Below are positions 1 through 64,000 of a DNA stretch of 64,000 nucleotides, piece by piece (the stretch's first letter is position 1; each line of letters begins with the position of its first letter). A program made the translations under genes and the position numbers. The notes below the pieces were generated by a model. That model ran no database searches. It saw only the letters and a program-made list of their open reading frames with translations, and was not told the DNA's origin. The stretch comes from an uncultured cyanobacterium (lineage in GTDB: Bacteria; Cyanobacteriota; Cyanobacteriia; Cyanobacteriales; Nostocaceae). The stretch lies in NCBI GenBank assembly GCA_903848645.1, contig CAINGU010000082.1, positions 124,001 to 188,000 on the forward strand, read 5' to 3'.

Positions 1-1
1 T

Positions 2-1888
2 AACAGATTAAGTCTCAAAGATAATAAAGGTAATGTTTTAAAAACTAAGAAATTTCTCAAACAACTTACTGTCAAAGAAGTTAAAGGTGCTGATGTTCTT
101 CAAATTACCTACAAGGATACTAACCCAAAAACTGCTGCCTACGTTGTAAATGAGCTAATCAAAGTTTATTTAGAACAAAATGTATCTTCACGCAGAGCCG
201 AAGCAGCCGCAGCCAGGAAATTCATCGAAAACCAACTACCAAAAGCCGAATTAGTAGTCCGTCAAGCCGAATCAGAATTAGCAACTTTTAAAGAGCAAAA
301 TAAAGTTGTTTCTTTGCAGGAAGAAGCCACTAAAGGAGTAGAAGTTATTAGTGATTTACAAATAAAAATTAACGATGCTCAATCTCAATTAGCTAATTTT
401 AAATCACAATCTCAAGCAATTAGTCAACAATTAAGAATGCAGCCTGACAAGGCATTAGTAGTCACTTCTGTCAGCCAAATTTCTGGAGTCCAAGATATTC
501 TTAAAGAAATTCAACAGCTACAATCCCAATTAGCCAATAAACAAACAGTTTTACAGAATGATCATCCACAAATTATAGATTTACAAGATAAAATTATTTC
601 TTTAAATAGGGTTATTGATAACAGAATAACCCAGGCTGTAGGTAAAAATAACCTATCACCACAAAGTAACTTACAATTGAGTGCTTTACAACAACAACTC
701 TCTACTAGACTCGTAGAATTAGAATCTAACCGTAAAGGTTTAAAAAGTCAAGCTGATTCTTTGTTAAAGTTACAATCTGCGTATAAACAAAGATTGAATA
801 ACTTACCCAGATTGGAAGAAAATCAGCGGCAGTTAGAACGTAAACTACAAGCAGCACAAGCTACCTATTCTCTGTTGCTTCAGAAGCTACAAGAAAGTAG
901 AATAGCTGAAAATCAAAATTTAGGTAATGCTACTAAGCTATCCGACGCTCAAATTCCTGATGAACCTACTTTATCTGCTATGGTTTCCTATTTAAGTTCA
1001 GGATTACTTAGTATATTGGCAGCTTTGATTACTATATATATTTTAGAAATAAAAGATAAATCTATCAAGACTGTTGATGAAGCTAAAGAATTACTAGGAT
1101 TGACTTTGTTAGGAGTTATTCCTACAGCTATTAAGTGGAAAAGATCCTCTAACATTTATGAAGAAAATGAATCCTATAGTCAAAGGATTATCATTCGAGA
1201 TTTTCCTCGTTCTTCCATTAGTGAATCTTACCGAATGTTGAGGGCAAATCTTAATTTTATTAGTGCTGACAAAGAGTTAAAAGTTATTGTTGTCACCAGT
1301 TCTGTACCCAAAGAAGGTAAATCAACAGTAGCGGCTAATTTAGCTACAGCAATGGCACAAATGGATCGACAAGTTTTATTAATAGATGGAGATTTGCACC
1401 GTCCAGTCCAGCATAAAATTTGGGATTTGATTAATAATCAAGGTTTAAGTAATTTGATTTTCAAACACGAGGAAATTAGCAATACGATTAAAAAAGTGAT
1501 GCCTAACTTAGATGTTTTGACTTCTGGTATAGTTCCTCCTAGTCCTGCATCTCTTCTCGACTCACAGCGAATGGCTACTTTAATGGCAAATTTTGCTGAT
1601 AAATATGACTTCGTAATTGTTGATGCACCAGCTTTAAATGTGGCTGCTGATGCTGTTACTTTAGGACAAATGGCTGATGGAGTTTTATTAGTAGTTCGTC
1701 CTGGTGTCGTTGATTCTGTAAATGCTAATTTTGCTAAAGAACTATTAGCAAAATCTGGTCAAAATGTCTTAGGACAAGTGGTTAATGGTGTGATTCTCAA
1801 AAACGAACCTCACAGCTATTACTACTTTCAAGAAGAAGACTATTTACAAAAAATCAATCAAGAGTCTCAAGAACCTGTAAAAGTTTAA
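2..1888 (+). CDS. Polysaccharide-export tyrosine autokinase (Wzc/GumC-CpsD type), 5' end outside window
   Basis: Inner-membrane polysaccharide co-polymerase fused to a BY-kinase, controlling chain length in exopolysaccharide export. The frame is open from base 2, so the gene starts before the window; 628 residues are visible. In order: end of the Wzz-type periplasmic part with long coiled coils (about codons 60-310), a transmembrane segment near 985-1050, then a cytoplasmic P-loop kinase. Walker A (VPKEGKST) is at about 1306-1329, Walker A' (LLIDGD) near 1378-1395 and Walker B-like FVIVDAPA near 1609-1632. The C-terminus has the tyrosine cluster expected for autophosphorylation (SYYYFQEEDY, about 1814-1843). 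A TTG at 314 could be mistaken for a start, but upstream sequence in the same frame is clearly coding. Family assignment is firm; the polymer is unknown. Confidence 0.93.
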   Translation, partial: NRLSLKDNKGNVLKTKKFLKQLTVKEVKGADVLQITYKDTNPKTAAYVVNELIKVYLEQNVSSRRAEAAAARKFIENQLPKAELVVRQAESELATFKEQNKVVSLQEEATKGVEVISDLQIKINDAQSQLANFKSQSQAISQQLRMQPDKALVVTSVSQISGVQDILKEIQQLQSQLANKQTVLQNDHPQIIDLQDKIISLNRVIDNRITQAVGKNNLSPQSNLQLSALQQQLSTRLVELESNRKGLKSQADSLLKLQSAYKQRLNNLPRLEENQRQLERKLQAAQATYSLLLQKLQESRIAENQNLGNATKLSDAQIPDEPTLSAMVSYLSSGLLSILAALITIYILEIKDKSIKTVDEAKELLGLTLLGVIPTAIKWKRSSNIYEENESYSQRIIIRDFPRSSISESYRMLRANLNFISADKELKVIVVTSSVPKEGKSTVAANLATAMAQMDRQVLLIDGDLHRPVQHKIWDLINNQGLSNLIFKHEEISNTIKKVMPNLDVLTSGIVPPSPASLLDSQRMATLMANFADKYDFVIVDAPALNVAADAVTLGQMADGVLLVVRPGVVDSVNANFAKELLAKSGQNVLGQVVNGVILKNEPHSYYYFQEEDYLQKINQESQEPVKV

Positions 1889-5996
<4,108 letters not shown>

Positions 5997-6332
5997 GTGA
6001 ATGGGTAATGGGTAATTGGTGATAGGTGACAGTAGAAGATAGTTTTATCTTCCTTCCACAGGCTGTTCCCTGTTCCCTGTTCCCCGTTCCCTGTTCCCTC
6101 AAAATGAGCAAATCTGAAAATAAGTGTTACAAAATGTTAAGAGCAGTAATAAATGCTCAACATAATACTGGACAATATTTTGCGGGAGGTAATTGAGTTT
6201 TCCACCTGGTTTACACCAAATCCAGTCAATCTGGCTAGAAATGTAAACCCAGATGTAAAGTCACTACCAACCACATAAAGTCGTACCAGTTTAATCAAAT
6301 TCTGGTCCCATTAGTTTTGGAGGAATCCATTA
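5997..6332. other. apcE-apcA intergenic region with STRR heptamers
   Basis: Holds tandem heptamers of two kinds: GGTAATG/GGTGATA-like units right after apcE (about 5996-6030) and about five GTTCCCT/GTTCCCC units (about 6064-6101). The remaining 230 bases up to apcA are AT-rich and likely carry the apcA promoter. A GGAGGA ribosome-binding site lies just before ATG 6333. Confidence 0.6.
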
Positions 6333-6818
6333 ATGAGTATCGTCACGAAAGCCATCGTGAATGCTGATGCGGAAGCTCGCTACCTCAGCCCCGGTGAATT
6401 AGATAGAATCAAAGGTTTTGCTGCTGGTGGTGCTGCACGTCTTCGCATCGCTCAAGTATTAACAGAAAACCGCGAGCGCATTGTTAAGCAAGCTGGCGAC
6501 CAACTTTTCCAAAAACGTCCTGATGTTGTTTCCCCCGGTGGTAACGCTTACGGTCAAGAAATGACAGCTACTTGCTTGCGTGACTTAGACTACTACCTCC
6601 GTCTTGTAACCTACGGAATCGTTTCTGGTGATGTTACCCCCATCGAAGAAATCGGTATCGTTGGTGTACGTGAAATGTACAAATCTCTCGGCACTCCCGT
6701 AGATGCAGTTGCTAGTGGCATTGCTGCTATGAAGAACGTTGCTGCTACCCTGTTGTCTGCTGAAGACGCTGGTGAAGCTGGTTCTTACTTCGACTACGTT
6801 GTTGGTGCAATGCAGTAG
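6333..6818 (+). CDS. apcA: Allophycocyanin alpha subunit
   Basis: Phycobilisome core pigment protein that forms alpha-beta monomers and trimers with ApcB and carries phycocyanobilin. At 161 residues it has the full family length. The bilin-binding Cys sits in [13 protein letters not shown] (about residue 81), and the globin-like helices are intact through the C-terminal FDYVVGAMQ. The start is supported by GGAGGA about 9 bases upstream. It lies 67 bases before apcB, with which it is expected to be co-transcribed at very high level. Confidence 0.98.
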
Positions 6819-6885
6819 GTTTTAGCTATTTTTTGGCTCAGACTGACACTGTAACAATAAGGTTGGAAATAAGGAAAAAACAACA

Positions 6886-7371
6886 ATGCAAGACGCAATT
6901 ACCTCCGTTATCAATTCTTCAGACGTTCAAGGTAAATACCTTGATACCGCTGCTCTCGAAAAGCTAAAAGGCTACTTCGCTACTGGTGAACTGCGCGTTC
7001 GTGCGGCTCAAACCATCAGTGCTAACGCTGCTGCTATCGTTAAAGAAGCTGTAGCTAAATCCTTGTTGTACTCTGATATCACCCGTCCCGGTGGTAATAT
7101 GTACACCACCCGTCGTTACGCAGCTTGTATCCGTGACTTGGATTACTACTTGCGTTATTCTACCTACGCTATGCTGGCTGGCGATGCTTCCATCTTGGAT
7201 GAGCGTGTATTGAATGGTTTGAAAGAAACCTACAACTCCTTGGGAGTACCCGTAGGCGCTACAATTCAAGCTATCAGTGCTATGAAGGAAGTAACCGCTA
7301 GTTTGGTTGGTCCTGACGCTGGTAAAGAAATGGGCGTTTACTTCGACTATATCTCCTCTGGCTTGAGCTAG
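6886..7371 (+). CDS. apcB: Allophycocyanin beta subunit
   Basis: Partner of ApcA in the phycobilisome core; 161 residues. The bilin Cys is in [13 protein letters not shown] (about residue 81) and the preceding GGNMY contains the Asn that is gamma-methylated in the family (Asn71). The start has AAGGAAAA upstream. It is followed by a 215-base spacer with a strong long-range inverted repeat and then apcC. The CpcS-type lyase needed for bilin attachment is encoded about 21.5 kb downstream in the same window. Confidence 0.98.
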
Positions 7372-7416
7372 GAGTTAGCTTTGCACTTAGTGATGTAGGT
7401 GCGATTTTATTAAGGT

Positions 7417-7501
7417 CTGGAAATCAATCATGATTGCTAGAAGGTTCTCTTGCTGATTGATTGTAAGTGTTATCAGTCTAGTGTTGATGGTTGATTTCCA
7501 G
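7417..7501 (+). promoter_or_regulatory. Inverted repeat between apcB and apcC (probable processing/attenuation hairpin)
   Basis: Perfect 11-bp arms CTGGAAATCAA (7417-7427) and TTGATTTCCAG (7491-7501), with a smaller palindrome CAATCATGATTG (7424-7435) inside. The position suits the known situation in other cyanobacteria, where an abundant apcAB message and a scarcer apcABC message coexist. I infer that the hairpin stabilises the apcAB 3' end or attenuates read-through into apcC. Confidence 0.6.
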
Positions 7502-7586
7502 CCTTGGAAAAAATAATTAAAGATTTTCACTCAAGATATTTGAGATAAAAAAGTTTCCCAACCAATATCAGGAGATTTAAAACAAA

Positions 7587-7793
7587 ATGGCTCGTTTATT
7601 TAAAGTAACTGCTTGTGTTCCTAGCCTAAGTCGGACTCGCACCCAACGCGAATTACAAAATACTTACTTTACCAAGTTAGTTCCCTATGAAAACTGGTTT
7701 CGTGAACAGCAACGCATCATGAAAATGGGTGGCAAAATTATTAAGGTGGAATTGGCAACTGGTAAGCAAGGTACTAATACTGGTTTGTCTTAA
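7587..7793 (+). CDS. apcC: Phycobilisome small core linker LC7.8 (ApcC)
   Basis: Small linker that caps allophycocyanin trimers in the core cylinders. 68 residues, starting MARLFKVTACVPS, typical of ApcC/CpcD-type linkers over its whole length. A CAGGAGAT ribosome-binding site precedes ATG 7587. Last gene of the apc cluster, followed by an intrinsic terminator. Confidence 0.97.
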   Translation: MARLFKVTACVPSLSRTRTQRELQNTYFTKLVPYENWFREQQRIMKMGGKIIKVELATGKQGTNTGLS

Positions 7794-7830
7794 TTTCTAT
7801 AAATCAAACATTATTTTACTTTGATTTTAC

Positions 7831-7857
7831 AAGGGGTTTAAAAAGACCTCTTTTTTT
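7831..7857 (+). terminator. Intrinsic terminator after apcC
   Basis: A short stem (AGGGGT pairing with ACCTCT, one G-U pair) with a loop of A residues is followed directly by seven T. It lies 38 bases after the apcC stop codon and probably ends the apcEABC transcript. Confidence 0.75.
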
Positions 7858-8045
7858 GTGGATTAAGTTTTCGATGTTGCTGATTAAGATAATTTAGCTC
7901 ACGCAGAGGCGCAGAGTCACAGAGAGTAGGAGTTTAGTTTATCTTTTTTCTTATTTGATATTCCTTAGTATGAGAGATCGCCTGTGGTGCGATGCGCCAA
8001 TAATAAACTAGAATTAAATAACCTTAGCTAAAAATTCTCTCAACT

Positions 8046-8348
8046 ATGCTAACTGCTACTAACATTGGTACGCTAGTAACCTGTTCTCCAGATGTGAATA
8101 GTGGTCGTCCCGTGATTACAGGAACTAAAACTTCTGTAAGTCGGGTGGTTGTTCTTTACAAACAAGGTGCAAATGCTGAAGAAATTGCCCGTCGGATAAG
8201 TCACCTTAACCTTGCCCAAGTATATGCAGCTTTAGCTTACTACCACGCTAATCGTAATCAGATTGAAACTGAGTTAGCTGAAGCAGAGGCTGAATACTGG
8301 AATTTGGCAACTTTACATAGCCAGAAAGATAAAAATGCAGATGAATAA
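8046..8348 (+). CDS. DUF433 protein, antitoxin-like
   Basis: 100-residue protein of the DUF433 family, a winged-helix-like fold often encoded next to DUF5615 PIN-like proteins. Family features seen are the N-terminal RPVITGTKTSV segment and the EEIARRISHLNLAQVYAALAYY helix pair. Its end overlaps the next gene by 14 bases, so the two are translationally coupled. By analogy it would be the DNA-binding antitoxin of a VapBC-like pair. The C-terminus is acidic and coiled. The family is well recognised; the antitoxin role is inferred from the context. Confidence 0.8.
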   Translation: MLTATNIGTLVTCSPDVNSGRPVITGTKTSVSRVVVLYKQGANAEEIARRISHLNLAQVYAALAYYHANRNQIETELAEAEAEYWNLATLHSQKDKNADE

Positions 8349-8706
8349 AATCCGGCTATATATTGACGAAGATTCTATGGATGAAGATTTTGTTCAAGCT
8401 TTGCGTTCCCGCAATCTAGATGTATTAACAGTTGCAGATGTGGGAATGTTGTACAAATCAGATTCAGAACAGCTAACTTGGGCTAAGGAAAACAACCGAG
8501 TTATATTTAGTTTTAACGCCAGAGACTTTTACCAGATTCATACTACTTTGCTGGAAGAAGGTTTATCTCATGCTGGAATAATTTTAGCACCACAACAAAG
8601 ATACGGAATTGGCAAATTAATGCGCGGGGTTTTACGATTGATTAATACAAAATCAGCAGAAGATATGCAGGGGCAAGTAGAATTTTTAAGTAACTGGGTT
8701 TATTAA
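8335..8706 (+). CDS. DUF5615 PIN-like protein, putative toxin of the pair
   Basis: 123-residue PIN-like (putative RNase) protein. The conserved acidic N-terminus LYIDEDSMDEDFVQALR and the central FSFNARDF segment are typical of DUF5615, where the acidic residues would bind metal. It starts inside the upstream DUF433 gene; ATG 8335 or ATG 8341 (MNKIRLYIDED) are both possible. The pair sits alone between the apc operon and a convergent gene. Nuclease activity and toxicity are inferred from the PIN superfamily. Confidence 0.78.
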   Translation: MQMNKIRLYIDEDSMDEDFVQALRSRNLDVLTVADVGMLYKSDSEQLTWAKENNRVIFSFNARDFYQIHTTLLEEGLSHAGIILAPQQRYGIGKLMRGVLRLINTKSAEDMQGQVEFLSNWVY

Positions 8707-8735
8707 TTATGTCAGTTTTTATATTCAGTTATACA

Positions 8736-8766
8736 AAAATGGGATGAGCTTTTATGCCCATCCCTA
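8736..8766 (-). terminator. Convergent hairpin terminator
   Basis: Arms GGGATGAGC and GCCCATCCC (one mismatch) around a TTTTAT-type loop. On the minus strand the stem is followed by a T-rich run, so it should end the Spy-like gene. It may also stop read-through from the DUF5615 gene on the plus strand. Confidence 0.6.
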
Positions 8767-8796
8767 ATTGATTAATCCTATTTAAATAGTTGAGAA

Positions 8797-9309
8797 TTAT
8801 TGAGGTTTATTTTGTTGACGACGAGAACGCATATCTTCCCGGAATTTCTTCATTTGTGCTTGCTGTTCAGGAGTCAACACAGCTTGCATTTGTTGTTTTG
8901 ATGACTCTCTGATTTTTTTAATTTGATCTTTTTGTGCTGGAGTTAAGTCTAAAGAAGCAAAAATATCACCCCTCTTCCCACGTCCTTCTCGATGTTGCTC
9001 TTGTCCTTGTTGCCCTTGTGCTTTTCTCTCTTGACGTTGAGTCTTACGTTCTGCCATTGCAGCTTGTAATTTGGTCTTTTGTTCGGGAGTCAAAACAGCT
9101 TCAATTTGGGTGCGGGTACTGCTGGCAATTTCCTGCATTTTAGTTTTTTGTTCGGGAGTCAAATTCAACTTTTGGAATTGACCTTTTTTGTGCCATTCCT
9201 TACCAGGTTGCGGTGAGGATGAATTTTGTTGTGCTTGAACTGCAAAGGGAGTTGCGATTAAAGTTAAAGCCAGAGTACCAGCAATCAGTGATAATGTCTT
9301 AAGTTTCAT
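8797..9309 (-). CDS. Spy/CpxP-like periplasmic protein (LTxxQ motifs)
   Basis: Exported, highly charged helical protein of about 170 residues. An N-terminal signal peptide (MKLKTLSLIAG...) ends near AVQA-QQ. The mature part has four LTPEQ/LTPAQ motifs arranged as two tandem units, the signature of the Spy/CpxP family of envelope-stress chaperones and metal sensors. The start is placed at ATG 9309 because it directly begins the signal peptide; an in-frame upstream start at 9375 would add 22 residues that spoil it. Neighbours are a TetR regulator and an exporter, consistent with an envelope-stress role, which is inferred. Confidence 0.82.
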   Translation of the reverse strand: MKLKTLSLIAGTLALTLIATPFAVQAQQNSSSPQPGKEWHKKGQFQKLNLTPEQKTKMQEIASSTRTQIEAVLTPEQKTKLQAAMAERKTQRQERKAQGQQGQEQHREGRGKRGDIFASLDLTPAQKDQIKKIRESSKQQMQAVLTPEQQAQMKKFREDMRSRRQQNKPQ

Positions 9310-9465
9310 AATTAACTCTTGGTTATTTCGGTTTTCTATGCTTTTATCATAGAGACTAATACCCAGTAACGACATGAGGCAAAAGTCACGTCTACTCCCA
9401 TTACTTTAGTCATGACATTAGTATTCAGATATTGTTAAGTATCCTAGAGAACTACTAAAACAAGT

Positions 9466-10098
9466 CTACTGTTTTGTATGAGCGAGTATCAAATTCATCA
9501 AGCTGTCTAAAATGCGATCGCGTGATAAAGGCATCATTTCCTTGCCATACAGCATTTCTTGCACCATCATATAACCCACCAGCGAACCAAAAAATATTTG
9601 CGCTGTTGCTTCTGCATCAGTAATGCCTAATTCTGGATGAAGTACAAAATATTGACTCAGCAAATACCGACCACTCTGAATTACAGTTTGAGTATAAAGT
9701 TTTGCTAGTTCTGGAAAACGCTGTGACTCAGTGATAATGAGGCGAAATAGTGCGAGATAATCGGGATTTTCAGCCACTTTCGTTAAATAAGTTTCTGCTA
9801 CTTCCCGCAGTAAAATTGCTGGTTCACCATGCAAATCTTCTGCACAAAATATACCGCTAAAATTAGCAATTGTTACCCGTTCTATTAATGCTTTGAATAG
9901 TCCTTCCTTATCTTGAAAGTGACTATATATAGTTTGCTTGGAAACTCCTGCTTCTGCACTTACCCGATCCATACTAGTTCCAGCATAACCATCTCTCAAG
10001 AATACCCGCATAGCCCCTTCTAAGATTTGCTCTTGCTTTTGAGTTATCGCAGGGAGGGAAAATAATGTTTCAGATTGAGAAGCAGAAGTTTTCGACAT
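9466..10098 (-). CDS. TetR/AcrR family transcriptional repressor
   Basis: 210 residues. The N-terminal TetR helix-turn-helix (about residues 20-66) includes TSMDRVSAEAGVSKQT-IYSHF; the C-terminal helical ligand domain includes AETYLTKVAENPDYLALFR. It is divergent from the HlyD-ABC exporter operon, and a 21-bp palindrome lies in the shared promoter region. In Enterobacteria the CecR (YbiH) TetR protein sits with the ybhGFSR exporter, and the same logic (TetR, membrane fusion protein, double ATPase, permease) appears here. The inducer is unknown. Confidence 0.92.
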   Translation of the reverse strand: MSKTSASQSETLFSLPAITQKQEQILEGAMRVFLRDGYAGTSMDRVSAEAGVSKQTIYSHFQDKEGLFKALIERVTIANFSGIFCAEDLHGEPAILLREVAETYLTKVAENPDYLALFRLIITESQRFPELAKLYTQTVIQSGRYLLSQYFVLHPELGITDAEATAQIFFGSLVGYMMVQEMLYGKEMMPLSRDRILDSLMNLILAHTKQ

Positions 10099-10197
10099 GG
10101 ATTTTAGATTTTTCTACTTGATCTAGGTTATTGATTTAGTATAAATTTACATATAATCTTCATCAATTATTTGAAAGTAAATTTTTTGGCATATCTC

Positions 10198-10227
10198 TTG
10201 CTTTATCATACTAGACGGTCTAGTATG
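10198..10227 (+). promoter_or_regulatory. Exporter promoter with TetR operator palindrome
   Basis: The perfect palindrome at 10207-10227 has arms CATACTAGAC and GTCTAGTATG around a single central G, a typical TetR-family operator. A sigma70-like promoter overlaps it: TTGCTT at 10198-10203, a 17-base spacer, and TAGTAT at 10221-10226, reading toward the HlyD gene at 10272. Bound repressor would cover the spacer and -10 box. The inference that the adjacent TetR protein binds here rests on position and symmetry. Confidence 0.75.
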
Positions 10228-10271
10228 TGTTCTAAAATAGAGAGATATTTCTAAATTTCCAGGGTGCTACT

Positions 10272-11651
10272 ATGTCTGAAACTGCGCCAACATCTCCAGA
10301 CAATTTTACAAATGCTTCTATACCACCATCTAAGCAGCAAAAGGGTAAAAAACCAATTCCTTTGTTGTTAGGGTTGTTAGTTATAGGAGGTGGTCTTGGC
10401 TATATAGTGTGGCAAAATCAACCTCAAGGGGCAGTAGATATACTGAAGCTGAGTGGCAGAATTGAAGGTTACGAAACCGAAATCGGGATTAAGCGTTCGG
10501 GCAGAATTGAGTCAATTGCTGTGCGAGAAGGGGCTTATGTCAAAAAAGGACAAGAATTAGTTAAACTGGATGACAGTAATGATCAACTGTTACAGGAACA
10601 ATTAAGAGGAACTGAAGCACGGATAACATCTGCTGAATCTGATGAACAGCAAGCAATGGCAGATGTAGATACAGCCCAAAGTCAACTTGAACAAATTAAT
10701 AGTCAAATTAGTGAAGCAAAACTAAATTTACAGCAGTCTCAAGGGGATACCCAGGGAAGAATTCAACAGGCAAAATCCAATGTAGCGGCAGCTAAAGCTC
10801 AATTATTGCAAGCACAAGCCCAAGTGAAGCAAACACAGGCAGAAGTGCAATTAGCGAGAATAAACCGCGATCGCTATAGCCAGCTTATCAAAGAAGGTGC
10901 GATTAATCAACAACAATTTGACCAATCACAAACTACATTAGACACAGCTATAGCCACCCTAGAAGCCCGTCAAGCCGCGGTAAATGCGGCACGAGAACAA
11001 TTAGGTGCTATCCAAGGGGCATTAACCCAAACCAAAACCACAGGCTTTAATCCTGGTATTCGCAACGCTCAATTAGAAGCATTAAACAGAAAAAAAGACC
11101 AAAGTTTTGCTCAACTAAAATCTGCTCAAGCTAAAGTCAGATCGGCTGATGCTAAAGTTAGAGATGCCTTAGCATCAAAACAGCAAATCTCCACCCAGAT
11201 CAAAGACTCAAAAAAAGATTTAAATGTTGTGAGTCCTTTAGATGGGGTAATAACTGCCCGCAGTGTTGAACCTGGTACAGTAGTTAGCAGTCAAACCAAA
11301 ATTTTAACAATAGTTGATCCCAAAAATATATATCTGCGGGGTTTTATTCCTGAAGGTGATATTGGCAAAGTTCGATTAGGACAAACTACTAAAATCTTCC
11401 TTGATTCTGCACCGGAAAAACCGCTAAATGGTAAAGTAATTTCTATTGATCCTCAAGCTTCTTTTACACCAGAAAATATTTACTTTCAAAAAGATCGGGT
11501 GAGACAAGTAATAGGAGTTCGCATTCAAGTAGAAAATCCTCAAGGTTGTTTTAATCCTGAAAATCCCTATAAGGAATCAGATTTACCCTGCGCTAAAATT
11601 GGAATGCCGGCAGATGCGGAAATTAGGTTACAGGAAATAGGTAAAAGTTAA
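10272..11651 (+). CDS. HlyD/YbhG-type membrane fusion protein of an ABC exporter
   Basis: 459-residue periplasmic adaptor. One N-terminal transmembrane anchor (PIPLLLGLLVIGGG, about residues 36-54) is followed by the first half of a biotinyl-lipoyl domain (GRIESIAVREGAYVKKGQELV). A long Gln/Ala-rich coiled-coil hairpin spans about residues 110-310, then the second lipoyl half (VVSPLDGVITARSVEPG) and a beta-barrel. First gene of the operon downstream of the TetR operator. It would link the inner-membrane ABC transporter to an outer-membrane channel, which is not encoded here. Confidence 0.92.
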   Translation: MSETAPTSPDNFTNASIPPSKQQKGKKPIPLLLGLLVIGGGLGYIVWQNQPQGAVDILKLSGRIEGYETEIGIKRSGRIESIAVREGAYVKKGQELVKLDDSNDQLLQEQLRGTEARITSAESDEQQAMADVDTAQSQLEQINSQISEAKLNLQQSQGDTQGRIQQAKSNVAAAKAQLLQAQAQVKQTQAEVQLARINRDRYSQLIKEGAINQQQFDQSQTTLDTAIATLEARQAAVNAAREQLGAIQGALTQTKTTGFNPGIRNAQLEALNRKKDQSFAQLKSAQAKVRSADAKVRDALASKQQISTQIKDSKKDLNVVSPLDGVITARSVEPGTVVSSQTKILTIVDPKNIYLRGFIPEGDIGKVRLGQTTKIFLDSAPEKPLNGKVISIDPQASFTPENIYFQKDRVRQVIGVRIQVENPQGCFNPENPYKESDLPCAKIGMPADAEIRLQEIGKS

Positions 11652-11793
11652 GTTTTGGGAAGATAAATGAACCACGAAGGAGCGAAGAACACGTTCGCGC
11701 AGCGTCCCGAAGGGATAGGAAGAAAGGAAGAAGATTATTGATCTTTTATTGGTAATAGAGTATAAGTTAGGAATTTTGTATAAAGAAAGAATT

Positions 11794-13809
11794 ATGACTA
11801 ATTACCAGTTATCAATTAGCAATCACCAGTTACCAATTACCAATTACCAAACGGAGGCTATTAAGGTTAGTAATTTACATAAACATTATGGAAAGTTAGC
11901 CGCAGTTAAAGGAATTAATTTCACTGTGAATAAGGGGGAAATGTTTGGGTTAATTGGGCCTGATGGTGCGGGTAAAACTACCACTTTTCACATTTTAGGT
12001 GGGGTGATGGAAGCAACTGCGGGGGAAGTTTTGATCTTTGGTAAACCGGCAAGAGATGCGCGGTTAATGACGGGCTATTTAACACAACAATTTTCTTTAT
12101 ATTTAGATTTAAGTATTGATGAAAATTTGCGTTATGCGGGAGGTTTGCGACAAGTTGATGATGATTTGTTGTGGGAACGCAGAAATAAATATCTGACATT
12201 AATGAGTTTAGAACGATTTGGCGATCGCTTGGCTGGTCAATTATCAGGAGGGATGAAACAAAAGCTGGCTTTATGTTGTGCTTTGGTTTCTCAACCGGAA
12301 GTTTTACTATTAGATGAACCGACTACGGGAGTTGATCCAGTTTCCCGAAGAGAATTTTGGGATGTGTTAGCGGAATTATCAGCGGAAGGGATGACAATTG
12401 TGGTAGCTACACCCTATCTAGATGAGGCTGAACGCTGTCATCGGGTGGCGTTAATGTATAGTGGTCAAATTCATGAAATTGGCACTCCAGCAGCTTTACG
12501 AGCCAATTTAGGTTTACATCGGTTAGAGGTAAGAACTGCAAATTTGGAACTCAGCGAGAAAATTCTCTTGCAGAATTTACATACAAATATAGTTGATGTG
12601 CAAACTTTTGGCGATCGCTTGGATGTTTTAGTTGAAAATGTAACTATGGGTGAAACCCAAGTAAATGAATTACTCAAACAACAACATCCCCATATTGAAC
12701 ATGATGAACCTACTTTAGAAAATGTTTTTGTTACCCGTTTACGACAACAAGGTTCTGCACCACAATTTTTACAATTTCCCCGTTCTCGTGGGGGAAATAA
12801 AAGTAAAGGAGTAGAGGAGGGAATTAACAGAGAGAAAAATTCCTCCCAATTACCAATTACCAATTACCAATTACCATCTTCACAAATTGCTATTTATGCG
12901 AATAATCTCAATCGTGTCTTTGGTAAATTTCAAGCAGTTAAAAGTGTCAATATTGAAGTGCATTATGGGGAAATATTCGGGCTTTTAGGTGCAAATGGTG
13001 CAGGAAAAACCACCACAATTAAAATGTTATGTGGATTATTAGCAGCTAGTGGTGGAGAAATTTCTTTAGGTGGAGAAACAGGAAATCTACGAAGTGCAGA
13101 ATTAAGAAAACGCATTGGTTATATGAGTCAAAAATTTACCCTTTATGACGATTTAACAATTCTGCAAAACCTAGAATTTTATAGCGGTGTTTATAGCGTT
13201 CCTCGCAAACTCAGACGAGAAAAGATTGATTGGGTAATATCTACTTGTGGGTTAGAAGGACAAGAAAATATGCTAACGGGACAATTACCAGGAGGTTGGA
13301 AACAACGAGTTGCTTTTGGTGCTTCAGTTATGCACGAACCTGATATTTTATTTTTAGACGAACCAACATCTGGAGTAGATCCTTTAGCGCGTCGTCAATT
13401 CTGGAAACTAATCAATGATTTTGCGCGGAATGGTACAGCAATTTTAGTCACAACCCATTATTTAGAAGAAGCGGAACAATGTAACCGGATGAGTTTTATG
13501 GTAGCTGGAGAAATCGCTGCGGAAGGTTCACCCAGTTATATTAAATCTTCCCAACCAGGAAAACTAATAGAAATTATTGTTAATCAAAATCAAGCAGCAT
13601 CCAAACTATTAAAACAACAATTTGATTCTTGGAGAGTTTCTATTTTTGCGAATAGTTTACATATAGTTCTCGATAATCCAGAAACAGAAATTCCCCAAGT
13701 AATGCAGCTTTTAAAATCGGCAAACTTTATAGTTGAATCTCTCCGTCCTATTCCTTTTTCCTTAGAAGATGCCTTTATTGGTATAGTCCAAAGAGCAGAA
13801 AATAGGTAA
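11794..13809 (+). CDS. Fused double ABC ATPase (YbhF-like) of an ABC-2 type exporter
   Basis: 671 residues from ATG 11794, with two ATP-binding domains in one chain. NBD1 has Walker A GPDGAGKTT (55-63), signature LSGGMKQK and Walker B LLLDEPTTGVDP, but Pro207 replaces the switch His (VATPYLDEAE). NBD2 has GANGAGKTT (about 399-407), a degenerate signature LPGGWKQR, LFLDEPTSGVDP and the normal His555. The same asymmetry is, as I recall, found in YbhF-type proteins. Both the N-terminus (about residues 2-19) and the inter-domain linker (about 349-363) are translations of the CCAATTA-type heptamer repeat found between genes. A TTG at 11749 would add 15 residues with no gain. An ABC-2 permease follows 20 bases later. 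Confidence 0.9.
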   Translation: MTNYQLSISNHQLPITNYQTEAIKVSNLHKHYGKLAAVKGINFTVNKGEMFGLIGPDGAGKTTTFHILGGVMEATAGEVLIFGKPARDARLMTGYLTQQFSLYLDLSIDENLRYAGGLRQVDDDLLWERRNKYLTLMSLERFGDRLAGQLSGGMKQKLALCCALVSQPEVLLLDEPTTGVDPVSRREFWDVLAELSAEGMTIVVATPYLDEAERCHRVALMYSGQIHEIGTPAALRANLGLHRLEVRTANLELSEKILLQNLHTNIVDVQTFGDRLDVLVENVTMGETQVNELLKQQHPHIEHDEPTLENVFVTRLRQQGSAPQFLQFPRSRGGNKSKGVEEGINREKNSSQLPITNYQLPSSQIAIYANNLNRVFGKFQAVKSVNIEVHYGEIFGLLGANGAGKTTTIKMLCGLLAASGGEISLGGETGNLRSAELRKRIGYMSQKFTLYDDLTILQNLEFYSGVYSVPRKLRREKIDWVISTCGLEGQENMLTGQLPGGWKQRVAFGASVMHEPDILFLDEPTSGVDPLARRQFWKLINDFARNGTAILVTTHYLEEAEQCNRMSFMVAGEIAAEGSPSYIKSSQPGKLIEIIVNQNQAASKLLKQQFDSWRVSIFANSLHIVLDNPETEIPQVMQLLKSANFIVESLRPIPFSLEDAFIGIVQRAENR

Positions 13810-13829
13810 TTTGTGATTGGTAATTAAAT

Positions 13830-14936
13830 ATGAAAAGAATTATTTCCCAGTGCATTAAAGAACTATCTCAGTTTAGACGCGATAAATTAACATTGGCATT
13901 AGCATTTTTATTGCCATTTATGACATTATTAATTTTTGGTTTTGCTGTCAGATTAGAGAGTAAAGATATTCCCTTAGTTGTGCAGGATTTTGACCATACC
14001 AACTTGAGTAATAGCTATATTGAAAAATTATATGCTACCAATCAATTTATTCCCAAAGAATGGACAGGAGGAAACCCAGCGCGAGATGCTATTGATAGAG
14101 GTATTGCCAAAGTAGCGGTAATTATTCCTCCTCAATTTAGTCGAGATATTAAAGCTAATAAACCTACCACAGTACAAGTTTTAATTGATGCCACAGATGT
14201 TAATAATGCCCGTGTAATGAGAGGAAGTATTCAAAGAGTTACCAATTTCTTTATGCAGGAAGAAGGACTTTTACCAGCTACGAAAAGAATTACGGCTAGA
14301 ATCCGTTTATGGTTTAACCCTGGACGATTAGAATCTTTATATATTGTTCCGGGGGTGTATGGCGTAATACTGTGGATTTTTCCATCTTTACTAACAGCAA
14401 TTGCTATGGTGAGAGAAAAAGAAAAAGGGACAATTCTACAAGTTTATGCTTCTAGCATTAGTGCCACAGAATTGTTATTAGGTAAAGGCATGGCTTATCT
14501 GTTAATTGCGATTACAGAAGCATTAGTTGTCATAGGATTGGGGACAATAATTTTTAAATTAAGCTTGGCAAATAATCCAATTACTCTATTATTAGGAACT
14601 TTAATATTTTTGATAGATAGTGTAATGTTTGGTTTGCTAGTTGGGGTACGTAGCGATAACCAAAATTCCGCTGTTCAACTTATTTCTCTAGTTGGGTTTA
14701 TTACTTCTTTATTATTGTCCGGTTTTATTTATCCCCTCAACAATATTCCTTTTCCCCTTTCACTTGTACCTAACATAGTTCCTGCTCGTTATTATATTGA
14801 TATTACTCGTGATGCTTTTCTGCGGGGTACGGGTTGGCCAGGAGTTTGGTTTGATTTCCTCATGCTGACAATTTTAGGTTTGATATTTTTTAATGTCTCC
14901 CGTCGAATTTTAAGTAAAATGCAAATTAGTGATTAG
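13830..14936 (+). CDS. ABC-2 type transport permease (YbhS/YbhR-like)
   Basis: 368-residue inner-membrane permease of the ABC2_membrane_3 family. The first transmembrane helix (LALAFLLPFMTLLIFGFAV) is followed by a large extracytoplasmic domain (about residues 45-170), then five helices, with the conserved PARYYIDITRDAFLRG motif before the last. It is the only permease in the operon, whereas enterobacterial ybhFSR has two; a homodimer is therefore inferred. The substrate is unknown; related systems handle drugs or cations. Confidence 0.9.
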   Translation: MKRIISQCIKELSQFRRDKLTLALAFLLPFMTLLIFGFAVRLESKDIPLVVQDFDHTNLSNSYIEKLYATNQFIPKEWTGGNPARDAIDRGIAKVAVIIPPQFSRDIKANKPTTVQVLIDATDVNNARVMRGSIQRVTNFFMQEEGLLPATKRITARIRLWFNPGRLESLYIVPGVYGVILWIFPSLLTAIAMVREKEKGTILQVYASSISATELLLGKGMAYLLIAITEALVVIGLGTIIFKLSLANNPITLLLGTLIFLIDSVMFGLLVGVRSDNQNSAVQLISLVGFITSLLLSGFIYPLNNIPFPLSLVPNIVPARYYIDITRDAFLRGTGWPGVWFDFLMLTILGLIFFNVSRRILSKMQISD

Positions 14937-15020
14937 TTATAGGATTTCATGCTCCTTATAAGCGGCAATTTACAGGTTTTGCGGTGGGATAATAACTGCA
15001 TTAAAATCTTAATCTCTATT

Positions 15021-15986
15021 TTAATCATCATCATTGAAATTAGAAATATAAGCCGGAAGTTTCCCAAAATTAATTCTTTCTACATATTTAATGGCGCGAT
15101 GTTCCTCTAATGAGGTTTGAATTAAGGTGTTTATTAACAACCGAAATTTATTAACATCTGCTTGAGATGGTGATTTTAATTGTGAAGCTAATAAACTGGA
15201 AATTTGCAGTATCAACTTAATATTAGGTAAGTTAGCTTCGGTTTGTTCAATGATTTCATATTTTTTATTAAGACAATATTCATTACCTACATGAGAATAA
15301 TCAGCCAGTGTTTTTAATAATTCTGGTTTCCAATTGATAATTACTTGTTTGATTCCTGGGATTTTATTTAATAAAACAGCGATAATTTTCGGTAAGTTAG
15401 GAATGAAATCACCGATATTGCGAAATCTATATATAGGAGTATCCAGAATTAATTCTATTGTGCTAACGGGTGGTGCGCCAAATGTATAGGTTTCTAATGT
15501 ATAAGGTGCAATAGGTTTTAATTCGCTTTCACTAATTCGTTTAGTAATTAATGTAGCCGCAGCACCGCCTAAACTATGTCCAGTGACGAAAATATTTTTG
15601 TTGGCGTTTTCTTCTCTTTGAATAAAGTCTTGTAATTGTTGCCAAAAACTTTTAACATAAAGATTAAAACCGGAGTGAATTGCTTCTGAATTGGGGAATG
15701 CTAGTAAGTTAAAGAAGTAATCATCTAATCTTTCTGTACCTCTAATAGCAATGACAATATCATTTTCTGTGGATAGAAGTAAACCACAACAAACTAATTC
15801 ATCAGTATCACTTAAAGGACGTAGTGCTGAGATAAATTCTATGGTTTTATATGGTGAAAAAAATGATGGAGAACCTGTTTTTAGGATATTGCTAACTATA
15901 TCATTTCCTTGTTTATAGGCGACGTAAGCTAGTTGAGAAATACAAGCCATTTCTAGGATGCGTTGTCTGTCAGTTGATGTTTTCAT
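15021..15986 (-). CDS. Class 3 lipase-like alpha/beta hydrolase
   Basis: 321-residue protein of the lipase class 3 (triacylglycerol lipase-like) family. The nucleophile elbow VTGHSLGGA gives Ser138; Asp193 (RNIGDFIPNLP) and His232 (ADYSHVG) complete a plausible catalytic triad in the usual order. The N-terminal region up to IRGTE is typical of the family. No signal peptide or membrane helix is evident, so a cytoplasmic or membrane-associated lipase/esterase is likely. It converges on the exporter operon. The substrate cannot be told from sequence. Confidence 0.88.
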   Translation of the reverse strand: MKTSTDRQRILEMACISQLAYVAYKQGNDIVSNILKTGSPSFFSPYKTIEFISALRPLSDTDELVCCGLLLSTENDIVIAIRGTERLDDYFFNLLAFPNSEAIHSGFNLYVKSFWQQLQDFIQREENANKNIFVTGHSLGGAAATLITKRISESELKPIAPYTLETYTFGAPPVSTIELILDTPIYRFRNIGDFIPNLPKIIAVLLNKIPGIKQVIINWKPELLKTLADYSHVGNEYCLNKKYEIIEQTEANLPNIKLILQISSLLASQLKSPSQADVNKFRLLINTLIQTSLEEHRAIKYVERINFGKLPAYISNFNDDD

Positions 15987-16082
15987 ATTAGTTAAAGAAG
16001 CAAATGTTTGACTTTATTTGTGCAAAATAGATATGGTAGCTCAATCTATTGTATAATCAACTATGTAGCTCGCTGATAAAAT

Positions 16083-16295
16083 ATGCAAGATACCCTAACC
16101 ATTGCCATTACTCCAGAACTGAAAGCCGCACTTTTAGAAATTACCCAAACTGAAGGTGTATCTGCTGATAGTTTAGTTGGTAAAGCTATTGAGGACTACA
16201 TCTTTACACACAAATTCCGTGCATTGCGTTCTTACTTGACGCGAAAGAATGAAACAGTTTACACAGATGAGGAAATTTTTGAGATAATTTCATGA
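16083..16295 (+). CDS. Putative antitoxin of a PIN-domain TA pair
   Basis: 70-residue protein starting QDTLTIAITPELKAALLEI, a beta-strand followed by helices, typical of ribbon-helix-helix (CopG-like) VapB-type antitoxins. The acidic C-terminus (TVYTDEEIFEIIS) would be the toxin-binding tail. Its stop overlaps the PIN gene start by 4 bases (ATGA), the classic translational coupling of such pairs. The family call is by fold pattern and context. Confidence 0.78.
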   Translation: MQDTLTIAITPELKAALLEITQTEGVSADSLVGKAIEDYIFTHKFRALRSYLTRKNETVYTDEEIFEIIS

Positions 16296-16696
16296 AGCTA
16301 GTTATAGATACTAATGTTTTGATTGCTGCTTTTATTGCTAAAGGGATGTGTAGCACAGTTGTTGAACACTGTCTAATTGTGCATTCTCCCATTACTTCAG
16401 ATTTTATTCTCAATGAATTACATGAAAAACTGACAGTAAAGTTTAAATACTCTTCTGAAGATGCGGGAGAGGTGATAAATTTATTGCGTTCTAGAATGCA
16501 GGTTGTAATACCTACACCGTTAAATGTCCCTGTCTGTCGTGATGTTGATGATGATATGATTTTAGCAACAGCAATTGCTGGAGAGGCTGTTTGCATTATT
16601 ACAGGTGATAAAGATTTACTAATTTTGAAAAAGTTTGAATCAATTAAAATTATTGATCCAAAGGAATTTGCTGCTTCTGAAGAAATGCTGAGATAA
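16292..16696 (+). CDS. PIN-domain toxin (putative endoribonuclease)
   Basis: 134-residue PIN domain of the 'putative toxin component, PIN family' group. The expected acidic residues are in place: VIDTNVLIAAF at the N-terminus, the mid-chain NELHEKL, then RDVDDDMILATAI and ITGDKDLL near the C-terminus. Such proteins cleave RNA using Mg2+/Mn2+ and are neutralised by the co-encoded antitoxin just upstream. All catalytic acids look intact, so the pair may be active. Confidence 0.88.
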   Translation: MKLVIDTNVLIAAFIAKGMCSTVVEHCLIVHSPITSDFILNELHEKLTVKFKYSSEDAGEVINLLRSRMQVVIPTPLNVPVCRDVDDDMILATAIAGEAVCIITGDKDLLILKKFESIKIIDPKEFAASEEMLR

Positions 16697-16982
16697 AGTT
16701 CTCTATCCATTTTAAATAGTTATTTTACGTATATTTACATATAATCTAAACTCGGAACATTTTAAACTGTATTTTTAGGTAGAACCAGTGAAGGAGATAT
16801 AACTGTATATTTACTTGTATGAAAACACCAAAATTTATGTTACTATGATTATGCTTACTATATTTTTCAAGTAAGCCTACTATTTCCCTGGTGTGTTTTC
16901 AAAATTTACTTCCTTCAATACCCTCTTCAGTATAGAGATGGGTACTAAGGGTTAATTATATAATACATATAAGGAAATCAGT
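16697..16982 (+). promoter_or_regulatory. Structured leader and promoter region of the E3-type toxin gene
   Basis: 286 bases without a gene. It contains nested inverted repeats: GAAAACACCA (16821-16830) against TGGTGTGTTTTC (16889-16900, two extra bases), enclosing GCTTAC (16853-16858) and GTAAGC (16871-16876). A possible -10 box TATAAT lies at 16959-16964, giving a very short leader before ATG 16983; no clear -35 was found. The stem structures could act as a terminator for the PIN gene or as a control element for the toxin. Confidence 0.45.
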
Positions 16983-17231
16983 ATGAGTTATGTTACCCCG
17001 CCAAAAACTCTTGAAGCTTTTCCAACAGCGAAACTAGTTAAAAGTAGAACACCCGTACAAGGAGGAGGCGGATTACGAAAAAGATGGGAGGATCAAGAGT
17101 ATATATATGAGTGGGATTCTAGACATGGTTCAGTTGAAAAGTATGATAAACGACGTAATCATCTGGGAGGGTTTGATCCTGTAACAGGAGAAAAAATAAG
17201 CCCTAGAGTTGCTTCTCGTAGAATCATTTAA
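16983..17231 (+). CDS. Free-standing colicin E3-type 16S rRNA ribonuclease domain
   Basis: 82 residues that match, almost end to end, the C-terminal cytotoxic domain of colicin E3 (which cuts 16S rRNA in the decoding site). Shared landmarks are GGGGLRKRW, YIYEWDSRHGSVEKY and HLGGFDPVTGEKISP. Tyr42, Asp45, His48 and Glu52 have exactly the spacing of the E3 catalytic set (Tyr52, Asp55, His58, Glu62). The translocation and receptor domains of a colicin are absent, and there is no signal peptide. TAAGGAAA lies before the ATG. The next gene (17314-17577) is a candidate immunity/antitoxin. Intracellular toxin-antitoxin use is inferred. Homology is read by eye but is strong. Confidence 0.85.
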   Translation: MSYVTPPKTLEAFPTAKLVKSRTPVQGGGGLRKRWEDQEYIYEWDSRHGSVEKYDKRRNHLGGFDPVTGEKISPRVASRRII

Positions 17232-17237
17232 CAAAAT

Positions 17238-17256
17238 TGGGGGCTTTATGCCCCCA
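17238..17256 (+). terminator. GC-rich hairpin between toxin and candidate immunity gene
   Basis: Perfect 7-bp stem TGGGGGC / GCCCCCA with loop TTTAT, placed 6 bases after the toxin stop codon. No T-tract follows, so it is either a weak terminator/attenuator or a 3'-end stabiliser that would alter the toxin to immunity ratio. Confidence 0.55.
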
Positions 17257-17313
17257 TTATCTAAAAATTAGATTTAATATTAAATTGAGTAATAAATATT
17301 AGGAGATTGAGTA

Positions 17314-17577
17314 ATGAGTATTAGAACACATAAACCATTAGTTCAAAGAGTTGTACGTTGGTATGCTAAATATGGCAGTGATTTTGTAGGAGAGAAAGTT
17401 TTGAATAATGTAAATCTTTCTAACCTCCAAAATTTATTTAGAGTTGAATCAAATAATCCTATGTATGATTGTTATCCAATTAAGTCTTTTGAACAAAAAA
17501 ATTATATTGAAAAAACTTTTAGTTTTAAGCTAAACACAAAAGCATACGATTATTTTATAGAATGTGATGCTATCTAA
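17314..17577 (+). CDS. Small protein, candidate immunity/antitoxin for the E3-type RNase
   Basis: 87-residue protein of a size close to colicin E3 immunity proteins (about 85), with a good TAGGAG ribosome-binding site before ATG 17314. Not firmly recognised: the NPMYDCYPI and YDYFIECDAI segments resemble a small family (possibly DUF7683, from memory, unverified) encoded near such toxins. By my count it has 9 acidic and 12 basic residues, with a basic N-terminus and a more acidic C-terminus; known E3 immunity proteins are acidic, so the role is a positional inference. Short AT-rich spacers surround it. Confidence 0.6.
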   Translation: MSIRTHKPLVQRVVRWYAKYGSDFVGEKVLNNVNLSNLQNLFRVESNNPMYDCYPIKSFEQKNYIEKTFSFKLNTKAYDYFIECDAI

Positions 17578-17631
17578 ATGTGTAAAGCTGATTTATATTT
17601 TCTTATGGTCTAACTCCATCATTTTTATCTA

Positions 17632-18507
17632 GTGGTTAGGTGCATTTACAAATTTAATATCTCATTATTTAACGTTATCCAACTAATTGAACAGGTAGCC
17701 CAAGATATTAAATTTGAACAACATCGCACGGTTTTAATTAGGGCTTATGGTTTATTTGTGCAAGCTATAAACCGGTTACGTTCTGCTATGCAATTACAAG
17801 ATATTAGCCGCAGAAATGCAGAAATTGACGCTGCTAGAGGAATGTTATTTGAGGCTTTAGCAGATTATACCAATCCCCATTTATTAGCAGAAACCTGTGC
17901 GCCTGGACAACTGCGCCGGTTAGAATGTTCTTGGGCTATTGAACAAGCAATTATTACCACTTATCAAGTCCAAAATGAAGTTTCGGCTGTGAGCGATCGC
18001 CTCAACCAACTCCAAGCTAAAATATGTGAAGATGCCCATACTGTAATTAATCAATGTGAATCCCACGACGAACTTGATTTTCTCTTTCCTGAACTTACCC
18101 GCATTCATCATCATGATTTAGTGATCATCGAATCATGGCAAAATCATGTAGATTGGGTAAAATCTCTACCTCCAGCAGAATTAAAACTTTTAAATAGTGC
18201 TGATTTTCATAATTCCGAAATTACCCAAACTATCACTAATTCAGAAATACCACCAGAACAAATCAGCTATGAAAATATAGCCGAAAAATCTCATTTTTAT
18301 TCCTTACGTGATCAATTATTATTTATGTTTGCGCCAGAATTACGCCGTGAGTATGAAAATTATGTGAGTCAACAAGCCGCAAATTCTGGATATAGAACAT
18401 TAGTTACATCTAACTTACAACAAGCATCAGATTTAACCGTTGCTAATCTTTTTCACTATTTTAATATTAGAGATGAATCACAGAAAAATCAGCCCGCCGG
18501 GGAATGA
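17632..18507 (+). CDS. Conserved-looking protein of unknown function
   Basis: 291 residues from a GTG start; no ATG and no good ribosome-binding site are near, and an in-frame TAA at 17611 limits extension, so the N-terminus may be truncated. The body is helical (AYGLFVQAINRLRSAMQLQ, then ECSWAIEQAIITTYQVQNEV), with a His/acid-rich middle (LTRIHHHDLVIIE) and a final helical segment near MFAPELRREYENYV. No signal peptide or membrane segment. I do not recognise the family. It lies directly after the E3-type toxin pair and before a hairpin-rich repeat; no functional link can be claimed. Confidence 0.6.
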   Translation: MVRCIYKFNISLFNVIQLIEQVAQDIKFEQHRTVLIRAYGLFVQAINRLRSAMQLQDISRRNAEIDAARGMLFEALADYTNPHLLAETCAPGQLRRLECSWAIEQAIITTYQVQNEVSAVSDRLNQLQAKICEDAHTVINQCESHDELDFLFPELTRIHHHDLVIIESWQNHVDWVKSLPPAELKLLNSADFHNSEITQTITNSEIPPEQISYENIAEKSHFYSLRDQLLFMFAPELRREYENYVSQQAANSGYRTLVTSNLQQASDLTVANLFHYFNIRDESQKNQPAGE

Positions 18508-18545
18508 TAGCGTAGCGTAAGCCATATTCCCAGTCTAATAGTTCA

Positions 18546-18623
18546 AGTCCACTAAAGTGGACTAAAAGCATTTTCCAGTCGTCTTTAGACGACTTTTGCT
18601 ATGAAACTCCGAATTCATTCGGA
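18546..18623. repeat. Dispersed element made of three consecutive hairpins
   Basis: Three perfect short palindromes in a row: AGTCCACT/AGTGGACT (18546-18563), AGTCGTCT/AGACGACT (about 18577-18594) and CTCCGAA/TTCGGAG (about 18606-18623). Related hairpin sequence occurs at about 58740-58790 in this window. From general knowledge, such multi-hairpin repeats are scattered between genes of Nostocales; their function is unsettled. Confidence 0.65.
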
Positions 18624-18705
18624 GGCGGTTGTTATAACTCGTGTAAGATGTAAATAATTGAAAATTTAACATAGATGGGACATGAATCATTTACAAATCA
18701 AGAGG

Positions 18706-18763
18706 GTGCGTCAAACCCGATAAATTACTAACTATCAAAAAATTTTCGATATCTGACGCACCT
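18706..18763. repeat. Inverted repeat between convergent genes
   Basis: GGTGCGTCA (18706-18714) and TGACGCACC (18755-18763) are exact reverse complements, 40 bases apart. It lies between the 3' ends of the unknown gene ending at 18507 and speY ending at 18784, so it may end speY transcription. It resembles another dispersed cyanobacterial hairpin. Confidence 0.5.
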
Positions 18764-18783
18764 TACTAATATGACAGTAAAAC

Positions 18784-19932
18784 CTAACCTTTCACAGGTG
18801 TACCGCAGGGATAAGTAGCAACTTTTTCCTGACTACCCTCACTCACAGGCTGATCTTTAGCTGCTAGATAATCCTTTTGCAAAGTATCTAACAAAGCTTC
18901 CCGTCCATCATACAGCCGCTTCAGGGGACGGGGTGAACATTGATTAAGAGTGTATGCTGTTACCAAAGGTAAAGCAATTGTACTATCCGTATAACAAACA
19001 ATAGCACTAGGTAACTCATCGGGGTCAATTTTACCCCAACTTACAGCTTCAGCGGGAGTTGCCCCAGACAAACCACCAGTATCAGGACGTGCATCAGTAA
19101 ACTGCACAAAGAAATCATGTCCCCGTTCTTCCAATCCTAAAACCTCGTGAAGTTGCGGTTGTGTTTGTAATAAAAAGTTCTTAGGACTACCACCACCAAT
19201 AATTACCGCCGCACTTGTACCCTCGTTTTCTCGCGCCCCATAAACGATAGCTGCGGTTTCATTGACATCAATAGCAGGATCTATGACCAGCTTTGAACCC
19301 TCTAAAGCCAAAGCGGCGACATTCATCCCTATGGAACTATCTCCAGGAGAAGAAGTATAAATAGGTACGCCACACTCATAAGCTGTTGCTAATAAGCAGG
19401 AATTTTGGACACCCAATTGCTTTTCTATTTCCCACACACACTTACCTAGTAAATGATGAAATTCCGCCGTTCCCATACGTTTTTGGAAAGGTTCGGCTTG
19501 GAGAACTTTACGAATAAAAGCGTCCGTTTCTAGCAGTACGTCGTAACCAAAAATAATGTCATAAATTCTGATTGTCCCTTCTTCCCGCAATTTGACATCA
19601 TCTAAAAAAGGACTACCAGCAAATAGTTCAAAACCCAAACCATAGTGCATATCATGGTAAAGATTCGCACCAGTACAAATCATCCAATCAATAAAACCAT
19701 TGCGAATTAGGGGCGCAAGGGCGGAAACGCCAAAACCTGCCGGTGTCATCGCCCCAGACAGGCTAACGCCCACAGTCACACCCTCTTGAAACACTTCCTT
19801 AGTCAGCAGTTGACAGGCTTCCCGCAACCGGGCTGAGTTGTAAGCGGTAAAATAGGTATCAATCAAATCAACCACGCTAACATTGTTAGACATGGGGATA
19901 GGTGCAATTTTCTTACCTGGCTTTTGTGACAT
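18784..19932 (-). CDS. speY: Deoxyhypusine synthase-like homospermidine synthase
   Basis: 382-residue member of the deoxyhypusine synthase family, which uses NAD and spermidine or putrescine to transfer an aminobutyl group. Bacteria lack eIF5A, and in Anabaena a homologue (SpeY) is known to make homospermidine, a major polyamine in heterocystous cyanobacteria. Key segments are [21 protein letters not shown] and the active-site stretch [12 protein letters not shown], whose Lys301 corresponds to the lysine that forms the covalent imine. ATG 19932 is used; ATG at codon 14 is an alternative. Monocistronic on the minus strand. The function is transferred from the Anabaena homologue. Confidence 0.85.
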
Positions 19933-20179
19933 TTTCGATTACTCTCAAATAGTAAATATCCTGAATCTAATGTTACAGCAGAAGTCAGAAAGTAGGGGCG
20001 CAGGGCGTGCGCCCAGAATTATAAATCCTTTTTTAACAACAACAAGATCCCCACTACAAAATCCCCAACTTCTTCAAAAAGTCAGGAATCTGATAAAAAA
20101 ATCACACATTTTTGAGATTATTTAGTGTAATATAAATAGATATATGGATAATACAATTATTGGTAGAAAAAATTAATTT

Positions 20180-20857
20180 ATGAAAAGTGACAGTCCAGAA
20201 GAATTAAATGCAGATCAAGAGATTTCCCGGTTAATTGATGAGGTAATTTCATCATCTCAAACTGATGAAAAATACCGTCAAAAAATGCAGCGACGGAAAG
20301 AAGTTCAAGATCAACGCATAGCTAAAGCCATACCCGAAAAAGGCTTAATTATTGTCAATACTGGTCATGGTAAAGGTAAAACCACTGCGGCTTTGGGAAT
20401 GGTTTTGCGATCGCTCGGTCATGGACATAAAGTAGCCATAGTTCAATTCATTAAAGGTGCATGGGAACCAGCAGAAAAACGCGCTTTTAGCCATTGGGAA
20501 AACCAACTAGAATTTCATGCAATGGGAGAAGGTTTTACATGGGAAACCCAAGATCGAGATCGGGATCTAGATAAAGCCGCTGCTGCTTGGGAAAAATCCC
20601 TAGGATTTATCAATAACCCAGATTTTAAATTAGTCCTCTTAGATGAAATTAATATTGCTCTCAAACTGGGTTATTTGCAAGTTGAAGAAGTGTTAGCAGG
20701 TTTAGCCCAAAAACCACTAGAAAAGCACGTAATTCTCACGGGAAGAGGCGCACCACCAGCATTAATTGAAAAAGCCGATTTAGTCACAGAAATGACATTA
20801 ATTAAACATCCCTTTAAAGATCAAGGTGTGAAAGCTCAAGCGGGAATTGAGTATTAA
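20180..20857 (+). CDS. cobO: ATP:corrinoid adenosyltransferase (CobO/BtuR type)
   Basis: 225 residues; adenosylates cob(I)alamin or cob(I)yrinate a,c-diamide in cobalamin synthesis and salvage. The P-loop VNTGHGKGKTTAALGM (about residues 55-70), the VQFIKGAWEPAEKRAF segment, the VLLDEINIALKLGYL Walker B-like stretch and the LTGRGAPPALIEKADLVTEM motif are all family hallmarks. The N-terminus has about 45 extra polar residues, common in cyanobacterial members. No ring-assembly cob genes are adjacent. Confidence 0.94.
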   Translation: MKSDSPEELNADQEISRLIDEVISSSQTDEKYRQKMQRRKEVQDQRIAKAIPEKGLIIVNTGHGKGKTTAALGMVLRSLGHGHKVAIVQFIKGAWEPAEKRAFSHWENQLEFHAMGEGFTWETQDRDRDLDKAAAAWEKSLGFINNPDFKLVLLDEINIALKLGYLQVEEVLAGLAQKPLEKHVILTGRGAPPALIEKADLVTEMTLIKHPFKDQGVKAQAGIEY

Positions 20858-20910
20858 TTCTAATTGGTAATTGGTAATTGGGAAAATACTTGCTCTCTGC
20901 TTTTTGTTTC

Positions 20911-21627
20911 CTATCTAACATCATCAGCTTCCTGTTTACACATTTGCAACATTTCTTTATCATTAGCACTCAAAGAATTTATTTGATGATAGTCTTGTAA
21001 ATTTATTGAATGAGCATAAGTTGTTGATTCATCATCACTGATTCTAGGTATTCTACTGCTTGTAGAAACCTCCATTGCACCAACTTCACCGGGGGAACTC
21101 TTGACTGTCATGGCTAATTCTCCCGACTTAGCTAAAGTACCTTGAAAACAACTAAATTCAGATTGAGGCATATACAAAGCACCAATAATCTTACTTTGCT
21201 GTTTTTGAAAGAGGATGTAACCTTGTCCTAATTGATTTGGTGTTGTTGATTGTCCATAAAGATAAATACCATCTTGTTCGGGAAATTCAGCCTTTCCTTT
21301 TCTCCCTAATTCTCTGGAATTTGTAGATAATGTTGTAATATCTTCTGTCAATTTATCAGCAGATACTTGATTAGAATGATTAAGTTGTGATGGTTGAATA
21401 CTTTCCTCTTTTATCTCTCTGAGTCGTGATAAAAGGGAAGGATCAGAGTTAATCTGACTTTGATGATTAGGTACTAGATAATTAGCAGCTAGATTTGTTG
21501 ATGAGATCAGTTTTTGATGTTGTTCACTAGCATAACTAACACCTAAAAACCCAACAGAAATAATCAAGGTAAGAACGGGAACTTTTAGTTGGCTAGAAGT
21601 AATATATTTGGAAATATGATTAAGCAC
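20911..21627 (-). CDS. Exported or membrane-anchored protein of unknown function
   Basis: 238 residues. One hydrophobic segment near the N-terminus (VPVLTLIISVGFLGVSYA, about residues 17-34) is a signal anchor or uncleaved signal. The rest is a soluble domain with a GIYLYGQSTTPNQLGQGYILF core, a repeated-strand pattern and an acidic end. Similar proteins seem to occur in other filamentous cyanobacteria, but I do not know a function. Lone gene on the minus strand, convergent with cobO. Confidence 0.65.
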   Translation of the reverse strand: MLNHISKYITSSQLKVPVLTLIISVGFLGVSYASEQHQKLISSTNLAANYLVPNHQSQINSDPSLLSRLREIKEESIQPSQLNHSNQVSADKLTEDITTLSTNSRELGRKGKAEFPEQDGIYLYGQSTTPNQLGQGYILFQKQQSKIIGALYMPQSEFSCFQGTLAKSGELAMTVKSSPGEVGAMEVSTSSRIPRISDDESTTYAHSINLQDYHQINSLSANDKEMLQMCKQEADDVR

Positions 21628-22113
21628 CTGATTTCTCCTGTAACAAACTTAACTTTTATTTTTTAGCTTCCTGAAATAATAACTAAAGATCAACTACTTA
21701 AGATTCCCTCAAAGGTTTTATCTATATATCGTGACTTTAAATAATCAAAAAATCGCTGTTTATCGAATTTTTGGGAATAATCTCACATTATCATTACTTT
21801 ATGAATTCAGGCTTCACTCAATCAATTCATCCATTTGGGGGATGTAAAATCAAAATTTAGGATTTTTTTACTTTGTCATTATAATTGTGTGTTTTTCAAT
21901 GATGAATAATACGTTTAATTTCTTGATGAGCATTTGAGAACAAATTGTAAACATCTTCCTAAATTTTCTTACCATGTAAATAGATACAACGCCTAATTCA
22001 CAGATTTCGCACAAAAAAATCCAAAAAACAAAAAAAATCGCCCCCTGCTTTGAACTCAGGAGGCGCATCACCAAGAGGGATGTTTTAAAATACGCTGTTT
22101 CGCGTTTGCATTC
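21628..22113. other. Intergenic region between the exported protein and the sigma factor
   Basis: About 486 AT-rich bases with no supportable gene. The right end carries the sigma-gene terminator (listed separately). The left part presumably holds the promoter of the exported-protein gene ending at 21627. A 68-codon minus-strand frame at 21868-22074 overlaps the terminator and is not called. Confidence 0.5.
22026..22066 (-). terminator. Intrinsic terminator of the sigma factor gene
   Basis: Read on the minus strand, GCGCCTCCTG pairs with CAGGGGGC(G) around an 11-base loop and is followed by a run of eight T. It begins 48 bases after the sigma factor stop codon. Confidence 0.75.
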
Positions 22114-23097
22114 CTAGCTGGCAATATATTCTTTGACATTAGCGCGACGGCGACGTAAATGTGCAAGAGCTTGATGCTCTAATTGACGAACTCGTTCGCG
22201 GCTGAGGTTCAAGCGTTCACCAACTTTGGCTAAGGACATTTCATTTCCGTCTTCTAAACCAAAGCGTAAGGCTACAACTTGGCGCTGTTGGGGTGTAAGT
22301 TCTGCAAGCAGGTTATTCAAGTCTTGACGCAAAAACTCCTGAGTAGTGTAATACTCTGGTGATGGGCCGTCATCTTCCAGCATTTCTTGCAACTCAGTGT
22401 CTTGGTTCTCACCGACGCGCACATCTAAAGAGACTGGTTGACGCGCCATATTCAGATATTCACGAATCTGAGCGGGTTCTAACTCTAGTTCTTTGGCGAT
22501 TTCTGTAGGTGTGGGTGATCTTCCCAGCTTTTGCGCTAACTCCCGTTGAACTTTTTTAATTTTGTTCAATTTCTCGGTAATATGGATTGGTAAGCGAATT
22601 GTCCGCCCTTGTTGTGCGATCGCTCTGGTAATTGCTTGACGAATCCACCAGTAAGCATAGGTTGAGAACTTGTAACCCCGCATGGGATCAAATTTCTCCA
22701 CACCCCGTTCTAATCCCAAAGTTCCTTCCTGGATTAAATCCAGAAATTCCATGTTCCGCTTTTGATATTTTTTCGCAATAGCTACAACCAAGCGTAAATT
22801 CGCTTCAATCATTTTTTGCTTGGCTCGTTTACCTTGAACCATTAAATGATTTAGTTCTGTATCAGATTGATTAACATGGGCTGCCCATTCTGATAGACTA
22901 GGTTCATGATCAATTTCTTTGCTTAAGGCTTCTTTAGCTTCTAGCAGCACCATCATTTGCTGTACTTGCTTACCGTAGACAATTTCTTGCTCACGGCTTA
23001 ACAAAGGGACACGACCAATTTCTCGCAGATAGGTTCGCACCATATCAGCCGTAAATTTGGCGTTGATATTTTCTGTATGATTTTTAACGGTAGGCAT
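22114..23097 (-). CDS. Group 2 RNA polymerase sigma factor (RpoD-like)
   Basis: 327-residue non-essential sigma70 of the cyanobacterial SigB/C/D/E group. Region 1.2 is FTADMVRTYLREIGRVPLL. Region 2 has EANLRLVVAIAKKYQKR, the -10 recognition/melting stretch YKFSTYAYWWIRQAITRAI, and region 3 TRAIAQQGRTIRLPIHI. Region 4 ends with the helix-turn-helix SLAKVGERLNLSRERVRQLEHQAL. There is no region 1.1 extension, which distinguishes it from the principal SigA. Such factors respond to light, nitrogen and carbon stress. The exact sub-type (sigB versus others) is not assigned. Long 5' intergenic region; own terminator. Confidence 0.95.
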   Translation of the reverse strand: MPTVKNHTENINAKFTADMVRTYLREIGRVPLLSREQEIVYGKQVQQMMVLLEAKEALSKEIDHEPSLSEWAAHVNQSDTELNHLMVQGKRAKQKMIEANLRLVVAIAKKYQKRNMEFLDLIQEGTLGLERGVEKFDPMRGYKFSTYAYWWIRQAITRAIAQQGRTIRLPIHITEKLNKIKKVQRELAQKLGRSPTPTEIAKELELEPAQIREYLNMARQPVSLDVRVGENQDTELQEMLEDDGPSPEYYTTQEFLRQDLNNLLAELTPQQRQVVALRFGLEDGNEMSLAKVGERLNLSRERVRQLEHQALAHLRRRRANVKEYIAS

Positions 23098-23636
23098 TGT
23101 TGCTTTTATCCTCTACTTTTTAAACATAATCAATATTTTTTCCACAAAGGCAATTCGTAAGCTGACAATATACATCAATGGGATACTTAAAGCTGCCATC
23201 AATAATTACATTGGTCAAGCATTTATTAACGTGTTGTTACTCTAAAATAAAAATAGACTTTTTTCCCTCCCTTGATTTTGGAGTTGTAATACAAGCGCAT
23301 TCGGCTTTTTTCCAGAATTCTTGTTTTTCAGTGATCTAGTAGTCGAATAAAAAACGAAGTCAGTATGAGTTTATCTTGGTTTCATGTTACGACAAACAGA
23401 GTGAATAGTAAAGTTTCCAGATGATAAATGTTTCAGTTATTAAGTCGAAAAGTTGATGACTATTTTACTAGAAATTCCAAAAACTGTGCTGGTATATCCA
23501 TAGTGACGCGAAAACTCCCTCTCAAGTTGCTTTCAAGTAGCGGGATAACCGAACTTGAGTTACTTCTATAATGGAGGGGTGTTACGAACTTGTCAGTTGT
23601 TAGTTGTTAGTTGTCAGTTGTTGATTTAATTTAAAA
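23098..23636. other. Intergenic region upstream of the sigma factor gene
   Basis: 539 bases without a gene. On the minus strand it should contain the sigma promoter(s). Near the right end, 23591-23623, is a heptamer array of AGTTGTC/AGTTGTT units directly downstream of the HerA-like gene. No tRNA or small-RNA structure was recognised. Confidence 0.5.
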
Positions 23637-25367
23637 CTAAAAACCTAAGTCTGCTTTAGCTAGTTCAGCAGCGGTGAATACTTCCTCGTCTGACTTTTCT
23701 TCCCAAGCTATATCACCAATTTCGGCGTAGAATGTGGAATCATAGGGACGGGTACGTACAACCACTGGCATAGGAACAGCATGACCTAAAATCAAAGCTT
23801 GTTGCTTAGAGTCTAACTTAGCTAAGACTGAGCGTAAACCACCTGCACCAGATACACCTGTAAAAATAGCATCAATATCTTTTTCATCATTGAGCAAAGC
23901 GGTGATGCGAGTTCCGATCTGAGACATAACTTCATTATCTATGCCTGATGGACGTTGATCAACTACCAAAAGTGTGACAAAATATTTCCGCAGTTCTCTG
24001 GCAATAGTTCCAAAAATTGTACTTTGGACAACTCCTGGGTCAAGAAAGCGGTGTGCTTCCTCTATTGTAATCATTAATGGTGTCGGCCGATCTAAAGGAT
24101 TTTTACTTTGGAGAAATTTATCAGCTTTTTTGACATAATGCTCATGTATCCGTCTAGTGATCATATTTGTCACCAACATATATGAGAGCATATTTGATTG
24201 CGAACCAAATTCGATAACTACGTTTTTTCCAGCTTCTAAAGATTGGACAATATTTTTAATATAATTTTGCGAAGATGAACCACATATATATTTTAAATTT
24301 TCTAAGCGGCACAATTTGCGCTGTAATGCCATAACTGAGCCTTTGTGTCCGCTTTTTTCTTCACAAAACCTATCAATATCTTCGTTACTCATACTTAACA
24401 ACTTAACAATCCAAGATTTACCCAACTCCTTGAATAGGATATTAGCATTATCTAAAGCTGCTTCAGAAAGTCCTAAATCACGATTACATAGTTTAATATC
24501 TTCAATATCAATTTGCTCATAGCTAAGATAAAGTTCTTTAGCATCACGGACACCACGGCGTTTAGTCGAGTCTGGATCAAGTGTGTAAACTTCAACTTGT
24601 CCGGGAAATAACTGTTTTAAACCCTTAACAGTGTTAACGTTTTTCCCTTCTGCGACTGCTTCCCAACCATATTCTGAGTGCATATCAAAAATCAAGTTTA
24701 CAGCCGCACTCTTGCGAATGACACCAGCTAAAATTAAGCGAGTCAGGAAAGATTTACCAGTCCCCGATTTCCCAAAAATACCATTACTCCGTTCCACAAA
24801 GCGATTTAAATCAATGCAAATCGGCACATCCATATCTAAGGGTTTACCGATAGAAAAGTTTTTGCGTTGTGGATCATCTTCCCAGCCAAATACTTTCCGG
24901 AAATCCTCAACACTCGCTTCATAAACTTGGCTAAAGTGACTAGGAATAGTTTTAACAGGTAATAATTCCATCGTCGTACTGGTTTGGGGTTGAAAGGATG
25001 CTAAACCAGTGGACGATGGTATAAAAGAATTAGGGGATTTACCATTGCGAGAAAAACCAGATTCTTGAGATTCAGGGGTAAACATCAACATTGGTGCTAG
25101 GTTGATCATCCCATAAGTACCGCTACCTGCTAATACTTCGCGCAAGAAACTATCTTCCCAATTGGGAGGACTAGCTGTAATGCGGTCATTTGCCATTCCT
25201 AGCGATACATCTGTTAGCATACAGAAAAAACGCGATCGCATTCCCTGTACCACGAGAAATTTACCCACCCGCATATCTTCTACAGAGATATCTGGGTGTA
25301 ATCTGACTTCTAAACCCCCAGTCAGAGAACCTTCAATAACTGAACCTAATGGTAATCCCAAATTCAT
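23637..25367 (-). CDS. HerA-like ATPase (DUF87) with N-terminal HAS-barrel-like region
   Basis: 576-residue FtsK/HerA-superfamily ATPase. The N-terminal beta-rich segment (GLPLGSVIEGSLTGGLEVRL) resembles the HAS barrel. Walker A is GIFGKSGTGKSFLTR (about residues 195-209); Walker B is PLMITIEEAHRFLDP; a DQRPSGIDNEVMSQIGTRI motif follows, with the conserved Gln and Arg typical of HerA/VirB4 rings. HerA proteins are hexameric DNA translocases usually paired with NurA nuclease or with defence effectors; no NurA or nuclease is adjacent, so the partner is unknown. The cyanobacterial protein is conserved, and a housekeeping role is as likely as defence. Confidence 0.88.
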   Translation of the reverse strand: MNLGLPLGSVIEGSLTGGLEVRLHPDISVEDMRVGKFLVVQGMRSRFFCMLTDVSLGMANDRITASPPNWEDSFLREVLAGSGTYGMINLAPMLMFTPESQESGFSRNGKSPNSFIPSSTGLASFQPQTSTTMELLPVKTIPSHFSQVYEASVEDFRKVFGWEDDPQRKNFSIGKPLDMDVPICIDLNRFVERSNGIFGKSGTGKSFLTRLILAGVIRKSAAVNLIFDMHSEYGWEAVAEGKNVNTVKGLKQLFPGQVEVYTLDPDSTKRRGVRDAKELYLSYEQIDIEDIKLCNRDLGLSEAALDNANILFKELGKSWIVKLLSMSNEDIDRFCEEKSGHKGSVMALQRKLCRLENLKYICGSSSQNYIKNIVQSLEAGKNVVIEFGSQSNMLSYMLVTNMITRRIHEHYVKKADKFLQSKNPLDRPTPLMITIEEAHRFLDPGVVQSTIFGTIARELRKYFVTLLVVDQRPSGIDNEVMSQIGTRITALLNDEKDIDAIFTGVSGAGGLRSVLAKLDSKQQALILGHAVPMPVVVRTRPYDSTFYAEIGDIAWEEKSDEEVFTAAELAKADLGF

Positions 25368-25373
25368 TTTTGT

Positions 25374-25416
25374 TTGTTGTCAGTTGTCAGTTGTCAGTTG
25401 TCAGGGAACAGGGAAA
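25374..25416. repeat. STRR heptamer array (AGTTGTC) with GGGAACA units
   Basis: Between the HerA-like and GST genes, about four tandem AGTTGTC units pass into two GGGAACA units. These are the same two heptamer classes found elsewhere in the window. Confidence 0.8.
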
Positions 25417-25448
25417 GAAATTCTTACCAATTACCCATTACCAATTCT

Positions 25449-26243
25449 TTAATCAATTTGAATACTTGTTGGTGCATTTCCCCCGTAGGGAGTGATTCCT
25501 GGTAAAGGTTTTCTAAATTGTGAGTAGATGCGATCGCGCCAGGCAAAAAATGCTTCATAATCAGGATTATCGGCTATGCTAGATAAACCTTTACCTCTGA
25601 GAGATACTGGTAAATCTAAGTAAGCACCATCAGGAAACTTCAAAAGCATTGATAAACTGGCTACTGTTAAATCAGCTAAAGTTGGTTCATCACCTGTTAA
25701 ATAAGGACTACCTACTAATAATTGAGTAATAATGTCTAAATCTTGTTTTAAGCTGGTAATAGCAGCATTTACTGCATCAGTTGTAAAGCCGACACCAAAA
25801 CCAAGCGCGGATAGAAAATCACTAGGAACAACTTCCACAACACTTCTGAGAATATCTGGAGTGGAAACCGGTAACAAGGACTTACGAAAATTCTGATCTT
25901 GACTAATAGCTGCAAACAGTGCTTTTCTACCTTTAACACCGATTGACTCATCTGCCCAATCTTCTAATAATAAAGTCAAAGCCCGTTTTTTGGGTTCTGT
26001 CGGTATTAGTGGATTATCTGGGTATTCTGAATCTAAATACTTAGCAATTTCTGTAGAATCAGCAATATATTTATTGCCATCTTTTAACACTGGAACTTGT
26101 TTTTGTCCAGTTAATCGAAATAATTCTAACTGTCCAATTCCTGGTGTAACTTCGATTTTACGATACTCTAAGCCTTTATAATCAAGGATCAGACGGACTT
26201 TTTCGGAAAATTGAGATAGTTCCCACTGATATAGTTCTAGCAT
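25449..26243 (-). CDS. Glutathione S-transferase family protein
   Basis: 264 residues. N-terminal thioredoxin-fold GST domain: LYQWELSQFSEKVRLILDYKG, with the QVPVLKDGNKYIADSTEIAKYL stretch that contacts glutathione (cis-Pro after QV and the Asp-Ser-Thr turn). The C-terminal all-helical GST domain includes YLTGDEPTLADLTVASL. A cytosolic conjugation or reductase role is usual; the substrate is unknown. The 344-base divergent region separates it from the fasciclin gene. Confidence 0.9.
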   Translation of the reverse strand: MLELYQWELSQFSEKVRLILDYKGLEYRKIEVTPGIGQLELFRLTGQKQVPVLKDGNKYIADSTEIAKYLDSEYPDNPLIPTEPKKRALTLLLEDWADESIGVKGRKALFAAISQDQNFRKSLLPVSTPDILRSVVEVVPSDFLSALGFGVGFTTDAVNAAITSLKQDLDIITQLLVGSPYLTGDEPTLADLTVASLSMLLKFPDGAYLDLPVSLRGKGLSSIADNPDYEAFFAWRDRIYSQFRKPLPGITPYGGNAPTSIQID

Positions 26244-26587
26244 ATTTTATACTTTGAAAGTTTTTTGGTTATTAACTTTAATAATTCTATCTTCAATTTC
26301 TAGATTTTTTCCGGTCAATCAATGATTTTTTGAGATTATTGGCTACAACTTCCGTTAAAAACAATCTGAATTTTTGTGTGCATAAGAATTTAGATTTTTC
26401 TCAAATATCCATTGCGAATTCTATCATGATTTTTCTGGTTTATGAGATACTTCTCTCGTCAATACCGTGAAGTTAACAACGGTTATCTATATTTGTTAAA
26501 ATCATATTTCCTGATTAGTGATATTTTCTAGTTGGCAAAATGGTATAAGTCTTGATATAACTTGTATGCAATCAAGAGAAAAAATTT
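26244..26587. other. Divergent promoter region, GST and fasciclin genes
   Basis: 344 AT-rich bases between divergent genes. I see no gene, strong hairpin or repeat array, only probable promoters. GAGAAAAA near 26575-26583 serves as a weak ribosome-binding site for the fasciclin gene. Confidence 0.5.
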
Positions 26588-27226
26588 ATGAAGGGTAATT
26601 ACGGCAAATTTTTGGTCAAAATCACGGGCATTCTCGGATTAGCTAGTGCTAGTCTACTGATGACTATACCATCTCCAGCAGAAGAAATCACCAATCCCCG
26701 GCCAAGTATTTTTAACGAACCACCTTACAATCGCGGTACAAGACTTATTAAAACCACACCTGTTAAAAAACCTACCCAGCGAACAACACCCATACCCAAA
26801 ACAACAGAAACCAAAAACTTAGTAGTGTTGCTTAACAAGAATAAATCTTTTACAATTCTTATTAAAGCTTTAACAGTAGCGGGACTTACAGATACTTTAC
26901 AAGGAGATGGTCCTTTTACTATTTTTGCTCCTACAGATGAGGCATTTGCAAAACTAAAAGATAAAAACGCAGTATCAGATTTGTTAAAGCCAGAAAATAA
27001 GGAAGTATTGCTGAAGGTTTTAACCTATCATGTAGTATCTGGTAAGCTACTTTCCAATGATTTGAAATCTGGGGAAGTAAAAAGCTTAGAAGGAGATCCT
27101 ATTAATGTCAAAGTTGATGGTAATGGCATTCACATTAATTATGCGAACGTAACTAAAGCAGATATCCAAGGTAGCAACGGTGTTATTCATCAAATTGATA
27201 ATTTACTCGTGCCTCCTAATTTATAG
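26588..27226 (+). CDS. Secreted fasciclin (FAS1) domain protein
   Basis: 212 residues. An N-terminal signal peptide (ITGILGLASASLLMTIPSPA) is followed by a Pro/Thr/Lys-rich linker (about 35-75) and one FAS1 domain (about 77-212). FAS1 signatures are GDGPFTIFAPTDEAFAKL (H1) and the late GVIHQIDNLLVPP (H2). FAS1 domains mediate adhesion or matrix contacts, so the protein is probably periplasmic or surface-located. Monocistronic, with a strong terminator just after the stop. Confidence 0.93.
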   Translation: MKGNYGKFLVKITGILGLASASLLMTIPSPAEEITNPRPSIFNEPPYNRGTRLIKTTPVKKPTQRTTPIPKTTETKNLVVLLNKNKSFTILIKALTVAGLTDTLQGDGPFTIFAPTDEAFAKLKDKNAVSDLLKPENKEVLLKVLTYHVVSGKLLSNDLKSGEVKSLEGDPINVKVDGNGIHINYANVTKADIQGSNGVIHQIDNLLVPPNL

Positions 27227-27262
27227 ATTTTCGGTATTTAATTGGTAAAAATCTCCAAGTCA

Positions 27263-27303
27263 AAATCCCCGAATCATCAAAAAATCGGGGATTTGGGTTT
27301 TTT
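27263..27303. terminator. Intrinsic terminator between the convergent fasciclin and DUF892 genes
   Basis: Perfect arms AAATCCCCGA (27263-27272) and TCGGGGATTT (27285-27294), then GGG and six T on the plus strand. It terminates the fasciclin transcript and probably also works in the other direction for the DUF892 gene ending at 27322. Confidence 0.85.
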
Positions 27304-27321
27304 CAGAATATACCAATCAGA

Positions 27322-27873
27322 CTAACGAGCTTTAGCAGTAGTCTTAGCTTCAGTTTGCTTGGCTTCTTGAATTAACTGCATCATCAACTGTTCCAGCTTT
27401 TGTGCTGTCTGTTCTTCTTGGTGTAAATTTTGCTCTAACAACTGGACAACTTGGTTTTGTCCCATTTGTTCCGCAACTTTAATTAAGCCACGATAACAAG
27501 CAATTTCCAATTGTTCAATTTTACAATGCCATCCTGCCAATCCTAAGTCTACAATTTTGGGATTATCCGCAGCTAGAAGTGCAAATTTTTGACATTCACT
27601 AATTAAACCAGCCGCAACATCACAAGTAATCCGTTGTGGTTGCTCTCCTAAAGTGCTTAATACCTGTTTGAGGTTTTCAATGTGCTGTTCAGTTTCTTGA
27701 AGATGTGGCTCAATCACTGCCTTCAATTTACTATTTTGACAACATTGCCACATCATTTGCTGTGCCTCTAAGAAGCGATTCTCAGCATCGTACATGGTGT
27801 TAATTTCATAGATAAACTTCTGTTGTAAGCTGGTGATTTTTTTTGTGCCTGGACGCTCACTAACTAAAACCAT
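27322..27873 (-). CDS. DUF892 (YciE/YciF-like) ferritin-like protein
   Basis: 183-residue four-helix ferritin-like protein of the DUF892/YciF family. Signature segments are FIYEINTMYDAENRFLEA, then EPHLQETEQHIENLKQVL, and a late LEQNLHQEEQTAQKLEQL, with Glu/His residues suited to a di-iron site. These proteins are usually stress- or stationary-phase induced. The start at 27873 is backed by AGGAG 8-12 bases upstream. The C-terminus is a lysine/alanine-rich tail. Confidence 0.88.
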   Translation of the reverse strand: MVLVSERPGTKKITSLQQKFIYEINTMYDAENRFLEAQQMMWQCCQNSKLKAVIEPHLQETEQHIENLKQVLSTLGEQPQRITCDVAAGLISECQKFALLAADNPKIVDLGLAGWHCKIEQLEIACYRGLIKVAEQMGQNQVVQLLEQNLHQEEQTAQKLEQLMMQLIQEAKQTEAKTTAKAR

Positions 27874-28163
27874 GATGATTCTCCTAATGGTATATCGCTG
27901 TCTTTAAACAGTCATTCCATTAACCCTACGTCTACTCTGATTTATTCTCTTCTTACTAAAGACACAGTATAGGTATGAAATTTGATTACTATTTAAGTCA
28001 CAGAAGTCTGAACTATAATTTGTTTGATTAATTTGATTTAAATGATTAATGGACTTGTTATAGCCAAAATCATCATAAAAATCATCAAAATCACAAAAAT
28101 CATAGTTTAGACTGCCCTAATTGCGTTAAAGTAAAGATAAATTAAGAAAATGCTGTCAAATAA

Positions 28164-28844
28164 ATGGCTGCCACAAGTTTAGAAGTAATTTCGGCTCAGT
28201 TAGAAAGTCCAAATTTGCGCGATCGCATGATAGCTCTTGCTAGCTTGCGTCAAGTATCTGCTGATGAAGCAGTACCTTTAATTAAAAAGGTTTTAAATGA
28301 TCAATCCCTGCAACTGCGATCAATGGCTATATTTGCGCTAGGTATCAAAAAAACCCCAGAGTGTTATTCTATTCTAGTGAAAATTTTAGAAACAGATCCC
28401 GATTATGGTATCCGTGCTGATGCTGCTGGAGCATTGGGATATCTGGAAGATAATCGAGCCGTAGAAGTGTTATCACGGGCATTTTATGAAGATACAGACT
28501 GGTTAGTGAGATTTAGTGCTGCCGTATCTTTAGGTAATATTAAAGACCCTCGCGCCCGTGATATTCTCATCCAAGCGTTAGATAGTGAAGAAATAGTCAT
28601 TCAACAAGCGGCTATTTCTGCTTTGGGAGAAATCCGGGATCTAGATTCTGTCACCCATATTCTGCGCTTTGCTCAATCAGAGGATTGGTTAGTGCGGCAA
28701 CGTCTAGCTGAAGCCTTGGGAAATTTACCCACACCTAAAAGTGTTTCAGCCTTAAAATATCTAGAAAAAGATAGTCATAACAACGTTGCTGAAGCAGCCA
28801 AGATTTCACTGCAAAGAATTGAAGAAACAAATAATTTCAGTTGA
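28164..28844 (+). CDS. HEAT-repeat protein (NblB/CpcE-like family)
   Basis: 226 residues composed almost wholly of about six HEAT/PBS-lyase repeats, for example DRMIALASLRQVSADEAVPL, LRSMAIFALGIKKTPECYSIL and VRQRLAEALGNLPTPKSVSAL. Repeats of this class are found in bilin lyases CpcE/F and in NblB, involved in phycobilisome degradation. The gene directly precedes a CpcS-type lyase (71-base gap), which supports a phycobiliprotein role. Whether it is NblB-like, a lyase-associated factor or something else cannot be told from sequence alone. Confidence 0.85.
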   Translation: MAATSLEVISAQLESPNLRDRMIALASLRQVSADEAVPLIKKVLNDQSLQLRSMAIFALGIKKTPECYSILVKILETDPDYGIRADAAGALGYLEDNRAVEVLSRAFYEDTDWLVRFSAAVSLGNIKDPRARDILIQALDSEEIVIQQAAISALGEIRDLDSVTHILRFAQSEDWLVRQRLAEALGNLPTPKSVSALKYLEKDSHNNVAEAAKISLQRIEETNNFS

Positions 28845-28915
28845 AATTAAAGTCTCTTCCTAGTTTTTAATAATAAAAGAGATTGTTAAAATTACGATGC
28901 AGGGTAACTTTATTT

Positions 28916-29485
28916 ATGAACGTTGAAGAATTTTTTGAATTAAGTGCTGGCAAGTGGTTTTCCCATCGCACCAGTCACCATTTAGCGTTTAAGCAGTCAG
29001 AAGACGGCAAATCAGACATCGTGATTGAGATGTTAGCCGCTGATCATCCAGAAGTAATTAAACTGTGTCAACAGTATGAAATTGAGCCTCAGACAGCTTC
29101 CTGTGGGGCGCGAGTTACCTGGAATGGCACAATGGAATGGGACGAAGAAAAACACGAGGGTTCGACGGTTTTAGCCACAGTTCCCAATGCAAATAACCCA
29201 GATGAAGGTAAATTACTGCGGGAAATGGGTTATGCCGAAAAAGCTCCCGTTGCCGGTAGTTATAAAATGGGAGATGATGGGGCTTTAACACTCACCACTG
29301 AGTATGAAACCATGTGGTCAGAAGAAAGACTGTGGTTTGCTAGTCCTAACTTGCGGATGCGGGTAAGTGTTCTGAAGCGGTTTGGTGGCTTTAGTATGGC
29401 TTCCTTCACTTCCGAAATTCGTATGGGTAGCACCGATGCTTCTAAAAAGGCGACGGAAGCCGCTAATTCTGCTGCTGCTAGTTAG
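28916..29485 (+). CDS. cpcS: CpcS/CpeS-type phycobiliprotein chromophore lyase
   Basis: 189-residue S-type lyase (lipocalin-like beta barrel) that attaches phycocyanobilin to Cys-84-type sites of phycobiliproteins, including the ApcA and ApcB of this window. Characteristic segments are [54 protein letters not shown] and the final [19 protein letters not shown] 28916 is chosen because it begins the conserved MNVEEFF; a TTG at 28883 would add 11 unlikely residues. The Ala-rich C-terminal tail is variable. Naming as cpcS rather than cpeS is a convention choice. Confidence 0.92.
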
Positions 29486-29567
29486 CCAAGCTTCAGGGAC
29501 AGGGGAAAAGGGGTTGGCAACAGGTCAGCAATCATTGAAAAACCATATAAATCAAAAAAATCACAGT

Positions 29568-32381
29568 TTAGGATTGCGCCTTATCTAAGCAAGCCCTCAA
29601 TTTTTCGGCAACAACTTGTACATGAGGTTCATCAAGGAAGGAAGTATGAGATCCAGGAATGTAATGGATATCTATTCCTCCCGTCACTAAATTACCCCAA
29701 CCGAATTGAGGATCATATCTTGTGAGAGCGTTTTCTCGACTTTCATCCTCAGTTCGTAAAAGCGTTATTTGACCGGGGTACACTTGGCAGGTATAGTCAT
29801 GGGCAGCTTGGATATTAATGTTCATAATTTCCCAGTGCTTGTCATCTTCCGGTAGATTTTGCCGTAGTTCTAAGTAACGCTTGTACTTATTCTTGACTTG
29901 AGTTGTACTCCATTGACTCCAACTGATGATTTTTTGCCAAAAATAGGTCAGCCCTCTATGGACAAAATTATCTAAATGTAAGAAAATTCGTTTGAGGAAT
30001 GGCGATCGCTCACTATAACCCGGCAGACAAGTATCCAGAATCACTAAAATTTGGACTTTCTCCCCTTGCTCACGCAGTTGCCGAGCCATCTCAAAAGCAA
30101 CTACACCACCAAAGGAATAACCACCTAAATAATAAGGTCCTTGGGGCTGAAGAGTTTGGATTTCTCGAATATAGTGCGATGCCATATCTTCAAGTCGCTG
30201 ATAGGGAGGGTGTTTTCCGTCTAAACCTTGCGGTTGTAATCCGTAAAATGGTTGTTCAGTGCCTAAATATAGTGCTAATTTTTGGAAACAGAGAATTTCA
30301 CCACCCAAACCATGAACACAAAAGAATGGTGGTTTAGAACCGTTAGGTTGAATTGCCACCAAAGATGACCAAGAACTTCTAGATTTGTCTGTTATTACCA
30401 CATCTTCTCTGGGATGAATAATCTCTGCCAGACTCTCAATAGTACCCGACTGAAAAAGGGTGGACAAAGGCAGGTTTTTGGCAAATATCTTCTCTATTTC
30501 CGAAAACAGGTCTACTGCCAACAGGGAATGGCCTCCTAGAGCAAAGAAATCATCGTGAATGCCAATAGGTTGAATACCTAAAACTTTTTCCCAAATCTGT
30601 GTTAACTGTTGTTCTATCTCATTGCGCGGTGGCACAAAGCTAGTTGCACAACCAAAATCAGATGTCTTTGGCACAGGCAAAGCCCGACGATCTATTTTAC
30701 CACTAGGATTTAATGGCATATTCTCTAAAAATATGTATGCAGCCGGAACCATATAATCAGGTAACTGCGTCTGCAAAAAGTTACGCAATATGGCTGCACC
30801 ACGCAGGCTATCAGCTTCACTGGGAATTTGTTCTGGTTTAGCAACAACATAAGCTACCAGTCGCTTCTCTCCAGGAATGTCCTCACGGGCAATAACAATT
30901 CCTTGTTGTAAACCTGGATGTTGATTGAGTACAACTTCAATTTCTCCCAATTCAATCCGAAAGCCCCGAATCTTCACTTGGTAGTCTATCCGACCCAGAA
31001 ACTCAATATTACCATCTGGTAAATAACGGGCTAAATCCCCAGTTTTATAAAGACGAGAAGAAGAGGTAGGGAAAAAATTTTCTTCTTTATTCTTTCTTCT
31101 TTCTCCTGGACTACTGACTCCTGACTCCTGACTCCTAGAAAAAAACGGGTTAGGAATAAACTTTTCTTCAGTCAGTTCAGGACGGTTAAGATAGCCTTGA
31201 GCTAGGCCAATACCGCCAATATGCAGTTCACCTGATTCACCAGTAGGTACAGGCTGCAAATTTTCATCTAATATATAAATTTCTGTACCAGCAATGGGGC
31301 GACCAATGGGAGCAGTTGTGTAATTTGTTTGGCGTTGACAAGTCCAAAAAGTTGCATCAATAGAAGCTTCTGTTGGCCCATAGCAATTATGTAGAACATG
31401 ATCTAAATTCAGCCGCGCAAAAAAACGCTCTATCAATTCCACTGGTAAAGCTTCACCACCACAGGTAATGTGCCGCAAACATTGACAGTTTGTAATTTCT
31501 TCTTCCTCCAGTAAAACACGTAGCAAGGAAGGAACGAGAGCAATAACGGTAATCTGTTCTTTGATGATCAGTTTTACAAGATAGCTGGTATCCTGATTGC
31601 CTCCAGGGCGTGCTAAAACTAATTTTGCCCCGAAACACAATGGCCAGAATATTTGCCACACTGAGGGGTCAAAACTAAAAGAAATGTTTTGTAAAACTTT
31701 GTCTGCTGTGGTTAATTCAAAAGTTTTTTGTCGCCAAAACAGTTGATTGTAAATTCCCCTATGAGGAATCATCACACCTTTGGGTTGTCCTGTAGAACCA
31801 GATGTGTAAATTACATAAATGAGGTGTTCAGATGTTGTTTTACAAACCGGGTTTTCTTGGCAATTTTGGGCAATTACTTCCCAGTCAGAATCTAAACAAA
31901 CTACTTGTCCTGAATGTGCTTGTAAACTCGTGACTAATTTTTCTTGAGTCAGTATTATTGGTGTTTGGGTGTCTGCTAAAATGAAGGCTAAACGCTCAGA
32001 TGGATATCCCGGATCTAAAGGTACATAAGCTGCTCCTGCTTTGAGAATTCCCAGCAGTCCCACTAGCATTTCTAGGGAGCGTTCTAAACAAATACCAATT
32101 AAATCTTGTGTTCCCACACCTAATGAAATTAGATAATGGGCTAACTGATTTGCTCGTTGGTTTAATTGTTGATAGGTAAGTTGTGTATTTTCAAATAAGA
32201 CAGCAATAGCATCAGGAGTTCGCTCTACCTGAATTTCAAATAGCTGATGAATACACAAATCTTGACCATGAATCTTTTCAATTTCATGGTACTGCTGTAG
32301 AAATTGACCACTCAGGAAATGAGTCAATTTATCTCTTTGAATTGCTTGCTCAAGCTCTAATTTTTTACTATTTATCTGCAT
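29568..32381 (-). CDS. NRPS-like enzyme: adenylation, carrier and thioesterase domains
   Basis: 937 residues, one module without a condensation domain. Adenylation domain about 40-565: A3 YTSGSTGQPKG (192-202), A5 NCYGPTEASID, A7 YKTGDLARY and A10 Lys in NPSGKIDRRAL. Carrier protein about 580-655 with phosphopantetheine Ser619 (LGGHSLLA). Thioesterase about 683-937 with nucleophile Ser756 (GGYSFGG). The selectivity pocket, aligned by eye to GrsA, reads roughly D-P-W-A-T-G-C-I-D, which I cannot assign to a substrate. About 27 residues (415-441) before A7 are translated from a heptamer repeat and seem inserted. The DUF6875 gene lies 10 bases upstream. The product is unknown. Confidence 0.93.
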   Translation of the reverse strand: MQINSKKLELEQAIQRDKLTHFLSGQFLQQYHEIEKIHGQDLCIHQLFEIQVERTPDAIAVLFENTQLTYQQLNQRANQLAHYLISLGVGTQDLIGICLERSLEMLVGLLGILKAGAAYVPLDPGYPSERLAFILADTQTPIILTQEKLVTSLQAHSGQVVCLDSDWEVIAQNCQENPVCKTTSEHLIYVIYTSGSTGQPKGVMIPHRGIYNQLFWRQKTFELTTADKVLQNISFSFDPSVWQIFWPLCFGAKLVLARPGGNQDTSYLVKLIIKEQITVIALVPSLLRVLLEEEEITNCQCLRHITCGGEALPVELIERFFARLNLDHVLHNCYGPTEASIDATFWTCQRQTNYTTAPIGRPIAGTEIYILDENLQPVPTGESGELHIGGIGLAQGYLNRPELTEEKFIPNPFFSRSQESGVSSPGERRKNKEENFFPTSSSRLYKTGDLARYLPDGNIEFLGRIDYQVKIRGFRIELGEIEVVLNQHPGLQQGIVIAREDIPGEKRLVAYVVAKPEQIPSEADSLRGAAILRNFLQTQLPDYMVPAAYIFLENMPLNPSGKIDRRALPVPKTSDFGCATSFVPPRNEIEQQLTQIWEKVLGIQPIGIHDDFFALGGHSLLAVDLFSEIEKIFAKNLPLSTLFQSGTIESLAEIIHPREDVVITDKSRSSWSSLVAIQPNGSKPPFFCVHGLGGEILCFQKLALYLGTEQPFYGLQPQGLDGKHPPYQRLEDMASHYIREIQTLQPQGPYYLGGYSFGGVVAFEMARQLREQGEKVQILVILDTCLPGYSERSPFLKRIFLHLDNFVHRGLTYFWQKIISWSQWSTTQVKNKYKRYLELRQNLPEDDKHWEIMNINIQAAHDYTCQVYPGQITLLRTEDESRENALTRYDPQFGWGNLVTGGIDIHYIPGSHTSFLDEPHVQVVAEKLRACLDKAQS

Positions 32382-32391
32382 CTTTTATCAA

Positions 32392-33069
32392 TTAATAATT
32401 AACTAAAATCTTTTGCTGTACTTCTGCTTTTGCTAAAGCCAAAGTTTCACAAATATTTTGCAACTTTGCTTCATCTTTAATCTGCCCACTAAAATATTTT
32501 AAGTAAGCTTCAAGGTATCTAATCCGTAAATGTGGATCATCTGGACTCTCAAGAAATGGCAGATCAAACTCACCCATGAAACGAATAGCCAATAAGGGAA
32601 TAGGACTACGAAGTGGACGGAAGTTTGGGTTATGTAGACCTGGACTTTGAGTTCGTTTATGAAATTCCCCAAGCATCAATCCTGATTCTACAAATAAAGG
32701 TTTAAGTTTTTGTTGAATACTGTCAATTATTGGAGTAGTATCTTCTATATGAACATCAGGAAAAATTAGTAAAAATGCTTTAGTTGTTGTTGCTTCTTTT
32801 TGGTTTTTAGCTGTTTCTAGAAATATATCACGGTAATTTTTTACAACTTTTTCTATCTGCTGTGATTCGTGATTTTTTGTCCTGATAACTGCCATTTCAA
32901 TATTATTAGATTTGAGAGCATGAGGCACATAAGGGCAAACTGGTCCGGGTCTTCCTAAATCTGGATGATGTCTTGATAAAAAACTTTTTACCCACTCCAT
33001 AACTTCAGTTAAGTAGGGAAGATCATGTTGTACTTGTTCGATATCAATAGGTGTGTATAGTTTCATCAT
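32392..33069 (-). CDS. DUF6875 protein, co-encoded with the NRPS-like enzyme
   Basis: 225-residue soluble protein. Conserved-looking segments are LGRPGPVCPYVPHAL near residue 40, a central LLIFPDV, GLMLGEFHKRTQSPGLHNP and PLRSPIPLLAIRFM. I assign it to DUF6875 from these motifs; members are often found beside NRPS or NRPS-like genes, but no enzymatic activity is established to my knowledge. It is transcribed just ahead of the NRPS-like gene (10-base gap), so a shared pathway is very likely. Start at 33069, or the next codon (also ATG). Confidence 0.78.
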   Translation of the reverse strand: MMKLYTPIDIEQVQHDLPYLTEVMEWVKSFLSRHHPDLGRPGPVCPYVPHALKSNNIEMAVIRTKNHESQQIEKVVKNYRDIFLETAKNQKEATTTKAFLLIFPDVHIEDTTPIIDSIQQKLKPLFVESGLMLGEFHKRTQSPGLHNPNFRPLRSPIPLLAIRFMGEFDLPFLESPDDPHLRIRYLEAYLKYFSGQIKDEAKLQNICETLALAKAEVQQKILVNY

Positions 33070-33889
33070 GTAAATAAAGATGAAGTAATTGTGTAATTAT
33101 TTATGCAGAATTAGCTCATGAATATATGTATTATGAAGATAATTGTCTTGATTCATGAGTTTTTATGTTAGGATTACGTATAGCTAATTGGCAATATTCT
33201 TATGCTTGAATTTCAGCGATTAAGAACCAATCACTATATTGTCTTATCAACCTACCTCTAAATTTTTACTAACCTTTAGATGCAGAATGTAGGTAAAAAA
33301 GATATTTCTTTTTGGTTGATGCTAGTAAAATATTCCTGAATTAATATTTTTGGATACGAATCTAAATTCTGAATTGAGCTTTGTTATATATACTGAAGAT
33401 ATTGCTCATGTCAGGAAAGAATTTGATTCGGATGATTTTGAAAACTCAAATAAAGACAGTTTCACAGATTCTTTTATGGTATAGCAACTGTCTTGTCTGT
33501 TGTTATAAAAGAATTAGTATCAATGTCTAAGTAAATTTCTATATCTTGATATAAAAGAGGATAATTTATCATAACTACAGCTTTTTCAGGTTTTACTTTA
33601 TTTAATTTAGATGATTTATCACAAATTAAAAATAAAGATTCCACAAAAAAGAACATCTATATTGTAAAGCTTTAGAAAATCTTTTGTTCTCAAAAGAAAA
33701 TACAATAGATTAGGATAATTTTATCTAATTTAGTATAAAATGTACTTTACAAATGATATTGAATTATGATAATCCAATATCATTGTCAATACTGATAGTC
33801 TCATGGAAAAAAAATCACATTTATAGTTTATTTGTAATCATTCAGCCGTCAGCTATCAGCACTTCAGCAAAAGAAAGAATTGATAAGTA
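33070..33889. other. 820-base AT-rich region with possible gene remnants
   Basis: No intact gene supported. The left part should carry the promoter of the DUF6875-NRPS pair. Around 33340-33483 the plus strand has an open stretch ending FTDSFMV and a stop at 33481-33483. A 60-codon minus-strand frame at 33474-33656 ends EIYLDIDTNSFITTDKTVAIP-like. Both look like decayed coding sequence but have no recognisable family or start signal. No repeats of note. Confidence 0.4.
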
Positions 33890-35353
33890 TTAAATATGCA
33901 ATAAATTAGCTAAGAATTGCGGTAATGGTAAGACAATCAACAATAACAAAGCCATTGACATTAATCCCAGAAAATCTCGTTTATTATCTAATTCTGTAAC
34001 ATCGTTTAAAGCAGGTTCATCAATTAAAGGAACGAATAATAAAATAATTGCCCAAAATAAAAATTCTTCTCTAATAAACGAAAGCATTAGTAATAATAAT
34101 CTGGAAATTTGACCAATGACAACAGCGGTACGTTGTCCAAACATAGCATGAACAATGTGACCACCATCTAGTTGTCCCACGGGCATCAAATTCAAAGCTG
34201 TAACAATTAATCCTAAAAAACCTGCAACCGCAACTGGATGTAAATCCAGGGCAGATTTGACAGTTAGTTCACTTCCCAACGCTAATTTTGAGAGTAAAGC
34301 GAATAAAATCGAATATTGGGGATTAAGTGCATTGGGGTTTAACATTCCGGTTTTTTCCGGTAAAGCTACTACTTGCGAATGAGCTAAACCCCAGAGTAAT
34401 AAAGGTATAGTCACAATGAATCCCGCTAAAGGTCCAGCAATACTCACATCAAATAAAGCTTTGCGGTGAGGCATAGGACTCCGTATTTTAATAAAAGCAC
34501 CAAATGTTCCTAGGAAAAAAGGTACAGGAATAAAATAAGGTAATGTAGAGCGAATTTTATAAAATCTGGCTGTTAAATAATGGCCTAGTTCATGCGTTCC
34601 TAAAATACTCATTAACCCTAAAGCATAAGGTAAACCCTGAAAAAATAATGTGAAATCTGATTCTAGTTGGGTAACTTGAAAACCTGCAATTCTCAATCCC
34701 ACAAAGGTAGTGGTAAATAAAGTTGCTACTAATAATAGCAATGCTAAAACTGGTTGAGTAATATTTTCGGAATCCCGTTGGTTATTTTGTTTAGCTGCTT
34801 GAGGATTGGGAACTAACACAAAAAAGGGTTTATCATTTATTCCTTCTTGAAATATTACTAAAAAGCGATCGCCAAATTGACTTTCAATATTAGTTTTAAT
34901 CTGCTGATAAGCAGCACTAGCCATAGTTCGCAACTGTCCCCGACAAATTACTGCTTGGGGACGATACTCAATATTTTGCACATAATATACAGACCAGGGA
35001 AAACAATTTCGCAGTTGGCTTTCTTCTGCTAAATCAATGGGACGGACTGGTGCTGTTTCTGTGGGAGGATTATTATTTGATTCTCCTTGATTTTGTGGAT
35101 TTACGGGTAATTGCCGTCCCCAATTGAACAATAACCAATATAACAATAAACAACCCGCTGATATCCAAAGAATTAGTGCTGATGGCGGAGTTTGTTTAAT
35201 ACCATATATCAGCGTCCAAGCAGTCAATATAAATGCCGGTGTCATTAAAACCAACCACAACAACCACACAGGGGTTCTTGTAGCCCGTGCAACACTGTGC
35301 TGCATCATTAAATAAGTCAATGACCCCAGAAGGAGGAGAAACCAAAATGCCAT
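33890..35353 (-). CDS. Site-2-type intramembrane metalloprotease (M50; EGY/Slr0643-like)
   Basis: 487-residue polytopic membrane protease. Zinc motif HELGH in GTHELGHYLTARFY, and the third-ligand motif LMPVGQLDGGHIVHAMFG, both inside hydrophobic helices. Two N-terminal helices and a soluble N-terminal domain (about 70-170) precede the core, as in cyanobacterial and plastid EGY-like proteases. Such enzymes cleave membrane-bound anti-sigma factors or thylakoid proteins. No partner is adjacent. The active-site residues are intact. Confidence 0.92.
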   Translation of the reverse strand: MAFWFLLLLGSLTYLMMQHSVARATRTPVWLLWLVLMTPAFILTAWTLIYGIKQTPPSALILWISAGCLLLYWLLFNWGRQLPVNPQNQGESNNNPPTETAPVRPIDLAEESQLRNCFPWSVYYVQNIEYRPQAVICRGQLRTMASAAYQQIKTNIESQFGDRFLVIFQEGINDKPFFVLVPNPQAAKQNNQRDSENITQPVLALLLLVATLFTTTFVGLRIAGFQVTQLESDFTLFFQGLPYALGLMSILGTHELGHYLTARFYKIRSTLPYFIPVPFFLGTFGAFIKIRSPMPHRKALFDVSIAGPLAGFIVTIPLLLWGLAHSQVVALPEKTGMLNPNALNPQYSILFALLSKLALGSELTVKSALDLHPVAVAGFLGLIVTALNLMPVGQLDGGHIVHAMFGQRTAVVIGQISRLLLLMLSFIREEFLFWAIILLFVPLIDEPALNDVTELDNKRDFLGLMSMALLLLIVLPLPQFLANLLHI

Positions 35354-35518
35354 ATTATTTTCACTATGTTTGATAGAATGCCTTATCTATAATTTCTGTT
35401 ACAGATTTTGATTACAAATAAGACTGCACACCTTAATTTTAAAATCACAGTTCACAGTCATGGTAAATACACTGTAACCTGATTGTTCACCACTCCTGCT
35501 GTTTTGGTTTTTTCATTT

Positions 35519-36235
35519 ATGTCTTCTTTTCCTCAACAGTCCAGTCATAAGACTAAACAACCACGTTCTATATTTGTTGAAGCAACATCAACTGAGGGAA
35601 ATCCTCCGATTTTGACACCCAAGAGTATTTTTGCTTTTCCACCTAATCGGGACACTTTAGGAGCAACATCTTACTTCATTGTCACAAATGAAGGGAATAT
35701 TCTCATAGATTGCCCAGCTTTAGAACAGATAAACCAGGATTTTCTGTCCTTGCATGGGGGAGTCCGGTGGTTTTTTATCAGTCATCGTGGTGCTATTGGT
35801 AAAGCCGCAGAATATCAGCAAATCTTAAATTGCGAAATTCTCATTCAAGAACAAGAGGCTTATTTATTGCCTGGTTCAACCGTCACCACTTTTACTGATG
35901 AGTTCACTCTCAATGCCACAACGCAAATAATTTGGACACCAGGCCATTCTCCAGGCTCTTCTTGTCTATACTATCGTGAATTTGACGGCGTGTTATTTTC
36001 GGGACGGCATTTACTTCCTAACCAGCACGGCGAACTTATGCCACTACGCACTTCTAAAACTTTTCATTGGCTACGACAACTTAAAAGCGTTAAATTATTG
36101 AGCGATCGCTTTACACCACACAGCTTAACTTATTTATGCCCCGGTGCTAATACAGGCTACCTCAGAGGTAAACTCTGTATAGATCAAGCTTACCAAAAAA
36201 TCACCAACTTGAATTTAGCAGCTTTACGGGAATAG
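35519..36235 (+). CDS. MBL-fold protein with degenerate metal-binding motif
   Basis: 238 residues from ATG 35519 (a TTG at 35483 would add 12). The metallo-beta-lactamase fold is visible: TSYFIVTNEGNILIDCP strands, the IIWTPGHSPGSSCLYY His motif and the VLFSGRHLL strand. However, the normal HxHxDH signature is replaced by ISHRGAIG, keeping only the first His, and the usual Asp in 'SGD' is Arg. Catalytic dinuclear metal binding is therefore doubtful. It may have lost hydrolase activity or use another chemistry. Divergent from the site-2 protease gene. Confidence 0.85.
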   Translation: MSSFPQQSSHKTKQPRSIFVEATSTEGNPPILTPKSIFAFPPNRDTLGATSYFIVTNEGNILIDCPALEQINQDFLSLHGGVRWFFISHRGAIGKAAEYQQILNCEILIQEQEAYLLPGSTVTTFTDEFTLNATTQIIWTPGHSPGSSCLYYREFDGVLFSGRHLLPNQHGELMPLRTSKTFHWLRQLKSVKLLSDRFTPHSLTYLCPGANTGYLRGKLCIDQAYQKITNLNLAALRE

Positions 36236-36459
36236 TTGACAGACAGGCAGCAGAAGAAAAGATTTGTCTGTCTTTATCTTGCCAATGACTAATGACAGCA
36301 TGAATGAAACCGAGATAGCTGTAATTTCCTACAAGATAATCTGGAAAATCGATCTTTTCAAGATTATTTGGTAGATTTTTGGTTATATCTCGGCTTAATA
36401 ACAATTTAGGTCAGATTAGGTCATTTTCTCTGATTGCTGATCAAGAAGCTGTTACCAGA

Positions 36460-36699
36460 TTAATCAGCAGTTGCTAATGCCTCCCAAGTAAGTTTGTCAA
36501 CAACTCCTGTCGCAGAAAACTTCCGGGAGAATTGTAAGTCTTTGATAGCATTTTCTGTTTCCTGCCCAAAAACTGCATCAGTCTTAATCTCCAAACCATG
36601 AAAGTTGTTTAAAAGCAATTGCACAATGTAAACAGGTTCACCCTGAGAACCTTTTCTTAGTGTGGGTAGTGAAGCTGTAGGTACAGTTACATTTGACAT
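36460..36699 (-). CDS. Peptidoglycan-binding domain protein (PG_binding_1)
   Basis: 79 residues consisting of a single peptidoglycan-binding domain: LRKGSQGEPVYIVQLLLNNF, then DAVFGQETENAIKDLQFSRKF and GVVDKLTWEAL, the usual three-helix pattern with the FGxxTxxAVxxFQ-like core. No signal peptide is obvious, so it may be cytoplasmic or exported by an unknown route. It follows the ctpA-type gene on the same strand, 58 bases after it, and may be co-transcribed. Confidence 0.87.
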   Translation of the reverse strand: MSNVTVPTASLPTLRKGSQGEPVYIVQLLLNNFHGLEIKTDAVFGQETENAIKDLQFSRKFSATGVVDKLTWEALATAD

Positions 36700-36757
36700 G
36701 AATTTACTCCCTCTTCGGTGTAGGATTTTACATCAATTTTGAAAATCATTTTATATC

Positions 36758-38005
36758 TTACTCTTCAATTGCTTTTTTACTCAAAACTTCTATAGCCGCC
36801 TGATATTGAGCATCTGCATTTGTACCGATTTGCTCACGATTGATTGATGGTTGAGGAATAATTTGATCTGGCTTAATTCCCAACTTATTAATATCTCGAT
36901 GGTTAGGAGTTTCATATTTAGCAATTGTCACCGCCAAACCAGAACCGTCGGATAATTCAAACAAAGATTGAATTAAGCCCTTACCAAAGGTAGTTTCCCC
37001 GATTAACTGGGCGCGATGATTATCTTGTAAAGCCCCTGCGAGAATTTCGCTGGCGCTGGCAGTTCCTTGATTGACTAGAATTACTAAAGGATCTTTTGTC
37101 AAGGCTGGACCAAAGGCTTCATACGTTCCCTGAATGCCTTGACGATTGGCAGTGTAAACGATTGTGCCAGAGTCTAACCATAAACGAGCCACTTCAATTC
37201 CCGCTTGTAAAAGTCCGCCCGGATTATTTCTTAAATCAAGAATATAGGCAGACGCGCCTTTTTTTTCTAAAATAGAAATAGCGTGTGCCAACTCAGTAAC
37301 AGCTTTGGCACTAAATTGACTCAGACGCAGATAGCCAATCTTGCTTCCTTGGGGGGATAATCGCAAGTCAGATATAACAGGATTAAGAGCAATGCGATCG
37401 CGTACTAAAATAACTTCTGTGTCTTTTTGTCCTTCTCGACCAATTAAGAGGGTGACAACGCTGCCAAGTGGTCCACGCATTCGCGCCGCAGCCTCATCAA
37501 GAGTTAGATTCTCTGTAGATAAGCCTTCAATCTTCAAAATGCGATCGCCTGTTTTTAAACCTGCTTTCTCGGCTGGAGAATCTTCAATAGGTGTAATTAC
37601 TTCCAAACCACCTGTTTGGGGATTGAGAGTAATTTGTAATCCCACACCAGTTAATTCTCCAGAAGTGCTAACTTGCAAGCTGCGATATTTCTCAGGTTCA
37701 AGAAAACGGGTAAAAGGATCATCCAGACTCTTGAGCATATCCTGAATTGTGGCATAAGCTGCTTCCTGGTTAGTGAAATGACTTTTCAGTGCCTTTTGTC
37801 GCACATCAAGCCAGCTTTGATGGTTAAAAGTCCCATCCAGATAAGAACGGTTAACAATTCGCCATACTTCATAAACTAGCTTCTGTTCTGGGGTTAAAGC
37901 CGAAGCTGGGGGAACATATCCTCCCAACACAAAACCAAAAAGCAATAGTAGTAAACATCCTAGCCGCCAAAACCGTTTGTGAATGAACCCTAATTTCAGT
38001 GCCAT
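36758..38005 (-). CDS. ctpA: C-terminal processing protease (S41)
   Basis: 415 residues. An N-terminal signal peptide (LGCLLLLLFGFVLGGY...ASA) targets the lumen or periplasm. A PDZ domain (about 110-190: TGVGLQITLNPQTGGLEVITP) is followed by the S41 core with the catalytic serine in NQGTASASEILAGAL and lysine in GETTFGKGLIQ. CtpA trims the C-terminus of photosystem II protein D1; paralogues CtpB/CtpC are similar, so the letter is tentative. Location beside petBD, also seen in other cyanobacteria as far as I recall, favours CtpA. Confidence 0.88.
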   Translation of the reverse strand: MALKLGFIHKRFWRLGCLLLLLFGFVLGGYVPPASALTPEQKLVYEVWRIVNRSYLDGTFNHQSWLDVRQKALKSHFTNQEAAYATIQDMLKSLDDPFTRFLEPEKYRSLQVSTSGELTGVGLQITLNPQTGGLEVITPIEDSPAEKAGLKTGDRILKIEGLSTENLTLDEAAARMRGPLGSVVTLLIGREGQKDTEVILVRDRIALNPVISDLRLSPQGSKIGYLRLSQFSAKAVTELAHAISILEKKGASAYILDLRNNPGGLLQAGIEVARLWLDSGTIVYTANRQGIQGTYEAFGPALTKDPLVILVNQGTASASEILAGALQDNHRAQLIGETTFGKGLIQSLFELSDGSGLAVTIAKYETPNHRDINKLGIKPDQIIPQPSINREQIGTNADAQYQAAIEVLSKKAIEE

Positions 38006-38398
38006 CTCAGACTCAAATTCCCTAAAACTTTCTGTAATGCTCAGTTGCTGATGAAATCTATCTCTCGACTATGTTACTTTTTTTATAGAAGAAGTGCATT
38101 CTTCTCATAAAGTTGCTAGTCCAACTTGATGAGATGTCCATTCTTCCTGATCAACGATAAAATCTTCTTTGGAGTCAACATTGTTAGTGTTGGCTGACAA
38201 AGACTAGAGACAGGAAGATCTCTGAAAAATAGGGTGAGTTACACCCAAATTAACGCTCGTGGACAAATAGAAGCCCATTCTTTTGGATGAAGCGAGAAGC
38301 GAACCCTCTAACTGAGGTTAGTTGAATAGTCAGCCATGACTAAGCTTCGCATCACAAAACTTATCAACCGCAATCTATTTTTAGGAACTTAGGATTGT
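38006..38398. other. Divergent region between ctpA and petB
   Basis: 393 bases without a gene, holding the divergent promoters for ctpA and petBD and a long petB leader. The only structure seen is a small hairpin GGGTG/CACCC at about 38232-38246. The petB ribosome-binding site is weak (GGAACTTAGGATTGT before ATG 38399). Confidence 0.5.
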
Positions 38399-39046
38399 AT
38401 GGCCAACGTTTATGACTGGTTTGAGGAACGCTTGGATCTCCAAGAGATTGCTGATGATATCACCACCAAATACGTTCCTCCCCACGTTAACATTTTCTAC
38501 TGTTTGGGTGGAATTACCCTAGTTTGCTTCTTGATTCAGTTCGCAACTGGATTTGCGATGACATTCTACTACAAACCCACCGTTGCCGAAGCTTTCTCCT
38601 CCGTAGAGTACATCATGAATGAAGTCAACTTCGGTTGGTTAATTCGCTCCATTCACCGCTGGTCAGCCAGTATGATGGTGCTAATGATGATTTTGCACAC
38701 CTTCCGAGTTTACCTCACAGGTGGATTCAAAAAGCCCCGCGAATTAACTTGGGTAAGTGGTGTAATCCTCGCAGTTATCACCGTTTCCTTCGGTGTAACA
38801 GGCTACTCTCTACCCTGGGATCAAGTTGGTTACTGGGCTGTAAAAATTGTGAGTGGTGTACCAGAAGCAATTCCCGTAGTCGGCGTTCTCATCTCCGATT
38901 TATTACGTGGTGGTTCTAGTGTTGGTCAAGCTACACTCACCCGCTACTATAGCGCCCACACCTTCGTTCTGCCTTGGTTAATTGCCGTCTTCATGTTGTT
39001 CCACTTCTTGATGATTCGCAAACAAGGTATTTCTGGACCTTTGTAA
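38399..39046 (+). CDS. petB: Cytochrome b6 (cytochrome b6f complex)
   Basis: 215 residues, the standard length. Four transmembrane helices carry the two pairs of heme-ligating histidines: [20 protein letters not shown] and, in the fourth helix region, [20 protein letters not shown]. Cys35 in NIFYCLGG is the residue that binds the extra heme c' covalently. [13 protein letters not shown] is the conserved loop. Forms the petBD operon with the next gene. Confidence 0.99.
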
Positions 39047-39230
39047 TTAAAGTTATTAGCAAACAGGCACAACTTGTCTTTCCAGATCATCGGAGTTTGT
39101 TTTAAACTGAGAGAAAATAACTTGTAAGTTGTAAACATCCACTACTATCGGAAACTTGAGCTAGTTGTTGTACTGCTGATAGTTTTCACCAATGCTTTAA
39201 CCTCACTTCAGCCGGAGAGCGCATTTAAAA

Positions 39231-39713
39231 ATGTCAACGCAAAAGAAACCGGATCTGAGCGATCCCAAATTAAGAGCTAAACTTGCCCAAGGCATGGGTC
39301 ACAACTACTATGGTGAACCCGCTTGGCCTAACGATTTGCTCTACATATTCCCAGTCGTAATTATGGGTTCTTTCGCCTGTATTGTGGCTCTAGCAACTCT
39401 AGATCCTGCTATGATCGGTGAACCAGCTAATCCTTTCGCTACTCCTTTGGAAATTTTGCCAGAGTGGTACTTATATCCTGTATTTCAAATTTTACGCTCA
39501 TTACCTAGTAAACTCTTAGGTGTGTTAGCAATGGCTGCTGTACCCTTGGGTCTGATTCTCGTTCCCTTTCTGGAAAACGTGAATAAGTTCCAAAACCCCT
39601 TCCGTCGTCCTGTAGCAACAACAGTATTTCTTTTTGGTACTCTTGTTACCCTGTGGCTTGGTATTGGTGCTGCACTCCCATTAGATAAATCCTTAACTTT
39701 AGGATTGTTCTAA
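39231..39713 (+). CDS. petD: Cytochrome b6f complex subunit IV
   Basis: 160 residues, full length. Starts with the charged [20 protein letters not shown]-like stroma-facing segment. The Qo-site motif [21 protein letters not shown] (PEWY) is present, and three transmembrane helices follow the pattern of the family. Lies 184 bases after petB. Ends just before a large inverted repeat. Confidence 0.99.
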
Positions 39714-39740
39714 GGTAGTTACAGTCAAAAATAAACTGGT

Positions 39741-39866
39741 AACGTCTGTGATTTTCAAGAGCATATACGGGGTAATATCTGGCAAATAACTAGCCATAAG
39801 TTTTTTATGGTCTAATTGTTACTGATATTTCACAAGAGATATGCTTTTGAAAATCAACAGGCGTTA
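39741..39866. repeat. Large inverted repeat downstream of petD (MITE-like or RNA hairpin)
   Basis: The left arm 39741-39766 (AACGTCTGT...AGCATAT) and right arm 39839-39865 (reverse complement AACGCCTGTT...AGCATAT) match over about 26 positions, with two substitutions and one indel. The 72-base centre includes a smaller hairpin CCATAA/TTATGG (39794-39810). The substitutions (T/C and G/A) preserve G-U pairing in RNA. It could be the petBD terminator/stabiliser or a non-autonomous mobile element. No clear target-site duplication seen. Confidence 0.65.
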
Positions 39867-39999
39867 ACTAATGGAGAATGATGGCAGAAAACCTTTTAGA
39901 TTAGTGATGAACATGGAGTTAAAACCAAAATATCTCTAATTTAAAATCACCAAGAAACGCAAAATATTTTTCACTTACTTTCTATTCAAGTCACGGTCA

Positions 40000-40443
40000 A
40001 TGCTTAGCATAGTGCAGCAAGACCATCGAACGGTAAAGAGCGATCTTAAGCTCCTAAACCAAGTGCAACAATGGTTTGAAGAATTTTGTCAGCAATATTT
40101 ACCTAAATATGGCTGGTCAGACAGTCAACTTTATCGTCTTAACCTAGCCTTAGCAGAAGGTTTTACCAACGCAGTTCGTCATGCTCATCATTCTTTACCG
40201 CCGGAAACAACTATAGAAATTCAACTCAGTCTCTGGATTGATAGATTGGAAATAAGAATTTGGGATTATGGAAAACCATTTAATCCTGATGTCATCACTG
40301 AGCCAGAACCGGGTACTCTACAAGTAGGTGGGTATGGATGGTTTTTGCTGCGGCGCTTGGCAGATAAAGTTGTCTATGAACGCGATTCAGATACGAGAAA
40401 TTGTCTGTTAATTGTCAAATATTGTTCAGAACAACAACATTAG
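40000..40443 (+). CDS. Anti-sigma factor-type histidine-kinase-like ATPase (RsbW/SpoIIAB class)
   Basis: 147 residues of the HATPase_c_2 family. N-box NLALAEGFTNAVRHAHHS, G1 box IWDYGKPFNP and G2 box GGYGWFLLRRLAD, giving a complete ATP-binding site but no dimerisation/phosphotransfer His. Such proteins act as switch kinases for anti-sigma-antagonist (STAS) partners. No partner gene is adjacent. Soluble. Confidence 0.9.
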   Translation: MLSIVQQDHRTVKSDLKLLNQVQQWFEEFCQQYLPKYGWSDSQLYRLNLALAEGFTNAVRHAHHSLPPETTIEIQLSLWIDRLEIRIWDYGKPFNPDVITEPEPGTLQVGGYGWFLLRRLADKVVYERDSDTRNCLLIVKYCSEQQH

Positions 40444-40642
40444 AAGTTAGTACAGCAAGGTGGAATTAAAAATTTTAAAAAGCCAATTACACAAGCTTTT
40501 TACGAACTTTGAATAATTCCTTGACTTACCCCGTAGTGTACTAGTTATAATTATGCAGAGCGGATGTATATTTTGAATTCTTGGATCCGTTTTGCTCAAT
40601 TAACAACAACCGTATCTTCTTCACAAAAATTAATATTTTAAA

Positions 40643-41827
40643 ATGCTAAGTAACAATGTGGCAAATCAAATGTCAGGGAGTAAAATAGTCAACAAATCAA
40701 CTACTCATGTATTCTTATTTTTAGAAATTTTTCTCCGAGAAGGTGGAGTTCAATCCTATGTTAAGGATATTTTCGGAGCATATTTGCAGTTAGATGAAGT
40801 TTATCAAGCAGATGTGTTTATCTTGCGAGATAGTCCCGATTGTCAAAACCCTTTTGCCTCAGAAAAGTTGCAATTTCACTATTTTCAAAATAATTCTCTC
40901 ACCATAGGTAGAGTTAAATTAATATTATCTTTACTGTGGTTTTTATGGCAAAAAAAACCTGAACACGTTTTTTGTGGTCATGTTAAACTAGCAGTTCTAA
41001 CAAAAACTTTGTGTCAGTTATTAAGAATTCCCTATACTGTTCTGATCTACGGTAAAGAAGTTTGGGAACCACTGCAAAATCAAGAACGGGAAGCTCTAGC
41101 TTCAGCAGCTATGATTTGGGTAAATAGTACCTACACTCGAGATCGGACTTTCGCGGCTAATCATCTAGATTTAAACAAGGCACAGATGATTCCTTGTAGT
41201 ATAGACGGGAATAAGTTTACTCCCGGACCGAAATTACCAGAACTGGTTGATAAATATGGCTTAAATAATGCCAAGGTATTAGTGACAGTAGCCCGATTAT
41301 GGGCTGGGGATATTTACAAGGGTGTAGATGTAACAATCAGAGCATTACCGCAAATTCTTGAAGTATTCCCAGAGGTCAAATATTTGGTGATTGGCCGTGG
41401 TGATGACCAACCACGATTAGCCCAGTTAGCAAAGGATTTAGGTGTGAGCGATCACGTCATCTTTGCTGGATTTGTACCTACAGAAGCATTAATATTTCAT
41501 TATCGTCTTGCTGATGCCTATATTATGCCCTCGCAAGAAGGCTTTGGTATTGTATATTTAGAAGCAATGGCTTGTGGGATACCTGTGTTGTCGGGGGATG
41601 ATGATGGCTCTGTTGACCCCTTGCAGAATGGTAAATTGGGTTGGAGAGTCCCACACCGTGATGCTGAGGCAGTAGCAGCAGCTTGTATAGAAATTCTCCA
41701 AGGTAATGACCAACGTTGTGATGGACAATGGCTGCGAGAACAGGCTCTTGCTGCATTTGGGATAGAAAATTTCCCACAGCGGTTACAACAACTCCTGCTT
41801 TGTTCATCTGACCTAACCAATAACTAA
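40643..41827 (+). CDS. GT4-family glycosyltransferase
   Basis: 394 residues, GT-B fold. The N-terminal acceptor half includes EGGVQSYVKDIFGAY. The C-terminal nucleotide-sugar half has VARLWAGDIYKGVDVTIRAL and the EX7E motif in SQEGFGIVYLEAMACGIPVL. Likely works in polysaccharide or glycolipid synthesis at the cytoplasmic face. The donor and acceptor are unknown. A small membrane zinc-ribbon gene follows 38 bases later. Confidence 0.92.
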   Translation: MLSNNVANQMSGSKIVNKSTTHVFLFLEIFLREGGVQSYVKDIFGAYLQLDEVYQADVFILRDSPDCQNPFASEKLQFHYFQNNSLTIGRVKLILSLLWFLWQKKPEHVFCGHVKLAVLTKTLCQLLRIPYTVLIYGKEVWEPLQNQEREALASAAMIWVNSTYTRDRTFAANHLDLNKAQMIPCSIDGNKFTPGPKLPELVDKYGLNNAKVLVTVARLWAGDIYKGVDVTIRALPQILEVFPEVKYLVIGRGDDQPRLAQLAKDLGVSDHVIFAGFVPTEALIFHYRLADAYIMPSQEGFGIVYLEAMACGIPVLSGDDDGSVDPLQNGKLGWRVPHRDAEAVAAACIEILQGNDQRCDGQWLREQALAAFGIENFPQRLQQLLLCSSDLTNN

Positions 41828-41865
41828 AATCGCTATCCTAGAGTCAGCAGCACAAAGAAAGAGAC

Positions 41866-42237
41866 ATGAGCTTTAAAAACTTACAATTTAATTTTGATAA
41901 TATTCGCCCTTGGCTGACCCTGTTAGCAATTGCCTGGTTATTAGCATCATTAGGCTTGGGTTGGTTAGTTAATTCTTTAGTGATTATTGTTGGGTTATTA
42001 TTATTTTTACCTGTAATAGCATTCTTTGGGTTTCGCTGGTGGTTAACAAAGAATCTCGTTACTGACCAGTGTCCCGTCTGTAAATATGAATTAACAGGAG
42101 TCAATAACAGTCAAATACAGTGTTCTAATTGTGGTGAGCAGCTATTAGTTAAAAACCTGCAATTTCAACGCTTCACACCAGAAGGGACAATTGATGTGAC
42201 AGCAGTTGAAGTTCAAGCCCAATCACTGGAAGATTAG
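41866..42237 (+). CDS. Small membrane protein with C-terminal zinc ribbon
   Basis: 123 residues. Two closely spaced hydrophobic segments (about 15-60: LTLLAIAWLLASLGLGWLV and IIVGLLLFLPVIAFFGF) form a hairpin anchor. A zinc ribbon with CPVC (about residue 72) and CSNC (about 88) follows, then a C-terminal tail. Conserved-looking cyanobacterial protein, function unknown. AGAGAC precedes ATG 41866. Probably co-transcribed with the upstream glycosyltransferase gene. Confidence 0.82.
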   Translation: MSFKNLQFNFDNIRPWLTLLAIAWLLASLGLGWLVNSLVIIVGLLLFLPVIAFFGFRWWLTKNLVTDQCPVCKYELTGVNNSQIQCSNCGEQLLVKNLQFQRFTPEGTIDVTAVEVQAQSLED

Positions 42238-42276
42238 TCAGTGGTCAGTTGTCAGTTGTCAGTTGTCAGTTGGAAT

Positions 42277-42840
42277 CTAGAAGGGTGAATTCATTAAACT
42301 TGCCGATTGATCAAGATTTTTGAGAAAATGTGGTTGCTGTAGTTCAGAAAGCCAAAGAATCAAAGCATCTTCATTGTTATCTTTGTAATAACCCCGTCGT
42401 TTTCCTGCTGTTTTGAAACCAAACTTTTGATACAAGGAGATCGCAACGTGGTTAGAATCTCGGACTTCGAGAGTAGCTCTCTCCAAGCCAATGTCGGCAG
42501 CATTCCGCAGCAGCGAATACAATAAAGCCTTTCCTAACCCTTGACTATGATATTGAGGATGAACAGCTAAAATTGTAATGTGTGCCTCTTCTAAAATTGA
42601 CCAAAAGCACCCCATTCCTAAAAGTTCGGAGTCATTAAAGGGGGAAAATAAACCCAAAAAATGACTATTAGGACTTTCTAACTCCCGGAGGTAGCCTTCC
42701 ATAGTCCACAAACCATCGAAACAGGCTTTATCCAGTTCTAACAGTTCCGTTAAATTGTCTGTGGTTAAAGATTGAATTTTTAAGTCTGATGAAATCACAA
42801 TTTTTGAGGATTTGAGGATTGAGTTACGGTTAATTAGCAA
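42277..42840 (-). CDS. rimI: GNAT acetyltransferase, RimI type
   Basis: 187 residues from TTG 42840; a GTG at 42798 is an alternative start that keeps the whole domain. GNAT fold with the acetyl-CoA loop LAVHPQYHSQGLGKALLYSLL and the motif LEVRDSNHVAISLYQKFGF, then GKRRGYYKDNNEDALILWL, which match RimI (N-terminal acetylation of ribosomal protein S18, and other targets). Divergent from lysA, with heptamer repeats on both sides (42238-42272 and 42843-42868). Confidence 0.9.
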   Translation of the reverse strand: MLINRNSILKSSKIVISSDLKIQSLTTDNLTELLELDKACFDGLWTMEGYLRELESPNSHFLGLFSPFNDSELLGMGCFWSILEEAHITILAVHPQYHSQGLGKALLYSLLRNAADIGLERATLEVRDSNHVAISLYQKFGFKTAGKRRGYYKDNNEDALILWLSELQQPHFLKNLDQSASLMNSPF

Positions 42841-42939
42841 TTATCCATTACCCATTACCCATTACCAATGAGGGGGTAAACTGGGAATGAGGACATATAC
42901 TCATGCCCTGATTTTTCACAAAGACAACTCTTATTAATT

Positions 42940-44352
42940 ATGGTATCGACTCACCCCGTCGAAGTTCAACTGTCTGGCCGTCAATATTTGCAGCCAACAA
43001 ATAGTAACAGTGCTGATATTTCTCCTAACCAACAACTCTTACCCTTGACAGCTAGAGTTAATCGTCATGACAACCTAGAAATCGGTGGGTGTGATGTCAC
43101 AACCCTAGTTGAACAGTTTGGTTCACCTTTATATATTTTAGATGAAGAAACCCTGCGAACAGCTTGTAAGCAATATCGAGATACCTTCAAGGAATACTAC
43201 CAAGGGGAATCTCAGGTACTTTATGCTTCTAAGGCCTGGAATTGTTTAGCAGTTTGTGCCATTGTGGCCTCAGAAGGGTTAGGAATTGATGTAGTATCTG
43301 GGGGCGAACTTTATACTGCGCTGAATGCGGGTATGAGTCCAAACAAAATCTACTTACATGGAAATAACAAATCTCATGATGAGTTAATTTTAGCAATTGC
43401 GTCTGGTTGTACTATTGTTGCGGATAACTGGCACGAATTACATACCTTAGTCAGGATAGCAGAAGAGCAAACCGAAAATTCCGCTGCTTTGCCCATTCGG
43501 ATGATGCTCCGTTTAACCCCTGGGATAGAATGCCATACTCACGAATATATTCGCACTGGACACTTAGATAGTAAATTTGGGTTTGACCCTAATGATTTAC
43601 AAGCAGTGTTTGCTTTTGTGAGTCAACAGCCTAGTTTAAACTGTGTGGGGTTACACGCTCATATTGGTTCACAAATTTTTGAACGTCAACCACATAGAGA
43701 TTTAGCGGCTGTGATGGTGCAGTGGTTAAGGGATGCGGCTAAACATGGCTTGACGGTGACAGAATTAAATGTTGGTGGTGGTTTAGGAATTAAATATATA
43801 GAATCTGATGATCCTCCCAGCATTACTGAATGGTCAAAGGCGATTTGTGAGGTAGTTCAAGCAGCTTGTACATCGGAAAATCTGCCTTTACCAAAGTTAC
43901 TCTGTGAGCCAGGGCGATCGCTCATTGCCACATCTTGCGTTACTGCTTATACTGTTGGTGCTACCAAAGTTATTCCCGAAATTCGCACCTACGTGGCGAT
44001 TGACGGCGGAATGTCAGACAATCCCCGTCCCATCACTTATCAATCGGTTTATCGGGTAGTAGTTGCTAATAAAATGTCTACTCCCTGCACGGAAACAGTG
44101 ACATTGGCGGGTAAACATTGCGAATCAGGAGATATTCTGATTAAAAATGCCCAACTGCCAAAAACTGCACCAAATGATATTCTCGTAGTTATGGGAACTG
44201 GTGCATACAATTACAGTATGGCATCTAATTACAATCGTCTTCCTCGACCGGCAGCGGTTGTTGTGGCAAATAGCGAAGCAAATTTAATTTTGCAGCGCGA
44301 AACTTATCAAGACTTGATTCGACAAGATTGCCTACCAGAAAGACTGAAATAG
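42940..44352 (+). CDS. lysA: Diaminopimelate decarboxylase
   Basis: 470 residues; converts meso-diaminopimelate to L-lysine. Fold III PLP enzyme: the PLP lysine lies in VLYASKAWNCLAVCAIV, followed by GLGIDVVSGGELYTAL, the HIGSQIFE His motif, LNVGGGLGIKY, the EPGRS phosphate-binding motif and C-terminal AYNYSMASNYNRLPRPAAV. The N-terminal 40 residues are an extension common in cyanobacteria. First of a lysA-cdaA-uppS series on one strand; an STRR-rich 89-base gap follows. Confidence 0.97.
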   Translation: MVSTHPVEVQLSGRQYLQPTNSNSADISPNQQLLPLTARVNRHDNLEIGGCDVTTLVEQFGSPLYILDEETLRTACKQYRDTFKEYYQGESQVLYASKAWNCLAVCAIVASEGLGIDVVSGGELYTALNAGMSPNKIYLHGNNKSHDELILAIASGCTIVADNWHELHTLVRIAEEQTENSAALPIRMMLRLTPGIECHTHEYIRTGHLDSKFGFDPNDLQAVFAFVSQQPSLNCVGLHAHIGSQIFERQPHRDLAAVMVQWLRDAAKHGLTVTELNVGGGLGIKYIESDDPPSITEWSKAICEVVQAACTSENLPLPKLLCEPGRSLIATSCVTAYTVGATKVIPEIRTYVAIDGGMSDNPRPITYQSVYRVVVANKMSTPCTETVTLAGKHCESGDILIKNAQLPKTAPNDILVVMGTGAYNYSMASNYNRLPRPAAVVVANSEANLILQRETYQDLIRQDCLPERLK

Positions 44353-44424
44353 TCCGTAGTCCTTGGTCATTAGTCATTAGCTAAGAACCAATGACTAATG
44401 ACTAATGACTAACGACTAATGACT
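44353..44424. repeat. STRR heptamer array (AATGACT) between lysA and cdaA
   Basis: Inverted heptamers GTCATTA units (about 44368-44382) and then about five AATGACT/AACGACT units (about 44391-44424). The opposed orientations could fold back on each other in the RNA. Confidence 0.8.
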
Positions 44425-44441
44425 ATAAGAATCCAGATGTC

Positions 44442-45410
44442 ATGAGAGATTGGTGGAAGCAATGGCTGATAAACCTGGGAGATTGGTCACAGTCCTTGCT
44501 CCTTGGGACTCTGGATATGATGTTAGTGCTGGCACTGACATACATGATCCTAGTGATTATTAGTGAACGACGCACGTTATGGATGGTGCGAGGATTTATA
44601 GTCTTAATGCTCTGCTCGGCACTGAGTGGCAAATTAGGATTACCTCTGCTCAATTTCGTCCTGGAAAAATTGGTGATTGGCTGTGCTGTAGCTATGGCAG
44701 TAGCACTCCAATCAGAATTTCGTCGCTTTTTGGAACAATTGGGACGTGGTGAATTTTGGCAGTTGTTTCGGAATAATCGCTTGGCCATTCCTAAGTCGGA
44801 TAGTGTCATTGATGAAATTGTGGATGCAGTTAAGGAATTATCCAAAAATCGGATTGGGGCTTTACTAATTTTAGAAACCACAGGACCTATTGAAGAGCAA
44901 GATTTCTCAGTTCCAGGAGTCAAGCTCAATGCCGAAGTTTCTAAAGAACTAATCCAAACTATTTTTCAACCCAAAACCCTGTTACACGATGGAGCAACGT
45001 TAATTCGTGGTTCACGCATTGTATCATCAGGTATAATTTTACCACTTTCAGGACGCACAGCTTCACGGCAGTTGGGAACACGCCATCGGGCAGCTATGGG
45101 AATTACGGAAAGAGTCGAAAATTGTATTTGTGTCGTTGTATCTGAAGAAACGGGTTCTATTTCCTTAGCGGAACGCGGAACTCTATATAGACCACTAACT
45201 ATTAAAAAGCTCAAAGAGTCTTTAGAGGCACGATTTTCTCCAACTGTAGATCGGGAAGCTGTAGCCCCTGGTATTTTAAGTTTAGTTCGTCAACTTGGTA
45301 GTCAGTCACTAAAATTAATTTCCCGATTACCTGGATTACCTTGTCTTCGACACGCTACCCGTAGCTTGCTGCCCCGTAGGGGTACGACCGCTTCTCAAGA
45401 TAAAAAATGA
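44442..45410 (+). CDS. cdaA: Diadenylate cyclase (c-di-AMP synthase, CdaA)
   Basis: 322 residues. Three N-terminal transmembrane helices (about 20-90: [44 protein letters not shown]) are followed by a DisA_N cyclase domain. Catalytic motifs are [11 protein letters not shown] (DGA) and [10 protein letters not shown] (RHR); the GSISLAERG segment is typical. Makes c-di-AMP, which controls osmolyte and K+ balance. The last about 22 residues (301-322, [16 protein letters not shown]...) are translated from a GC-rich dispersed repeat at 45345-45396 and look acquired. The stop overlaps the uppS start by 4 bases (ATGA). Confidence 0.96.
45345..45396. repeat. GC-rich dispersed repeat inside the cdaA 3' end
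   Basis: Contains CACGCTACCCGTAGC and a GCCCCGTAGGGGT palindrome (CCCC/GGGG arms), the same kind of GC-rich 'GCTACGC/CCGTAGG' sequence seen in dispersed repeats of Nostocales and in shorter form at about 18508-18525 and 52300-52318 here. It is read in frame as the CdaA C-terminus. Confidence 0.6.
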
Positions 45411-46156
45411 AAACACAACCAACTGATTTGCAATATTTACCCCTTGACTTAAAACGAGAATTACTACCCCACCACGTCGCGGTAATTATGGATGGTAATG
45501 GCCGATGGGCAAAGCGTCAAGGTTTACCCCGAATTATGGGTCATAAAGCTGGTGTAAATGTTCTCAAGGATTTGCTGCACTGTTGCAAGGACTGGGGAAT
45601 TAAAGCCCTAACGGCCTATGCTTTTTCGACGGAAAACTGGAAAAGACCAGAGGAAGAGGTGGAATTTTTAATGACTCTGTTCCAGCGAGTTCTGCGGCAA
45701 GAACTGCGGGAAATGGTGGAGGAAAATGTGCAAATTCAGTTCGTGGGTAATTTGTCAGCTTTGCCACAGGCACTTCAGACGGAAATTTCCCGTTCTATGG
45801 CTCAAACTCAGGATAATCGCAGTATTCGGTTTACAATTGCGACTAATTATGGGAGTAGACAAGAGATTTTACAAGCTTGTCGAGCGATCGCTCAAAAAGT
45901 CCAAGAAGGGTTACTAAAGCCTGACGACATCTCCGAAGAAATATTTGAAGCTCATTTATATACGGCCGGAGTAGCAGATCCCGATTTATTAATTCGTACC
46001 AGTGGAGAAATGCGATTATCAAATTTCTTACTTTGGCAAATGGCCTATGGAGAAATTTATATTAGTGACGCTCTTTGGCCAGATTTTAACCGCAGTGAGT
46101 TTCATCGAGCTTTATCTGCTTATCAACAACGAGAACGCCGTTTTGGGAAAGTGTGA
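45407..46156 (+). CDS. uppS: Isoprenyl transferase (undecaprenyl diphosphate synthase)
   Basis: 249 residues; adds isopentenyl units in cis to make the C55 carrier lipid for peptidoglycan and polysaccharide. All conserved regions are present: [20 protein letters not shown] (catalytic Asp), [22 protein letters not shown], and [20 protein letters not shown]. Starts within the cdaA stop (ATGA overlap), so the two are translationally coupled, linking c-di-AMP and cell-wall lipid synthesis genes. Confidence 0.97.
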
Positions 46157-46210
46157 CAATTTTGGATTTTAGATTAATAATGAATCCAAAATGCAAAATC
46201 CAAAATTAGA

Positions 46211-46483
46211 TTATGGTCCAGCAAAAACGGCTTTTTCTATATCTTCCCGACTCAGGGAATATTTAAAGGAGCGTTGAATATCTTGACTGTTTTCTGCTGA
46301 TGAGAAATACCGAACTGTAATTTGTTCAGTATCTAAGCAAAGTTCTGCTTCCCAACTAGATCGTTGTATCCGCCAACAATGTAGTTGGGTATCGTCTTGT
46401 TGACAACCTTGGTTTTTTAGCCATTGTTCAATTTGTGGTAAAGGATGACTATATAGGGGTGTATCAGGGGAAAGCATAAGCAA
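46211..46483 (-). CDS. DUF3143 small protein
   Basis: 90-residue protein of the cyanobacterial/plastid DUF3143 family: SPDTPLYSHPLPQIEQWL, then CWRIQRSSWEAELCLDTEQITVRY and a C-terminal SLSREDIEKAVFAGP. Function unknown. The J-domain gene lies 37 bases upstream on the same strand and is probably co-transcribed with it; this pairing appears conserved in cyanobacteria as far as I recall. Confidence 0.83.
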   Translation of the reverse strand: MLMLSPDTPLYSHPLPQIEQWLKNQGCQQDDTQLHCWRIQRSSWEAELCLDTEQITVRYFSSAENSQDIQRSFKYSLSREDIEKAVFAGP

Positions 46484-46520
46484 TTTAAAATGATTGTTTA
46501 GTTAAAGGGGGAAGTTGGGT

Positions 46521-47000
46521 TTATAAAATTACTTCTTGGCGAAGAACAGCAATAGCGATCGCTAATAGCATACAACCAACAATGGTCAACCCCAAAATAA
46601 ATAATACAAATATTTCTCCAGACGATAAGGGGCGATCGCTTGCATCTAGATACATTGATTTTGAAAAATCATAGGGCTTATGCGCGGGCTGGTTTAAATC
46701 CGGTGGGACTTGAATTACCCCAAAACGGGAATAACCAATTTTTAAATCATAGCTTAAGCGCCGTTCTGGGTTACTAATGGTCGCGTAAGCTGCGTTGATT
46801 TGTTGAAATTTAGCTGTAGCAATATTGGCAGGTAATTCTGTCGTATCTGGATGATAGAGTTTGCTTAGTTCTCGATAAGCGCGACGGATATCAATTACAG
46901 ATGCTCCGGGATGAAGTCCTAGCAGGGAATAATAGGTAGTATTGCTGCTTTGTGGGACTTCTCCATGATGATTTACGGTTTTTTGAGTCACTTTGCTCAA
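46521..47000 (-). CDS. J-domain protein with C-terminal membrane anchor
   Basis: 159 residues. J domain at about 22-85 with the HPD tripeptide in LSKLYHPDTTELP, so able to stimulate an Hsp70. A linker and one C-terminal transmembrane helix (IFVLFILGLTIVGCMLLAIAIAVL, about 130-153) would tether a DnaK to a membrane. No Zn finger or substrate domain. First gene of a pair with the DUF3143 gene. Confidence 0.88.
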   Translation of the reverse strand: MSKVTQKTVNHHGEVPQSSNTTYYSLLGLHPGASVIDIRRAYRELSKLYHPDTTELPANIATAKFQQINAAYATISNPERRLSYDLKIGYSRFGVIQVPPDLNQPAHKPYDFSKSMYLDASDRPLSSGEIFVLFILGLTIVGCMLLAIAIAVLRQEVIL

Positions 47001-47185
47001 AGAAGTTTTTTATATTCTAAATCATCTTTACGAGATGTTTCTCCGGTATAGTTTTTTTGAGGTAAGTTAATTTGCGTTCAGAAGAAATTTGATAGTTGGC
47101 TGGCTCTGCTCAAACTCCTTTCTATTTTTTCTTCAACTATGACATCTACAAAATAATTTTTGATTACCAGGAAATTCGTAACTTA

Positions 47186-50100
47186 ATGCTAATAGAGAAA
47201 CCCCTTCTTTCAACATCTAGATTAACTTTTGCTTTATTTGCCTCTGATGCTCACTATCTACCTGCTGTACAACTGATAAGTTTGCTAACGGCTAAGAAGT
47301 TGGCAAAAGTCCGGGCATTAAAACGCTTTCGTGTTGTCCCATCAACAAATTCAGCCATTGAATGGTTGAATATCAACACTGTTTCTCAAGATATTCTTCA
47401 AGAATATTTTTGTGGTGCGGAAACGGCATTTGTGTTTATTATGCCCACAGATTTGTCAGATATTACTCAACTGACACACTCAATGCTAGAAATCGCAAAA
47501 GCAGCAGGAGTCCGTCGTTTAGCTTGGGTTGCACCAGCCTGTCCTCCCGGAACAGAACTAAGTCAACGTCTAACTGAAGCTGCAAATACTGTCCGTTCCT
47601 CTGGATTAGAGACTTTAGTATTATTTCATGCGCCTTTACTCTCTGATTTACTAGAGCAAAAGAAGGAATTAAAATTCCGGCGGACTCTATCTTTACCACT
47701 AGGTAACAGCAGTTTACCTTGGTTAGCACCAGAGGTAATTGCCAAGGCACTATATAAATGGGCGTTGGGTGAATTGAACAGTCAACCACCAGAACTGCTA
47801 ACAGGGGCAACGCAACTTACAGGACAGGATATTGCCAAAGCACTATCGGCTGTACTGTCGCAAACAATGAATACACGGCAGTTTGCTCAACTGCGATTTG
47901 AGGCGATTGACTTAGATCAAAGTGGACAGATTGATGCAGAAGAACTTTTTCCCTATCTGTTGGATTTAGGATACAGCCACGACGATGCTCAAACAATTCT
48001 GCAACAGGCGGATACAGACAAAAGTGGGACAATAGATTTTGAGGAATTCATTCAGGGATTAGAAGAACATCTGAGCAAGATTTTATCAGATGTACCTACA
48101 GAAGTGCGTTACTTTGATCTACCTCCATCCGCAGCACTGCACGACTGGATGGTAAGCGGTATCAGTGATAAGGCTGCCAAGTCCCGTTTAGAGTGGCTAA
48201 CGGCATTGAATCAGTATGGATTGCCAGAACAGGGAGAAACTGTAACTGAATGGTGGAATTTACCTAATCCTTCCCTAAAAGATTGGGCAAATCAACATAT
48301 TTTGGAATTAATCAACGTCTATATTCTGCCAGGACGAGGCATTCTGACTATCAGTGAAGGATTGCTAGAAGGAAGACCAGCATTAATTACCCGTTTGCTA
48401 CAAGCTAATAATAGAATGCTGATTGGTCAGCGTAGTCTTGACGGTGAACTGTTGGAGTGGCGCTGGGAAGATGAGGATACTAGCAATCTGGAGGAGGTAC
48501 GCTACACAGCCGAAAATGGTAGTGAACGAGTCCTCAAATTAAGAGATAGCAAGCTGGCCAGCCTCTCTGTGAAAGGACGTTGGGCAGGACGGAGGTTAGC
48601 AATTCAATTATTTTTCCAAGATCAGCTTTTACCACGTTGGCAGGTGGCTTTATTCAGAGAATTGGGAGAATTGCAGATTGAGGAAGCGATCGCTCTGGGT
48701 GCGGATAGTGATATTGTTTGTAACTGCACAAAGACCACCTGTGGCAGGGTGCGAGAACTGATTGAGACAGGTTTGGATACCTTAGACAGAATTGTTGAGC
48801 AAACTCAAGTAACGATGGTTTGTGGTAGTTGCCAACCTTTAGTTGAGGAAATGTTAGGTTCGGCAAGTCTGGCGGTTGCTGAACTGATTGGTAAACAAGA
48901 TTTAGGACGAAATATGGTGTGTTTCCAGTTTCGTCCGGTGTATGAAGAAATTGTCGCCTCTAAACCGGGACAACATATCTTAATTCAAGGGCGGGTTGAT
49001 GGCAGTTGGGCAACTCGCGCTTATACTTTGAGTTCACCAGCGGATCAAACAAAGCAGTATGAAATCACGGTTAAACGTGAGGAGTTAGGATTATTTTCGC
49101 GGTGGTTATGCGATCGCGCTGATGGAGACGCTTTAATTAGAATTTCCCAACCACGGGGTGAGTTTGTCTTGGAAGATGAACAGCCTGTGATTTTCTTTGC
49201 TGGGGGAATTGGGATTACTCCAGCGATCGCTATGATGCGAACTCTTGCTAATCGTGGTGATACTCGTTTATTTCATCTTGATTGTTCTGCTCCCTATTCC
49301 GAAGATTTCGTTTTTAAATCAGAATTGGAAGAACTCACGACTGCTCACCCAAATTTAACTTTTACTCTCCGTGCCACCCGATCTGGTAAAAGACTGGATG
49401 CAGTCGCAGTCCAAAATCTTTATTCCTATGCTGACGGAACAGTTGCATTTATGTGTGGTCCCCAGCCCTTTATGGATGGAATGCGCGACTATTTGCAGCA
49501 AGCTGGCTGGCCAAATACAGCTATTCATCAAGAGTTATTCTCCTCAAAATTGGATGAAGAGGGCAAAGCTAATACTCCCGTCCGGCAAGCAATTCAACTA
49601 GCAGGAGGCATTACCCCGATTGAGCAAGACAGTATATATGTTGAGGCGATCACTTCGGTAATGCCGGAAGCAGAAGTATTCCTCAAGCAATGTTACTTAG
49701 AACAAGGATTAGCGGAAGTATTCATCCCGCGTTGGCAAGAGGTAAAAGCCACCATTGAGGAAACAGGAACTTATGAACACACTTATGATGAACTAGCTTA
49801 TGGGACAAAGTTAGCTTGGCGTAATAGTAATCGTTGCTTGGGACGGAATTTTTGGCAAAGTTTGCAATTGCGCGATATGCGACATCTGCAAACCGAAGAA
49901 GAGATTTTTCAAACTTTAGTAGAACATATTAAATTTGCTACCAATAACGGTAATTTGCGATCAACTATTACCATCCTTAGTCCTTACCTGAAAATTCGGA
50001 TCTGGAACGGTTTGATGTTGCGGTATGCAGGTTATCGGCAACCAGATGGTTCAATTTTGGGTGATCCTGCCAACGTTGAATTAACAGAACAAGCACTGAA

Positions 50101-50761
50101 ATTTGGTTGGACAAAAGAATCTCGCACCCGCTTTGATTTACTACCATTAATTATCCAAATAGGAGAAAGTGAGCCAAAATGGTTTGAAATTCCTCCAGAA
50201 ATTGTGATGGAAGTTCCTCTTTCTCATCCTCGTTATGAGTGGTTTGAGGAATTAGGACTGAAGTGGTTTGCTTTACCTGCGGTTAGTAATATGATGCTCG
50301 ATATGGGCGGTATTCAGTATCCCACACCGTTTAATGGCTTCTACATGGGTGCAGAAATCGGAGCGAGAAACTTTAGTGATCTTGATCGCTACAATATGCT
50401 CCCAATTATTGCCAAAAAAATTGGTTTAGATTGCAGCGAAACAATGACACTTTGGAAAGATTTAGCTTTAGTAGAACTGAATGTGGCTGTTCTATATTCA
50501 TACAAAAAACATGGAGTCAGAATACTTGATCACCATGCTTTAACCGCTTCCTTTGTGCAGTTTTTAGATGATGAAAAACAGTGTGGTCGTCATGTTTATG
50601 GCGATCGCGTTTGGCTAACTCCTCCACTATCAGCTTCTACGACTCCAGTTTTTAACATAGAGTTTGAAAATCGTCTTCTCAAACCCAACTATTTCTATCA
50701 ACGCGACCCTTGGGAAACAGAATCTGCTGCTGCTAAGTGTCCATTCCACCATCAATCTTAA
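47186..50761 (+). CDS. Multidomain nitric oxide synthase: NmrA-like, EF-hands, [2Fe-2S], FAD/NAD(P) reductase, NOS oxygenase
   Basis: 1191 residues from ATG 47186 (a TTG at 47096 would add 30). In order: an NmrA/NAD(P)-binding-like region without a clear glycine-rich loop (about 10-220); two canonical EF-hand loops, DLDQSGQIDAEE (242-253) and DTDKSGTIDFEE (276-287); an unrecognised segment (300-505). A BFD-type [2Fe-2S] domain follows (Cys512, 514, 546, 549), then a ferredoxin-reductase-like module with RAYTLSS (611-617), GGIGITP (673-679) and CGP (757-759). The C-terminal NOS oxygenase (about 815-1191) has heme-ligand Cys884 in AWRNSNRCLGR and arginine-binding Glu1057 in FYMGAEIGARN. All these motifs are intact, so NO formation from L-arginine is expected. 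The reductase precedes the oxygenase, as described for Sorangium NOS, and no FMN or globin domain is seen. Confidence 0.93.
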   Translation: MLIEKPLLSTSRLTFALFASDAHYLPAVQLISLLTAKKLAKVRALKRFRVVPSTNSAIEWLNINTVSQDILQEYFCGAETAFVFIMPTDLSDITQLTHSMLEIAKAAGVRRLAWVAPACPPGTELSQRLTEAANTVRSSGLETLVLFHAPLLSDLLEQKKELKFRRTLSLPLGNSSLPWLAPEVIAKALYKWALGELNSQPPELLTGATQLTGQDIAKALSAVLSQTMNTRQFAQLRFEAIDLDQSGQIDAEELFPYLLDLGYSHDDAQTILQQADTDKSGTIDFEEFIQGLEEHLSKILSDVPTEVRYFDLPPSAALHDWMVSGISDKAAKSRLEWLTALNQYGLPEQGETVTEWWNLPNPSLKDWANQHILELINVYILPGRGILTISEGLLEGRPALITRLLQANNRMLIGQRSLDGELLEWRWEDEDTSNLEEVRYTAENGSERVLKLRDSKLASLSVKGRWAGRRLAIQLFFQDQLLPRWQVALFRELGELQIEEAIALGADSDIVCNCTKTTCGRVRELIETGLDTLDRIVEQTQVTMVCGSCQPLVEEMLGSASLAVAELIGKQDLGRNMVCFQFRPVYEEIVASKPGQHILIQGRVDGSWATRAYTLSSPADQTKQYEITVKREELGLFSRWLCDRADGDALIRISQPRGEFVLEDEQPVIFFAGGIGITPAIAMMRTLANRGDTRLFHLDCSAPYSEDFVFKSELEELTTAHPNLTFTLRATRSGKRLDAVAVQNLYSYADGTVAFMCGPQPFMDGMRDYLQQAGWPNTAIHQELFSSKLDEEGKANTPVRQAIQLAGGITPIEQDSIYVEAITSVMPEAEVFLKQCYLEQGLAEVFIPRWQEVKATIEETGTYEHTYDELAYGTKLAWRNSNRCLGRNFWQSLQLRDMRHLQTEEEIFQTLVEHIKFATNNGNLRSTITILSPYLKIRIWNGLMLRYAGYRQPDGSILGDPANVELTEQALKFGWTKESRTRFDLLPLIIQIGESEPKWFEIPPEIVMEVPLSHPRYEWFEELGLKWFALPAVSNMMLDMGGIQYPTPFNGFYMGAEIGARNFSDLDRYNMLPIIAKKIGLDCSETMTLWKDLALVELNVAVLYSYKKHGVRILDHHALTASFVQFLDDEKQCGRHVYGDRVWLTPPLSASTTPVFNIEFENRLLKPNYFYQRDPWETESAAAKCPFHHQS

Positions 50762-50980
50762 ATAGACATATCCTAGGGGCAAATCCCCTGTGGTTGCCCC
50801 AAACATAGGGTAGGCACGGGGGCGCTACCCTTACATCAAATCCAAATCTTTTGTCAATACCTTGTCCATTTTCTGCTTTGTTGGGTTGTGGAACGTAAAC
50901 GTTCGCGGAGCAATGGAACGAAACCCAACATTTCCTTGAGTTAAATAAATGTTAAATATTTTAGGTGTAAGTGCAACATT

Positions 50981-51892
50981 ATGAACAATGACAATAATTG
51001 GTTTAAATTAGCCCTGAGTTTCAGAGGTTCGGTTATTCGAGATATTAAGTATCAGGTAGCAGTAACTATGATTATTGCTCTGATCATCACAGTTTTATAT
51101 GAAGGAGGAAAATACACAGGATTAAGTCAGCCTACTTTAGCCGGATTGATTCCGGGAATTGTCCTGGGTTTGCTGTTAGTTTTCCGCACGAATACTGCCT
51201 ATGACAGATTTTGGGAAGGTTGGCAAGTTGGCGGGATGACAATATTTACAGGTCGTAATTTATCTCGACAAATATGGATGAATATCCTTGTTAAAAGTTT
51301 TGAAGATCAAGAAAAAAAAGCCTATCATTTGCGATTAATTGCCGCATTTTTTGTCGCCATGACACAACATTTGCGGCGAGAAGGTGTAGATGATCGTCTA
51401 AAATCTCTTTTAGCTCCAGAACATTATTTAGAATTGCAAAATGTTAGCAATATGCCACTGAGAATTACTCAATGGATTGGCATATATTTAGCTCAACAAT
51501 ACAACCTAAAACACATAGATAGTATTCAATTTGCCGCCATCAACCGTTTACTCGACCAATTAGTCGAATGTTTATCGCGCTGCGAACGCATTCTTAATGC
51601 CCCAATTCCTAGAGCTTATTCAATACATTTACGGCAGTTATTAATTTTGTATTGTTTTGCCTTGCCTTTTCAAATGGTGAAAGATTTACATTGGTGGACG
51701 GTACTAGCTGTTGGTGTTGTAGCTTTTGCATTATTTGGTATTGAAGCCATTGGATTAGAGATTGAAAACCCATTTGGTTATGATCCTAATGATATTCCGT
51801 TAGATAATCTTTGTCGCAAATTACATAACGATATAGAAGAACTAATAGCTGCTCATCAAGATGCGATGCCTACTGTAAGTGAAAGCGAATAG
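50981..51892 (+). CDS. Bestrophin-family anion channel
   Basis: 303-residue bestrophin/UPF0187 membrane protein. Characteristic segments are FRGSVIRDIKYQVAVTMIIAL, the RTNTAYDRFWEGWQVGG motif, and PLRITQWIGIYLAQQ, with the late LHWWTVLAVGVVAFALFGIEAIGLEIENPFGYDPNDIPLD-type end (quoted in parts). Forms pentameric chloride/bicarbonate channels; thylakoid homologues tune proton-motive force and bicarbonate supply. Lies 219 bases after the NOS gene on the same strand. Confidence 0.93.
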   Translation: MNNDNNWFKLALSFRGSVIRDIKYQVAVTMIIALIITVLYEGGKYTGLSQPTLAGLIPGIVLGLLLVFRTNTAYDRFWEGWQVGGMTIFTGRNLSRQIWMNILVKSFEDQEKKAYHLRLIAAFFVAMTQHLRREGVDDRLKSLLAPEHYLELQNVSNMPLRITQWIGIYLAQQYNLKHIDSIQFAAINRLLDQLVECLSRCERILNAPIPRAYSIHLRQLLILYCFALPFQMVKDLHWWTVLAVGVVAFALFGIEAIGLEIENPFGYDPNDIPLDNLCRKLHNDIEELIAAHQDAMPTVSESE

Positions 51893-51897
51893 GTTAG

Positions 51898-52080
51898 TTT
51901 GCTTTTCGTTCTCAGTTAGTGGGACAATTAGCAGCAGCAATGATGGCTACTTCCCCTTTTGGTATTTGTCTTGCTCAAGAAGCGCGTCATTATACTTTAG
52001 CAATTTTGTGGGTAATTACTAGTATAGGCTGTTTAGTAATAGTTATTAACAAAATTATTTTGAACAAAAAACAGAGCTAA
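51898..52080 (+). pseudogene. Remnant resembling the C-terminal part of an MFS transporter
   Basis: An open stretch of about 60 codons reads FRSQLVGQLAAAMMATSPFG, then two hydrophobic segments ending with NKIILNKKQS and a stop at 52078-52080. It has no start codon with a ribosome-binding site and begins right after an in-frame stop (51895-51897). The hydrophobic pattern resembles the end of a major facilitator permease, so I read it as a 5'-deleted gene. The family assignment is tentative. Confidence 0.35.
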
Positions 52081-52427
52081 ATCAGTGTGTTCCTGATAGT
52101 AAATTATTGCCACCTGTTAATGGTTATAAATATCAACATTTAAGTTGTTCTTGATTTTATTATCAATATGTATTGAAATATTGGGTTTCCTTGGATCAAC
52201 CCAACCTACACAAAGTGTATTTTTTTATAAAATGTCAGGGTCAATATTCAATTCTCTTAGTTTGGCAGCTAAACGTTCTGCGCGTTGGGTTTGTTGCGAT
52301 AGCGAAGCGCTCCGCATGAATCACTGTTTTCAGTGTCCAGCACTAGAAAAAAATCTGGACTACGAAAATCTTTGGTTTTAATTTGCCGAGGACTGTAATA
52401 AATAGTCATGTTCCCGGCAGTAAAATA
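52081..52427. other. Intergenic region with a GC-rich repeat fragment
   Basis: About 347 bases between the remnant and dnaJ. Contains a dispersed GC-rich repeat (GCGATAGCGAAGCGCTCCGC, about 52298-52317) and AT-rich sequence. A 78-codon plus-strand frame (52145-52381) runs through the repeat and shows no family features; it is not called as a gene. Confidence 0.45.
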
Positions 52428-53420
52428 TTAAATTAAATCAGCGCGAGGTTTAAAAGTTTCTATTTCCCGCAATTTTTCATAAAGTTCCCGTTCTTGGGAC
52501 GTAATATTTTTGGGAGTTACTATCTGAATTTCCACTAATTGATCACCACGTTGACCGGTTTCGCCGGGGTAGCCTTTATTACCAAGCCGGAATCTTTGTC
52601 CAGACCTGACACCAGGGGGAATGGTCATTTTTACTGGGCCATCAAGGGTAGGTGCTTCAACTTGTCCGCCTAAAGTTGCTTCACAGGGAGTTACAGGAAC
52701 TTGACAGAAGATGTTAACACCTTCTAGTTTAAACAAAGGATGAGGATCAACGGTAATCTTAAGGTATAAATCACCACCACTAATCCCTTGATTTCGTAAG
52801 CGGATAGTTTGCCCTGTTACCATAGCTGGGGGCATAGTCACTTCGAGAGAACGTCCATCTTCTAAGCGAATTCTTTCGTTACCACCTTGATAAGCTTTTT
52901 CTAAAGGTAAGGTTAATCTAGCTTCAATATCCCGACGGGTGGCACGGGGTGGGGTATTAACTGTATAGGCAACTTTAGTTCTGGGACTGCGAAAGGGGTC
53001 GCTAGTGCTGGTACTTCCCGGACTACTTTTGGGATCTTTGCGGTTGCTGACACCAATTACTTGATTAACAAAACTTTCAAAATCGTTAAATTGGCTAGGG
53101 TCTACTTCTTGACTAGAACGAGCGTTAGCGCGGTTATCCCAACCTTTAGGCTTGGGAGTTTGTTTATTGCCGGCAAAGCCGTTTTGTTGCCAATAGCGGC
53201 TAAATTGGTCATATTGCGATCGCCTGCTAGAATCAGAAAGGATTTCGTAAGCCTCACCAATGGTTTTAAATTTCTCCTCAGCTTCCTTATTTCCAGGATT
53301 AAGATCAGGGTGATATTGTCTAGCTAAACGCCGATAAACCTTCTTGATTTCTTCACTGGTGGCATCTTTAGAAACCCCTAAAATCTCGTAATAATCCCGA
53401 AAGTTTTGCAAATTTTGCAT
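52428..53420 (-). CDS. DnaJ-type co-chaperone (type II, no zinc finger)
   Basis: 330 residues. J domain at 8-70 with HPD in LARQYHPDLNPGNKEAEEKF. A polar Gly/Ser/Lys linker lacks the CxxCxGxG zinc centre, and the DnaJ C-terminal substrate domains (about 165-320: RDIEARLTLPLEKAYQGGNE, IRLRNQGISGGDLYLKITV) are complete. Same class as CbpA. Immediately follows dnaK (148-base gap with heptamer repeats), so it is the natural partner of that Hsp70. Confidence 0.95.
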   Translation of the reverse strand: MQNLQNFRDYYEILGVSKDATSEEIKKVYRRLARQYHPDLNPGNKEAEEKFKTIGEAYEILSDSSRRSQYDQFSRYWQQNGFAGNKQTPKPKGWDNRANARSSQEVDPSQFNDFESFVNQVIGVSNRKDPKSSPGSTSTSDPFRSPRTKVAYTVNTPPRATRRDIEARLTLPLEKAYQGGNERIRLEDGRSLEVTMPPAMVTGQTIRLRNQGISGGDLYLKITVDPHPLFKLEGVNIFCQVPVTPCEATLGGQVEAPTLDGPVKMTIPPGVRSGQRFRLGNKGYPGETGQRGDQLVEIQIVTPKNITSQERELYEKLREIETFKPRADLI

Positions 53421-53439
53421 AATCTGTTATTTAAATGTA

Positions 53440-53473
53440 AGTTGTCAGTTGTCAGTTGTCAGTTGTCAGTTGT
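53440..53473. repeat. STRR heptamer array (GTCAGTT) between dnaK and dnaJ
   Basis: About five tandem GTCAGTT units. Just beyond, at about 53531-53563, CCAAAATCTAAAAT units repeat in a 14-base rhythm. Confidence 0.8.
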
Positions 53474-53568
53474 ACTTCTACTTATGACTGACACTACAAA
53501 TACTGAAAATTAGATTTTAGACCGAAGACAGTTAATCCAAAATCTAAAATCCAAAATCTAAAATTACC

Positions 53569-55629
53569 TTACAGCCAATCATCGTCATCATCCCAGTTAT
53601 CCTGATAGCTGGGGCGTTTGCTACGAGTGGGACGACTTTCATAATTGGGGGAACGATTTTGATTTTCCCTGCCATAATCCCTGTTAACACCTCGGTTAGA
53701 AGACTCTCGTTGCCGATAGTTATCTCTATAAACATCCCTTTCCGGTTCTTTTTCTTTTTCACCGACAAAAATGTCACGGATAGCACCAAATAAATCTTCA
53801 TCTTCATCCTCAGCATAATACTGACGGACTTCTCTATTCAGTTCATACAGAGCATCTTGTAAATCAGCATAAGCCTGATCAATACCGCGATCTTCGTCAG
53901 CTTGTAAACTTTCTCGCAAATTTCGGCAAATATTATCAATGCGTTGACGACGGTTGCGGGCAAATTGCATTCCCATTTCCAAAGCCACTTCTCGCAGTTG
54001 TCGTTCTGCTTGTAATATTAACGCTTCAGCACGGGTACGTTTTTCAACTCGTTCCTTCCGTTCTCTATCAACATCGGCGTATTTTTCGGCATCCTGAATC
54101 ATGCGGTTAACTTCTGACTCACTTAAAGTAGAAGCGCCTTGAATAGTAATGCTTTGTTCTCTACCAGTGGTACGATCTAGAGCCGTCACCTGTAGAATTC
54201 CATTAGCATCAATATCAAAAGATACTTGCACTTGGGGAATGCCCCTGGGTGCGGGAGGAATGCCATAGAGTTTAAACCGTCCCAAGGACTTGTTATCTGT
54301 GGCCATGTCCCTTTCACCCTGAACCACGTTGATTTCTACGCTATTTTGATTATTTTCAGAAGTAGAAAAAATGTCAGAACGACGCACGGGGATAGTTGTA
54401 TTCCGAGGGATGAGTTTTTTCATGACACCACCGATGGTTTCTAAGCCCATAGATAGGGGTGTAACATCTAACAGTAGAATATCTTTAAGTTCCCCAGCGA
54501 GGATGCTGCCCTGAATTGCTGCACCAATAGCGACGACTTCATCAGGATTGACGTTTTCGCTGGGTTCAATGCCAATTAAGTCTTGAACTAGCTGTTTCAC
54601 CATGGGCATTCTCGTAGAACCACCAACTAATACGACTTCTTCAATATCTACAGGAGAAAGTCCGGCATCTTTTAACGCCCGCTTAACTGGTGTTCTTAAT
54701 CTACTCAGTAAGTCTACACATAAACCTTCAAATTGCGATCGCGTTAACCGAGTTTCTAGGTGTTTGGGACCGTCCTCTGTGGCGGTAATGAAGGGTAAAT
54801 TAATATCGGTGACACTAACGGCAGAAAGTTCAATTTTAGCCTTTTCTGCGGCTTCCATTAACCGTTGCAAAGCTTGGCGATCGCGTCTTAAATCTACACC
54901 CTCTGCTTCTAAAAACTGTTCCGCCAACCAATCAACTACTTTTCTGTCAAAATCATTACCACCAAGTTGAGTATCTCCACTGGTGGATTTAACCTCAAAT
55001 ACGCCGTCCCCAACTTCCAGCAAGGACACATCGAAAGTTCCCCCACCCAAATCAAAAACGAGAATAGTTTCTGTGTAACCTCGATCTAATCCGTAGGCTA
55101 AAGATGCGGCTGTGGGTTCGTTGAGAATCCGTAAAACATCTAAACCGGCAATTCTGCCCGCGTCACGGGTAGCTTGGCGTTGGGAATCATTAAAATAAGC
55201 CGGAACAGTAATCACAGCCCCGGTAACAGGTTCACCCAAATAACGACTAGCATCATCAGCTAATTTTTTCAGCACCATGGCCGAAATTTCTTCTGGGGAA
55301 AATTCCTTATTTAAGCGGGGACAGGCAACTTTAATATTGCCAATTTCATCTTTACGGATTGTGTAAGGAACACGTTTAGAATCCGGGTTTAATTCGCCAT
55401 ACTTGCGCCCAATAAAGCGTTTCACTGCAAAAAAGGTATTTTGGGGATTGAGGACGGTTTGCCGTCTCGCCATTTGCCCCACAACCCTTTCACCTTCCTT
55501 ACTAAAGCCAACCACGGAGGGGGTGGTTCGCATTCCTTCTGCATTGGCAATCACCACCGGCTTGCCACCCTCCATGACGGCGACTACTGAGTTGGTTGTC
55601 CCCAAGTCGATGCCAACTACCTTGCCCAT
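53569..55629 (-). CDS. dnaK: Hsp70 chaperone DnaK
   Basis: 686 residues. ATPase domain starts [20 protein letters not shown]; phosphate motifs [16 protein letters not shown]-type (read as [18 protein letters not shown]) and [10 protein letters not shown] are intact. Substrate domain with [19 protein letters not shown]. The C-terminus is a long Arg/Asn/Asp-rich disordered tail ending DDDDDWL, as in some of the several cyanobacterial DnaK paralogues; I do not assign a number. A DnaJ gene follows. No CIRCE element was recognised in the short upstream region. Confidence 0.97.
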
Positions 55630-55805
55630 GCGTTACTTGTCTCCTGTTGCGTGTTTTATAAATTTATTATGATATAATGAGACTGCTTTTAGCTTGGTGC
55701 TAAATCAGGTCAATAATCCAATAGTATAATAGTCATTATTGAATCAGGAATTAGAGGCATTTTCGCTGAACGTGCTACTTGCTAAACTAGGATAGCATTT
55801 CAAGA

Positions 55806-55850
55806 GAGGGAACAGGGAACAGGGAACGGGGAACAGGGAACAGGGAATAG
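55806..55850. repeat. STRR heptamer array (GGGAACA)
   Basis: About six tandem GGGAACA/GGGAACG units just before the TTG start of the M28 peptidase gene. Reverse-orientation copies (GTTCCCT) lie upstream of apcA. Confidence 0.85.
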
Positions 55851-55888
55851 ACAAAAAATTTACTAATCACTAATCTCTCATCAATAAG

Positions 55889-56737
55889 TTGAATTTAAAA
55901 CAGCGGTTAGAAACCCACCTTCAAGAAGTAGCGAGAGAACGCAATCCCTATATGGACAGTGCGGCGCATTTCTTTGTTCAAGAATACATTCGCCAGCAAT
56001 TGGGACAATGGGGAAGTGTGGAAATCCACACCTTTGAAGTCAGAGGTAAAAGCTGTAAAAACTTGATTTTAAATTTACCCGCTTCAGTCGAAAACCACAA
56101 GGCAGATTTACCACCTATTTTAATTGGCGCTCACTATGATGGTGTGTTAGGAACAGTTGGGGCTGATGATAATGCGACAGGTGTGGCGGTTTTATTAGAA
56201 TTTGCCAGAAGTTTTGCCGAAAAACCCGCTAGATATCCTTTGCGGTTGGTGGTTTTTGATATGGAAGAATATGGGTTGTTGGGTAGTGCTGATTATGCAG
56301 CTTTGTTGCGCGAACAAAAGCAACCTCTTCGCTTGATGATATCTTTGGAAATGTTAGGATATCGAGATTTTACTCCTGGTTCTCAAAAATACCCTTTTCC
56401 TCTCGGATTATTTTACCCGAATCGCGGTGATTTTATTGCTTTAGTTGGCAATTTGCGGACTTTGGGTGATTTAATTAGTTTAAGTGGTAGTATCAAGCAA
56501 TCTAGTATAAATAGTCAATGGCTACCAGCCCCAAATCGGGGTTTATTAGTTCCTCAAACTCGCTTAAGTGATCATTCACCTTTTTGGGATCAGGGTTATC
56601 CCGCAATCATGGTGACGGATACGGCATTTATGCGAAATACCCATTATCACAAACCCAGTGATACTATTGCCACTTTGGATTTAGATTTTCTCACGGGTGT
56701 ATGTGAGGGTTTGGAACAGGGTATTAGAAGACTTTGA
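55889..56737 (+). CDS. M28-family zinc aminopeptidase
   Basis: 282 residues from a TTG start. Zinc-ligand pattern of M28 peptidases: IGAHYDGVLGTVGADDNATG (His and bridging Asp), VFDMEEYGLLGS (general-base and ligand Glu), LEMLGYRD, and late TAFMRNTHYHKPSDT (His). No signal peptide is visible at this start, so cytoplasmic unless the true start differs. Substrate unknown. No good ribosome-binding site is seen before the TTG, and a heptamer array lies immediately upstream. Confidence 0.88.
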   Translation: MNLKQRLETHLQEVARERNPYMDSAAHFFVQEYIRQQLGQWGSVEIHTFEVRGKSCKNLILNLPASVENHKADLPPILIGAHYDGVLGTVGADDNATGVAVLLEFARSFAEKPARYPLRLVVFDMEEYGLLGSADYAALLREQKQPLRLMISLEMLGYRDFTPGSQKYPFPLGLFYPNRGDFIALVGNLRTLGDLISLSGSIKQSSINSQWLPAPNRGLLVPQTRLSDHSPFWDQGYPAIMVTDTAFMRNTHYHKPSDTIATLDLDFLTGVCEGLEQGIRRL

Positions 56738-56774
56738 AAATTTGCCTTTCTTGCCTCTTGCCTGTTCCCCAAAT

Positions 56775-57470
56775 TTAACAATTTCCATAAACGGGAATTA
56801 CTGCACCACGGACATCTTTAGCTGCAATTGATGCTAAAAAGCAGATAACTTGAGCAATAGACTCCGGTTTTACCCATTTATCAGCGTTTTCTACACCCAT
56901 AGCGGCTCTGTTTGTGGGGGTATCTATGACACTAGGAAGAATGGTATTAGCTGTAATGTTAGTATTTTTGGTTTCATCTGCGATCGCTTTTGTTAAGGCT
57001 ATCACCCCAGCTTTAGCCGCAGAATAAGCCGCTAAATTTCCCGCAGGTTCAGCACCAGCGCGAGAACTGACGGTAACAATCCGTCCATAGCCATTTTCTA
57101 ACATACTTTTGAGGCTATATTTGCAAGTCAAAAAAGTTGTATTTAAGTTTAAATCTATTTGTTGTTTCCAATCATAAAAGCTGTATTCGTGGGTTTTTCC
57201 CATGGAAAAACCACCGACTAAATGAATTAATACATCCACTTTTGTCATCCGACTGACAAGTTTTTCTACTGAGGCTTCATCTTCTAAATTAGCAGGAATA
57301 AAATGAATTCTGGCAAAATCCGCAGGGGAAATAATTCCTTTGAGACGTTCTACATCTTTAGGATTACGATAAGGAATAGTTACATCTGCACCTTGGGCGA
57401 TAACTGCGGGTGTTACGCCTAAACCTAGTCCCCCTGTGCCACCTGTAAGTAAAACTTGTTTGCCTTTCAT
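56775..57470 (-). CDS. Short-chain dehydrogenase/reductase
   Basis: 231 residues from ATG 57470 (TTG 57482 would add four). Rossmann fold with cofactor motif LLTGGTGGLGLGVTPAVI, LIHLVGGFSMG, the catalytic Ser in IVTVSSRAGAEP and the YxxxK motif in AYSAAKAGVIALTKA. The C-terminal TPTNRAAMGVENADKWVKPE follows the family pattern. Substrate unknown. Convergent with the M28 peptidase gene and 103 bases downstream of a thioredoxin gene on the same strand (with its start considered). Confidence 0.92.
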   Translation of the reverse strand: MKGKQVLLTGGTGGLGLGVTPAVIAQGADVTIPYRNPKDVERLKGIISPADFARIHFIPANLEDEASVEKLVSRMTKVDVLIHLVGGFSMGKTHEYSFYDWKQQIDLNLNTTFLTCKYSLKSMLENGYGRIVTVSSRAGAEPAGNLAAYSAAKAGVIALTKAIADETKNTNITANTILPSVIDTPTNRAAMGVENADKWVKPESIAQVICFLASIAAKDVRGAVIPVYGNC

Positions 57471-57585
57471 AAAAAGATGCAATCCTTAAGCTCTTCTTAA
57501 TTCAAGATAGCGCCGATTTTGAATATGAATTGAATTATTCACCTTAATCAGAGAAACGAAATTTCGCATCTCTGACTTCAAAACT

Positions 57586-57903
57586 TTAAATGTTCGTCTT
57601 TAGACGCTCTACCAATTGTGGCGCTTGGACAACACCTTCAATTCTATCTACAGGCTGTCCTTGTTTAAATAGTACCAAGGTTGGTAAAGCCGTAATGCCA
57701 TACTGACTTGCTAATTCCGTATACTTTTCCGTGTCAATTTTGACAATTCGTAACCGATCTTTTAATTGGTTGTTGACTTGTTGTAGAATTGGTGTCATCA
57801 TCTGACAAGGACCACACCAGTCAGCATAAAAGTCTACTAACACAGGTACATCTGAGCCAGATAGCATTTCTTCAAAGCTATTGAATTGTTTTTTAGTTGC
57901 CAT
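57586..57903 (-). CDS. Thioredoxin
   Basis: 105 residues from ATG 57903. Active site FYADWCGPCQMMTPIL with the canonical WCGPC, the cis-Pro in GITALPTLVLFKQG and the full thioredoxin length. Probably a cytosolic m- or y-type general disulfide reductase; the sub-type is not assigned. Monocistronic or co-transcribed with the SDR gene downstream. Confidence 0.95.
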   Translation of the reverse strand: MATKKQFNSFEEMLSGSDVPVLVDFYADWCGPCQMMTPILQQVNNQLKDRLRIVKIDTEKYTELASQYGITALPTLVLFKQGQPVDRIEGVVQAPQLVERLKTNI

Positions 57904-58261
57904 AATACACACCAATTTTTAATTAATTGTTTCTTTTAATGTTAGTTCTTAGAATCTGAAATTTGTATATTTTTAGATTTTTTTCCGAAAAATAAGCTAA
58001 GTCAACAGAATTAAACATCAAACACTCAGAATGTATATCCTCAATTTCTTAGAGGATACAAAGGGCTATTCACGTATATCAAATATTACACGGAATTTGA
58101 TAAAATTTATGATGCAATTCTCATACTTGAATTGGAGATTATTAGGACAGTTCAAGAACTCGTTAATTTCATTTCGTCTAAACTAGATTAATAAAACTTA
58201 AGCATTTTTACTGGTTTTTATAACTCTCTAAATCTAGATATTAAAACTCAGAAAGTAATTT
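57904..58261. other. Intergenic region without recognisable gene
   Basis: About 358 AT-rich bases between the thioredoxin start and the end of the broken XRE gene. It should hold the thioredoxin promoter. I saw no toxin gene, repeat array or strong hairpin in it. Confidence 0.5.
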
Positions 58262-58707
58262 TTAAATAACTTCCTCTCTAATCTCAATATTCAAAGCCCG
58301 TTGAACTTTCAAAAGTTTTGTGAAACTAGAATTAGCATATTCATTAGCCTCATCACGTTGCACCTGTTGTTCCTTTACATTTAAAAGTTCAGCTAATTGT
58401 CCCTGAGTTAAACCGCGAAAAATTCGAGCTTTAATCAATGCTTCTGGTAATTCTTCTAAAGAATTACATTCTAACTTTTCTATTTGCTGTGTTTTCAATT
58501 TTTCATATTCTTCGACTTGTTCTAATAGTTCTTCTATTTCACCATTGAATGAAGCTAGATATGATTGATGCCGTAACTGTTCATTTTTATTATCTTGTGG
58601 GGGTACTTTTTTTTCCAGATTTTCTTTTTTTCCAGATTTTATATTGCTGATTGAAATTTTTTAATCTGAGCTTTAGTAATCATGTATTGACGTTCATTTA
58701 AAATCAT
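58262..58707 (-). pseudogene. XRE/HTH antitoxin gene broken by a frameshift
   Basis: On the minus strand ATG 58707 has an excellent AAGGAGG site and reads MILNERQYMITKAQIKKFQSAI, then a stop (about 58639). A different frame continues without stop as ...KENLEKKVPPQDN...ASFNGEIEELLEQVEEYE and into the helix-turn-helix GLTQGQLAELLNVKEQQVQR, ending REEVI. Together these are the full layout of HigA-like XRE antitoxins. The shift maps to an A6 run near 58656-58661, so it is a single-base indel or a slippage site. The C-terminal part alone has only a weak TTG start (58498). No partner toxin is found. Confidence 0.7.
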
Positions 58708-58737
58708 GGTTAACCTCCTTATTTACTCTTAATTTAT

Positions 58738-58795
58738 TAGTCCACGCAGGTGGACTTTGCTTGTGTAGCAGCGAATTATATTCGCCCAAAACTTT
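58738..58795. repeat. Dispersed hairpin repeat
   Basis: AGTCCACG/CAGGTGGACT-type palindrome (GTCCAC...GTGGAC at about 58741-58755), followed by GCGAATTATATTCGC (58769-58783, arms GCGAAT/ATTCGC). It shares the GTCCAC/GTGGAC stem with the element at 18546-18623. These stems are common between genes in Nostocales. Confidence 0.6.
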
Positions 58796-58844
58796 TCTGA
58801 CAATTTTATAAATCCTGTACATCCTGATTCAGACAAATAAAGAC

Positions 58845-58886
58845 AAAAAAAAGCGGGCTAACCGCTTATTAGAAGGTTAACCCGTT
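58845..58886 (-). terminator. Intrinsic terminator of the Ycf35-like gene
   Basis: On the minus strand, AACGGGTTAACC pairs with GGTTAGCCCGCTT (one mismatch) and is followed by a run of eight T. Located 28 bases after the stop codon of the gene at 58915-59265. Confidence 0.75.
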
Positions 58887-58914
58887 TCACTTTGGGAACG
58901 CGCTACAGAAATTG

Positions 58915-59265
58915 TTACTGCAATACCAACTTAACATTGGCATTTTGCAGACCGCGCTGTTTTACTTCAGCCAAAGTCTTGTTAACGGCATATTTTTGAT
59001 TGATAGAGTTGATCAACTCGGTCTGGTTGTGCTTCTTAGCAACACCCCATAAGTCAGCAATGAGGTCAAAAGAACCGTCACTGTTACGAGACCAACCTAG
59101 ATCGTACTCGCCTTCCAATACAGCAACGATGTCGGAACGGAGACGCTGACCGTTATAACCACGTACATCAGCTTCAGTCTTTACGCTGATACCTAAGTCG
59201 CGCAAAGAAGACTTGAGAATTTCGGCATCGGTGATCTTGGTACGCAGAGTGCTAAAGTGAGACAT
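58915..59265 (-). CDS. DUF1257/Ycf35-like protein
   Basis: 116 residues from ATG 59265, chosen because GGAGG lies just upstream and MSHFSTLRTKITDAEILKSS is the conserved start of the family; an in-frame start at 59307 would add 14 residues. The GYNGQRLRSDIVAVLEGEYD segment and late NINQKYAVNKTL-like region (SINQKYAVNKTLAEVKQRG) match DUF1257/Ycf35. Function unknown. Lies 143 bases after ycf46 on the same strand and has its own terminator. Confidence 0.85.
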   Translation of the reverse strand: MSHFSTLRTKITDAEILKSSLRDLGISVKTEADVRGYNGQRLRSDIVAVLEGEYDLGWSRNSDGSFDLIADLWGVAKKHNQTELINSINQKYAVNKTLAEVKQRGLQNANVKLVLQ

Positions 59266-59408
59266 TTGGGTTTCCTCCAATAAGAAGATTGATGAGAAAA
59301 ACGACAACGGTTCTTTTCCAACGAAGCCGCATGATTTGGGAACGGCTTTTTTCTATCTGTTAGCCTTGTGACTAACCTTTCCCCCTGACAAACAGCAGAG
59401 GAAAGCTT

Positions 59409-60920
59409 TTAAAACTCCATGCGCTGATATTCAGCAACAGAGGAGGCTGCGGGTCTAGCACGCTGTCTGGCCCAGTCTCTTAAGGCTGTGACCTGTTCTT
59501 GCATCGTTCGTGACAGTGGCAAAGTAGACTTCAATGCAGCAATAATATCTAATTGGGTGAACTCCCGATCTTGGGCGAAGGCTTCATACATAGCCGCCAC
59601 TATCGCTTGTTCAATTTCTGCCCCGGAAAAGCCATCGGACATTTTTGCTAGTTGTTCTAGGTCAAATCTAGCAATTTCCTCCCGACGTTTGGTCAGGTGA
59701 ATACCGAAGATATCCTGACGTTCTTCCGGTGTGGGCAGATCCACAAAGAATATTTCATCAAAGCGACCTTTCCTCAAAAACTCTCCAGGTAAGCGTTCTA
59801 CGCGGTTAGCAGTCGCCATGACGAAAACTGGAGATTTCTTTTCCTGCATCCAGGTGAGGAAAGAGCCGAAAATTCTGTTTGATGTCCCCCCATCAGAATC
59901 GCCAGAACCACCGCTACCCGCAAAGGATTTATCCAACTCGTCGATAAACAGAATCGTGGGGGAAATTGATTCTGCCGTTTTTAGGGCGTTCCGCAGGTTA
60001 GCTTCACTTCGACCCACCATTGAGCCGTCGTAGACCCGCCCCATATCTAATCTCAGAATTGGTAAACCCCATAAACGGGAGGTAGTTTTAGCAATGAGCG
60101 ACTTACCACAACCAGGAACACCGAGAATTAACATTCCTTTTGGTTGGGGCAACCCATACTCTCTCGCCCTTTCGGTAAAGGCGTTAGAGCGTTGGGTGAG
60201 CCAAGTTTTTAATTCTTCTAAGCCACCCACAGCATCAATGGTTTCATCTTCTTCGATGTACTCCAAGATACCGTTACGGCGGATGAGTTGTTTTTTCTCG
60301 GATAAAACGATATCAACTTCATTTTCCGTCAATTGCCCAGTTGTTACCTGTGCTTTACGGTAGACTTTCTCAGCTTCATCTTTAGTTAGACCTAAAGCGG
60401 CTCTGAGCAGTTTTTCTCGCGCCTCGGTTGTCAGCCGTCGTCCACGATTTTGCTCTTGATGGGAGGTTAAAACTTTATTTAACTCAGCCATGTCAGGCAA
60501 TTGAAAATCTAAAACAACAACTTCTTTTTCTAGTTCGATAGGAACTTGCTGCACAGGGGACATTAAGATAATGTTCTTTTGCGTTCCTTTAAAACTAGCG
60601 ATCGCGTCCCGGAGCGATCTGGTTGTTGCTGGCGCATCAATAAAGGGATGTAAATCTTTAAGAATAAATATACTTGGTTCTTTTTGACGAATAATCCAAT
60701 CAATCGCTGCTTCGGGAGAGACAGTATTATGTTGAGTGGTATTCCGGGGTTGACCGTACTCGACGATACCGTGAGTTACTGTCCAAATATATACTCGTCT
60801 TTGGGGTTTTAAATCTTGGGAGACTTTAAAAATTGACTGCTCTGCCCGCTCTTCCTCGGAGGTCACAAGGTAGATTAAAGGGTATTGAGCTTGAATTAAA
60901 ATATTGAGCTCTTCTTTCAT
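59409..60920 (-). CDS. ycf46: Ycf46-type AAA+ ATPase
   Basis: 503 residues. The N-terminal Ycf46 domain (IQAQYPLIYLVTSEEERAE) is followed by one AAA+ module: Walker A LGVPGCGKSLIAKTTSR (about 265-281), Walker B ILFIDELDKSF, arginine-finger region FLRKGRFDEIFFVDLPTPEER, and sensor 2 GFSGAEIEQAIVAAMYEA. Ycf46 is conserved in cyanobacteria and red-lineage plastids; in Synechocystis it has been linked to photosynthetic regulation. Here it sits between an RHH/zinc-ribbon gene and the Ycf35-like gene, all on one strand. Confidence 0.95.
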   Translation of the reverse strand: MKEELNILIQAQYPLIYLVTSEEERAEQSIFKVSQDLKPQRRVYIWTVTHGIVEYGQPRNTTQHNTVSPEAAIDWIIRQKEPSIFILKDLHPFIDAPATTRSLRDAIASFKGTQKNIILMSPVQQVPIELEKEVVVLDFQLPDMAELNKVLTSHQEQNRGRRLTTEAREKLLRAALGLTKDEAEKVYRKAQVTTGQLTENEVDIVLSEKKQLIRRNGILEYIEEDETIDAVGGLEELKTWLTQRSNAFTERAREYGLPQPKGMLILGVPGCGKSLIAKTTSRLWGLPILRLDMGRVYDGSMVGRSEANLRNALKTAESISPTILFIDELDKSFAGSGGSGDSDGGTSNRIFGSFLTWMQEKKSPVFVMATANRVERLPGEFLRKGRFDEIFFVDLPTPEERQDIFGIHLTKRREEIARFDLEQLAKMSDGFSGAEIEQAIVAAMYEAFAQDREFTQLDIIAALKSTLPLSRTMQEQVTALRDWARQRARPAASSVAEYQRMEF

Positions 60921-61011
60921 ACTATCGACCTACTTGAGACCTTATAGAGACAGTACCGATAAGCGATAGCGTGGCGTTAAGCCAAACTATTTAATCATTA
61001 ATAATTCCTAC

Positions 61012-61359
61012 CTAACAAGGAACTAATTCTTCCTCACCCTTGGGATGGGTTTCATCTTTTTCTCTGCCATCAAGAGGTAGATGATCTTGACCGATGACTC
61101 CTGGTTGATTGCCCAAGTTCACTAATTCACCATCACGTAATACAAGTGAAGATTCACAAGTGGGACAGGAATAAACCCGATGAGTTCGCCCATGAGAAGA
61201 CGCTTCTATCTCTTCCACCAATTCTGAGTTCGTCAGGTAGAAATTGAGCGCCCGTTCGGCTAGGTCTGACATCGGTTCTGAGTCAACAGCAGAACGAATT
61301 TTAAGTCTTCTGTGCAGTTCCGGTGATAAATATAACGTAACCTTTTGCTTAGTTTGCAT
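61012..61359 (-). CDS. Ribbon-helix-helix protein with CxxC motif
   Basis: 115 residues. The N-terminal RHH-like DNA-binding part (QKVTLYLSPELHRRLKIRSAV, then SDLAERALNFYL) is followed by a half zinc-ribbon VYSCPTCESSLVLRDGELV and a charged C-terminus. Only one CxxC is present in the ribbon, so metal binding may need dimerisation; there is a lone terminal Cys. Encoded upstream of ycf46 on the same strand, so a regulatory role for that cluster is possible but only inferred. Confidence 0.8.
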   Translation of the reverse strand: MQTKQKVTLYLSPELHRRLKIRSAVDSEPMSDLAERALNFYLTNSELVEEIEASSHGRTHRVYSCPTCESSLVLRDGELVNLGNQPGVIGQDHLPLDGREKDETHPKGEEELVPC

Positions 61360-61577
61360 ACGACTTTCTAGTGGTCTTACCCGGGTATGTATCCCACCTT
61401 ATCGGTTCTTTTCTTGGTTGTCAAGATGGTAAAGCATTTTAATGGTGATTTTGTTACATTTCTTAATAAGACTGGATCGAGTCCGTGAGATAATAGTGAA
61501 AATCAGTCATTTATTAAACTTAGGGAATTGGTAATGGGTAAGAGTTGACAAGGAGTTTAATTTTTGAATTGTTTAAT

Positions 61578-62066
61578 ATGGGTGCAGTACAAGTAAAAAA
61601 GGCGTTGTCCGCTATTACTTCAGGTGTTGGTATAGGAATGATTGTTTGGGGGTGTAATGCGAATAACCTCCATACTCAAGATCCGGCATGGAAAACATAT
61701 AGAAATAATCGTTATGGTTTTGAGTTTCCCTACCCTAAGACTTGGCAGACATTAGGAAACCCAGACAACAGTGATGGTATTGCTTTAGTTTCACCAAATA
61801 AGAAAACCGTAGAAATTCGCTCTCACGCAAGCAAGCCATTATTAATATCCTCAAAGCAAAATCTCAAGCCAGTGTCTAATTTTCAGACTAATCAAGGGGT
61901 TTCTGGGGTACTGGCTGTAGAAGTTGGGGAAAAGGTGACTGTCATGAAGTTAACCATTACCCAAAAACAATTGGAATATCATTGGCAAGGACAAAGCGAT
62001 AGCCAAGAGTTTCAAAATTATTACAGGCTGTTTTACTATATTGCTCAAGAGTATAAAATTAGTTAG
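61578..62066 (+). CDS. Putative lipoprotein of unknown function
   Basis: 162 residues from ATG 61578; the upstream in-frame start at 61545 would push the signal too far in. N-terminal basic region and hydrophobic core ALSAITSGVGIGMIVWGC, with a lipobox-like VWGC at residues 27-30, then a soluble domain beginning with the YGFEFPYPKTWQ motif common in PsbP/DUF-type secreted proteins. Likely a periplasmic or thylakoid-lumen lipoprotein; Trp at -2 is unusual for a lipobox. The gene is followed immediately by tandem heptamers. Confidence 0.75.
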   Translation: MGAVQVKKALSAITSGVGIGMIVWGCNANNLHTQDPAWKTYRNNRYGFEFPYPKTWQTLGNPDNSDGIALVSPNKKTVEIRSHASKPLLISSKQNLKPVSNFQTNQGVSGVLAVEVGEKVTVMKLTITQKQLEYHWQGQSDSQEFQNYYRLFYYIAQEYKIS

Positions 62067-62136
62067 TAGTTAGTAGTTAGTAGTTAGTAGTCAGTGGTCA
62101 GTGGTCAGTGGTCAGTGGTCAGTGGTCAGTTGTTCA
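62063..62136. repeat. STRR heptamer array (AGTAGTT then AGTGGTC)
   Basis: About four AGTAGTT units pass directly into one AGTAGTC and about five AGTGGTC units, then AGTTGTT. The array starts at the stop codon of the putative lipoprotein gene, showing stepwise drift of the heptamer along the array. Confidence 0.85.
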
Positions 62137-62257
62137 GAGAAGGAATAGGAGTTTTCTGGAATTTTTAATTTCTAATTTTAATTGATTCCTGTCTTGATCA
62201 GAATTTAATGATGAAGAAGGGACACAAAACCTGGTAGATTTAGCTATCAGCGAGTAA

Positions 62258-63424
<1,167 letters not shown>

Positions 63425-63532
63425 GTGACAGGTGGTAGGTGATAGGTGATAGGTGGTAGAAAGAGGGCAAGAGGCAACGGTAGATTAATTCTCCAATCCT
63501 GACTCCTAACTCCTAACTCTTAACTCTTAACT

Positions 63533-63610
63533 GGGCGCAGGCCCTGCGCCCCTACCTCCTGACTCCTAACTGGGCGCAGGCCCTGCGCCCCTACCTCCTG
63601 ACTCCTAACT
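63533..63610. repeat. Two exact tandem copies of a 39-bp unit
   Basis: 63533-63571 and 63572-63610 are identical. Each unit contains the palindrome GGGCGCAGGCCCTGCGCCC followed by CTACCTCCTGACTCCTAACT-type heptamers. The duplication combines a GC-rich hairpin and the ACTCCTA heptamer class in one unit, just ahead of sqdX. The heptamer run continues to the left (about 63495-63531). Confidence 0.9.
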
Positions 63611-63620
63611 CCTTCTTTTT

Positions 63621-64000
63621 ATGCGAATTGCCCTATTTACAGAAACTTTTTTACCCAAAGTTGACGGCATTGTGACACGCCTCCGCCATACCGTTGACCA
63701 TTTACAACGTCATGGCAATCAAGTTTTGGTAGTTGCCCCTGAAGGTGGCATCACTGAACATAAAGGTGCGAAAGTTTATGGAGTTAGTGGCTTTCCCCTC
63801 CCTCTATATCCAGAGTTGAAAATGGCACTGCCTCGCCCTGCCATTGGTCATGCTTTAGAAGAGTTTCAGCCAGATATTATTCATGTTGTCAATCCCGCTG
63901 TTCTGGGATTATCAGGGATTTTTTATAGTAAAGTTCTGAAAATTCCCTTGGTGGCTTCTTATCATACCCACTTACCCCAATACCTGCAACATTACGGATT
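63621..64000 (+). CDS. sqdX: Sulfoquinovosyltransferase SqdX (3' end outside window)
   Basis: The first 126 codons of a GT4 glycosyltransferase, open to the window end. Starts RIALFTETFLPKVDGIVTRL, then a VLVVAPEGG strand, FPLPLYPELKMALPRP and IIHVVNPAVLGL, and ends at SYHTHLPQYLQHYG; all match SqdX, which transfers sulfoquinovose to diacylglycerol. The ATG directly follows CCTTCTTTTT, with no obvious ribosome-binding site. The position after sqdB supports the name. Confidence 0.93.
   Translation, partial: MRIALFTETFLPKVDGIVTRLRHTVDHLQRHGNQVLVVAPEGGITEHKGAKVYGVSGFPLPLYPELKMALPRPAIGHALEEFQPDIIHVVNPAVLGLSGIFYSKVLKIPLVASYHTHLPQYLQHYG

Follow-up and report, generated by a model that had tools for sequence, protein, structure and literature searches.

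The open reading frame at positions 47186-50761 (+ strand) of the window, the whole 64,000-nucleotide stretch of DNA that was analysed, is a single intact gene of 1191 amino acids. Judging from its sequence and its homologues, its product is on balance probably a Ca2+-gated, self-sufficient nitric oxide synthase (NOS) of the Sorangium/Microcoleus layout; the reaction is assigned by homology and the gating we infer. From the N- to the C-terminus the chain comprises a degenerate NmrA/SDR region with an EF-hand pair inside it, a beta domain (X), a BFD-type [2Fe-2S] domain, an FAD/NAD reductase and the NOS oxygenase. The host is a cyanobacterium, as an earlier note on this DNA had supposed.

The frame is open to 50761 from either a TTG at 47096 or an ATG at 47186. 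The ATG is preferred because the Cylindrospermum homologue (L032 6945-10520), also of 1191 residues, begins at the matching methionine. The gene is present in single copy, on a contig of 257 kb. The identical fusion is found unbroken in six further genomes (G421/Cylindrospermum, G099, G583, G592, G653 and G737a) and therefore the window gene is not a joining artefact; a frame error uniting two genes, which the earlier note had held open, is thereby ruled out. In the comparison of the window copy with that of Cylindrospermum, omega is 0.05-0.18 over all segments, and the gene is under purifying selection (in more distant pairs omega is undefined in some segments owing to dS saturation). It is very improbable that the gene is decaying or a product of misassembly and encodes no working enzyme. 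It is true that breaks are apparent in five of the 13 copies (G545, G611, G723, G737b and G810) and that further fragments occur in G129, G532, G533, G405 and G125, but the window copy is intact, its omega is low in every segment and the six other fusions are unbroken. A split two-gene form in G428 is unsupported, both halves stopping at contig ends.

The oxygenase (residues 824-1177, positions 49655-50716) matches Pfam NO_synthase (PF02898) with an E-value of 4.9e-156 over model positions 4-362 of 362 and aligns along its full length with known NOS structures. The window copy has the heme ligand Cys884, the proximal Trp878 and the substrate-binding Glu1057, residues that are retained in all 12 copies examined, as well as Val1033. 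In the tree, the oxygenases of the EF-hand NOS group in a single clade, which has an active-site Phe of its own (Phe1052 in the window copy). The tree and residue counts cover 49 sequences, one per locus with identical ones taken once, each a single tblastn piece spanning at least 300 query residues without a stop; G810, G129, G153, G074 and other fragments are thus omitted. Upstream lie the BFD-type [2Fe-2S] domain (Fer2_BFD, PF04324, residues 510-557, positions 48713-48856, E = 5.8e-10), whose Cys512, 514, 546 and 549 are all retained in 7/7 intact copies, and the FAD/NAD(P) reductase (residues 566-767, positions 48881-49486), made up of FAD_binding_6 (PF00970, residues 566-660, E = 5.3e-9) and NAD_binding_1 (PF00175, residues 671-767, E = 5.3e-10). 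A single chain thus carries the [2Fe-2S], FAD and NAD modules ahead of the oxygenase, as in the Sorangium-type layout. A Pfam scan of the protein gave no globin or flavodoxin match and nothing C-terminal to the oxygenase. The earlier note was right about the complete oxygenase, the reductase preceding it and the iron-sulfur domain, down to the numbering of the heme cysteine, the glutamate and the four cluster cysteines. Its remark that an iron-sulfur domain takes the place of FMN is imprecise, since the chain runs BFD, FAD/NAD, oxygenase and the cluster is not placed between the last two.

Residues ~369-505 (X, positions 48290-48700), which the earlier note overlooked, match no Pfam family. 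AlphaFold predicts a separate beta domain, with block means of 77-91 over most of X in the best of five models. Foldseek likens X to AIF, TodA, MDHAR and rubredoxin reductase with probabilities of 0.51-0.96, all at E > 0.1, and X may perhaps, on this modelling, resemble the C-terminal domain of AIF/rubredoxin-reductase-type flavoenzymes. A more specific identification as the C-terminal domain of NirB-type rubredoxin reductase was set aside, there being hints alone; a Rubredoxin_C match lies below threshold and occurs in a Thiomargarita relative only. For the X-BFD segment, Foldseek ranks Bet v 1-like and lipocalin-like barrels first by E-value (probability ≤0.35), with no row at E 0.001. A model of X-BFD run over 386 genomes of the phylum found strong matches only in G000 and G018, both of which are in the model, and in G099; three weak matches cover the BFD part alone.

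The first part of the protein (residues 1-228, positions 47186-47869) is a degenerate NmrA/SDR region. The Pfam NmrA match (E = 0.058) lies below the family cut-off and is a hint only. When the EF-hand pair is removed, hhalign indicates NmrA kinship with a probability of about 98%, against a reference set of five of the nine extracted sequences, those longer than 200 residues, and the NmrA-like region of the earlier note is upheld. An earlier comparison with the pair in place was discarded in favour of this cleaner test: part of the pair was misaligned to the NmrA tail, and four NmrA references in the wrong frame were included. The profile of residues 10-228 matches the NmrA-type protein L123 with a probability of 96.7%, and a profile of EasG, also of NmrA type, matches the first part at E = 8.2e-5. 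The fold resumes past the insertion (residues ~302-368, positions 48089-48289): the tail profile matches L123 216-281 with a score of 32.6, whereas 100 shuffles reached 19.7 at most, a control in which only the tail columns were shuffled against this one reference. With the pair removed, the EasG match crosses the insertion in two of three sequences (G592 to 281 and G099 to 244 of 287); in the window sequence it does not. By these profiles, the EF-hand pair is inserted inside the predicted NmrA fold, and the two make up one unit. The earlier note had listed them side by side; both are present, the one nested in the other. The glycine-rich nucleotide motif GxxGxxG of active dehydrogenases is absent from 7/7 intact copies. 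The AlphaFold model of residues 1-560 is poor (mean pLDDT 51.2) and therefore docking of the EF-hand unit cannot be argued from it; its Foldseek matches to SDR/NmrA folds, with no row at E 0.001, are consistent with the assignment. SDR genes accompany an oxygenase-only NOS in Nostoc (C052), where they adjoin it, and in Rhizobium, where they are nearby; as unfused counterparts of the NmrA region they were rejected for want of similarity (best BLAST E = 0.42).

The EF-hand pair itself (residues ~229-301, positions 47870-48088) is detected by Pfam as EF-hand_5 (two stretches, E = 1.5e-11) and as an EF-hand_7 pair (residues 235-291, E = 9.8e-10). Loop 1, DLDQSGQIDAEE (residues 242-253), and loop 2, DTDKSGTIDFEE (residues 276-287), both 12 residues long, carry ligand residues at positions 1, 3, 5 and 12 and a glycine at position 6; the two canonical EF-hands noted previously are therefore confirmed. 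Most NOS-linked copies have loops of canonical form. The usual ligand residues occupy positions 1, 3, 5 and 12 of the first loop in 13/13 copies, one of which (G428) lacks the glycine. In the second, aligned in 12 copies, position 1 is Asp in ten and His in two, and positions 3, 5, 6 and 12 are as expected in all. The corresponding stretch is degenerate in G544, the one stand-alone relative without NOS, where a Pfam scan found no EF-hand. Sequence identity of the pair exceeds that of either NmrA part in 5/5 pairs compared. Omega shows no stronger constraint on the pair than on the catalytic parts. Between the window copy and Cylindrospermum it is 0.088 for the pair and 0.053-0.070 for X, BFD, reductase and oxygenase; between L022 and L090 it is 0.233 for the pair, 0.10-0.21 for these parts and 0.207-0.265 for the NmrA parts. 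EF-hand pairs are scarce in the host genome, with three matches, one of them the NOS gene.

The reductase-first arrangement is reportedly that of the Sorangium cellulosum NOS (scNOS) of Agapie 2009. The window protein is likened to it by description alone: an N-terminal reductase, a C-terminal oxygenase and [2Fe-2S], FAD and NAD components (PMC3701330, PMC9311577, PMC7400543). A scan of genome contigs with two narrow peptide patterns gave three loci, none from Sorangium, the patterns being too narrow to argue absence. A Sorangium-like layout was described in 2013 for the NOS of Microcoleus vaginatus and Crinalium epipsammum, whose activity was still to be confirmed (PMC3701330), and a figure legend of a 2020 paper gives Microcoleus and Sorangium NOS a reversed order and two EF-hands, listing also a BFD domain for the latter (PMC7400543). 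Thus the EF-hand addition, which the earlier note did not know to have been characterised, was already in print; the window gene joins a known layout and, compared by description with the annotated Microcoleus and Crinalium proteins, probably belongs to the same family. In the literature we found the general layout but no report of a functional test or of a test of Ca2+ control. What the present analysis adds is the nesting of the EF-hands in NmrA, the canonical loops, the clade with its own Phe and a Sericytochromatia variant with cyclic-nucleotide-binding domains. The NOS of Synechococcus PCC 7335 (syNOS) is likewise multidomain and cyanobacterial, and it is Ca2+-sensitive, but its oxygenase precedes an FMN/FAD reductase and it has globin domains and a C2-like domain through which Ca2+ acts (PMC12922734); the window protein has neither a globin domain nor a diflavin reductase after the oxygenase. 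Oxygenases of syNOS type, a label given here from frame length and clade and not from domain scans, fall into a clade apart (41-46% identity). Mammalian NOS is alike in the fold of its oxygenase and in having Val at the gate position, and is controlled by Ca2+, as the window protein would be, but has the opposite order, an FMN domain and a separate calmodulin (PMC12922734). The Sericytochromatia NOS (L033 7248-10514) shares the X-BFD-FAD/NAD-oxygenase body; in place of NmrA/EF it carries two cyclic-nucleotide-binding domains, and Pfam gives no EF-hand match. In the Thiomargarita relative, there is one cyclic-nucleotide-binding domain and a membrane-like segment replaces NOS.

By homology, NAD(P)H electrons would pass via FAD and the [2Fe-2S] cluster to the Cys-ligated heme of the C-terminal oxygenase, which would convert L-arginine to citrulline and NO. 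The dead SDR/NmrA fold would serve as a scaffold for the inserted EF-hand pair; Ca2+ in both loops would reshape it so that the cluster reaches the heme, and a single chain would do the job of calmodulin in animal NOS or of the C2-like domain in Synechococcus NOS. Such Ca2+ control of turnover is plausible given the retained ligands, the higher identity of the EF-hands than of NmrA, their nesting, their scarcity in the genome and the syNOS precedent. Against it we count the poor model of residues 1-560, the His in two of 12 second loops, the glycine lost in G428, the omega values, the broken copies and the absence of an H-NOX NO sensor at E 0.001 in the host's own genome.

The same EF-hands could instead bind Ca2+ permanently and serve only to keep the N-terminal domain in shape; the enzyme would then be constitutive, limited by arginine, pterin and O2. 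We regard this as rather unlikely, though the conserved loops would fit a structural role no less than a switch, the electron path is already complete with BFD, reductase and oxygenase, and the Sericytochromatia relative gives no EF-hand match. However, the two cyclic-nucleotide-binding domains at the equivalent place in that relative suggest, from one genome, a regulatory position, and both animal and Synechococcus NOS are regulated by Ca2+ (PMC12922734). More doubtful still, whether or not Ca2+ controls the enzyme, is the view that it works mainly in mobilising nitrogen from arginine, or in biosynthetic nitration, rather than in signalling. For syNOS, a role in mobilising nitrogen from arginine to nitrate has been proposed (PMC6104048), and a Nostoc plasmid bears an oxygenase-only NOS amid biosynthetic-looking genes. 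A bestrophin-type channel gene, a possible partner, directly follows the window NOS (positions 50981-51892, + strand; PF25539, E = 1.3e-87) and adjoins NOS in 4/12 loci. Bestrophin aside, however, neighbouring ORFs recur in a few of the compared loci at most, and the Pfam scan shows no globin domain for making nitrate. NtcA-type sites number zero in L001, which says little since 0.89 would be expected by chance; promoter and terminator scans did no better than shuffles.

If Ca2+ does gate the enzyme, this would be Ca2+-controlled NO synthesis in a single chain with an iron-sulfur relay, without calmodulin and without FMN. It would offer a compact system for studying how a sensor domain controls electron transfer to the NOS heme, and a handle on the targets of Ca2+ transients in cyanobacteria. 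A wider and more tentative reading, which may well not hold, treats the X-[2Fe-2S]-FAD/NAD-oxygenase body as a chassis onto which different N-terminal sensors can be fitted. Photosynthetic cyanobacteria would use an EF-hand pair nested in a dead dehydrogenase, Sericytochromatia two cyclic-nucleotide-binding domains in tandem and Thiomargarita a single one, there without NOS. On that view Ca2+-controlled NO synthesis would have at least three independent origins: animals use calmodulin, Synechococcus NOS has its C2-like domain, and the window protein would rely on the inserted EF-hand pair. An EF-hand pair in a dead dehydrogenase and cyclic-nucleotide-binding domains at the equivalent position would show redox enzymes acquiring new inputs.

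The gene (window 47186-50761, + strand) is an uninterrupted ORF of 1191 residues and the sole match in its own genome, which is 99.99% complete; it lies on a 257-kb contig. An alternative TTG start is possible 30 codons upstream of the ATG; the homologue of Cylindrospermum sp. NIES-4074 starts at the matching Met and is of equal length. The Pfam order is EF-hand pair, BFD-type [2Fe-2S] domain, FAD-binding domain, NAD-binding domain and full NOS oxygenase. The closest solved structures to the oxygenase, aligned over the entire domain, are 2flq, which we take to be a bacterial NOS, and brain NOS (nNOS). Pfam matches both the EF-hand pair and the complete oxygenase that an earlier note had read from the sequence, and the residues it had named, among them heme Cys884, Glu1057 and cysteines 512, 514, 546 and 549, are found at those positions. 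The protein ends in KCPFHHQS (window 50735-50758), whose CP(F/Y) motif resembles a heme-regulatory Cys-Pro motif; it is kept in 7/7 intact copies and also occurs in the NOS C-termini of genomes G428 and G153.

Three queries were used to seek copies: PF02898 against 386 genomes of the phylum, the full-length protein against 217 from the family, and residues 1-798 against 388 from the order. An uninterrupted gene of this layout occurs in G421 (the Cylindrospermum genome), G099, G583, G592, G653 and G737, in the last as one of two copies. The same fusion in six other genomes rules out an artefactual joining of two genes in the assembly, a possibility the earlier note had raised. In G428, from the genus of the window, the gene is cut by two contig ends. 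Other copies look broken: G545 by an insert of ~0.8 kb within the EF-hand part, G611 and the second G737 copy (G737b) by one stop each, G723 by a split into two frames, while G810 has the N-terminal part and then the oxygenase at a contig end, with X (the domain preceding BFD), BFD and reductase unmatched. The other sequence interrupting the G545 gene spans about 7760-8557 of locus L079. Including the window, 13 copies in 12 genomes comprise seven intact, five apparently broken and one cut by contig ends. Some breaks may be sequencing errors, since several broken copies come from assemblies of 640-940 contigs. All ten genomes matching the first 798 residues carry this EF type. The whole-protein search matched 54 genomes, many via other NOS or reductases only; among 16 genomes of the window's genus (its own included), only two, that of the window and G428, score better than E 1e-20. 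The type has a patchy distribution.

Pfam and NCBIfam match NmrA/EasG weakly in the window NOS. Profiles of the N-terminal parts of the seven intact copies were compared with L123, an NmrA-type protein of 287 residues from a related genome; the score is 94.6 without the EF pair and 71.0 with it. The stretch preceding the pair aligns to L123 46-217 and the stretch after it to 216-281. The tail alone scores 32.6 (100 column shuffles: maximum 19.7, mean 11.3) and the EF stretch alone 12.2. A plain EasG profile extended past the insertion in two of three sequences, the window's not being among them. The split match therefore shows the EF pair to be inserted between two halves of a single NmrA domain. 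All seven intact copies lack the glycine-rich nucleotide motif, so NAD(P) binding by this domain is improbable.

The inserted EF-hands are clearly retained. In all 13 NOS-linked copies, the usual ligand residues stand at EF1 positions 1, 3, 5 and 12; Gly6 is present in 12. The alignment covers EF2 in 12 copies, every one of which is as expected at positions 3, 5, 6 and 12; Asp1 occurs in ten (His in G428 and G737b), and in G545 EF2 lies beyond the insert as DRDGSGTIDFEE. The one stand-alone form without the NOS part, a 361-residue NmrA protein of genome G544 (L084 6132-7217), has a degenerate EF-like stretch in which Lys occupies both position 1 and position 12 of EF1 and the EF2 Gly, as aligned, is lost; Pfam finds no EF-hand in it. 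Identity of the EF pair exceeds that of both NmrA parts in 5/5 pairs (window against Cylindrospermum, 0.91 against 0.75 and 0.76). Omega gives a milder picture. For the window against Cylindrospermum it is 0.088 in the EF pair, compared with 0.183 and 0.125 in the two NmrA parts and 0.053-0.070 across X, BFD, reductase and oxygenase; between loci L022 and L090 the corresponding values are 0.233, 0.265 and 0.207, and 0.10-0.21. Constraint on the EF pair does not clearly exceed that on the catalytic parts.

The four BFD cysteines are retained in all seven intact copies. X (residues ~369-505) matches no Pfam family. The prediction is a beta domain that includes two helices; five models built on a four-row alignment had mean pLDDT between 57.6 and 76.4, and in the best of them block means reach 77-91 across most of X. 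Foldseek returns C-terminal domains of AIF, toluene dioxygenase reductase, monodehydroascorbate reductase and rubredoxin reductase (probability 0.51-0.96), the AIF/rubredoxin reductase-type matches all at E > 0.1 and outranked by E by other barrels. Other sensors occur on the same redox body; a scan of the genome collection gave three loci. In a Sericytochromatia NOS of 1088 residues (L033 7248-10514), two cNMP-binding domains (E 2.1e-45) precede X, BFD, FAD/NAD and NOS oxygenase. A 711-residue protein of a Thiomargarita MAG (L034 2609-4744) combines one cNMP-binding domain (E 1.4e-18) with X, BFD and FAD/NAD, and in place of NOS its C-terminus is, by eye, hydrophobic and membrane-like; at X the protein has a sub-threshold Rubredoxin_C match (E 6.5e-5). 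NirB has Rubredoxin_C followed by BFD, so X-BFD may, tentatively, be a NirB-type piece. Among 18 genomes of the class of the Sericytochromatia genome, the X-BFD model matches that genome alone, so a single MAG supports the combination of cNMP-binding domains with NOS.

In a 49-row tree, the 12 EF-type oxygenases form a single clade (100/99), separate from the oxygenase-only and syNOS-type cyanobacterial NOS (the latter, named after Synechococcus PCC 7335 NOS, labelled by frame length and clade). The window oxygenase neighbours Cylindrospermum and G545, not G428 of its own genus. Phe1052, aligned with what we take to be Trp587 of nNOS, occurs in 12/12 EF-type sequences; the other 32 phylum NOS of the set all have Trp, and among five plasmid-borne NOS there are three with Trp, one with Phe and one with Ile. 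Position 1033, presumably by numbering the Val/Ile site near the substrate, is Val in 12/12 EF-type, Ile in 17/17 syNOS-type and evenly divided (seven Ile, seven Val) in oxygenase-only sequences. A review associates Val near the substrate with efficient release of NO by mammalian NOS and gives Ile for bacterial NOS (PMC9500659). On a conjugative Nostoc plasmid (L115 1879-7122), an oxygenase-only NOS is flanked by two SDR genes, with desaturase and aminotransferase genes next; the region looks like a biosynthetic cluster.

Directly downstream of the window NOS, after a 219-bp gap in which the scan listed no terminator-like site, is a bestrophin-type channel gene (window 50981-51892; PF25539, E 1.3e-87). 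It is likewise downstream in G545, G099 and G583, that is, at 4 of 12 loci with downstream sequence, and not in Cylindrospermum, G592, G611, G653, G737 (both copies), G723 or G428. The NOS fragments in G405 and G532 also have bestrophin genes nearby. Upstream, window 44442-46156 holds, by eye, a diadenylate cyclase-like ORF and, immediately after it, one resembling an undecaprenyl diphosphate synthase.

The window NOS belongs to a kind already outlined in the literature, the reductase-first [2Fe-2S] NOS. Published accounts describe this order with 2Fe2S for Sorangium NOS and a similar structure, of unconfirmed activity, for Microcoleus vaginatus and Crinalium epipsammum (PMC3701330), and a reversed domain order together with two EF-hands for Microcoleus and Sorangium, with BFD given for Sorangium (PMC7400543); related NOS literature includes PMC6104048, PMC9500659 and PMC9311577. 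The open-licence literature searched, with few subscription papers covered, yielded no report of the EF-in-NmrA nesting, of a cNMP-bearing NOS or of Ca2+ tests on EF-hand NOS of this type. In syNOS, Ca2+ sensitivity is ascribed to a C2-like domain (Kd 1.6 uM; PMC12922734). The window NOS very likely makes NO from arginine, and its EF loops are likely to bind Ca2+. We lean towards Ca2+ gating its turnover, as the earlier note had suggested, and the protein works like a self-sufficient, probably Ca2+-gated NOS.
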